From: Alphaproteobacteria bacterium
GTDB lineage: Bacteria > Pseudomonadota > Alphaproteobacteria > Micropepsales > Micropepsaceae
DNA length: 36,167 nt
Assembly: GCA_016792565.1 (NCBI GenBank)
Contig: JAEUMK010000017.1
Location: forward strand, 1-36,167
Direction: 5' to 3'
Position 1 is the first letter of the stretch; each line of letters begins with the position of its first letter. Below are positions 1-36,167 of this stretch, one piece after another. Under the pieces are notes generated by a model. That model made no database searches and was not told the DNA's origin. It was given only the letters and a program-made list of their open reading frames with translations. Made by a program: the position numbers and the translations under genes.

Positions 1-141
1 CTTCTGCCTCACCGCCACGCTGTTACAGTCTCCCAAGTGTTGATCGACAACCAATCCGCCTCGCCGTTCCAAAGTCAATGCGACCGCAGCGGACGCGCAA
101 TGCGGCGCGCGAGGGTTGACGGCGGCGCTGCGCACGATAAA
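1..141. other. left-edge upstream region, no gene seen
   Basis: No convincing coding frame is visible between the window edge and the operator in front of the aldehyde dehydrogenase gene. A TTGACG hexamer at 116-121 could be a -35 element, but I see no well-spaced -10 for it. The divergently or upstream-encoded neighbour, possibly the regulator of the aromatic locus, lies outside the window. Confidence 0.5.
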
Positions 142-155
142 CTGACTATAGTCAG
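139..155 (+). promoter_or_regulatory. operator with perfect 14-bp palindrome upstream of aldehyde dehydrogenase operon
   Basis: Positions 142-155 read CTGACTATAGTCAG, a perfect palindrome whose centre contains TATAGT, a plausible -10 hexamer. The longer element AAACTGACTATAGTCA (139-154) matches a 16-mer on the opposite strand upstream of the HpaB-type monooxygenase (5125-5140) at 14 of 16 positions. The palindrome centre lies about 105 bases before the preferred GTG start at 254. The paired site lies about 100 bases before its own start codon. Overlap with a -10 suggests repression. MarR- or TetR-type regulators commonly bind such palindromes, but the regulator is not in the window. Confidence 0.6.
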
Positions 156-240
156 AAATGAAGATCGTCAGTGCGGCGGCGCCGGAATCGCCCCGCCCGG
201 CGCTGGCGAAAGAAACGGCGCGGTCCAAGCCGCGTCCCGC

Positions 241-246
241 AGGAGG
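241..246 (+). promoter_or_regulatory. Shine-Dalgarno AGGAGG that fixes a GTG start
   Basis: AGGAGG sits seven bases before GTG 254 in the aldehyde dehydrogenase frame. The upstream ATG at 158 has only the operator and an A-rich triplet before it. This argues for GTG 254 as the start and for a 5' leader of about 95 bases. Confidence 0.65.
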
Positions 247-253
247 ACAGGAA

Positions 254-1726
254 GTGGCCGACAACGCAGCCATCGTCGCGGGCGTCGAGGTATCGACCGA
301 TCACTGGATCTGCGGCCGCCGCGTCTCGGCTTCGGAACGCTTCGCCGATATCTCGCCGGTCGACGGCTCGCATCTCTGCAGTGTCGCGGCAGGGAACAAG
401 GCCGTGGTCGATGAGGCGGTCGATGCGGCACGCAAGGCCTTTCCGGCCTGGGCGGCGCTCGGCCCTGAAGGCCGTCTGCCCGTCCTCAAGCGCTTTGCCG
501 AGGGCATCAAGGCGCGGGCCAAGGATCTCGCGGCGGTCGAGACCATGGACAACGGCTCGCTGCTCGCCGGCAATTTGCACCGCGTCGTGCCGCGCGCCGC
601 GCAGAACATCGAGTTCTTCGCCGACTGGGCGATGACTTTGAAGGACCACGTCATCGAGTCCCCGGACGTGATCAACCATGTGCGCTACGATCCGGCCGGA
701 ATCGCCGCCCTGATCACGCCGTGGAACGCGCCCTTGATGCTGACGACGTGGAAGGTCGGTCCCGCGCTTGCGGCCGGCAACACGATCGTGGTCAAGCCGC
801 CCGAGTGGGCGCCGCTGACCTGCTCGCTGATGGCCGACATCGCGCACGCCGCAGGCCTCCCGGCGGGCGTCCTCAACGTCGTCCAGGGCATCGGCGAAAC
901 AGCGGGCGACGCCCTCGTCAATCATGGCGACATCGACCGCATCAGCTTCACCGGCTCGACCGGCACCGCCCGGCTGATCGGCCAGGCCGCCGCGCGCTCG
1001 ATCACCCCGATGAGCGCCGAGCTGGGCGGCAAGTCGCCCTTCATCGTCTGCGCCGACGCCGATCTCGATGCGGCCGCGCAGACCGTCGCCGCCCAGTACA
1101 TGAACGCCGGCCAGGTCTGCCTTGCAGGCACACGCGTTCTGGTCGAGGCATCGATCGAAGAGGTCTTCCTCGCCAAAGTCCGCGACGCCGCCGCCCACAT
1201 GGTCGTCGGCGATCCCCGCGACGGCGCGACCCGGGTCGGGCCGCTGATCACGCAGGAGCACTTCGAGCGCGTCGCCGGCTTCGTGGACCGCGCCAAGGCG
1301 GACGGGGCGGAGGCGCTGTGGGGCGGTTCGCCCGCCAATTTCGGCGCGCTGTATTTCCAGCCGACCCTGTTCCGTCATGTCGATCCGGCCTGGGAGATCG
1401 CCCAGCAGGAAGTCTTCGGTCCGGTCCTCACCTGGCAGACCTTCTCGTCCGATGACGAAGCGATCGCGCTCGCCAACGGCACGCAGTACGGCCTCGCGGG
1501 CGTTCTCTTCAGCCGCGACGAAGCGCGCGCCATGCGCATCGCATCGCGCGTCGTGGCGGGGACGCTCTGGGTCAATTGCTTCTTCATCCGCGATCTCGCG
1601 GCGCCGTTCGGCGGCAGCCGCAATTCCGGGATCGGTCGCGAGGGCGGCTCCTGGAGCTTCGATTTCTACGCCGACATCAAGAACATATCGGTCCGCAGGG
1701 GATCGTTCGGCCAGACCGGAGGATGA
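254..1726 (+). CDS. NAD(P)-dependent aldehyde dehydrogenase, ring-cleavage semialdehyde type
   Basis: This is a member of the aldehyde dehydrogenase superfamily. Its gene order suggests it oxidises a ring-fission semialdehyde (HpaE/hydroxymuconic semialdehyde dehydrogenase type) in the cytoplasm. Numbered from the GTG at 254 (490 residues), the visible motifs are the catalytic Asn in TPWN (about 158), the cofactor-binding VKPPE (about 181), the general base in ELGG (about 256) and the nucleophile Cys in GQVC (about 289). The frame is open from an ATG at 158, but that ATG directly abuts the operator palindrome and has no ribosome site. The GTG at 254 is preceded by a perfect AGGAGG (241-246) with a 7-base spacer, and the product then has normal family length. 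It is followed after one base by the dioxygenase gene. The exact substrate cannot be read from the sequence. Confidence 0.88.
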   Translation: MADNAAIVAGVEVSTDHWICGRRVSASERFADISPVDGSHLCSVAAGNKAVVDEAVDAARKAFPAWAALGPEGRLPVLKRFAEGIKARAKDLAAVETMDNGSLLAGNLHRVVPRAAQNIEFFADWAMTLKDHVIESPDVINHVRYDPAGIAALITPWNAPLMLTTWKVGPALAAGNTIVVKPPEWAPLTCSLMADIAHAAGLPAGVLNVVQGIGETAGDALVNHGDIDRISFTGSTGTARLIGQAAARSITPMSAELGGKSPFIVCADADLDAAAQTVAAQYMNAGQVCLAGTRVLVEASIEEVFLAKVRDAAAHMVVGDPRDGATRVGPLITQEHFERVAGFVDRAKADGAEALWGGSPANFGALYFQPTLFRHVDPAWEIAQQEVFGPVLTWQTFSSDDEAIALANGTQYGLAGVLFSRDEARAMRIASRVVAGTLWVNCFFIRDLAAPFGGSRNSGIGREGGSWSFDFYADIKNISVRRGSFGQTGG

Positions 1727-1727
1727 C

Positions 1728-2630
1728 ATGACTGGGGTGACGGAGCTCGGCTATCTGACGCTGGGGGTGAGCGATCTCGCAGCGTGGAAGACCTTCGCGG
1801 CGGAGGTGCTGGGGCTGGAAGTTGTCCCCTCGGACAATCCCGAGAAGTGCTTCCTCAGGATGGACTACTGGCACCATCGCATCGCGCTCGTTCAGAACGG
1901 CAGCGACGATCTGCTGGTGAGCGGTCTCCGGGTAGCCGGGCAGGTCGAGTTCCGCGCGATGGCGGCGAAGCTGGAGGCCGCCGGCGTCGAGATCCGCATC
2001 GGGTCGGAGGCCGAGGCCGAGGAGCGCCATGTTCTCGAAGTCATGATGCTGGCCGATCCGAACGGCTATGCGCTGGAGATTTTCCACGGCCCGCATGTCC
2101 AGTTCGACAAGCCCTTCCATCCGGGCCGCCGGATGCATGGCCGCTTCAAGACAGGCGGCGGCGGCCTCGGCCATGTCATGCAGTCGCAGACCGCCGGGCT
2201 GGACACGACCTGCGAGTTTTACCGCCTGCTCGGCATGCGCGGCGGCATCGAATACAAGCTGGCCTTCCCCGGCGCGCCGCAGACGGTGCCTCTGATGTTC
2301 CTCAACTGCAACGAGCGCCAGCATACCTTCGCCTTCGCCGGCCCCGGCGAAAAGCGCATCAACCACCTGATGCTGGAAGTCGACAACATGGCGGACGTGG
2401 GGCTTGCCTATGACGTCGTGGTCAAGGCCGGGCTTCCGGTCATCATCGAGCCCGGGAGCCATGCGAACGACCAGATGTTCTCGTTCTACTTCAAGAACCC
2501 GTCTGGCTACATGAACGAGATCGGCTGGGGAGGCCGCGCGGCGCTGGCGCAGTCGGAATACTATCAGTCGGACGCCTTCGGCCATGCGCCCGTGCCGGGC
2601 TCGATGAAGGGCTTCATGGTTCCGGCCTGA
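1728..2630 (+). CDS. type I extradiol catechol dioxygenase (BphC/VOC family)
   Basis: This two-domain vicinal-oxygen-chelate dioxygenase of 300 residues is predicted to open a catecholic ring next to the hydroxyls using Fe(II) (or Mn(II)) and O2. The C-terminal domain carries the 2-His-1-Glu metal triad in the expected contexts: His149 in LGHV, His213 in NHLMLEV and Glu264 in MNEIGWG. Active-site His199 (RQHTF) and Tyr254 (FSFYF) match residues used for catalysis in 2,3-dihydroxybiphenyl dioxygenases. The ATG lies one base after the dehydrogenase stop, with GGAGG just upstream inside the previous gene, so translation is probably coupled. The substrate is not readable: the family covers dihydroxybiphenyl, methylcatechol, homoprotocatechuate and steroid catechols. 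Confidence 0.9.
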   Translation: MTGVTELGYLTLGVSDLAAWKTFAAEVLGLEVVPSDNPEKCFLRMDYWHHRIALVQNGSDDLLVSGLRVAGQVEFRAMAAKLEAAGVEIRIGSEAEAEERHVLEVMMLADPNGYALEIFHGPHVQFDKPFHPGRRMHGRFKTGGGGLGHVMQSQTAGLDTTCEFYRLLGMRGGIEYKLAFPGAPQTVPLMFLNCNERQHTFAFAGPGEKRINHLMLEVDNMADVGLAYDVVVKAGLPVIIEPGSHANDQMFSFYFKNPSGYMNEIGWGGRAALAQSEYYQSDAFGHAPVPGSMKGFMVPA

Positions 2631-2679
2631 ATCGCCGGGCGCCGTCTGCGACCGCAACATAGCAAGAAGGAGTTCGCCC

Positions 2680-3510
2680 ATGTCGGTGCTCGACGGACCG
2701 CGCGAGGAGTGGCGCCGCATTCTGCATGAAGGAACGCCGCACTGGGTCCGGCCCGAGGGCGAGCGGCTGCGCCTCGGTGACGGCCGCACGATCGCCGAGG
2801 CGGAGGCGACCTACCTGCCACCCTGCGATCCGACCAAGATCATCTGCATCCACCTCAACTACGATTCGCGCCGGCTGGAGTTCAAGGCGCCGCCGCTGGT
2901 CAATCCGACCTACTTCCAGAAGCCGCTGACGACGCTCAACGCGCATCGCGGCCGGGTCAGCCGCCCGGCCGACTGCAAATACCTGAACTACGAAGGCGAG
3001 ATCGCGGCGATCGTTGGCAAGCCGATGCGGAACGTCGCCCGCGAGGACGTCTGGGACCACCTCGCCGGGTTCGCCCCCGCCAACGACGTCGGCGCCCAGG
3101 ACTTCCGCGACACCGACGCCGGCTCGATGCTGCGCGTTAAAGGCCAGGACGGGTTCTGCCCGGTCGGTCCGGGCATTGTGCGCGGCGTCGACATCCGCGC
3201 CCAGTCGGTCAGGACCTATATCAACGGCAAGATCGTCCAGGACGGCCCGGTCAGCGAGATGACCTTTCCCATAGACTTCATCTTCGCCGATCTGTCGCGC
3301 CATATCACCTTCCTGCCGGGCGACATCGTGCTGACCGGCACGCCGGCCAACTCAAGGCCGATGTCGCCGGGCGATGTGGTGGAGGTCGAGATCACCAATA
3401 TCGGCCGCCTCACCAACACAGTGCAGGAGGTTCCCGCTCCGACCCACCGCGTCGGGCATCAGCCGACCGACAGCGAGGCGGTCCGCCGCGTGGCGCTCGG
3501 CCAGTTCTGA
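2680..3510 (+). CDS. fumarylacetoacetate hydrolase family protein (HpaG/hydratase-isomerase-like)
   Basis: The 276-residue product has the FAH fold. The acidic divalent-metal ligands are visible as Glu105 and Glu107 in YEGEIAAIVG and an Asp in the NDVGAQD segment (about 136). The family-typical VLTGTP segment and GDVVEVEI strand follow near residues 220-240. Relatives act as 2-hydroxyhepta-diene-dioate isomerases, oxopent-dioate decarboxylases, hydratases or acylpyruvate hydrolases on meta-cleavage products. After a dioxygenase and a semialdehyde dehydrogenase, an isomerase/decarboxylase role is the best guess. The ATG is preceded by AAGAAGGAG with good spacing. It is the last gene of this operon and is followed by a strong hairpin. 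Confidence 0.87.
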   Translation: MSVLDGPREEWRRILHEGTPHWVRPEGERLRLGDGRTIAEAEATYLPPCDPTKIICIHLNYDSRRLEFKAPPLVNPTYFQKPLTTLNAHRGRVSRPADCKYLNYEGEIAAIVGKPMRNVAREDVWDHLAGFAPANDVGAQDFRDTDAGSMLRVKGQDGFCPVGPGIVRGVDIRAQSVRTYINGKIVQDGPVSEMTFPIDFIFADLSRHITFLPGDIVLTGTPANSRPMSPGDVVEVEITNIGRLTNTVQEVPAPTHRVGHQPTDSEAVRRVALGQF

Positions 3511-3526
3511 CTGCGGGCCGATAAGG

Positions 3527-3557
3527 AAGGGGCGCGGCGTTAGCGGCCGCGCCCTTT
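3527..3557. terminator. bidirectional hairpin terminator between convergent operons
   Basis: A 12-bp stem pairs 3527-3538 with 3546-3557 around a 7-base loop. It is A/T-closed on both flanks and very GC-rich in the middle (GGGCGCGGC against GCCGCGCCC). It lies between the stops of the FAH-family gene (3510) and the monooxygenase (3583), so it can serve both strands. There is only a short T run, so efficiency is uncertain. Confidence 0.65.
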
Positions 3558-3582
3558 GCGCTTTCGCCCTGACGGCGGGCGT

Positions 3583-5031
3583 TCAGTCGACGCCGATCGC
3601 CGCCATCATCTCGGGTAGTTGTGTCCAGGGTCGCTCCATCTGCGCGAACATGTGGTCCAGCGCGAAATTGCGCGGGGCGCTGGCGAGGTAGAAGCGCTCG
3701 TAGAGCTCGACCCGGCCGCCGAGGGCGGAGCCCGCGAAGTCCCACGCGGTGCGGAACAGCTTCGCGCGCTCGCGCGCGCTCATGCCGTTCGCGCCGGGCA
3801 TGAAGGTCTCGATCAGCGGCCCGAGCTCGGGATTGTCGATCGCCTCCAGCGCGGGCGTTGCGAGCAGATTGTGCGAGCCGATGGTCTTGATGATGTCGTT
3901 GGCGCGCACCATCCAGCCCGGCATCTGCGAGCGCAGGGCCCGCAACGGGCGGTCGTCGGGGAAGAAGGCGCCGTTGCCCCAGTCGCGCGCCCCGGCTTCG
4001 GCGGCCTGCACGGCGGCCCGCGTCAGGCAGCCATAACCCCATAGTTCGCCGAGCATCGCCGCCGTGTCGGGGCGCTTGTCGGCATTGGTGGCCTGGGCCA
4101 TGCGGGCGCAGATCTCATAGGCGAATTCCAGCTTCACAGCCGCACGGATGCAGGTCTGCTGCATGATGTTGGCGGCCCAACCGTGCCGCATCAGGCCGTT
4201 ATAGACGTCGAGATCGCCGTCGATGAACACGCGCTCCAGCGGGATTTCGACATCGTCGAAGATCATGAAGGCGTCCTGCTCGTCGAAGCGCGACGAGAAC
4301 GGCTTGTCGCCCGCCGGGGCGGCGACGCCGTAGTGGTCGCGGCAGAGCGTGATCAGCCCCTTGGTCTTCATCGGAATCGAAAAGGCCAGCAGGACGGCCG
4401 GATCGACATTGGGCGGCTGAGGAATGCCGGGATAGACGAAGAGCTCGTCGGCGAACGGCCCCAGCGTCGCCAGGATCTTCGCGCCGCGCACGACGATGCT
4501 GTCCTTGGTGCGCCTGACCACCTTGAGGGCGAGCTGGCCGTTGACGCCCTCTGTATCGGGCAGGGCCTTGTCGACCACCGGATGGATGATGGTGTGGGTG
4601 AGGGAGAGATCCTTCTCCACCACCTCGCGATAGAAGCGCCCCAGGCGCTCGGCGTGGACCGTGCTGCCCTTGGCGCTGAAGATGTCGCCGCGCGCCACGA
4701 AGCCGGCCAGCGTGACGTTCACATAGTCCGGCGTGCGGCCCAGCATGCCGTTGGAGTAGCGCGCGAAGCGGTCGAACGCCCGGTGACGCCGCTGCAGATC
4801 GTCGGCCGATTTCGGCACGATCAGGCTGGCGCTCATCGGCGCGCCGGTTTCCGGATCGGGCACAAGGCAGTCGGCGGCATGGGCGTGCTGCCAGTCGAAA
4901 TAGCCGGCCATGCCCTTGAGCGACCCCGCGAAGGCGGGGCTGGCCAGAACGTCGACCTTCTCGTTGCCGAGCCAGACCGTGCGGTCGTCCCGCAGGCCGT
5001 CGAGATATTGTTGCCCGGTGCGCGCCGTCAT
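3583..5031 (-). CDS. hpaB: HpaB-family FADH2-dependent aromatic hydroxylase (4-hydroxyphenylacetate 3-monooxygenase type)
   Basis: This 482-residue group D flavin monooxygenase oxygenase component is predicted to hydroxylate a phenol ortho to the OH with FADH2 supplied by a separate reductase. It has the family signature GMLGRTPDYVN (residues 95-105) with Arg99 and Tyr103, plus His146 in LTHTI. These correspond to the Arg/Tyr/His active-site trio described for Thermus HpaB. Length matches the family. The ATG at 5031 follows GGAGGA at suitable distance. It is monocistronic here and convergent with the ring-cleavage operon, and the shared upstream operator ties the two together. No HpaC-like reductase is present in the window. 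Substrates other than 4-hydroxyphenylacetate (simple phenols, chlorophenols) are possible within the family. Confidence 0.88.
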   Translation of the reverse strand: MTARTGQQYLDGLRDDRTVWLGNEKVDVLASPAFAGSLKGMAGYFDWQHAHAADCLVPDPETGAPMSASLIVPKSADDLQRRHRAFDRFARYSNGMLGRTPDYVNVTLAGFVARGDIFSAKGSTVHAERLGRFYREVVEKDLSLTHTIIHPVVDKALPDTEGVNGQLALKVVRRTKDSIVVRGAKILATLGPFADELFVYPGIPQPPNVDPAVLLAFSIPMKTKGLITLCRDHYGVAAPAGDKPFSSRFDEQDAFMIFDDVEIPLERVFIDGDLDVYNGLMRHGWAANIMQQTCIRAAVKLEFAYEICARMAQATNADKRPDTAAMLGELWGYGCLTRAAVQAAEAGARDWGNGAFFPDDRPLRALRSQMPGWMVRANDIIKTIGSHNLLATPALEAIDNPELGPLIETFMPGANGMSARERAKLFRTAWDFAGSALGGRVELYERFYLASAPRNFALDHMFAQMERPWTQLPEMMAAIGVD

Positions 5032-5104
5032 TCAGTCCTCCCTCTCCCGGCCGGAGCCGGGCGCTCGTTTCCATCGACCGCCGCCCAGGCCGCTCCCGCG
5101 GCTC

Positions 5105-5140
5105 TATCTGACACCGATCAGATATGAGTGTAGTCAGTTT
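5105..5140 (-). promoter_or_regulatory. promoter/operator of the HpaB-type gene: two adjacent dyads
   Basis: On the minus strand, AAACTGACTACACTCA (plus 5125-5140) is 14/16 identical to the element before the aldehyde dehydrogenase operon. Its TACACT (5127-5132) could be a -10, with TTGCGC (5149-5154) as a weak -35. Immediately downstream lies a second, perfect dyad, TATCTGA-N6-TCAGATA (5105-5124), which the first operon lacks. Tandem sites suggest tighter or cooperative control of the monooxygenase, the first step of the pathway. Confidence 0.55.
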
Positions 5141-5555
5141 TAGTTCCTGCGCAAGGCTCCGCCGGGGCCCTGGGCGGTTGCCGATCTCCCGAGCCCGGAG
5201 GTCAATTGCCGGGGCAGGCGTCGCGCGAGCGCCGCCCTGAGGTCCCCGGGGGCCGCCGTAACGCCCGGAAAACGGCCACTTTTTATTCGAACGTTGCGAT
5301 CGGGGTTTTGTTCATCTTCGCCCGACCGGCCCGCCGACCCATTCCCAGGTCCCCTGTGCGGGCAGATCGACCGCACCATGACCAAAATCATTATAGGATT
5401 ATTATCCGCTTTCGTCAAGAGGCTTTGGCGCGTCCAGCCCCTCGGCGGCGCGCATACTGCCGGACACTCCGCGAGCCGCCTGCCGCTCGCCGGACAAATC
5501 TGTCACAGTCCGATGCAAGACTGGCGTGAGAGTCTGGGTACGGGCGACAAGGGCG
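5141..5555. other. intergenic region between divergent HpaB-type gene and P-type ATPase
   Basis: This gap of about 400 bases holds the minus-strand promoter at 5390-5418 within an AT-rich patch (about 5380-5410) that stands out from its GC-rich surroundings. The 79-codon minus-strand frame (5379 to 5140) has no recognisable motif and mixed third-position composition, so I do not call it a gene. I find no FNR-type box here. Confidence 0.5.
5390..5418 (-). promoter_or_regulatory. near-consensus sigma-70 promoter on minus strand
   Basis: Read leftward, TTGACG (5418-5413), a 17-base spacer and a perfect TATAAT (5395-5390) form the best sigma-70-type promoter in the window. The spacer itself contains a dyad, GGAT-N4-ATCC (5396-5407), as an operator might. 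The predicted transcript starts near 5383 and points toward the HpaB-type gene about 350 bases away, with no convincing gene in between. A 79-codon frame starting at ATG 5379 is possible but has weak codon bias. Confidence 0.55.
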
Positions 5556-8489
5556 ATGAAGGGCAAGGTTGCAGGAGCGGGCGCGCATACAGCTCCGGCC
5601 GTGTCGATCGTCCATAGCGCCGTCGCCGGCCGCGTCCGCTTCCGGCACGAGAAGATCATCCAGCGCACGGGCGTGGCGGAGCGGGTCGCCGACGCGCTCG
5701 CGGCGAGCCCGGGCGTCAACGGCTTTGCGATCGATCGCCTGACAGGATCGGTCCTCGTCCGGTTCCGCCGCCCGGCGTCCGTGGAGGGCCTCGCCGCGAC
5801 GATCGATGCCGCGGCCGGACGCGTGCCGGCCGCGACGCCGGACGCCGCGTCCGGCCGGCCGCAGCATCTGTCCCTGGCCGCTCACAGCCTGTCCGCCCCG
5901 GCGGCGCTTCGCCAGTTGCGGACGCCGGCCGACGCCGGTCTGAGTTCGAGCGAAGCGGCGGCCCGGCTGGCCAGATACGGCCCCAACATGCTGCCCCGCA
6001 CCGAACAGCGCTCGATCGCTTCGATGCTGCTCGCCCAGGCGGCGACGCTGCCCTCCGCACTGCTGGGCGGCTCGGCGGCCCTCTCGCTCGTGACCGGCGG
6101 ACTCGTCGATGCGGCGGTCATTGCCGGTGTGGTTGCCATCAACGCCGTGATCGCCACCGCCAGCGAGTCCCGCGCCGAGCGCATCATCGCCGGGCTTCTG
6201 GATCAGCCGCCGCAACCCGTCGCGGTCGTGCGCGACGGCAGAAGGCTGCTCCTGGACCCCGCCGAGCTGGTGCCCGGGGATCTGATCCTGCTGGAGCCGG
6301 GCGGCATCGTGCCCGCCGACGCCCGCCTGATCTCGGCCGATCAACTGACCATGAGCGAGTCGGCGCTTACCGGAGAGGCGCTGCCGGTGCTGAAAGACTG
6401 GTCCGCTCGCCTTCCCGAGGACCAACCGCTCGCCGACCGGATCAACATGGCCTATCGCGGAACCTCCGTAACCGGCGGTTATGGCCGGGCGATCGTGATT
6501 GCGACGGGCAAGCACACCGAGATCGGCCGCGTGCACAGCCTGCTGGGTACGGTACGGCCGCCGAAAACCGAAATCGAGCGTGAGCTTGGCGGTGTCGAGC
6601 GGGAACTGATCGCCGTCAACGGCCTGGTCTGCGGCGGCATGGTGTTGCTGGGCCTTCTACGCGGACAGCCGCTCGTGCCGCTGATACGCAGCGCCATATC
6701 GCTGGCCGTCGCCGCCATACCCGAGGGCCTGCCAGCCGTCGCGACCACGACGCTGGCGCTGGGCGTGGAGGCGATGAAGGAACGCGATGTCCTGGTGCGC
6801 AGGCTCGATGCCGTCGAGTCGCTTGGCGCCGTCGATACGGTCAGCCTCGACAAGACCGGAACGCTCACCGAGAACCGCATGCAGATCACGGCCGCGCTCG
6901 CAGGCCTGGAAGCCGTCGCCTTTCGCAATGGACGAGCGAAGACCGGGGCTACGGGACTGCGACCGCTGTTTGAGGTCATGGCGCTTTGCAGCGAGGCGGA
7001 ACTGAGGGCGGCCGGCGGTCGCACTTCGATCTCCGGAAGCCCGACAGAGGCGGCCCTCGTCCAGGGCGCCATGGATTTCGGGATCGATGTCCGTGCCTTG
7101 CGAAGCGGCCGGCCGCAACGCGCCATGCTGCGGCGGGCCGAGGGCCGCAAGCGCATGACGACGCTGCACGGCGGACCTGAGCCGATGGTCATGGTGAAGG
7201 GAGACCCCGTCGAGGTTCTTTCGCTGTGCGACCAAGTTGCGGCCGAGGGCAGGACGCGCGCCCTGACCGCCGCCGATCGCGCCGCGATCCTGAAGGCCAA
7301 CGCGAAGATGGCGGGCGGCGCGCTGCGCGTGCTCGCCGCGGCGCACAAGCCCGGCGGCGGCGTGACCGATCGCGGCGGGTTCGTATGGCTCGGCCTTGCG
7401 GGGCTCACCAACCCGGTCCGGGCCAGCGTCGTGCCCTCGCTGAGGCAGCTGCATGCCGCAGGCGTCCGCACCGTGATGATCACCGGCGACCAGAGCGCGA
7501 CGGCGCTGGCCATTGCGCGACAGATCGGGCTTTCCGGCAGCGACGAGCTGCGTGCGCTCGACGCCGGACAGATGTCGGGACTGCCGCTCGATCTTCTGGA
7601 AGGACTGGTCCGGGACCTTCACGTCTTTGCGCGTGTGAACCCTTCCGAAAAGCTGAACATCGTGCGCGCGCTGCAGGCCGGCGGCCACATGGTCGCCATG
7701 ACAGGCGACGGAATCAACGACGGTCCAGCCCTTCGCGCCGCCGACGTCGGCATCGCAATGGGCGCAGAAGGCACCGACGTAGCCCGGAACGTCGCCGACA
7801 TCGTGCTGGGGTCGGACGATCTGGGCGGAGTGATCGACGCCCTCAGACTCGGCCGCTCGACCTATGACAACATCCGCAAGGTCCTGCGCTATCTGGTGGC
7901 CACCAATGCCTCGGAGACGATGACGATGGTGGCGGCTTCGCTTCTCGGCCAAGCCGAGCCGCTGACGCCGCTCCAGCTTCTGTGGCTGAATCTGGTGACG
8001 GACGTGTTCCCGGCGATCGCTCTGGGGCTTGAGCCGCCCGAGACCGACGTTCTCGAGCGTCCCCCTCACGACCCCAAGGCCCACATCATGCAGGCGCGCG
8101 ACTACCGCCGGGTTCTGTCGGAAGGAGCGGTGATCAGCCTTGCGGCCTTCGCCGGCCGGACGCTCGGCACGCCCGGCTCGCCCACCGCCTTTCACAGCCT
8201 GACGATGGCCCAGTTGCTGCACGCTTTCGCGTCGCGCTCGGAGACGCACGGACTGGCCGAGATCGCAACCCGCCCTGCCGGGCCATGGCTCTATGGCAGC
8301 GTCGCCCTCTCGGCCGCGCTTCAGGCCGGAGCCCAGCTTCTGCCCCCCTTGCGCCGGCTGCTGAACCTCGCTCCGATGAGCGGACGGGATGCAGCCAGAG
8401 CAGCGCTTTCGGCCGGAGGCGCAACGATCGCGAACGAGATTCTCGGCCGCCTATGGCGGCAGACGCCAAGCGGGAGACGACCGGCATGA
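5556..8489 (+). CDS. SERCA-like P-type cation ATPase with N-terminal HMA-like domain
   Basis: This is an inner-membrane P2-type ATPase of 977 residues from ATG 5556 (a GTG at 5526 is an alternative start). Residues about 17-80 form an HMA-like alpha/beta domain (AVAGRVRFR ... LTGSVLVRF) without a CxxC metal pair. The core has LTGE (271-274, actuator), VAAIPEGLP in M4 (PEGLP 389-393), the phosphorylated Asp432 in DKTGT, KGDP (548-551), TGDQ, and TGDGIND (716-722). Transport-site residues match SERCA site II: Glu in PEGLP, Asn784 and Glu787 (NASE) in M5, and Asn812, Thr815 and Asp816 (NLVTD) in M6. Ca2+ or a similar divalent ion is therefore the likely substrate. The C-terminal membrane region after M6 looks short. 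The stop overlaps the next ATG as ATGA, coupling it to the SAM synthetase. Confidence 0.87.
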   Translation: MKGKVAGAGAHTAPAVSIVHSAVAGRVRFRHEKIIQRTGVAERVADALAASPGVNGFAIDRLTGSVLVRFRRPASVEGLAATIDAAAGRVPAATPDAASGRPQHLSLAAHSLSAPAALRQLRTPADAGLSSSEAAARLARYGPNMLPRTEQRSIASMLLAQAATLPSALLGGSAALSLVTGGLVDAAVIAGVVAINAVIATASESRAERIIAGLLDQPPQPVAVVRDGRRLLLDPAELVPGDLILLEPGGIVPADARLISADQLTMSESALTGEALPVLKDWSARLPEDQPLADRINMAYRGTSVTGGYGRAIVIATGKHTEIGRVHSLLGTVRPPKTEIERELGGVERELIAVNGLVCGGMVLLGLLRGQPLVPLIRSAISLAVAAIPEGLPAVATTTLALGVEAMKERDVLVRRLDAVESLGAVDTVSLDKTGTLTENRMQITAALAGLEAVAFRNGRAKTGATGLRPLFEVMALCSEAELRAAGGRTSISGSPTEAALVQGAMDFGIDVRALRSGRPQRAMLRRAEGRKRMTTLHGGPEPMVMVKGDPVEVLSLCDQVAAEGRTRALTAADRAAILKANAKMAGGALRVLAAAHKPGGGVTDRGGFVWLGLAGLTNPVRASVVPSLRQLHAAGVRTVMITGDQSATALAIARQIGLSGSDELRALDAGQMSGLPLDLLEGLVRDLHVFARVNPSEKLNIVRALQAGGHMVAMTGDGINDGPALRAADVGIAMGAEGTDVARNVADIVLGSDDLGGVIDALRLGRSTYDNIRKVLRYLVATNASETMTMVAASLLGQAEPLTPLQLLWLNLVTDVFPAIALGLEPPETDVLERPPHDPKAHIMQARDYRRVLSEGAVISLAAFAGRTLGTPGSPTAFHSLTMAQLLHAFASRSETHGLAEIATRPAGPWLYGSVALSAALQAGAQLLPPLRRLLNLAPMSGRDAARAALSAGGATIANEILGRLWRQTPSGRRPA

Positions 8490-9631
8490 GCGCGGAGACG
8501 ATCTTCACCTCCGAATCGGTCACGATGGGCCATCCCGACAAGCTGTGCGACCTCATCTCGGACGCCTGCATCGACGCCGTCCTGAGCGAGGACCCGGCCG
8601 CGCGGATCGCGGCGGAGTGCGCGATCGCTTCCGGCGTCGTCTTTCTCGCCGTACGCGTTGCGAGCGAGAGCAATTGCGACTTCGCCGGCATCGCGCGACG
8701 CGCGATCGGCGCCGTCGGGTACGACCGCGGCAGCTTCGATGCGAGGAAATGCTCGGTCCTGGTCCAGCTGCAAGAACTGCCGTTGAGCCAACGGCTGATC
8801 CTGGCCGACGATGCGCCGTCGAGCGAGCAGGTCAATGCCTTCGGCTATGCGACCGACGAGACCCCTGCATTGATGCCTCTGCCTCTGGCGCTGGCACACC
8901 TCGTCGCGCGGCGGCTGGACGAGGCGCGATCCGGCGGACTGCATTGGCTCTCGCCCGATGCCAAGACGCAGGCCGCGATACGCTATCGCAGCGGCCGCCC
9001 CGTCGGGGTCGCATCGGTCGCGATTTCCGCCGGAGTCCTGGAAACGGCCCCGGGGAAGGATGAGGCTCGCGCCGCACTGCTTGCGATCCTGAGAGAGGCG
9101 GCTCGCGAAACCGGGATCGAACTGGACGAACGGACGCTGATCTCCATCAACATCGATACCGACGGCGCCGTCGGCGGCCCCGCCCGCCACGCCGGCCTCA
9201 CCGGCCGGAAGACCGGGATCGACAGCTATGGCGAGATCGCCAGGCACAGCGGCGCAGCGTTGTCGGGCAAGGATCCCTCGCGCATCGATCGCATAGGCGC
9301 CTATGCGATGCGGCAGGCCGCCGTGTCGCTCGTCGCCGCTGGGCTTGCGAAGCGCTGCGAGGTTCACGCCGCCTACGCGATCGGCCGGGCGGAGCCGCTG
9401 GACGTCTCCGTCGAAACCTTCGGTACGGGCGTTTCAGACGACTCAGAGCTGGCGGAACGCATCCGCCACGCCATGGACTTCCGGCCGGGCGCCATCGGGC
9501 GGCAGCTGGGCCTGTGCGGCCTGCCACAGTCGAGGCGGGAAGCAGGGTTCTACCGGCGGCTGGCGACCTATGGCCATTTCGGCCGGCCGGACATCGATAC
9601 GCCCTGGGACAAGCCCGTGCCGCTCGGCTGA
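8486..9631 (+). CDS. metK: divergent S-adenosylmethionine synthetase (methionine adenosyltransferase) paralogue
   Basis: The 381-residue product aligns end to end with MetK: FTSESVTMGHPDK at the N-terminus (GHPDK 15-19), AFGYATDET, GLTGRK, SGKDPSRIDR and YGHFGR near the C-terminus. Several otherwise near-invariant segments are altered. The GGEITT segment reads AVRVAS. The GDQG of the active-site loop reads SEQV, and the loop is shorter. GGPxGDxGLTGRK reads GGPARHAGLTGRK. The second Lys of KDPSK is Arg. It is probably not the housekeeping enzyme: either a specialised methionine adenosyltransferase or an ATP/phosphate-handling derivative. It starts inside the ATPase stop codon, so the two are co-expressed. 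I recall similar MetK/ATPase pairs near PHA and low-oxygen genes in other proteobacteria, but could not check this. Confidence 0.85.
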   Translation: MSAETIFTSESVTMGHPDKLCDLISDACIDAVLSEDPAARIAAECAIASGVVFLAVRVASESNCDFAGIARRAIGAVGYDRGSFDARKCSVLVQLQELPLSQRLILADDAPSSEQVNAFGYATDETPALMPLPLALAHLVARRLDEARSGGLHWLSPDAKTQAAIRYRSGRPVGVASVAISAGVLETAPGKDEARAALLAILREAARETGIELDERTLISINIDTDGAVGGPARHAGLTGRKTGIDSYGEIARHSGAALSGKDPSRIDRIGAYAMRQAAVSLVAAGLAKRCEVHAAYAIGRAEPLDVSVETFGTGVSDDSELAERIRHAMDFRPGAIGRQLGLCGLPQSRREAGFYRRLATYGHFGRPDIDTPWDKPVPLG

Positions 9632-10039
9632 CTACTTGCGCGCCGGCAGCCCCGCGATGCCCGCCGCATACCACAGCAGCGTCAGCGCCGGCGGGAGCAC
9701 CCTTCCGCGCGCCGTCTGCATCAACGCCAGGCCTGTCATCGCAGCGGCGACAGCGCCCTCGATCTGCGGCAGGGAAAGCGGGCCGGGCTCCGGCGCGCCC
9801 TGCCCCGCGCCGACCTTGAAGAGACCCACGCATCTTTCGAGGACCTCGGCGATCGACGCCTCGTGAAGGACGATCATGCTGCCGGTCAAAGGCCGGGCGC
9901 GAATCTCCACAACGCCCTCCAGGCCGGCAAGCCGGTTCGCCAGACGCTCGAAGAAATCGCGATCACCGAGACGCCCGGCGAATCTGAACCTCGTCCGCCC
10001 GCTTGAGGTATGGACGATTTCGGCTGTGGGAAGCTCCAC
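9632..10039 (-). CDS. stand-alone HMA-like domain protein with hydrophobic C-terminus
   Basis: This protein of about 135 residues has an N-terminal half (about 5-70) resembling the extension of the neighbouring ATPase. Both share an IVH...GR.RFR strand and an LTGS..V strand spaced as in ferredoxin-like HMA folds, and neither has a CxxC motif. The C-terminal half (about 85-130) is hydrophobic with short helices, suggesting membrane association. A GTG at 10039 or the TTG just before it is the likely start, with AAGAAGG upstream inside the preceding gene. It is the last gene of the leftward PHA operon. Its stop codon directly abuts the stop of the SAM synthetase with no base between. It may act in trans with the ATPase; that is inference. 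Confidence 0.7.
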   Translation of the reverse strand: MELPTAEIVHTSSGRTRFRFAGRLGDRDFFERLANRLAGLEGVVEIRARPLTGSMIVLHEASIAEVLERCVGLFKVGAGQGAPEPGPLSLPQIEGAVAAAMTGLALMQTARGRVLPPALTLLWYAAGIAGLPARK

Positions 10040-10042
10040 CAA

Positions 10043-10342
10043 TCAGGCCGCCTTCTTGCGCGGCCTGCGCTTTGGCTTGACGGCCGCGACGGCCTCGGCG
10101 GCGGGCGCCGGCGCCGGCGTGCCGAAAAGACGGCCTTCGACTTCGTGCTTGGCCTCGGCGAAGAGATCTTCGGCGGCTTCCATCACCTGGGCCCCCTTGA
10201 CGCGCGCCTGATGCAGCGCCGCCATTCCCTCGGTCATGGCCAGCTTTGCCGCAGGACGGGCGCGGCGCACGATTTCAGGACCATAGAGAGCTGCGGCCGC
10301 GCCCGTCACCGCGCCCAGCAGAAAAGCAGCAAGTGGGTTCAT
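10043..10342 (-). CDS. small single-pass membrane protein with basic tail
   Basis: A 99-residue protein from ATG 10342, with AAGGAA upstream. Residues 3-20 (PLAAFLLGAVTGAAAALYG) form one transmembrane helix. The centre (about 25-75) is an amphipathic helix rich in Ala, Glu and Lys, and the C-terminus is strongly basic (VKPKRRPRKKAA). I do not recognise a family. The layout resembles small granule- or membrane-associated proteins with a nucleic-acid-binding tail, as in some phasins with Lys/Pro/Ala tails. It lies between PHA synthase and the HMA-like gene and is close enough to both to be in the same operon. Confidence 0.65.
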   Translation of the reverse strand: MNPLAAFLLGAVTGAAAALYGPEIVRRARPAAKLAMTEGMAALHQARVKGAQVMEAAEDLFAEAKHEVEGRLFGTPAPAPAAEAVAAVKPKRRPRKKAA

Positions 10343-10398
10343 GTTCGGATTCCTTGCATTCGAGTGGGGCCTCAACTCTCAGATTACGCCGTTTTCGG

Positions 10399-12345
10399 TC
10401 ATGTCTGAAGCACGTATGCGCCAGGGGCTGGGCGGATCTGGGCGAAGCGCGTGCCGGGCGAGCCCAGCGACGGCGGCGCAGCCATTGCGCCGCTGCGACC
10501 CTCGAGCCAGGCGCTCCAGACCGGCCACCACGATCCTTCAACCGGCTTGGTCCGCGCATTCCATGTGTCGGGATCGACATAGCCGGCCCCCGGCGCGCGG
10601 GCGGACAGACGATAGCGCCGGCCCGCGTGCCCGGGCTCCGACACGATACCGGCATTGTGGCCGCCGTTCGTAAGCACAAAGGTCAGTTCGGTGTCGGTGA
10701 AGAGGTGGAACTTGTACACCGAACGCCAGGGCGCGATGTGATCGCTCTCGGTCGCCACCGCGAAGACCGGTGCGGAAATGTCCTTCAGCGCCACCACGCG
10801 CCCCTCGACCGCATACCTGCCGGCCGTGAGCCGGTTCTCAAGGAAGAGACCGCGAAGATACTGAGCGTGCATGCGATACGGCATGCGCGTTGGATCAGCG
10901 TTCCAGGCGGCGAGATCGTTCGCCTCCTCGCGTTCGCCGAGCACATATTCCCGCATCCGGCGCGACCAGATCAGGTCGTTGGCGCGAAGGATCTGGAAGG
11001 CGCCTTTCATGGAACGCGTGTCGAGGACGCCGCGATCCCACATCATGTCCTCAAGCCAGGCGATCTGGCTCTCGTCGACGAACAGCATCAGATCGCCCGC
11101 CTGCGAGAAGTCGACCTGGGCGGCCAGAAACGTCAACGACGCGAACGGCGCCGCGCCGTCGCCGGATTCCTTCGCGGCGGCGATCGCCAGAAGCGTGCCG
11201 CCGAGACAATAGCCGCACGCATGGATCGGCGACGGTCCCGCGATGGCGTTGATCGCCGCGACGGCAGGCAGCAGGCCCCGGGTACGGTAGTCGTCGAACG
11301 AGATGTCGCGATCCTGCGGTCCGGGATTGCGCCAGGAGATCGCGAAGACCGTGAAGCCCTGGTCCAGCATGTAGCGAACGAGCGAATTGTGCGGCGACAG
11401 ATCCAGTATGTAGTACTTCATGATCCAGGCGGGCACGAAGAGGACGGGCTCGGGGCGAACCTGCGCCGTCCGCGGGGTGTACTGGATGAGCTCGATCAGC
11501 TCGTTCTGGAACACGATGGCGCCTTCGGTCGACGCGACGTCGCGGCCAACCTCGAACCCGGACGGACGCCGCCGCTCGTCTCCTGCGGCCTGGCCGAGCA
11601 AGTCCTCGATCAGGTTGCGGGCGCCCCTGACGAGGTTGAGACCGCCCTCGGCAACCGTCCGTCGAACCACGGCCGGGTTGCACATGGGAACATTCGACGG
11701 GGAATAAGCATCGAGCGCCTGGCGCGCCAGGAAGCCGACACGGGCGACGTTCTTCGCCTTCATGCCCCGCACCTCGGCGGTCGCGGCACCCCACCATTTC
11801 TCCTGAGCGAGGAACCCCTGCTCGAGCAGGGCGTAGGGAGGATTGCTCCAGCCCTCATCGGAGAATCTGTGGTCGCCGGGATCGGGGGCGAACGGCTTGG
11901 GCGGCTGCTGTCCGACGGCGAGGCCTGCGGCGTACTTCATGAGGCGAGCGGCCGAACGGCCCGCCTGCAAGGCGAGCTCCATCTGCCGTCCCGGCGCGCG
12001 AACGAGATGTTGCGCCCAATCCACCCAGGGCATCGTGGCGGCGGTCGGCGACACGCCCAAGGTTGCGCGCGCAGCGATGGCCCGTGCCATGCGGTCCAGC
12101 GTCTCGAACGAGTCGCCCGGCAGACTTTCTTGCATGCCCGAACGATCATGCGCGGCAGGAGCCGGCTTGCCCGCGGCCGCTTCGCCAAAGGCCGGCGCCG
12201 CGGAACTGGCGGACGGCGCCACCCCACCTGCGGTCGCCAGATTTTCCGGCGCCGCGATTTGAGAACCGAGACTTCCCACCAATTTCCTGTCTTCCCTGGT
12301 CCGATTGCCAAAGCCGCCCGAACCCGGCGCTAGGCCGCCGGGCAT
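10399..12345 (-). CDS. phaC: class I polyhydroxyalkanoate synthase
   Basis: PHA synthase polymerises 3-hydroxyacyl-CoA (typically 3-hydroxybutyryl-CoA) on the surface of storage granules. The alpha/beta hydrolase core carries the lipase-like box GYCLGG, with the nucleophile Cys about residue 380, Asp about 535 in ESDHIAPW and His about 563 in NGGHNAG. The family-typical WRNPG follows the PAWIMKYYILDL segment. From ATG 12345 it has 648 residues, longer than the usual 560-600, with an Ala/Pro/Gly-rich N-terminal extension. Neither this ATG nor one at 12135 (578 residues) has a clear ribosome site, and a GTG at 12279 behind AGGAA is also possible, so the start is uncertain. It begins 17 bases after the phasin stop. 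No phaA or phaB is present, so monomers come from genes elsewhere. Confidence 0.92.
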   Translation of the reverse strand: MPGGLAPGSGGFGNRTREDRKLVGSLGSQIAAPENLATAGGVAPSASSAAPAFGEAAAGKPAPAAHDRSGMQESLPGDSFETLDRMARAIAARATLGVSPTAATMPWVDWAQHLVRAPGRQMELALQAGRSAARLMKYAAGLAVGQQPPKPFAPDPGDHRFSDEGWSNPPYALLEQGFLAQEKWWGAATAEVRGMKAKNVARVGFLARQALDAYSPSNVPMCNPAVVRRTVAEGGLNLVRGARNLIEDLLGQAAGDERRRPSGFEVGRDVASTEGAIVFQNELIELIQYTPRTAQVRPEPVLFVPAWIMKYYILDLSPHNSLVRYMLDQGFTVFAISWRNPGPQDRDISFDDYRTRGLLPAVAAINAIAGPSPIHACGYCLGGTLLAIAAAKESGDGAAPFASLTFLAAQVDFSQAGDLMLFVDESQIAWLEDMMWDRGVLDTRSMKGAFQILRANDLIWSRRMREYVLGEREEANDLAAWNADPTRMPYRMHAQYLRGLFLENRLTAGRYAVEGRVVALKDISAPVFAVATESDHIAPWRSVYKFHLFTDTELTFVLTNGGHNAGIVSEPGHAGRRYRLSARAPGAGYVDPDTWNARTKPVEGSWWPVWSAWLEGRSGAMAAPPSLGSPGTRFAQIRPAPGAYVLQT

Positions 12346-12362
12346 CAGCAGTGCCGAGCCGG

Positions 12363-12659
12363 CTAAGAGGCCTTGCGCCCGATATGGAGCCGCTCTGCGA
12401 CGAGGCTTGCCTCGTCCTTGTAGCTTTCGAGCGAACTTGCCAGGAACTCGCGTTGAAGGCGCGACGCCTCGGCAAGGTCGCGGCACGCCGAAAGTCGCAG
12501 CAGGTGATCGGCCTGAGCGAGCAGGCGGCTCGCCGAAAAGCGCAGCGCTCCGGCCATGATGGCAGCGGGCACAGCCATTCCCGACTTCAAGGCCTCCTGG
12601 ACACCCGATGCCTCAGCTTCCTGCGCGGCCGGATCGCCAGACGTCTTCTTGGTTACCAT
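12363..12659 (-). CDS. phaP: phasin-like granule protein
   Basis: A 98-residue, Ala/Leu/Ser-rich, mostly helical protein with the amphipathic heptad-like pattern of phasins (about 35-85, including FLASSLESYKDEASLVAERL). Phasins coat PHA granules and limit coalescence. ATG 12659 has GAGG seven bases upstream; an ATG four codons earlier lacks this. It is the first gene of the leftward PHA operon and starts 64 bases from the FNR-like box at 12723-12736. Family assignment rests on composition, size and position next to phaC, not on a sharp motif. Confidence 0.7.
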   Translation of the reverse strand: MVTKKTSGDPAAQEAEASGVQEALKSGMAVPAAIMAGALRFSASRLLAQADHLLRLSACRDLAEASRLQREFLASSLESYKDEASLVAERLHIGRKAS

Positions 12660-12995
12660 TTCTCGCCTCAACCTGGATGAGTGAAGTCGGTGCGAAGCTA
12701 GACAGCTTCCAAGACAGTCCGGTTGAGGCGGATCAACTTCACGCCGATGTCATTCAAAATTCACAAATCGGCACCGCGAGAGCGCACGTCGTGCGCGTCC
12801 AGAGCGAAGTCCGCAAGCGGCGCGCCGGCAGCTGAGGGGCGCCCGGCTTCGGCGCTCGAACGAGCCGGTCGACCGGAGGCCGTTCACCGACGCTCCCCGA
12901 TGTTTCTTCGATGGACCGATGGGCGTTAACGACATCTCTGAACGAATCGTTATCCGGACCTTGAGTAAAACTTTCCAGATCGGAGGGTTTCAGGA
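12660..12995. other. divergent regulatory region between phasin and unknown 389-residue gene
   Basis: These 336 bases carry no gene I can support. Besides the FNR-type box, there is an inverted repeat TAACGA-N14-TCGTTA (12927-12952) about 45-70 bases before the rightward gene, which could be an operator. A GGAGG ribosome site (about 12981-12985) precedes ATG 12996. Confidence 0.5.
12723..12736. promoter_or_regulatory. FNR/FixK-type box (TTGAG-N4-ATCAA)
   Basis: TTGAG GCGG ATCAA differs at one base from the palindromic FNR/FixK/Dnr consensus TTGAT-N4-ATCAA. It lies in the divergent gap between the phasin and the 389-residue gene, 64 bases upstream of the phasin start, which suits a class II activator site for the PHA operon. 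The other divergent gene starts 260 bases away and could also be affected. Only one such box was found by eye. Confidence 0.55.
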
Positions 12996-14165
12996 ATGCT
13001 GGTTCTGAAGGGCCGGGAGGCTCAGCAGCTCGAACGCCTGGCGGGCGCACGATCGAGCTGGCGCGTGCTCAATCTCCACCTGACCACCGCCGGCCTCCAG
13101 GATGCGGGCCGGCCATCGCACCTGCGCTTCTTTCAGTCGCAGCCGCTCAATCACGCACTGCTGATCAAGCACAAGATCCGGGAGCACGAGCGCGCGCTGT
13201 TCGATGCCGCGCCTGCCCTCGCCACGAAGGTCCTGATGCCCCTGGACGGGCGATCATTTGGCCAGGGCGCCGTCGCGCTATTCGTGGGCGAGCGCTCCTA
13301 CAAGAGCGTCATGAGGCAGTGGCTGGGGCTGAAGACCCAGACAGATCATTTCCCCGGTCCGATTTCGCCCGACGCAGCGCTGCTTGAGCGCCTGGACAAG
13401 CTGCCGACCTTCGATCCCTTCCTGCTGGGCGAGTTGCTCAGGGGCGGCGCTTACGGCGTTGCAGAGGACTATCTGCAGGTCTCGCTCCTCGATGATGCAA
13501 GGATCAGGTCCTTCATCGTCCAGGAGGTCACGCCGCTGGTTGTCATGGCCGGTGGAGATGTCGCCCGGGTGCCCCGGTTCGTCGATGCCATGTTCGGACC
13601 GCGCCTGGACAAGGCGGCCGCCGACTTCATGACCTCGCTGGGCCTTCCGGAATCGCGCTGGCCGTCGATCGTCGCTGCCTGGAAGGGCGCATTGCGATTC
13701 GAGATCGGGCTGACCCCACTGCAGCAGCGGTTCTCGACCCGCATCCGGCACCTGAGAGCGACGCGCATCTTCGGCTTCTCCAGCCATCTCAGCCGGGAGG
13801 ATGCCGACGAAGCGCGGGATCGTATCTATGCGCTGGCGCGGCGGGCGTTTGCCGCCGTCTCGAAGGCGGCGGTCCGGTTCGGCACCGAGCGGCGGGCCCA
13901 GATCATCGCAAGCGAGAAGATCACCGACCTCGGCGCCTATCTGGGAGATCTGCCGGACGCGGTCACGCAGTTCGTCAATTCCCAAGCCGTCGCCGAGCAT
14001 GTCCTGTCGTTCTGGGAACTCATGATGAGACCGGCCGACGATTCGGGCGTATCGGCCGACGCCCTGCTTCGCCTGGAGCACGACCTCAACGAGATAGAAG
14101 CTCACGTCGTGCGGTACTCGGCCCACGCCGGCGCCACCCCCATGCGCATGCTGAACGTCGCCTAA
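12996..14165 (+). CDS. unrecognised 389-residue soluble protein in PHA/stress island
   Basis: The frame has a good GGAGG ribosome site, strong coding bias and no signal peptide or transmembrane segment. I recognise no family or catalytic motif. The N-terminal third (1-120) alternates strands and helices, including KVLMPLDGRSFGQGAVALFV. Residues from about 130 onward are predicted to be mostly helical, rich in Arg/Asp/Glu/Leu, with a long charged helix around 255-300. It is transcribed away from the phasin across the FNR-like box and toward a nitroreductase. A cytoplasmic role in the same stress response is plausible, but nothing in the sequence names it. Confidence 0.8.
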   Translation: MLVLKGREAQQLERLAGARSSWRVLNLHLTTAGLQDAGRPSHLRFFQSQPLNHALLIKHKIREHERALFDAAPALATKVLMPLDGRSFGQGAVALFVGERSYKSVMRQWLGLKTQTDHFPGPISPDAALLERLDKLPTFDPFLLGELLRGGAYGVAEDYLQVSLLDDARIRSFIVQEVTPLVVMAGGDVARVPRFVDAMFGPRLDKAAADFMTSLGLPESRWPSIVAAWKGALRFEIGLTPLQQRFSTRIRHLRATRIFGFSSHLSREDADEARDRIYALARRAFAAVSKAAVRFGTERRAQIIASEKITDLGAYLGDLPDAVTQFVNSQAVAEHVLSFWELMMRPADDSGVSADALLRLEHDLNEIEAHVVRYSAHAGATPMRMLNVA

Positions 14166-14253
14166 CCCGGGTTTCGCACAAGACGACTGCGGGGCCTGCG
14201 CTCCAGGGCGGCACCAGTCCGAGGACCCGTCCTGCCTGACCGCATGACCCGCA

Positions 14254-14273
14254 AGGCCGCCGGCCGGCGGCCT
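14254..14273. repeat. 20-bp perfect palindrome between unknown gene and nitroreductase
   Basis: AGGCCGCCGGCCGGCGGCCT is a perfect 20-base palindrome in the 205-base gap after the 389-residue gene. It could extrude as a hairpin and attenuate transcription, or be an operator. No T run follows, so a simple terminator is not clear. The gap contains no other gene. Confidence 0.4.
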
Positions 14274-14370
14274 GGGTGCGCCTTGCCCGGCAGCTTGACG
14301 CGGCGCGGCCCGCTCCGTCTTGTGGGACATGGCGCGCAGGCGCCGGCAGGGCCGCGAACCGGGGAACGAG

Positions 14371-15063
14371 ATGGCAGCTTCGGCATTGAGCTTCGACGAG
14401 GTCGTCCTGGGACGCCGCAGCATCCGCGGGTTCAAGCCCGACCGCGTTCCCAAGGCGTTGATCAAGGAGATCATCGAGATCGCGATGCGCGCGCCGTCGT
14501 CGCTCAACACGCAGCCCTGGAATTTCTACGTGGTCGCGGGCGCTCCGCTCGACCGTATCCGGGCCGGCAATACGGAGCGCAACCTGGCGGGCGTGCCGTC
14601 GTCGCGGGAATTTCGAAGCCACGGCGAATACGCCGGGGAGCACAGGGCGCGACAGATCGAGATCGCAAAGCAGCTGTTTGCGGCCATGGGCATCGAACGG
14701 GACAACAAGGAGAAGCGGACGGACTGGGTGCTGCGCGGCTTTCGCCAGTTCGACGCGCCCGTCTCGATCGTCGTGACCTATGACAGGTCCATCCATGGCG
14801 GCGACGTCGCGCCCTTCGATTGCGGCGCCGTGGCCAATGCGCTGGTGAACGCGGCGTGGTCGAGGGGACTGGGCTGCGTCATCAACAGCCAGGGGATCAT
14901 GCAGTCGCCCGTCGTGCGCGAGCACGCCGGCATTCCCGACGACCAGGTCATCATGATCTGCATCGCCATGGGCTTTCCCGACGAGACCTTTCCGGCGAAT
15001 GCCGTGGTCTCGCGGCGCAAGCCCGTCGATGATGCCGCTGTGTTTGTCGGCTTCGACGACTAG
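14371..15063 (+). CDS. nitroreductase family FMN oxidoreductase
   Basis: A 230-residue NfsB/nitroreductase-fold flavoprotein that would reduce nitro- or quinone-type acceptors with NAD(P)H. The FMN-binding N-terminal signature RRSIRGF (about 15-21) and APSSLNTQPW (41-50) are clear. The C-terminal GLGC... and MGFPDE segments match the family's second flavin contact. ATG 14371 has GGGGAACGAG before it; a GTG at 14320 would add 17 residues of poor quality. Nitroreductases often sit in oxygen-limitation regulons. Here it follows the unknown gene by 205 bases, so a separate promoter is possible. Confidence 0.85.
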   Translation: MAASALSFDEVVLGRRSIRGFKPDRVPKALIKEIIEIAMRAPSSLNTQPWNFYVVAGAPLDRIRAGNTERNLAGVPSSREFRSHGEYAGEHRARQIEIAKQLFAAMGIERDNKEKRTDWVLRGFRQFDAPVSIVVTYDRSIHGGDVAPFDCGAVANALVNAAWSRGLGCVINSQGIMQSPVVREHAGIPDDQVIMICIAMGFPDETFPANAVVSRRKPVDDAAVFVGFDD

Positions 15064-15112
15064 GCAACGGCATGAGGAACAGCCGGTGGCGGCCGGCGCC
15101 GCAGACGGAAAA

Positions 15113-15141
15113 TTGACGGCCCCCGGCCCCGCTCCTAGCCT
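15113..15141 (+). promoter_or_regulatory. promoter giving a probably leaderless mRNA
   Basis: TTGACG (15113-15118), a 17-base spacer and TAGCCT (15136-15141) precede ATG 15149 by only seven bases. The transcript would start at or within a base or two of the start codon, and no ribosome site is visible. Leaderless genes with TTGAC...TAG-type promoters are frequent in alphaproteobacteria. Confidence 0.5.
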
Positions 15142-15148
15142 GCCATCC

Positions 15149-16000
15149 ATGAACGAGCCCACGGTGATCATGCCCGGCGAGGGGCGGACCATCCTGTTGG
15201 TGGTGGCGCATGCGGACGACCCTGCCCTTTTTCTGGGCGGAACCATCATCCGCTGGGCGGACGCCGGCTGGCGGGTCGTGTGCCTGCGGGTCACGGATGA
15301 TCGATGGGATTCGGCCGGACCGGACGAAGCGGCGACCATTGCCGCCAATGCCAGGGAATTCCGCGAGGCCGCGGCCGTGCTCGGCCTTGCCGATACCGTG
15401 GATCTCGGCTGGGCAACCGATGTACTGGGCGACGCCAGCGAGGTCGCTCTGCGGGAGGCGGTGATCCGCCAGATCCGTCGCCTGCGGCCCTACGCACTGG
15501 TCTCGTTCGACCCCTACGCCATGTGGGGCGAGGACAACCAGGATCACATCAAGCTGGCGGCCGCGACCGACGAAGCTTTCTGGACAAGTCAGTTCCCGCT
15601 CCACCATCCCGAGCATTTTTCCGAGGGCCTCGAGCCGCACGGCTGCTTCGAACGCTGGTATTTCGGGCGGTCCGTGACGCGCGTGACCGACGTCATCGAC
15701 ATCGCCGCCGTGCTGGATCGCAAGCTTGCCGCAGCCCAGTGTCACCACACGATGATGGGCAACTACGTCAATCAACTCCGGCTCCAGGCGCGGACGGGCG
15801 GGTGGAGCCTTCCCATGCTCGACGAGATCGCTGCCGGCGGAGACCTCGACGAATTCGTCGCGATGCTGGTCCGCGGCGCGGCACGCCAGGTGGGCGAGCG
15901 CCATGGCATTGCGGCCGCAGAGGAGTTCCGCGTGGTTCGCTTTGGCGGGCTTGAGGCCTTGCTGGCGCGCCACGGCCGCCGTCTGAAGCCCGGCGGGTGA
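15149..16000 (+). CDS. PIG-L/LmbE-type deacetylase with variant metal motif
   Basis: A 283-residue PIG-L (LmbE-like) zinc-dependent N-deacetylase-fold protein. The family motif AHPDDE reads AHADDP (20-25): the zinc-binding His21 and Asp24 and the base Asp23 are kept, but Pro and Glu are changed. The second zinc His is seen as DH (132-133) in GEDNQDHIK. Relatives remove N-acetyl groups from GlcNAc-containing glycans, mycothiol/bacillithiol precursors or antibiotics, and the substrate here is unknown. The frame continues upstream into the nitroreductase, but ATG 15149 sits immediately after a good promoter. It converges on the D-aminoacylase-like gene. Confidence 0.8.
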   Translation: MNEPTVIMPGEGRTILLVVAHADDPALFLGGTIIRWADAGWRVVCLRVTDDRWDSAGPDEAATIAANAREFREAAAVLGLADTVDLGWATDVLGDASEVALREAVIRQIRRLRPYALVSFDPYAMWGEDNQDHIKLAAATDEAFWTSQFPLHHPEHFSEGLEPHGCFERWYFGRSVTRVTDVIDIAAVLDRKLAAAQCHHTMMGNYVNQLRLQARTGGWSLPMLDEIAAGGDLDEFVAMLVRGAARQVGERHGIAAAEEFRVVRFGGLEALLARHGRRLKPGG

Positions 16001-16010
16001 CGGCACGGGT

Positions 16011-16025
16011 TCTGCCCGGGGCAGA
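16011..16025. terminator. small hairpin between convergent genes
   Basis: TCTGCC and GGCAGA pair around a 3-base loop in the 61-base gap between the converging PIG-L and amidohydrolase genes. The stem is short and no T run follows, so its role as a terminator is tentative. Confidence 0.3.
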
Positions 16026-16061
16026 TGCGACAGCGGCGAGAGGACGCCGCGCGCGGTCGAT

Positions 16062-17801
16062 CTAGCCCTGCGCGCCGCGGAGCAATGTGCCGGGCGTCTC
16101 GCCCGTCCAGGCGCCGTTCTCGAACGTCACCGCTCCGGACTTCACGGTGTAGCGGTAGCCGCGCGGCGCCTGCAGCAGGCGCGAGCCGCCGGCCGGGAGA
16201 TCGTGCGCGATCACCGGCGGGCTGAGGTTCAGCTCGCCGAGGCGGATGACATTGAGATCAGCGAGGAGGCCGGGCCTGATCGCGCCGCGGTCGCGCCAGC
16301 CGACATGGTGGGCATTGCGCTGGGTGTAGCCGTGGACGAGCGATTCAAGCGGCATGGCGCGCCCGGCCTTGTTGCCCTTCGACCAGAGCGCGATCGTGCT
16401 GGTCGGGAACGAGCCGTCGCAGATCGTACCGCAATGCGCGCCGCCGTCCGAGAGGCCGAAGAGCGTATGCGCGCCGGTCATCATGGCGTGCACGTCGTTG
16501 AGGTTGCCGTAGAAGTAATTGTTGATGGGGAGATAGACGAGGCGCCTGCCGCCCTCTTCCAGCAACACATCATAGACGTAGTCGGCAACGTCGCGCCCGG
16601 CGCGATCCGCTTCGGCCTGCAGCGAGTCTGCAGCGCAAGGCTCGTAGTCCACCGGATCGGTCAGGCGGAACATCCGGCGATAGCCCTTGGTGAGGACGCC
16701 GCCATTGCCCTTGAGGTTGACGTGGACATGCTCGGCCAGGATCTGCGCCTTCACGGCCGGATCGCGCAGCGCAACGAGGCGGGCCTCGACATCCCCGTCC
16801 GTCTCCTTGGCGATGCGCCGATAGGTCGGGGTCGCGACGAAGGGGTTCGAGGTGGAGGCGAAGGTCAGGATCGCGCCGATCGGCCGCGGCGCGACCTGCG
16901 CGCTGACGTCCAGGCCATCGGCGCGCATCGCCTCGATCTCGGCGAAGATGAAGCGCCAGCGGTCGGGCGCATCGTCGTTTTGCTGGACGGTGAAGGAGAG
17001 CTTGCGTCCCGTGGCCTTGGCGAGACCGCGGATAAGGCGGAGTTCGGCCGACGCGAAGGCATCGTCATCGGTGAGATAGGCGTCCGAGATCAGCTGGATG
17101 ACGCCCTTGCCCGATTTCTTCAGCGCCGCCGCGATGCCGTGAAGTTCCTCCTCGGTCGCGGTGAGCGTGCCGATGTTCTGGCCGTCGCGGCTGCGATGAA
17201 AGGCGGTGCGCGTCGTGGAGAAGCCGAGCGCGCCGGCCTCCAGCGCCTCGAAGGCGAGATCGGACATGCGGGCGATCTCGTCGGGGCTGGGCTTGGCGGT
17301 GTGGTCTGCCCCGCGGTCGCCCATAACATAGGCGCGCAGCGCCGCGTGCGGCAGATGCGCGCCGATATCCATCGTGTAACGGCGGCGGGCGATGGCATCG
17401 AGGTATTCGGGGAACGTCTCCCAATCCCAGGTCAGGCCTTCGGCAAGCGCCGTGCCGGGAATGTCCTCGACGCCCTCGAGCAGATTGATCAGCCAGTCAT
17501 GCTTGTCCACGCGCGCCGGCGCAAAACCAACGCCGCAATTTCCCATAGCGGTGGACGTGACGCCGTTCGTCGAGGACGGCGCGAGCACACTGTCCCATGA
17601 GACCTGCCCGTCATAGTGGGTATGGATGTCTACGAAGCCGGGCGTGACGATCGCACCCTCGGCATCGAGCGTTCGAGTCGCCTGGCCGGAGACGGAGCCG
17701 ACTTCGACGATCCGGCCGTCCCTCACCGCGACATCGCCGCGAAATTTCGGCGCACCGGTGCCGTCGACGACTTCGCCGTTCCTGATGATGAGATCGAACA
17801 T
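16062..17801 (-). CDS. D-aminoacylase-family amidohydrolase (N-acyl-D-amino-acid deacylase type)
   Basis: A 579-residue metal-dependent amidohydrolase. The N-terminal strand [13 protein letters not shown] and [12 protein letters not shown] (His60, His62) are typical of the superfamily. The GNCG motif with Cys89 followed by GFAP, and the catalytic Asp452 in [10 protein letters not shown], place it with D-aminoacylases and related urethane/dihydropyrimidine-like enzymes. It would hydrolyse an N-acyl amino acid or similar amide, probably in the cytoplasm since no signal peptide is visible. ATG 17801 has GGGGAAG upstream. It lies 167 bases downstream of a LysR gene on the same strand. Substrate stereochemistry cannot be read from sequence. 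Confidence 0.82.
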
Positions 17802-17968
17802 CGGCTTCCCCGGACCTGATCGGACTTCCCGCAGTCCATCTTGCGCCCATTGGGCCGCCGCGCAACCTGCAAGGCAGCGCGGCAGCCCCCAGCTTCAGGA
17901 TTGCGGCAAGCTTGGAGTGTGCCGTTCGCATCGGACCTGCAAGGTTCGCCGATCGTCCACAGGACCAG

Positions 17969-18859
17969 TTAGCTCGCTAGCACATCCCGCACCCTTGTCC
18001 GCAGCCAGCGATGGGCCTGATCGGCGTCCTGCCGTGGATGCCAGAGCATCGAGATCGTGATCCTGGGAATCGGGATGGGAAGCGGGAAGCTGTGCAGCCC
18101 GGCGCGAAGCAGTCCGGTGTGGCGTTCAGGAACGCTGGCAATGAGGTCCGAGGTGCGCGCCAGCGCCAGCGCGCCCGAATAGCCGCCGACGATCGCGGCG
18201 ACCTGCCGCTCCATCCCGATCTCCGCCAGCGCATCGTCAATCGGTCCCCTGTCCAGTCCCGGCCGCAGAACGGCGACATGCCGCCCGGCGGCGAAGCGCG
18301 CCGCTGTTATCCTGCCCCGGCACAGCGCGTGCCCCTTGCGGACGACACCGACGAAGCGGTCGCGGAACAGAGCCTGCGTCCGCAACTCCGGACCCAACGC
18401 CTGAGCGACGACCCCCGCTTCAAGATCGACGCTGCCGTCACGCAGCGCGGCACTGTCCCGGTCTGGCTTCGGCACAAAGCGGAGCCGCACGCCCGGAGCC
18501 TCTGCCGCAACGCGGGAGACAAGCTTCGGGCCGAAGTTCTCGACGAAGCCCTCGCTGACCCGCAACGTGAACGTCCGCGCGAGCGACTTGAGATCCAGCA
18601 TCTCGGCCGGCCGCAAAATCGCCTGCGCCTCGTCAACGAGCCGGCCGGCCCGCGCGGCAAGCTCCAGCGCCCGCGGAGTGGGGACAAGGCCGCGCCCAGC
18701 CCTGACCAGCAGCGGATCGCCCGTCGCTGTTCGCAGCCGCGCCAGCGCCCGGCTCATCGCCGAGGGACTGAGCCGCAGCCGGTGCGCGGCGCGCGCCACG
18801 CTACCCTCCGCGAGCAACGCATTGAGTGTGACCAGCAGGTTGAGATCAGGCATCGACAT
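17969..18859 (-). CDS. LysR-family transcriptional regulator
   Basis: A 296-residue LysR-type regulator. The N-terminal winged helix-turn-helix (about 3-60: LNLLVTLNALLAEGSVARAA ... SPSAMSRALARLR) resembles the NodD/SyrM-like branch, and the rest is a periplasmic-binding-protein-like effector domain. ATG 18859 is taken as start; a TTG two codons earlier and an ATG two codons later are alternatives. It is divergent from the MFS gene, the usual arrangement for LysR regulators and their targets, and has the amidohydrolase gene just downstream. Confidence 0.87.
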   Translation of the reverse strand: MSMPDLNLLVTLNALLAEGSVARAAHRLRLSPSAMSRALARLRTATGDPLLVRAGRGLVPTPRALELAARAGRLVDEAQAILRPAEMLDLKSLARTFTLRVSEGFVENFGPKLVSRVAAEAPGVRLRFVPKPDRDSAALRDGSVDLEAGVVAQALGPELRTQALFRDRFVGVVRKGHALCRGRITAARFAAGRHVAVLRPGLDRGPIDDALAEIGMERQVAAIVGGYSGALALARTSDLIASVPERHTGLLRAGLHSFPLPIPIPRITISMLWHPRQDADQAHRWLRTRVRDVLAS

Positions 18860-18922
18860 AACCAAAGCCTAACACACGCTCGTTGAGCCATGGCGTTGAA
18901 CGCATGAATAAAGTGCAAATGG

Positions 18923-18935
18923 TGCGCGTTCCGCA
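18923..18935. promoter_or_regulatory. LysR-type T-N11-A site
   Basis: TGCG-N5-CGCA forms the T-N11-A dyad expected for LysR proteins. It lies in the divergent gap, 64 bases upstream of the LysR start and 67 bases before the MFS start. A direct repeat CGTTGA occurs nearby (about 18880-18896). Confidence 0.45.
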
Positions 18936-19001
18936 ACCAATTGAAGGGCTCTAAATCTGCAGCGGCTCCATCCGCGAGCCGCCCAGCTACGGAGAGGTCC
19001 C

Positions 19002-20450
19002 TTGAAGCCGATCACCCCGATCCTAAGTGGAGCCGCAACGGGAGAAGGGCCCCGGCTGCGCTCGGCCCGATGGGCGCTCGTCAGCCTGTCGCTGTCCATG
19101 CTGCTGTCCTCGCTCGCCTCCAGCATCGCCAATGTCGGCCTGCCGGACTTGGCGCAGGCCTTCGACGCTTCCTTCCGGGGCGTCCAGTGGGTCTTGCTGG
19201 CCTATCTCCTCGCCACCACCACGCTCATCGTCAGCGTCGGGCGCCTCGGCGACATGGTCGGTCGCAGGCGCATGCTGCTGGCCGGGTTGGCGCTCTTCGC
19301 ATCGGCCTCGGCTCTCTGCGGCCTCGCGCCGTCCCTTTGGCTACTGGTCGCCGGCCGCGCGGCGCAGGGCCTCGGCGCATCCGTCATGATGGCGCTCTCC
19401 ATGGCGTTTGTCGGCGAGACGGTCGCGAAGAATAAGACCGGCGGCGCAATGGGTCTGCTCGGAACCATGTCGGCGATGGGCACCGCGCTCGGGCCCTCGC
19501 TCGGCGGCGTCCTGATCGCCGCCTTCGGCTGGCGGGCGATCTTCCTCGCGGCCGTGCCGCCAGCAATCCTGGCCTTGTGGCTGGCGTACAGCCACCTTCC
19601 GCCCGATCGGGAGCGCCCGAACTCCAACAAAGCCCGATTTGACGCGCCGGGCATGCTTCTGCTCGCCTTGACGCTCGCCGCCTATGCGCTTGCCATGACG
19701 ATGGGGCGCGGCAGCTTCGGTCCAGTCAATCTCGCGCTTCTGATGGCGGCCGGCCTAGGCCTAGGCCTGTTCGGGCTCGTCGAGAGGCGGTCCTCTTCGC
19801 CCCTGATTGACCTCGTGACGATCGCCGATCCGGCTTTGCGCGCCAGCCTCGCCATGAGCGCGCTGGTCTCTACGGTTGTGATGGCGACGCTGGTCGTCGG
19901 CCCGTTCTATCTCTCGCGGTCGCTCGGCATCGACGCGGCACTCGCCGGTATCGTCCTGTCCATCGGTCCCTTGGCGGCAGCGATGACCGCCGTACCCGCC
20001 GGCCGCCTCGCCGATCGCGTCGGAGCGCACCGCATGACGGCTGCCGGACTCGCCGCCATGACGGCCGGCTGCGCCCTCCTTGCCTTGCTGCCCCGCGCGC
20101 TAGGCGTCGCGGGCTATGTCGTCCCCATCGTCGTGATCACCGCCGGCTACGCGCTGTTCCAGACGGCCAATAACACGGCGGTGATGTCCGGCATCGGCCA
20201 AGACCGCCGGGGTGTCATCTCGGGCTTGCTCAACCTGTCGCGTAGTCTGGGACTGCTGACCGGCGCATCGGCGATGGGTGCGGTGTTCGCTTCCGGCTCC
20301 GGCGCGCCGGACATCGCAGCCGCCGGGTCCGATGCGGTCGCCCTAGGGATGCGCGCGACCTTCGCCGCCGCGGGCCTGCTCACCGCTGCCGCGCTCGCCC
20401 TGGCCATCGCCGGCCACCGCCGCCCAATGGCACCAGGCGACGGCCCCTAA
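19002..20450 (+). CDS. MFS transporter, DHA2 drug-exporter type
   Basis: A 482-residue inner-membrane transporter with about 14 hydrophobic helices, characteristic of DHA2 proton antiporters. The MFS motif A is visible as GRLGDMVGRRRMLLAG (about 80-95) and the antiporter motif C region as GTALGPSLGG (about 155-165). The TTG start at 19002 is supported by GGAGAGG five to eleven bases upstream and by the short cytoplasmic N-terminus. It probably exports small hydrophobic or aromatic compounds under LysR control. No terminator is evident before the following sugar operon. Confidence 0.85.
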   Translation: MKPITPILSGAATGEGPRLRSARWALVSLSLSMLLSSLASSIANVGLPDLAQAFDASFRGVQWVLLAYLLATTTLIVSVGRLGDMVGRRRMLLAGLALFASASALCGLAPSLWLLVAGRAAQGLGASVMMALSMAFVGETVAKNKTGGAMGLLGTMSAMGTALGPSLGGVLIAAFGWRAIFLAAVPPAILALWLAYSHLPPDRERPNSNKARFDAPGMLLLALTLAAYALAMTMGRGSFGPVNLALLMAAGLGLGLFGLVERRSSSPLIDLVTIADPALRASLAMSALVSTVVMATLVVGPFYLSRSLGIDAALAGIVLSIGPLAAAMTAVPAGRLADRVGAHRMTAAGLAAMTAGCALLALLPRALGVAGYVVPIVVITAGYALFQTANNTAVMSGIGQDRRGVISGLLNLSRSLGLLTGASAMGAVFASGSGAPDIAAAGSDAVALGMRATFAAAGLLTAAALALAIAGHRRPMAPGDGP

Positions 20451-20576
20451 AGGTTGTGCCGGTCGAAAGCTGACCATGCTCAGCCCGGAGGCGGGTCCCT
20501 CTGGTGGATCGCCTGAGGCCCGCCGGGCGGAGGCCGACGACCGGCGAACGAGCCGCTCGCCAAAGCCTCCGTGCAT

Positions 20577-20589
20577 GCTAGCCTCTAGC
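20577..20589. promoter_or_regulatory. 13-bp dyad upstream of sugar/glycoside operon
   Basis: GCTAG-CCT-CTAGC is a perfect interrupted palindrome 50 bases before the first gene of the operon and contains TAGCCT, similar to the -10 proposed before the PIG-L gene. It may be an operator overlapping the promoter. The rest of the 188-base gap (20451-20638) shows only two GGCGGCCC repeats and a GGGAGGA ribosome site. Confidence 0.35.
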
Positions 20590-20638
20590 GAACAGGGGAC
20601 GGGCGGCCCGAAGCAGGCGGCCCTTCAAGGGAGGACAA

Positions 20639-21688
20639 ATGAAGGGGCCGGCGATCTTTCTGGCGCAGTACGCGGGCGACGCGCCACCGTTCAACAGCCT
20701 GGGAGCCATCGCGCGTTGGGCCGGCGATCTCGGCTTCAAAGGCGTTCAGATTCCGACCTGGGACCGGCGGCTGTTCGACCTGAAGCTGGCCGCCGAAAGC
20801 GATGCCTATTGCGACGAGGTCAAGGGGGTTCTGGCCGAGGCCGGACTTGAGGTCTCGGAGCTGTCGACCCACACCCAGGGCCAGATGGTGGCGGTGCATC
20901 CGGCCTATGACGAGATGTTCGATGGCGCCGCGCCGACCAGGGTGCGCGGCAATCCGGCAGCGCGGCAGGCCTGGGCGGTGGAGCAGGTTCTGCTGGGCGC
21001 GAAGGCGTCCCGGCGGATGGGACTGGATGCCCATGTCACCTTCTCCGGCTCTCTCGCCTGGCCCTATCTCTACCCCTATCCGCAGCGGCCGGCCGGGCTG
21101 ATCGAGGCGGCGTTTGACGAACTGGCCCGGCGCTGGCGGCCGATCCTCGACGCCTTCGACGAGGCCGGGGTCGATCTCTGCTACGAGATCCACCCGAGCG
21201 AGGACCTGTTCGACGGCACGACCGTGGAGATGTTCTGGGAGCGCGTGGACCACCATCCCCGCGCCTGCCTGCTCTACGATCCGAGCCACTTCCTGCTGCA
21301 GCAGCTGGATTATCTCGCCTATATCGACCTCTACCACGAGCGCATCCGGATGTTTCACGTCAAGGACGCGGAGTTCCGGCCGACCGGGCGACAGGGCGTC
21401 TATAGCGGCTATGCGCCCTGGAAGGAGCGGGCCGGGCGGTTCCGCTCGCTCGGCGACGGCCAGATCGACTTCAAGGCCATCTTCTCGAAGTTCGCCCAGT
21501 ACGGCTATCGCGGCTGGGCGGTGCTGGAGTGGGAATGCGCGCTGAAGGATCCGGTCGATGGAGCGCGCGAGGGCGCGGCCTTCATCCGCGATCACATCAT
21601 CCAGGTGACCGGCAAGAACTTCGACGATTTCGTGGCCACCGGCGTGGACGCGGCGGCCAATCGCAGACTGCTGGGCCTCGATCGCTGA
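20639..21688 (+). CDS. TIM-barrel sugar phosphate isomerase/epimerase-like protein
   Basis: A 349-residue xylose-isomerase-like TIM barrel (AP endonuclease family 2 fold). Four metal-ligand strands are visible in order: Glu in CYEIHPSEDLF (about 182), Asp in LLYDPSHF (about 216), His in MFHVKDAEF (about 240) and Glu in AVLEWECAL (about 298). The family includes isomerases, epimerases, dehydratases and the lyase subunits that split 3-keto-glycosides. It is first in a five-gene operon, has GGGAGGA before ATG, and ends one base before the Gfo/Idh/MocA start. No signal peptide is seen, so it is cytoplasmic. Confidence 0.82.
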   Translation: MKGPAIFLAQYAGDAPPFNSLGAIARWAGDLGFKGVQIPTWDRRLFDLKLAAESDAYCDEVKGVLAEAGLEVSELSTHTQGQMVAVHPAYDEMFDGAAPTRVRGNPAARQAWAVEQVLLGAKASRRMGLDAHVTFSGSLAWPYLYPYPQRPAGLIEAAFDELARRWRPILDAFDEAGVDLCYEIHPSEDLFDGTTVEMFWERVDHHPRACLLYDPSHFLLQQLDYLAYIDLYHERIRMFHVKDAEFRPTGRQGVYSGYAPWKERAGRFRSLGDGQIDFKAIFSKFAQYGYRGWAVLEWECALKDPVDGAREGAAFIRDHIIQVTGKNFDDFVATGVDAAANRRLLGLDR

Positions 21689-21689
21689 G

Positions 21690-22838
21690 ATGCGCCTGTC
21701 TCTTGGGATGATCGGCGGCGGCGAGGGCGCCTTCATCGGGGCGGTGCACCGCATGGCCGCGCGGCTGGACGGCCGCTGGTCCCTCGTCGCCGGAGCGTTC
21801 AGCGGCGACGCCGGTCGCTCGCGCGCCTTCGGACGGACGCTCGGCCTCGGCGAGGAGCGCTGCTACGGCGACTGGCGGGCGATGGCGCAGACCGAAGCGG
21901 CGCGGTCCGACCGGATCGACGCGGTGGCCATCGTCACGCCCAACCATCTGCACCACGGACCGGCGCGGGCCTTCCTCGATGCCGGGATCGCGGTGATCTG
22001 CGACAAGCCCCTGACAACCTGTCTCGCGGACGCGCTGGACCTCGCGGCGGCGGCGGCGCGGACCGGCACGCCGTTCGTGCTGACCCACAATTACAGCGGC
22101 TATCCGATGGTCCGGCAGATGCGGGCCATGGTGGCGGCGGGAGCGCTGGGCGCGATCCGGGTGGTCCAGGCCGAGTATGCGCAGGACTGGCTGGCGAGGC
22201 CGCTGCCCGGCAACAAGCAGGCCGACTGGCGCGGCGATCCGGACCGGGCCGGACCCGGCGGGGCGCTGGGCGACATCGCGACCCACGCCTATCACCTGGC
22301 GACCTTCGTCCTCGGCGCGCCTGCGGATCAGGTCAGCGCCGAGACCTCGCGGTTCGTCGAGGGCCGGCGGCTCGACGACGACGTGCAGCTTCGTCTGCGC
22401 TGGCGCAATGGGGCGCGGGGGCAGCTCTGGGCCAGCCAGGTGGCGGTCGGGGCGGCGAACGGACTGAGATTGCGGGTCTATGGCGCGAACGGCGGCCTGG
22501 AGTGGGCGCAGGAAGATCCGGACATGCTGCGCCACACGCCGCTGGGCGAGCCGCCACGCATCCTGCGGCGCGGCGGCCCTGGCCTGTCGGCAGCGGCGCA
22601 GGCGGCGACGCGCATCCCGGCAGGGCATCCCGAAGGCTATCTTGAAGGCTTCGCGCAGATCTACGCCGACGCGGCGGACCTCGTTTCCGCGCACCGGACC
22701 GGGCAGACGCCGCCGCCGACGGTCCTGGACCTGCCCGGCGTGAGCGCCGGCGTCGAGGGGGTGCGGTTCATCGAGGCGGCGGTGCGCAGCGCTGCGGCGG
22801 ACGGAAGCTGGACGGCGCTGTGCGAGACGGGGACGTGA
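21690..22838 (+). CDS. Gfo/Idh/MocA-family NAD(P)-dependent sugar oxidoreductase
   Basis: A 382-residue dehydrogenase. The N-terminal Rossmann motif reads [15 protein letters not shown] (6-20). The cofactor/active-site segment [11 protein letters not shown] (about 82-92) and the catalytic-Lys strand CDKPLT (about 109-114) are intact, followed by the substrate domain with [13 protein letters not shown] (His triad region, about 190-205). It would oxidise or reduce a ring hydroxyl of a sugar, cyclitol or their keto forms. It overlaps the next gene as TGATG, showing coupling. Confidence 0.87.
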
Positions 22839-23617
22839 TGCGGCAGAGCTTCGCCTGGTGGTCCTTCACGTTGGGCCGTGAGGTCGAGCCCGCCACGCTG
22901 CTGCGCGAAGCGGCGGCGGCCGGGGCGCAAGGCGTGGAGATGCTGCCCGAGGCGCACTGGCCGGTGGCCAGGGACGCGGGGCTGGCGCTGATCACCCTGA
23001 CGGGCCACACCCTGGAGCGCGGGTTCAACGATCCGGCCCTGCACGCTGGCCTCGCCGACGAGGTGCGGCGGAACATCGACGCCGCCGCGCGCGGCGGGGT
23101 TGAGGCGGTCATCGTCTTTTCGGGCAACCGCATCGGCGACGGCGCAGATGCGCCGGCCATCGCGGCCTGTATCGAGGGCCTGGCGCCCGTCGCCGCCCAT
23201 GCCGAGCAGGCCGGCGTGCGGCTGCTGCTGGAGTTGCTCAACAGCAAGGTCGATCATCCCGGCCACCAGTGCGACCGCACGGCGTTCGGGGCAGCGGTGG
23301 TCCGGGGCGTCGACTCGCCGGCCCTGCGACTGCTCTACGACGGCTATCACATGCAGCTGATGGAGGGCGATCTGAGCCGGACGATCCGGGCGCATTTCGA
23401 CCTGATCGGCCACATCCACACGGCCGGGGCACCTGGCCGGCGCGATCTGGACGACCGCCAGGAGATCAACTGGCGGGCCATCGCCGGTCTTCTGCGCCAT
23501 CTCGGATACCGGGGATGGGTGGGGCATGAGTTCGTGCCGCGCGGCGATCCGGTCGCGGCGCTTCGGGCAGCTCTCTCCCAGTTCGACGGATCGGCGCCAT
23601 TGGAGAGGACAGCGTGA
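22838..23617 (+). CDS. hydroxypyruvate isomerase-like TIM-barrel protein
   Basis: The 259-residue product resembles Hyi/OtnI isomerases. The metal and substrate segments LLELLNSKVDHPG, LLYDGYHMQLMEGDL, GHIHTAGAPGRRD and GYRGWVGHEF are in the family order. The last has Gly-His-Glu where Hyi enzymes have Gly-Cys-Glu. ATG 22838 overlaps the preceding stop, and its own stop overlaps the ATG of the GMC gene. In this operon it more likely acts on a keto-sugar or aldose product than on hydroxypyruvate itself. That is inference from context. Confidence 0.82.
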   Translation: MRQSFAWWSFTLGREVEPATLLREAAAAGAQGVEMLPEAHWPVARDAGLALITLTGHTLERGFNDPALHAGLADEVRRNIDAAARGGVEAVIVFSGNRIGDGADAPAIAACIEGLAPVAAHAEQAGVRLLLELLNSKVDHPGHQCDRTAFGAAVVRGVDSPALRLLYDGYHMQLMEGDLSRTIRAHFDLIGHIHTAGAPGRRDLDDRQEINWRAIAGLLRHLGYRGWVGHEFVPRGDPVAALRAALSQFDGSAPLERTA

Positions 23618-25305
23618 TGTTCGATGCCATCGTCGTCGGCTCCGGAATCAGCGGCGGCTGGGTCGCCAAGGAGCTCTGCGAGCGGGGATTGAAGGTCCTG
23701 ATGCTCGAGCGCGGCCCCAACGTCCCGCATGGGTCCGGCTACAGCTACGATGCGGCTAGCAAGCTTCGGCGTCGTGACGACCAGATCCCTCAGGACGAGA
23801 AGGATCTGCACTATCCCTATCACGTCGGGGTTTCCTACGCCCTGTTCAACTCCAACAAGGCCTTCTGGGCCAGCGATCACGACCATCCGTACGAGACCGC
23901 GCCCGGCAAGCCCTATCGCTGGATCCGGGGCTATCAACTGGGCGGACGATCATTGACCTGGGGGCGGCAGTCCTATCGATGGGGCCCGCAAGACTTTCTC
24001 TCGAACCTCCAGGACGGTCACGGCGTCGACTGGCCGATCCGCTACGAGGACCTCGAACCCTGGTACGACCACGTCGAGGCCTTCGCCGGGATCAGCGGCG
24101 ACTACGACGGCCTCGAACAGCTGCCGGACGGAGACTTCCTGCCGGCCTTTTCGTTCAATGACGTCGAGCTGGCCGCCAAGGCCAGGATCGAGGCCGATTT
24201 CCCGACCCGCCGCATGATCATGGGGCGGACCGCCAACCTCAGCCGCGTCGCCAAGGCCCAGATGGATATGGGCCGGAAGCGATGCGAACAACATGTCCGC
24301 TGCCATCACGGCTGTCCTCTGGGCAGCTATTTCTCGACCCAGGCTGCGACCTTGCCGGCGGCCCTCAATACCGGCAACCTGACCGTCCTGACCGACCGGG
24401 TCGTGGTCAGCGTCGTTCACGACCCGGCCACCGGCCGCGCCACCGGCGTGCGGACCGTCAACCGGACGGACAAGGGCGGCGAGACCTTCGAGGCGCGGAT
24501 GGTCTTCCTCAACGCCTCGGCCATCAACACCGCGGTCCTGCTGCTGAACTCGAAGTCGGACGTGTTCCCGCGGGGCCTCGCCAACGGCAGCGACCAGGTC
24601 GGCCGAAACCTGATGGACCACGTCAGCAGCAAGCCGGTCGTCGGCAAGATGCCAGGCTTCGCCGGCGTGTACGACCAGCGCGACCGGCCGACCGGGGTCT
24701 ACATCCCGCGCTACGCCAACTTGACCGAGCGGGAGCAACCTTACCTGCGCGGCTTCGGCATGCAGGGCGGTGCGGCCCGCTCGCGGCGGGCGGAAAGCTT
24801 CGCCCAGGGCGTCGGCGGCGGCGACGACGAAGGGCTGCACGGCTGGCACTTCTCGCTCCTCCCCTTCGGCGAGGTGCTGCCCGACCCGGAAAACCGCGTG
24901 ACCCTGTCAGCCATCCGGACGGACAGCTGGGGCATGCCGGTGCCGATCATCGAGGCGACCCACGGCCCCAACGAATATGCGATGATGCGCGCGGCGGCGC
25001 GGGATGCGGCGGACATGCTGAGAGCTGCCGGCTGCGTCGATATCACCCCCTGGGAGGAAGCCGCCGAACAGCTGACGCCGCCCGGCGACCGCATCCACGA
25101 GATGGGCACGGCGCGGATGGGCCGCGATCCGGCGACATCGGTGCTGGACGGCTGGGGGCGGGCGCACGAGGTGCCCAACCTGTTCGTCTCGGACGGCGCG
25201 GTGATGACTTCCAGCGCCTCGATGAACCCATCGCTGACCTACATGGCGATCGCCGCGCGAACCGCGAACCACGCCGCGGATCTTCTGCAACAGGGAGGCC
25301 TGTAA
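23617..25305 (+). CDS. GMC flavoprotein dehydrogenase with three-Cys Fe-S motif (glucoside 3-dehydrogenase-like)
   Basis: A 562-residue FAD-dependent GMC oxidoreductase. It has the dinucleotide motif VVGSGISGG (about 6-14), the flavin segment GGRSLTWG (109-116), and near the C-terminus HEMGTARMG and NPSLTY with the active-site His/Asn region. Cys223, Cys229 and Cys233 form C-x5-C-x3-C, the spacing that binds the 3Fe-4S cluster in FAD glucose dehydrogenase catalytic subunits. Oxidation of a sugar ring hydroxyl (often C3) with electrons passed to a carrier is therefore likely. No small Tat-secreted gamma subunit and no cytochrome c gene is next to it, and no signal peptide is visible. ATG 23617 overlaps the Hyi-like stop. 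Confidence 0.88.
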   Translation: MFDAIVVGSGISGGWVAKELCERGLKVLMLERGPNVPHGSGYSYDAASKLRRRDDQIPQDEKDLHYPYHVGVSYALFNSNKAFWASDHDHPYETAPGKPYRWIRGYQLGGRSLTWGRQSYRWGPQDFLSNLQDGHGVDWPIRYEDLEPWYDHVEAFAGISGDYDGLEQLPDGDFLPAFSFNDVELAAKARIEADFPTRRMIMGRTANLSRVAKAQMDMGRKRCEQHVRCHHGCPLGSYFSTQAATLPAALNTGNLTVLTDRVVVSVVHDPATGRATGVRTVNRTDKGGETFEARMVFLNASAINTAVLLLNSKSDVFPRGLANGSDQVGRNLMDHVSSKPVVGKMPGFAGVYDQRDRPTGVYIPRYANLTEREQPYLRGFGMQGGAARSRRAESFAQGVGGGDDEGLHGWHFSLLPFGEVLPDPENRVTLSAIRTDSWGMPVPIIEATHGPNEYAMMRAAARDAADMLRAAGCVDITPWEEAAEQLTPPGDRIHEMGTARMGRDPATSVLDGWGRAHEVPNLFVSDGAVMTSSASMNPSLTYMAIAARTANHAADLLQQGGL

Positions 25306-25309
25306 GCCC

Positions 25310-26041
25310 GTGAGACCGATCGGCCTGCAACTCTACACCCTGCGCAAGCCCTTCGCGGCCGACCCCCTGGGCACGCTCGAGCGCATTCGCGAGGTCGGCT
25401 ACGACGCGGTCGAGTTCGCCGCGCCGCTCGGCTCGGACTTCGCCGGCTTCGCGGCGCGCATGCGCGACATCGGGCTCGACTGCCCCTCGGCCCATGTCGG
25501 CCTCGCCGACATGGCGGAGCGGCCGGACGCCGTGCTGGACATGGCCGGGGCGCTGGGCTGCCGCTATCTGGTGATGCCCTATGTGCTGCCGGACCAGCGC
25601 GACTGGCCGGCCGTCATAGCGATCCTGGGCGTCTTCGCGCGGCGGGCCCGGGCGGCGGGTCTGAGGGTCGCCTACCACCACCACGACTTCGAGTTCGAGA
25701 GCACAGACGGCGTCCGGCCTTTCGATCGTCTGGTGGGCGAGACCGATCCGGACCTCGTCGATTTCGAGCTCGACGTCTACTGGCTCAAGAAGGGCGGCGA
25801 GGATCCCAAAACGGTCATCGAGCGGCTGACCGGGCGGGTGAAGCTGGTCCACCTCAAGGACGCGACGCCCGATGGCGGGATGACCGATGTCGGCGCCGGG
25901 ATCCTCGACTTCGCAGCCCTGATCCGCGCCGCGGACGCCGCCGGCGCCGAACACTACTTCGTGGAGCACGATTTCCCGCCCGCCCCCTACTGGCCGAGCG
26001 TGGAGGCCAGCCTGGCCCATCTGCGCGCGCTACCGGACTAA
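25310..26041 (+). CDS. TIM-barrel sugar isomerase/epimerase-like protein (third in operon)
   Basis: A 243-residue xylose-isomerase-like barrel from GTG 25310, with GGGAGG 11 bases upstream in the GMC gene. The N-terminus IGLQLYTLRKPF is typical of the family. Ligand strands appear as YHHHDFEF (about 120-128), DFELDVYWLKKGG (about 143-155), VHLKD (about 178-182) and VEHDF (about 219-223). It is shorter than the first barrel and not a close copy of either other one. It closes the operon, which ends without an obvious terminator. Confidence 0.83.
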   Translation: MRPIGLQLYTLRKPFAADPLGTLERIREVGYDAVEFAAPLGSDFAGFAARMRDIGLDCPSAHVGLADMAERPDAVLDMAGALGCRYLVMPYVLPDQRDWPAVIAILGVFARRARAAGLRVAYHHHDFEFESTDGVRPFDRLVGETDPDLVDFELDVYWLKKGGEDPKTVIERLTGRVKLVHLKDATPDGGMTDVGAGILDFAALIRAADAAGAEHYFVEHDFPPAPYWPSVEASLAHLRALPD

Positions 26042-26516
26042 GTCGACGTGCTTTTCCGAAGCGTGGCGCGCGCGCCGAATTTCAGCAGCGCCGTATCTCC
26101 GTGCGGACTGCAACGTCACTCCCAGTCTGCATGACCTCATAGCGTCCGTGGCGGGACGAGGGCGACCAATCGGGCCACATGCTCACATCGCCTCTCCGGC
26201 GGCGAAAGCAGACGCATCGGGCGCTCCAGTCCAAGCCCTCGCCCAGGCGTTCCGCGACGCCCATGCCGCCGTCCACAGCGTCTTCGACCTCAAGCTCCAC
26301 CTGCTCCGCCGGCCGACGATCCGCCGCCCTCGGGCGAAGGTTCATGGGACCGGGGCGATTGCGGCGGCTGCCGCATGAACCCGTGATGCGGGCAGGAGCC
26401 CGCGACCGGTGACGACCGAGCCGACATCGTCTAAATTTCCTTGGCAATGAAGCCTCGCTGCAACGGCTGGGGTCGGGCGGCGAAGACGATTCCGGGGAAC
26501 CGCACAGGAAAGAGCC
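26042..26516. other. gene-poor 475-base gap, coding status unresolved
   Basis: No confident gene. A plus-strand frame from GTG 26148 to 26378 has good third-position bias in its second half but no ribosome site. A minus-strand frame ending at 26082 (RGDVSMWPDWSPSSRHGRY) also looks protein-like. Both may be fragments of decayed genes or chance. A short palindrome GGCGCGCGCGCC lies near 26066. No terminator or operator is clear. Confidence 0.4.
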
Positions 26517-26981
26517 ATGGGCGTCGTCATTGCTGTCTATCAGGTCGTTGGCGGACACAGCACGGTCGACAGCCGGGTCGCGGCCTTCATGCCCCGGCGC
26601 GGCGGAACCGGCGATATGGTCTACCGCGTCGGCTGGGGCACTCAGGACACGATGGAAGCCCTGTTCAGCGCCATCTGCCGCGCGGCCCCCATCGCCAACC
26701 GCAACGGCGTCGATGTCGTCAACATCGTGTCGAACGATCTGGCAGCCCACTTCGTGGCGCTGCTGGCCCAGCCGGGCGCCCGCGCAGCGCTGCGCGGCAT
26801 GGTCACGCGCTGCTTCAAGCCGGGCACGATCATATATTTGTTGGTCTCCGACGCCGTGATGACCAGCCTCCTGAGCCGCGGCACGCACTACCAACAGACC
26901 TTTCAGGCGGCGCGATCCGCCAACGCCCACATCCGCCTCTCCGACCACAGGCCCCGTGTTCTGGACGTGAACGCCCGATGA
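26517..26981 (+). CDS. unrecognised 154-residue protein
   Basis: ATG 26517 has AGGAA six bases upstream. The product is an alpha/beta protein beginning with a hydrophobic strand (MGVVIAVYQVVGGHSTVDSR) and containing a second buried strand VDVVNIVSN (about 65-73) and a third, GTIIYLLVSD (about 102-111). This pattern is reminiscent of RNase H-like or nucleotide-binding folds, but no catalytic motif can be named. It has no signal peptide and no close gene partners. It converges on the gabT-type gene with a hairpin over its stop codon. Confidence 0.6.
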   Translation: MGVVIAVYQVVGGHSTVDSRVAAFMPRRGGTGDMVYRVGWGTQDTMEALFSAICRAAPIANRNGVDVVNIVSNDLAAHFVALLAQPGARAALRGMVTRCFKPGTIIYLLVSDAVMTSLLSRGTHYQQTFQAARSANAHIRLSDHRPRVLDVNAR

Positions 26982-26990
26982 AGCGTTCGC
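26967..26990 (+). terminator. hairpin overlapping the stop of the 154-residue gene
   Basis: GTGAACGC (26967-26974) pairs with GCGTTCGC (26983-26990), with one G-T pair, around an 8-base loop that contains the TGA stop. CTTTCGCC follows, with only a short T run. It is a candidate terminator between convergent genes. Confidence 0.35.
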
Positions 26991-27129
26991 CTTTCGCCAG
27001 GTCCGGAGTCCCTTCCGTGGGCAACCCGGCCCTTTCGGGAGCCACGAACGCCGCATCGCTTCACCGTCGTTGTGTCTCGCGCCTGCTGCAATCCAGCCGG
27101 CGGCGTCCGGACGCATCGACGGGCCGGGG

Positions 27130-28419
27130 TCAGACGGCGCCGGCAGCCCGCAGGGAACGCTCGAGCGCAGCGAGGCCCTCCTCCAGCGTGGCGTCGCCGA
27201 CGGTGAGCGGCACCAGGATGCGGATCGAATTGGCGTAGAGGCCGCAGCCGAGAAGGAGGAGGCCGTTGGCGCGGGCGGCCTCGATGAGGCGCTTGGCCAT
27301 CTCGGGATCGGGCTCGCCGCCGCCCCGCGTCTTCACCAGATCGAAGGCGACCATCGCGCCCAGACCGCGCACGTCGGCGATCGGCGGCAGGTCGTTCTTG
27401 GTCTGGAAGCTCTTCAGCCGTGCAACCAGCTTCTCGCCGAGAACCGTGGCGCGGGCGAGGATGCCCTCCTCGTCGATCACCTTCAGGACCGCAAGGCCGG
27501 CCGCGCAGGCGAGCGGGTTTCCGGCATAGGTGCCGCCGAGGCCGCCGGGCTCGGCGGCGTCCATCACCGAGGCCCGCCCGACGACCGCCGAAAGCGGCAT
27601 GCCGCCGGCCAGCGATTTCGCGGTCGTGATGAGGTCGGGCGCGACGCCCGAGTGCTCGATGGCGAAGAGCCGCCCGGTGCGCGCGAAGCCCGACTGGATC
27701 TCGTCGGCGATCAGCAAGATTCCGTGTTTGTCGCAGACGGCGCGCAGATCGCGCAGGAAATCGAAGGGCGCGGCATAGAAGCCGCCCTCGCCCTGGACGG
27801 GTTCCAGGATGATCGCCGCGACACGCCCCGTTTCGATGTCGAACTTGAAGAGATGGTCGAGCGCATCCAGGGCGTCCGCGCCGCTCACGCCCTGGCTCTC
27901 GGCCGGGAACGGAAGACGATAGACATCGCCGGGGAACGGCCCGAAGCCGATCTTGTAGGGTGCGACCTTGCCGGTGAGCGCCATGCCCATGAAGGTGCGG
28001 CCATGGAAGCCGCCCGTGAAGGCGACGATACCCGGGCGCCCGGTGGCGACGCGGGCGATCTTGACCGCGTTCTCCACAGCCTCAGCCCCGGTGGAAAGGA
28101 AGATCGTCTTGGCCGGCCCTTCTATGGGGGCGCGGGCGTTCAATTCCTCGGCGAGCGCGATGTAGCTTTCGTAGGCCGTCACCTGGAAGGCGGTGTGGAT
28201 GGAGTGCTTCAGCGCCTCCTCGATCGCCGCGACCACCTTGGGGTGGCGGTGGCCGGTGTTCTGCACACCGATGCCGCCGACGAAGTCGATATAGCGCTTG
28301 CCTTCCGAGTCCCAGATCTCGGCGTTCTCGGCACGCACGGCAAAGACCGGATGCGCGGTCGAAACGCCGCGCGGCACCGCCGCCTGGCGCCGGGTGAGCA
28401 GATCCTTGTTCGTCGTCAT
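27130..28419 (-). CDS. gabT: GabT-type omega-amino acid aminotransferase (class III, PLP)
   Basis: A 429-residue class III aminotransferase that moves the terminal amino group of 4-aminobutyrate or a longer omega-amino acid to 2-oxoglutarate. Visible motifs are GGIGVQNTGHRHP, STGAEAVENAVKIAR (PLP phosphate contact), FHGRT, the DEIQSG motif with PLP-binding Asp (about 240), and the Schiff-base Lys in TTAKSLAGGMPL (about 268). Length and order fit GabT. ATG 28419 has AGGAGACAGGA immediately upstream and starts 10 bases after the semialdehyde dehydrogenase stop. It is the last gene of the six-gene leftward operon. Chain-length preference (C4, C5 or C6) cannot be told. Confidence 0.9.
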   Translation of the reverse strand: MTTNKDLLTRRQAAVPRGVSTAHPVFAVRAENAEIWDSEGKRYIDFVGGIGVQNTGHRHPKVVAAIEEALKHSIHTAFQVTAYESYIALAEELNARAPIEGPAKTIFLSTGAEAVENAVKIARVATGRPGIVAFTGGFHGRTFMGMALTGKVAPYKIGFGPFPGDVYRLPFPAESQGVSGADALDALDHLFKFDIETGRVAAIILEPVQGEGGFYAAPFDFLRDLRAVCDKHGILLIADEIQSGFARTGRLFAIEHSGVAPDLITTAKSLAGGMPLSAVVGRASVMDAAEPGGLGGTYAGNPLACAAGLAVLKVIDEEGILARATVLGEKLVARLKSFQTKNDLPPIADVRGLGAMVAFDLVKTRGGGEPDPEMAKRLIEAARANGLLLLGCGLYANSIRILVPLTVGDATLEEGLAALERSLRAAGAV

Positions 28420-28429
28420 TCCTGTCTCC

Positions 28430-29890
28430 TCAACTGCCTAGGCCGCCCATCGCAACATACTTGGTCTCGACATAGTCCTCTATCCCGGCCCGGCCGCCTT
28501 CTCGCCCCAGGCCGCTTTCCTTGACCCCGCCGAATGGCGCCACTTCCGTGGAAATCACGCCTTCATTGACGCCGACCATGCCGGCTTCCAGAGCCTCGGC
28601 GACCTGCCAGGCACGGCCGAGATCGCGGGTGTAGACATATGCCGCGAGACCGAACGGCGTGGCGTTGGCCAAGGCAATCGCTTCGCGCTGGTCGCGGAAG
28701 CGGAAAAGCGTCGCGACAGGACCGAAGATCTCCTCCCGAGCGGCGCGCATCGCCATGGTCATGCCAGTGAGAACCGTCGGCTGGTAGAAGCGCCTCCCTG
28801 CGGGGTGCCGGCTGCCGCCGGTCACCAGGGTCGCGCCGTTATCCAGCGCGTCGGCTACCAGCGCCTCCACCTTGCCGACGGCACGGTCGCTGACAAGCGG
28901 TCCCTGGGCGGTGCCCGGCGCGGCCCCGTCGCCGACAAGCAGGTCGGACGCGGCCTTCGCCAATCGCGCAGCAAACGCTTCGTGGATGCCGTCCTGAATG
29001 TAGAAGCGGTTCGCGCAGACACACGTCTGGCCCATGTTGCGAAACTTGGAAGCCACGGCGCCGGCGACTGCCTGATCGAGATCGGCGTCGTCGAAGACGA
29101 TGAAGGGCGCATTGCCGCCGAGTTCGAGGCTGACCTTCTTGACGGTGCCGGCGCACTGGCCCGCGAGCATCTTTCCGACAGGCGTCGAGCCGGTGAACGA
29201 AAACTTCCGGACGCGCGGATCAGTGGTGAGGATCTCGCCGATCTCGGCCGCGCCCGTACCCGGCACAACGTTGAGGACTCCGGCCGGCAGACCGGCACGG
29301 CATCCAAGTTCGGCAAGCGCCAGGGCCGACAACGGCGTCTCCGCCGCCGGCTTCACAACAAAGGTGCATCCCGCAGCCAAAGCCGGCGCCGCCTTGCGGG
29401 CGATCATAGCCAGCGGGAAGTTCCATGGCGTGATGGCGGTGGCAACGCCAACTGGCTGCTTCAGGACCAGCAGGCGTCGACCATGCGCGTTGGCCGGGAT
29501 GACCTCGCCATAGAGGCGCTTCGCCTCCTCCCCAAACCACTCGAAGAAGCCTGCGGCATAGGCGACCTCGGCCCGCGCTTCGGCGAGCGGCTTGCCCTGC
29601 TCGGCGGTCATCAGGCGCGCCAGATCTTCCTGGTGGGAGAGCATCAGGTCGTACAACCGCCGCAGACAGGCCGCGCGCTCCTTCGCCAGCAGGCCGCGCC
29701 ATGAGCGGAATGCTGTCTCGGCAGAGGCAACGGCATGCAAGGCATCTGCCGCGGGGCAGTCGGCCACATCCGAAATCCGCTCGCCGGTTGCGGGATTGAC
29801 GACAGCGAACGTCGCCCCGCCGGTTGCGGATACAAACGACCCTCCGATAAAGGCGCGCGTCTGCAGGATCGCCGGATCTTGAAGCATCAT
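28430..29890 (-). CDS. gabD: GabD-type semialdehyde dehydrogenase
   Basis: A 486-residue aldehyde dehydrogenase closest in pattern to succinate-semialdehyde dehydrogenases. It oxidises the semialdehyde made by the neighbouring aminotransferase. Motifs include TPWNFPLAM (catalytic Asn), VKPAAETPLSA, FTGSTPVGK, ELGGNAPFIVF (Glu about 256) and GQTCVCANRFY (Cys about 290). The sequence just downstream of the catalytic Cys matches SSADH. The adjacent Met codons at 29890 and 29887 are both possible starts; neither has a strong ribosome site. It begins 13 bases after the MFS stop. Adipate or glutarate semialdehyde are alternative substrates. Confidence 0.88.
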   Translation of the reverse strand: MMLQDPAILQTRAFIGGSFVSATGGATFAVVNPATGERISDVADCPAADALHAVASAETAFRSWRGLLAKERAACLRRLYDLMLSHQEDLARLMTAEQGKPLAEARAEVAYAAGFFEWFGEEAKRLYGEVIPANAHGRRLLVLKQPVGVATAITPWNFPLAMIARKAAPALAAGCTFVVKPAAETPLSALALAELGCRAGLPAGVLNVVPGTGAAEIGEILTTDPRVRKFSFTGSTPVGKMLAGQCAGTVKKVSLELGGNAPFIVFDDADLDQAVAGAVASKFRNMGQTCVCANRFYIQDGIHEAFAARLAKAASDLLVGDGAAPGTAQGPLVSDRAVGKVEALVADALDNGATLVTGGSRHPAGRRFYQPTVLTGMTMAMRAAREEIFGPVATLFRFRDQREAIALANATPFGLAAYVYTRDLGRAWQVAEALEAGMVGVNEGVISTEVAPFGGVKESGLGREGGRAGIEDYVETKYVAMGGLGS

Positions 29891-29903
29891 GGGAGAACAG
29901 CTT

Positions 29904-31067
29904 TCAGTGCGTGGCGCGGCGGCGGTCCAGCCACCAGGCAGGCGGCAGCGCAGCAACCGCGCAGACGATCAGAACCAGTACGGCGGCGTCGATGAGCAAG
30001 GGGTAGTTCGCCTCGCCCAAGAGACGCCCCCCGATCAGCGGGCCCGTGGCAAGGCCCATTTTGGAGCAGAAGCCGCCGAGCGCCGCCGTCTGGCCAGCCT
30101 TGTCGAAGCTGGCGCACATGCCCAGCAGATAGGGGATGACAAAAGCCCAGGTGATGGCTGTCAGAATGTTCGCTGCGATGAACACCGTCGGGTCGCCAGT
30201 CCAGTGGAAGGCGTAGTTGCCGGCGATGGTCAGCGCCATCGAACCGAGAAGCGGCCAGAAGCGTCCCATCCTCAAGCCGAACACGATCACCAGCACCGCG
30301 CCGGCGATGCCGATCCATGTTGCGATGCCGATCGTATCACTGATGAAGCCTGTGCTGAGACCGTGATGCCGGCCGAGGCCGAAGAGATAGGCGGCGAGCG
30401 CCATGTTGCCGGCCTGAAAGAGAAAAAGAGCAAGCAGCGTGGCGGAGAGCGGACGCCACTTGATGCGATCGGCCGCCGCCGGCGCGCCTGGAAAGCGCGG
30501 CACGATGGCATAGTCGGCGAGGAAGAACGTCATGGCCAGCGTGATCGCACTGAAGGTCGCGAGCGCAATGAAGAGGACTGGCGTGCCGTAGACGGGCACA
30601 AGGCCCGGCAGAAACATGACACCAAGACCACCCAGGCCGAATTGAACCACGAGCAGCATGCCGAAGGTCCGGTCCGGCACCCTCGTGCGCGCGATGACGC
30701 CAAACGCGATACCGACAAGCATGCCGCCCAGCAGACCGTGCACGGCACGCAGAGCGATCAACGGCTCTGCGGTGAGGAGGAGCATCGACGCCAGATCGAT
30801 GGCTATGAGCCCGAGCAAAAGGGCCGTCGCCATCAGCCGCCATGGCATTCGCCGCACGATGAAGACGGCGATCAGGCCGCCGGCAGCGGCGCCATAGACA
30901 TTGACCGACCCGACCAGTCCCGCATCGGCCTGGGCGAATCCCAGACCATCGACGAGGCCCGCGACCAAGGCGGACATGATGTTGACGTAGAAGAGCCCGG
31001 CCGTTGCCAGGAAGGCCAGCATGACACTTGCGGTCATTCCGTCGGGGGAGGCCTTAGGCAGCGACAT
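29904..31067 (-). CDS. MFS transporter in omega-amino acid operon
   Basis: A 387-residue inner-membrane protein with 12 predicted helices. The loop between helices 2 and 3 (IVRRMPWR) is a loose motif A, and the second half begins after a central loop near residues 190-200 (IVPRFPGAPAAADRIKWRP). ATG 31067 has GAGG seven bases upstream and starts two bases after the serine hydrolase stop. A longer frame to 31265 overlaps that gene and is not supported. Given its position it probably imports the hydrolysis product for GabT/GabD. Confidence 0.82.
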   Translation of the reverse strand: MSLPKASPDGMTASVMLAFLATAGLFYVNIMSALVAGLVDGLGFAQADAGLVGSVNVYGAAAGGLIAVFIVRRMPWRLMATALLLGLIAIDLASMLLLTAEPLIALRAVHGLLGGMLVGIAFGVIARTRVPDRTFGMLLVVQFGLGGLGVMFLPGLVPVYGTPVLFIALATFSAITLAMTFFLADYAIVPRFPGAPAAADRIKWRPLSATLLALFLFQAGNMALAAYLFGLGRHHGLSTGFISDTIGIATWIGIAGAVLVIVFGLRMGRFWPLLGSMALTIAGNYAFHWTGDPTVFIAANILTAITWAFVIPYLLGMCASFDKAGQTAALGGFCSKMGLATGPLIGGRLLGEANYPLLIDAAVLVLIVCAVAALPPAWWLDRRRATH

Positions 31068-31069
31068 GC

Positions 31070-33226
31070 TCACGCCTCGCAGAACGGTCGAATGGCATTG
31101 GCAGCCGCCGCACCGCGCGCCCAGGGAATGTCTGCCCCGTCGCTGACCCTGTAATAGACCATGCCGTTCGGCAGCAGCGCGACGAGGATGCCGCCATAGC
31201 CGGCGAGAAAGGGTATCCATACTTCGCCCTTGCAGCCGAGAGCGACGGCGGCGTTCCACGCCCACATGCCATGCTGATAGCGCAGGTCTTCGGATCCCGC
31301 CGGAAGACCCGGAGCAGAGGGATCGCGCTGCAGCGCCGCAGACAACATCCCGGGGTCGATCAATGTCTGGCCGCCCGCGACTCCATCGCCACGCCCAAGA
31401 AAGAGGCCGAGCCGGGCGAAATCGTCGCGCTGGAAAGTGATGCCCCAGCCCGTGAAGGGCTGCCGCACCTCGTCATATGTGCGCCGAGTGACGAGAGCCG
31501 CGGGGCTGATGCCGACAGCGTTCCAGACCGGCGCGACGAGCGTGTCAAACATGTCGGTTGCCGCGCCCCACCGCGCGCGCGCGAACGACGCCATTGCGGT
31601 CCCAAGAATGTAGGTGTCGGTCGTGTGGTAGACCCACTTCGTCCCTGGCGCGGCACGGCGCTTGTGCATCGCACATGCCTGCGAGATTTTCGCGGCGTGG
31701 CTGAGCTCGGTCACGAAGCGCGTGAAGTCCGCCGCATCCTCATCGACCTGGTTTGCATCCGAGGTGTAGTTGCCTGTTGCCATATCGAGGGCATTGGCAA
31801 AGGTCACGTCGGCCCAATTGCCGTCAGCCAGGCAGTCGGGCACGTAGTCGGCGACGATCGACCTCGACGCGCCCGGATAGAGCCGCTCCAGCCGCATGAG
31901 GCCAATGCCTGCGACCAGCGTCTTGGCGGTGGAGTAGGACGGCAGGCTGATTTCGGCGCAGAAAGGATAGGCGCCATACCTTGTGCCGCAACCGCCGTCA
32001 TAGAGAACGCCTTCAAACACGACGCCGAAGGTCGTCATATTCCCCGGACTGACTTCGGACGGCGACCCGAAGCCTGAGGCGGCCGGATAGCGCGCCACGA
32101 GGTCCGAGATCGGCTTGACAGGCAGCCGTCTTGCGCGAAGCGCCCGGTCGTCCGCGGCAATTTCCGTCGCCCGCTCCACAGCGCCGGGCCGATAGGCGAC
32201 CGCCGCGTCGCCCCACATGTCGAACTTGAAGTAGAAACAGGTCTCGCTGCCGATCTGAATCGCCGCGCGGGAGGTTTCGCCGGTCGCCTTGAACAGAAAG
32301 GTCAGCACCCCGTTGTGCAGGCAGTTGGCGTTCTTCTCCTGCAGCGAAAAGGGGATGGAGGCACGCGTGAAGCCCTCATCGCCCGGTTCGTCCCAGACGG
32401 CGCCGGGCTCAAGCACAAATTCCCAGTACTCGTGCGCGCTGGCGATGGGCCCCCGCTCTGCCGGGATCAGCCGGGAGCCATCCTGTAGGAAGGCGAAGGA
32501 GAACGGCGGAAGAGTCTTCCAGCCGGCGGTTGCCGGGGAATCATAGTCAAAGGCATCGGCAAGCAGGCGGGTGGAAACACGGACATCGCCAAGAGTGACA
32601 ATGCCCTGAAGCGTGGCCGCCGGCACTAGAGCGGCGTCCGGCGGCGCGAAGGCGGCGGTGTCGACCGGCGCGCCGAACGGCCTTGCCAACGCATCTCGCG
32701 TGAGCAGGCGCCGGCCGCTGGCTGCCTCTTTCCTGCTTGGAGTACCCGTCAGGCGGATCGCATCGGCCCAACAGGTCGCCTCTGCGCTTCTGGCGCGCAC
32801 CGACAGCCGGATCAGAGCGCGCGGCAGATTGTCGATCTGCGAAACCGCGAGCTCGCCCCGATGCATCGTGACGCTGTCGTCCTGACCGTCGGTCAGGCTG
32901 AGAAACGGTATCCAGCTCGCGCCATCGTCTGCGGATATCTCCGCAATGCAGACATCGCCGGGCGACAGGTTCATCGCCGCGAAGGCCGCCGACGCCGTGA
33001 TGCTGACATAGCCTTCGGTGGTGAGGGCGAGAACGCCTGTCCCGTTTGCGCTGAGGCGCAGGGAAACGTTGCCCTCATAAGTCGTCAGGCGGAGATCGCC
33101 CCCGCTGCCTCCCCAGCCATCGGCTTCGCCGTCCTGGAAGTCGTCCTCGAAGATGATCTCAGCCGGCGCCGCGGCTGCGGTCGACACTGCGCTTGCGAAG
33201 AAAAAGGAGAGAATTGCGCGCTTCAT
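31070..33226 (-). CDS. exported beta-lactamase-fold serine hydrolase with N-terminal beta-sandwich
   Basis: A 718-residue protein with a signal peptide (1-20, cleaved near AAAA-PAE). Residues about 22-165 look like a lectin-like beta-sandwich (IIFEDDFQDGEADGW start). Residues about 370-715 form a class C beta-lactamase/esterase-type domain. The SxxK nucleophile motif is Ser432-Thr-Ala-Lys435 in SLPSYSTAKT, and the second motif is Tyr533-His-Thr (WVYHTTDTYILG), where many relatives have Tyr-x-Asn. NylB-type 6-aminohexanoate-oligomer hydrolases, EstB esterases and D-peptidases share this fold. Several Cys suggest disulfides and periplasmic or surface location. Its ATG overlaps the upstream stop as ATGA. 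Cleaving an amide or ester whose product feeds GabT/GabD is inference. Confidence 0.83.
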   Translation of the reverse strand: MKRAILSFFFASAVSTAAAAPAEIIFEDDFQDGEADGWGGSGGDLRLTTYEGNVSLRLSANGTGVLALTTEGYVSITASAAFAAMNLSPGDVCIAEISADDGASWIPFLSLTDGQDDSVTMHRGELAVSQIDNLPRALIRLSVRARSAEATCWADAIRLTGTPSRKEAASGRRLLTRDALARPFGAPVDTAAFAPPDAALVPAATLQGIVTLGDVRVSTRLLADAFDYDSPATAGWKTLPPFSFAFLQDGSRLIPAERGPIASAHEYWEFVLEPGAVWDEPGDEGFTRASIPFSLQEKNANCLHNGVLTFLFKATGETSRAAIQIGSETCFYFKFDMWGDAAVAYRPGAVERATEIAADDRALRARRLPVKPISDLVARYPAASGFGSPSEVSPGNMTTFGVVFEGVLYDGGCGTRYGAYPFCAEISLPSYSTAKTLVAGIGLMRLERLYPGASRSIVADYVPDCLADGNWADVTFANALDMATGNYTSDANQVDEDAADFTRFVTELSHAAKISQACAMHKRRAAPGTKWVYHTTDTYILGTAMASFARARWGAATDMFDTLVAPVWNAVGISPAALVTRRTYDEVRQPFTGWGITFQRDDFARLGLFLGRGDGVAGGQTLIDPGMLSAALQRDPSAPGLPAGSEDLRYQHGMWAWNAAVALGCKGEVWIPFLAGYGGILVALLPNGMVYYRVSDGADIPWARGAAAANAIRPFCEA

Positions 33227-34860
33227 GCCAGCGCGTCCTCAGGCACGCCCGCTTTGGCCAGCGCGGCGCGCAGGGGATCGAGGGAGGCTCCGAGCCGGCG
33301 CCAGCGGCCGACCGCCTCACGATAGATCGGCCGCCGGACCTGGACGGCGCTGGCCGTCGAAACCGGAGCCTGGTTCTGGTGAAAATCGAGACAGGCATCC
33401 TGCCAGTCGAGACCGCAGGCAGCGACCAGACGGCGGGTCTCGCCCTCATGATTCTCGACCAGGTCCTCGTATCTGACTTCGACCAACCGCCCTGGCAGCA
33501 CGCGCCTCCAATGCTCCATCAACCGGCGATAGGCGGCGTAGTAAGCGGCGAGATCGCCGAAATCGTATGAGAACGGATAGCCCATCCGGAAAAGGGTCTT
33601 GAACATGGCAAAGCAGCTGTCCATCGGGTGGCGGCTGAGGTGGACGATCCGCGCCGATGGCAATGCCCGCGCGATGAGCCCGATGTAGAGAAAGTTCAGC
33701 GGCGTCTTGTCGATCAGGTAGGGCGCCTCGACCCCATAGGCACGCGTTCGGGCGCGATAGTCCGCGCCGATGGCCGCAGGGTCTGCGGCCGCCGCGCGCC
33801 GGACGACTTCACCCTTGTCCGCCGCCTGGCCCGCCCCCCTCACTACGGCGAGCGCCAGGTCATTGACTTCACCGAGGCTGGCGACCGCGCTGTGCGAACT
33901 CAGGATGCGGTCGACCAGAGTCGTTCCGCTGCGCGGCAATCCCAGCACAAAGACCGGCCCCTCCGGCGCGAGTTCCGCCTCCACCCCCGCCAGAAGTCCG
34001 GCATCGAACGCGGCGGCGATGTCGCGCATCGTCGCCACGTCGTCTTCGACACGATAAGCGAGCAGGGAACGCCGCCGCGCCGCGCCGCGCTGCAGGGCCG
34101 CAAGCGCGCCGGCATCGTCGCCCAGATCCTCAAGCTCTTTCGCCAGCGCATAGCAGAGCGCCGTCTCGCCACCTGGATGGCGCAGAGGGCGCGCCAGCAT
34201 GGCCTCGATCGACGCGACGTGGTTGCGGGTCGGCGTCTGCTTGCGCAGCGTCGCGCGATTGTACCAGGCGTCGTAGTCGTCCGGAGCGAGCGCCAGGGCC
34301 GTGTCCAGCGCATCCTCGGCCTCTCCAAGACGCCCGATCGCCAGCGCGGCGGTCGAGAGGTTGTAGAGCGCGCGCGGGTCGCCGGGCATGAGATCCCTCG
34401 CGCGGCGATAGCACCGATAGGCCTGAATCGAGGCACCGAACTGGGTGTAGGCCTCGCCGATCCGCTGAAGCGCTTGCGGGTCGGAGGCCACATCGCACTC
34501 CAGCGCGGCAAGAATGGGTGCGGCGCTGCCGGCGCGGCCATCGAGAATGTCGGCCTCCGCCTGAAGCAGCCGGGCAAAGACATGCCCAGGATCGCAAGCC
34601 TGCGCCCGTTCGGCCGCAAGGCGCATGCCGGCCAGGTCCCCGCGGTCCTGCCGCAACCGCGCAACCAACAGCCAGACATCGACGGCACCGGCGTCGGCTG
34701 CCAGATGCGCGCGGCACAGCGCCTCCGCCTCTTCGAAGCGCCGGGCCCGGCGCAAGGCGGCAGCGCGCTCCAGTATCGCTCTGCGCTGACCTGCCACGAT
34801 GCTCACCACACCCGCTAGCGACCCATCCCGCCCGACCAAACGCTTCCGGGGAGTGGGCAT
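33223..34860 (-). CDS. TPR-sulfotransferase fusion protein
   Basis: A 545-residue protein from ATG 34860. Residues about 25-260 are tetratricopeptide-like helical repeats (ARRFEEAEALCRAHLAA..., GEAEDALDTALALAPDD). The C-terminal part is a sulfotransferase domain with the PAPS 5'-phosphosulfate loop GLPRSGTT (307-314) and the 3'-phosphate segment IVHLSRHPMDSCFAMFK. It would transfer sulfate from PAPS to an unknown acceptor. This fusion is commonly found next to TonB-dependent receptors in sphingomonads and Caulobacter-like bacteria, where its role is not established. It starts 14 bases after the receptor stop and overlaps the serine hydrolase start. Confidence 0.83.
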   Translation of the reverse strand: MPTPRKRLVGRDGSLAGVVSIVAGQRRAILERAAALRRARRFEEAEALCRAHLAADAGAVDVWLLVARLRQDRGDLAGMRLAAERAQACDPGHVFARLLQAEADILDGRAGSAAPILAALECDVASDPQALQRIGEAYTQFGASIQAYRCYRRARDLMPGDPRALYNLSTAALAIGRLGEAEDALDTALALAPDDYDAWYNRATLRKQTPTRNHVASIEAMLARPLRHPGGETALCYALAKELEDLGDDAGALAALQRGAARRRSLLAYRVEDDVATMRDIAAAFDAGLLAGVEAELAPEGPVFVLGLPRSGTTLVDRILSSHSAVASLGEVNDLALAVVRGAGQAADKGEVVRRAAAADPAAIGADYRARTRAYGVEAPYLIDKTPLNFLYIGLIARALPSARIVHLSRHPMDSCFAMFKTLFRMGYPFSYDFGDLAAYYAAYRRLMEHWRRVLPGRLVEVRYEDLVENHEGETRRLVAACGLDWQDACLDFHQNQAPVSTASAVQVRRPIYREAVGRWRRLGASLDPLRAALAKAGVPEDALA

Positions 34861-34874
34861 CCGAACCCTGCCGA

Positions 34875-36167
34875 TCAGTAGCGGTAGCTGACGGAAAGGC
34901 CCAGCGTCCGCGGCAGAGCGACCAGTTCCTTGGAGCCGTTGCCGAAATATCCGTTCGCGGGGGATGTCCCCATGTATTGCTCGGTATAGATGCCGGTCAC
35001 GCCGTCGGCGTCGAAGACGTTTTTCACGAAGAACGTCATGTCCCAATTCTCGCCGGCCAGCGTGGCCGACGCGTTCCAGAGCTGGAACCCCGACAGGGAG
35101 CGGCGGAACAGGGCCGACCGGCTGATCGCGTTTTCAGTTCTGGACTGGTAGTAGCCGTCCGCCCGGGCGGTCAGGGAAAGCCCGTCGCCAACCTGCCACG
35201 TGTAGTCGCCGGCGATCGTGAAGGAATGCTCCGGAACACCCGGGATTCGGTCGCCCTTGTTGGCGATCGGCGTGACGGCATTGATGGGCGAGAAGAAGTC
35301 TTCGCCCAACTCGGCATTGTTGTAGGCATAGCCCACACTGTAGTTGAAGCCCTCGCCGAGGGTTCCTGCAAGCATCAGCTCAAGGCCGTACACTCTCACG
35401 TCGCCGGCATTCTGGACGACGAAGAAGCCCCAGTTCGGCGTTGCCGTGTTCAGCTGGGCGTCTTCCCAGTCGACGTAAAACAGCGCGGCGGTATAAGTGA
35501 TTCCGCCGGCGCGGCCCTTCACGCCCGCCTCGTAGTTGGTGACCCGGTCCGGCTCGTAGACCTGCCAGCGCGGGTCCTCGGCGAAGAACCCCGCGAGCGG
35601 CACCGCGTTCGAGCCTCCGCGCCGGAATCCCTGCGAGACCGTACCGTAGACGAGATTGTCCTCGGCAAACGTCCAAGAGGCATTCAGCTTGAACAGCGTT
35701 CCCGTGTCGCTCGACTCGAAGAAGGCGTTCGTGGGGTTCGATAGCGATGTATAGAGCGGTATGTCGATCAGCGTTGTATTGTCTGACTCGTTGTCGAAGT
35801 AGCGAAGCCCGCCGGTGATCTGGAGCGTGTCGGTGACGTGCCAGGTCAACTCGCCGTAGAGCGCCCGCTCGGTGAAGTTCTCGTCGCGGCGATAGATGAA
35901 GTCCTGGTCGCCCGAAACGGCGCTGGTCGCGAAGGGAAGGGCCAAATCCCACCAGCGCTTGAAGCCGCGCAGGAAGCTGTCCTGCGAGGCGAACCGGCTC
36001 TGCTGCTGGTAGTAGGCACCGAGGATATAGTCGATCGTCGTGCCGGGCTTCGAGACCAGCCGCAACTCCTGGATGAACGCCTCGTCGGCATAGGTGCGCA
36101 CTGCCGAGGCCATCGGCCTGGGATAGTTGTAGTAGAAGGACAGGAAGCCGGATTGAGCGTAGAAGCC
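34875..36167 (-). CDS. TonB-dependent outer-membrane receptor (C-terminal part, cut by window edge)
   Basis: The minus frame is open through the right edge, so the N-terminal plug domain and signal peptide are missing. The visible part of about 430 residues is the beta-barrel, with alternating strands and aromatic girdles (LRYFDNESDN, GGSNAVPLAGFF, TNYEAGVKG, FFVKNVFD) and the typical last strand LSVSYRY ending in an aromatic residue. An internal Met near 36113 is not a real start. As the first visible gene of the operon it would import a substrate too large or scarce for porins, the presumed target of the exported hydrolase. Confidence 0.88.
   Translation of the reverse strand, partial: GFYAQSGFLSFYYNYPRPMASAVRTYADEAFIQELRLVSKPGTTIDYILGAYYQQQSRFASQDSFLRGFKRWWDLALPFATSAVSGDQDFIYRRDENFTERALYGELTWHVTDTLQITGGLRYFDNESDNTTLIDIPLYTSLSNPTNAFFESSDTGTLFKLNASWTFAEDNLVYGTVSQGFRRGGSNAVPLAGFFAEDPRWQVYEPDRVTNYEAGVKGRAGGITYTAALFYVDWEDAQLNTATPNWGFFVVQNAGDVRVYGLELMLAGTLGEGFNYSVGYAYNNAELGEDFFSPINAVTPIANKGDRIPGVPEHSFTIAGDYTWQVGDGLSLTARADGYYQSRTENAISRSALFRRSLSGFQLWNASATLAGENWDMTFFVKNVFDADGVTGIYTEQYMGTSPANGYFGNGSKELVALPRTLGLSVSYRY

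Follow-up and report, generated by a model that had tools for sequence, protein, structure and literature searches.

The window analysed here is a stretch of DNA of 36,167 nucleotides, in which a P-type ATPase gene is followed directly by a gene for a MetK paralogue, MetK2, and then by two small genes on the opposite strand (Table 1).

Table 1. Genes of the MetK2 locus in the window
Feature	Positions	Strand	Remarks
P-type ATPase, predicted Ca2+ (PMR1/SERCA-like) type, N-terminal HMA_2-like domain	5526..8489	+	search matches, alignment
MetK2 (MetK paralogue)	8486..9631	+	381 aa; R, H, R at Glu56, Asp239, Lys270
Small HMA_2-like protein	9632..10042	-	convergent with MetK2
Small protein with N-terminal hydrophobic segment	10043..10375	-	BLAST cluster with DUF5132 proteins of related loci

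The start of the pump gene is uncertain (5526 is listed and 5544 was used in searches), and its stop codon lies in a 4-base overlap (ATGA) with the start of MetK2. In a 23-row alignment the window pump shows all of the motifs looked for (DKTGT, PEGLP in M4, Asn/Glu in M5, and Asn and Asp in M6), and the best solved match to its core is Listeria lmo0841 (6zhf; E 1.9e-131, residues 118-949). By these motifs the pump is of the P2A (Ca2+) type, with Ca2+ (or Mn2+) at most a predicted cargo; among the Ca2+-ATPase equivalog models listed, there is none whose cut-off it reaches. The small protein with the hydrophobic segment itself has no Pfam match, and relatives in the same BLAST cluster match DUF5132.

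The MetK2 reading frame is genuine, with an ATG at 8486 and a stop ending at 9631, and it matches all three S-AdoMet_synt Pfam domains (E 6e-47, 9.5e-30, and 5.2e-21). In the numbering of E. coli MetK (Met = 1), MetK2 aligns with R, L, H, and R at positions 56, 99, 239, and 270 and keeps the residues for triphosphate, Mg2+, and K+ (His15, Asp17, Glu43, Lys166, Arg245, Lys246, Lys266, and Asp272). The alignment agrees with the preliminary description motif by motif: GHPDK, GLTGRK, KDPS, and YGHFGR are retained, GGEITT has become AVRVAS, GDQG has become SEQV, GGPxGD has become GGPARH, and KDPSK has become KDPSR. The fold is intact, with Z scores of 42-44 against solved MATs (44.1 over 365 residues to 8jzg_B) and a mean AlphaFold pLDDT of 86, which drops below 50 in the active-site stretch 243-260. 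MAT active sites sit at the dimer interface and the model is a single chain, so residue placement was taken from the alignment.

A second MetK lies on another contig of the same genome (G000:C26:17306-18388; 38% identity to MetK2). It carries all canonical residues and scores 465 bits against the metK model cut-off of 309.4, so MetK2 is a true paralogue. The preliminary description had named a sole metK as grounds against its reading, and the genome proves to hold another. Canonical metK is present in 14 of 16 named genomes in addition to that of the window; the two genomes with MetK2 and no canonical metK are both MAGs.

A MetK2 clade with an altered methionine site

The altered paralogue is real, and the alteration is family-wide rather than confined to one gene. 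MetK2 sequences (26 rows) fall on one side of a branch with support of 100/99, apart from canonical MetK, and the taxa sampled in these 26 are Alpha- and Gammaproteobacteria, Desulfobacterota, Myxococcota, Nitrospirota, and Cyanobacteria. The window copy sits on a long branch (1.01); relatives that share its residue changes, together with the supported clade, rule it out as a lone oddity. L112 and L068 are identical proteins (100%); L112 was included in the 27-row count and removed for the 26-row counts. The alignment and tree omit L072, a fragment at a contig end. L091 from Terriglobia, a divergent, pump-linked variant with N56, R99, H119, D239, L263, and H270, was excluded from the 26. L073 (genome G534, 8% contamination) was rejected as a member: it matches at 42% but has every canonical residue present.

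Canonical MetK has E, Q, D, and K at positions 56, 99, 239, and 270 in 70/70 compared sequences. Across the MetK2 clade, Glu56 is replaced by R in 22/26, Gln99 is retained in just 2/26, and Asp239 and Lys270 are H and R, respectively, in all 26. The methionine contacts of MAT are given as Glu55, Gln98, Asp238, and Lys269 (PMC1282579, PMC3853416). PMC7271947 lists 12 catalytic residues of MAT. The four methionine-contacting ones are replaced in MetK2, and each of the other eight is kept by most MetK2 sequences (Fisher p = 0.002): His15, Asp17, Glu43, Arg245, Lys246, and Lys266 in 26/26, Asp272 in 24/26 (Glu in two), and Lys166 in 17/26. As judged from the alignment, the R, H, and R substitutions are not decay, because they are conserved across the MetK2 family. 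That MetK2 is a decaying duplicate without function is accordingly hardly credible: the long branch and shortened loop of the window copy would suit it, but the clade is conserved over several phyla with D239H and K270R invariant, its phosphate site is intact, and MetK2 is retained together with the pump.

The gating loop had been described as shortened, which holds for the window copy and fails as a trait of the clade. By a count on the alignment, the loop of the window copy is about 4 residues under E. coli length, and it is 9 columns under most relatives, in which the loop is present, rewritten, and of normal or greater length. The suggestion that the enzyme works without a mobile loop therefore does not extend to the clade. 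Gating-loop swaps are reported to depress SAM formation by a factor of more than 200, with tripolyphosphate hydrolysis hardly affected (PMC6850014). The same source describes human patient variants Asp258Gly and Lys289Asn, in which SAM formation is reduced and phosphatase activity is spared; human D258 and K289 correspond to E. coli D239 and K270.

These comparisons make it very improbable that MetK2 is an ordinary second SAM synthetase in which substitutions are tolerated. The full fold and domains, the scores against the standard model, and the two MAGs in which no other metK was found would all agree with such an enzyme. However, it would have lost methionine residues that are invariant in the canonical sequences, two of them at positions where human variants impair SAM formation as reported in PMC6850014, and 14 of the 16 named genomes, as well as that of the window, carry a canonical metK. 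Nor do the scores discriminate, as the TIGR01034 cut-off (309.4 bits) fails to separate MetK2 from canonical MetK. The window copy (302.7) and L074 (307.1) fall below it, and the other seven of eight relatives pass at 322-384, so that 7 of 9 tested MetK2 sequences pass; L091, not counted among these, scores 386.

Pairing of MetK2 with the pump

The pump lies directly upstream of MetK2 in 22 of 23 distinct loci, often with the 4-base overlap. Both genes occur in 11 of the 92 genomes surveyed from two lineages; one genome has the pump only, none has MetK2 only, and 80 have neither. In Calothrix the adjacency is broken, yet an HMA_2 pump is present in the genome about 190 kb from MetK2. Distance matrices of MetK2 and pump correlate at r = 0.905 over 17 loci, a value that includes shared descent. 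At the pump locus of G487, HMA_2 and DUF5132 genes are present and MetK2 does not adjoin the pump, so the pump can occur alone. There is good support both for the pairing and for the loss of the methionine site; what MetK2 does chemically is our inference. A glycine-repeat protein is encoded near 11 MetK2 loci, and the one member scanned has no Pfam match. Neither calcyanin nor the ferrosome, both considered as ideas for these loci, serves as evidence here. In open-licence PMC, no title or abstract opening dealt with a MetK-P-ATPase pair and no paper with 'DUF5132' was found, which are weak negatives; among the 12 papers listed for calcyanin, none contains the word.

MetK2 could instead be an adenosyltransferase for another acceptor, a reading we consider somewhat unlikely. 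It would still cleave ATP at C5', and the acceptor of the adenosyl group would be an anionic nucleophile without the amino group of methionine, held by R56, H239, and R270; the product would serve the pump system or pass through it. Retention of His15, the proposed acid for C5'-O5' cleavage (PMC1282579), and of the ribose-contacting Asp164 (26/27 rows) argues for this chemistry, and a specific, conserved pocket change such as D239H with K270R is expected of new specificity rather than loss. Against it, the adenosine contacts are relaxed (Phe231 kept in 12/26, Ser100 in 1/26), Asp239 also holds the ribose in MAT, and no biosynthetic partner gene recurs beside MetK2 among the loci compared.

Unlikely, too, is a non-catalytic sensor of nucleotide, Mg2+, or polyphosphate, a pseudoenzyme that would bind MgATP or PPPi and clamp or release the pump. 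It would explain why ligand-phosphate and metal residues are kept and acceptor residues lost; translational coupling suggests matched amounts of pump and MetK2, and genes of Mg2+ channels (MgtE or CorA clusters) are found in the neighbourhood of MetK2 at 5 of 23 distinct loci, a raw count. A pure sensor, however, has no obvious need for the strict keeping of His15 and of nearly all phosphate-handling residues.

A putative pump partner among known systems

MetK2 probably does not make SAM, because its methionine residues are lost, its triphosphate residues are kept, and it is co-inherited with the pump. We propose, with somewhat less than even confidence, that MetK2 instead serves the pump as a dedicated partner, binding or hydrolysing ATP or tripolyphosphate. 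Of the three functions suggested in the preliminary description, the best match is a partner of the coupled ATPase that handles ATP/tripolyphosphate, given the retained triphosphate, Mg2+, and K+ residues, the lost methionine residues, and the strong pairing; the option without a mobile loop does not hold for the family, and a changed substrate is the less likely option. A MAT-fold protein would have lost SAM synthesis and come to work only with its pump, a Ca2+-type P-type ATPase that bears HMA_2. Together with Mg2+, ATP or a chain of inorganic (tri)phosphate would bind in its old active site, now more cationic, and MetK2 would hydrolyse the bound phosphate compound or change shape. Its place of action would be the membrane, where, alongside the pump and the HMA_2 and DUF5132 companions, it would control or support divalent-cation transport. 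Counting against the pump-partner proposal are His15 (26/26) and Asp164, for which a pure phosphatase has no obvious need, the two MAGs with MetK2 alone, the pump without MetK2 at G487, and the low pLDDT of the active-site stretch 243-260.

More tentatively, the MAT fold may have been recruited as a divalent-cation pump subunit or effector whose cationic site senses or burns ATP, tripolyphosphate, or longer polyphosphate, tying transport across a membrane, or into a store of metal phosphate, to the phosphate energy of the cell. If true, a new way of controlling ion pumps would be spread over several phyla. As the standard metK model passes most tested MetK2 sequences as SAM synthetases, metabolic reconstructions may be misled, and the risk of misreading is greatest for the two MAGs in which no other metK was found.

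The pump core resembles the Ca2+-ATPase Listeria lmo0841 (6zhf) in PEGLP of M4, Asn/Glu of M5, and Asn/Asp of M6, and the MetK2-linked pump differs in its extra N-terminal HMA_2-like domain and its partnership with MetK2. Mycobacterial PacL1-CtpC (DUF1490/DUF6110) joins a P-type ATPase to a small membrane protein that has one helix and a charged tail on the cytoplasmic side, and the putative DUF5132-type protein of the MetK2 locus looks similar to such PacL-type proteins as described in PMC9374683, whose main text does not contain 'synthetase', 'HMA', or 'DUF5132'. Unlike the PacL platforms, the MetK2 loci have a Ca2+-type rather than a P1B pump, with HMA_2 proteins and MetK2 in addition. FezB of the ferrosome (Fez) clusters is a P-type ATPase. 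It is a putative iron transporter (PMC10979944), and the likeness of ferrosomes, with small membrane partners and metal storage, is by description only and serves as a lead.

Few known enzymes are as conserved as MetK, to which one role is assigned; to our knowledge, the MAT fold is known only for SAM synthesis. MetK2 shares with MetK/MAT (TIGR01034; PF00438, PF02772, PF02773) the three-domain fold and His15, Asp17, Glu43, Arg245, Lys246, Lys266, and Asp272, and differs in the replacement of Glu56, Gln99, Asp239, and Lys270, the rewritten gating loop, an altered C-terminal part with changes at Leu336, Ile351, and Thr355, and the pairing with an ion pump. The MetK2 clade may represent a natural separation of the two activities of MAT and offers a lead to a new form of P-type ATPase regulation.

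A divergent MetK family beside canonical metK

The MetK paralogue encoded in the window, which together with its clade of altered relatives we term MetK2, had been singled out in a preliminary description for the altered segments AVRVAS, SEQV, GGPARH and KDPSR, and our alignments confirm these changes. Extending the frame upstream to 8285 gives a longer ORF, but the relatives agree with the start at 8486. The same description asked whether a canonical metK lies elsewhere in the genome; we find one, scoring 465 bits on the NCBI metK model, on which the window MetK2 reaches 302.7 bits against a cut-off of 309.4. That equivalog cut-off is passed by seven of nine MetK2 proteins (the window gene and eight relatives; the window gene and Methylocystis L074 fail) and also by the divergent L091 protein, and therefore public annotation is liable to label them methionine adenosyltransferase (MAT). 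A second match, 55-75% identical to E. coli MetK, occurs in 14 of 16 named genomes, that of the Terriglobia locus L091 included. The other two, the MAGs L078 and L080, yielded a MetK2 match only, which may reflect missing contigs or real dependence.

Positions of the features discussed (L, extracted locus; G, genome, with contig C; G000 is the window's own)
Feature	Position	Strand	Remarks
MetK2	window 8486-9631	+	381 aa; all three S-adenosylmethionine synthetase domains
Canonical MetK	G000:C26:17306-18388		38% identity to MetK2
Terriglobia variant	L091:9989-11209		adjoins its pump
Mg2+ channel, CorA cluster	L076:6012-6977		close to MetK2
Mg2+ channel, CorA cluster	L083:11210-12196		close to MetK2
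Mg2+ channel, MgtE cluster	L074:12219-13229		close to MetK2
Mg2+ channel, MgtE cluster	L061:2718-3689		close to MetK2
Mg2+ channel, MgtE cluster	L077:2605-3579		close to MetK2
Repeat protein	L075:4376-5014		beside pump
Repeat protein	L079:2-832		beside pump
Repeat protein	L062:9007-9813		beside pump
ArsA-type ATPase	L088:4068-5324		5' of pump and MetK2
G487 pump	G487:C3:236315-239170		locus with flanks, L190 / L173
Putative catabolic run	window 20639-25302		adjoins MFS transporter
Sulfotransferase fusion	window 33226-35046		fused to TPR repeats

Genes of the MetK2 kind were present in 4 of 385 genomes drawn from the class (the window's own and three others, 50-53% identical to it), in 6 of 31 genomes of one family and in 5 of 61 of one order. 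Across 96 genomes of the window's own order, we found the window gene and one 42% match, rejected as MetK2 on its canonical residues. A scan of named genomes gave at least 80 loci, of which 30 of 80 were extracted and read for residues: 16 are altered (L074-L086, L088, L089 and L112, the last identical to L068), L091 is a divergent variant and 13 are canonical. The altered loci span Methylocystis, Desulfobacterota, Myxococcota, Nitrospirota, Cyanobacteria and Gammaproteobacteria. A 51-protein tree places the 26 MetK2 rows on one side of a branch supported at 100/99, and the window row sits on a long branch (1.01) with L074 as its closest relative. MetK2 is thus a family and not one odd gene.

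Association with an HMA_2-bearing pump

Gene order and co-occurrence provide good support for tying MetK2 to an HMA_2-bearing Ca2+-type pump. In the window, a Ca2+-type P-type ATPase gene lies directly upstream and overlaps MetK2 at ATGA. Its closest solved relative is a Listeria Ca2+-ATPase (over residues 118-949), and it carries the DKTGT, PEGLP, N..E and N..TD motifs. Its N-terminus is HMA_2-like at an E value of 1.2e-4, below the Pfam cut-off, with a GRxR motif kept in the aligned rows that reach this stretch.

For 24 loci (23 distinct), neighbouring genes were called by a simple script and clustered by BLAST linkage, with Pfam applied to a few members. The pump's cluster is represented in 24/24 loci, HMA_2-type proteins in 18, DUF5132-type proteins in 14 and a glycine/alanine repeat protein in 11; these amphipathic repeat proteins (~210-300 aa) lie beside the pump at the three tabulated loci and eight others, and the one member scanned had no Pfam match. 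The pump is immediately 5' of MetK2 on the same strand in 22 of the 23 distinct loci; across 19 loci (L112 counted) the gap ranges from -53 to +80 bases and is exactly -4 in nine. The exception is Calothrix: the ATPase that adjoins its MetK2 is partially called and lacks HMA_2, and its HMA_2 pump sits on the same contig at a distance of ~190 kb. Mg2+ channel genes near MetK2 in 5 of the 23 loci (three MgtE, two CorA; Pfam confirmed one member per cluster, L074 and L076), counted without a control set, hint at divalent-cation homeostasis.

The window pump was also used as query in the 31 family and 61 order genomes. Scores split into at least 609 bits in 12 genomes and at most 532 bits in the rest; the high-scoring alignments reach the N-terminal domain, that of G414 instead starting near a contig end. 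These 12 comprise the 11 MetK2 genomes and G487 (2x2 table 11/0/1/80; Fisher p = 2e-13, which overstates independence as the genomes are related). The G487 locus, with its HMA_2 pump, two HMA_2-like proteins and a DUF5132-like protein, has no MetK2 beside the pump and is a natural pump-only version. Four genomes in a class sample of 142 passed E 1e-150. They are the window's own, two that carry MetK2 and a fourth that scores 514 bits, its match beginning at residue 116. Pump and MetK2 distances correlate across 17 loci (r = 0.905), as expected from genes moving together or from plain common descent.

Several further observations concern these surroundings. The ArsA-type ATPase at L088 carries an HSP20-like domain, and the L086 genome (a Methylumidiphilus MAG; G573:C22, C23) holds two MetK2-like matches, each adjoining its own pump match. 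Elsewhere in the window, two xylose-isomerase-like TIM barrels, a GFO/IDH/MocA oxidoreductase and a GMC oxidoreductase form a run resembling a cluster for sugar or polyol catabolism.

Residue changes and predicted activity

It is well supported that MetK2 is a conserved MAT-fold paralogue that has lost the methionine site and kept the phosphate/Mg2+/K+ site. An AlphaFold2 model from the 26-row alignment has a mean pLDDT of 86.3 and pTM of 0.88, with residues 243-260 below 50, and its top solved-structure matches are all MATs (Z 42-44; 35-41% identity among the matches listed). We compared the 26 rows with 70 canonical sequences, in which every position listed here is invariant (E. coli numbering, Met = 1). 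Asp239 is His, Phe263 is Leu and Lys270 is Arg in all 26; Glu56 has become Arg (22), Gln (3) or His (1), and Asp119 is His (11), Asn (6), Gln (3), Glu (3) or Asp (3). Gln99 survives in two rows, Ser100 in one and Phe231 in 12. His15, Asp17, Glu43, Arg245, Lys246 and Lys266 are unchanged throughout, Asp272 is retained in 24 (Glu in two), Lys166 in 17, and Asp164 in 26 of 27 rows when the duplicate L112 is included. The L091 variant retains Asp239 but has N56, R99, H119, L263 and H270; it joins the tree between the canonical and MetK2 groups and forms an intermediate of the two.

In PMC1282579 and PMC3853416, whose numbers are ours minus 1, Glu55, Gln98, Asp238 and Lys269 are assigned to methionine, Asp238 also holds ribose and Phe230 stacks on adenine. 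PMC7271947 describes 12 catalytic residues conserved across 2963 MAT sequences. Mapped by position on our alignment (human to E. coli numbers by residue and offset), these 12 divide into four that contact methionine, all replaced in MetK2, and eight that most rows retain (Fisher p = 0.002).

We propose that MetK2 makes no SAM, and that it may bind or hydrolyse ATP or (tri)phosphate and so control or aid the pump. The retained His15, the proposed acid for C5'-O5' cleavage in PMC1282579, argues against a simple phosphatase. Alternatively, MetK2 may transfer adenosyl to another acceptor or act as a pure sensor. According to PMC6850014, human Asp258Gly and Lys289Asn, which by residue and offset correspond to Asp239 and Lys270, lower SAM formation and leave phosphatase activity unaffected, and changes in the gating loop depress SAM formation by a factor of more than 200 while hardly altering tripolyphosphate hydrolysis. 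Since MetK2 combines changes at Asp239, Lys270 and gating-loop sites, one would naturally predict that it has lost SAM synthesis and retains a phosphate site.
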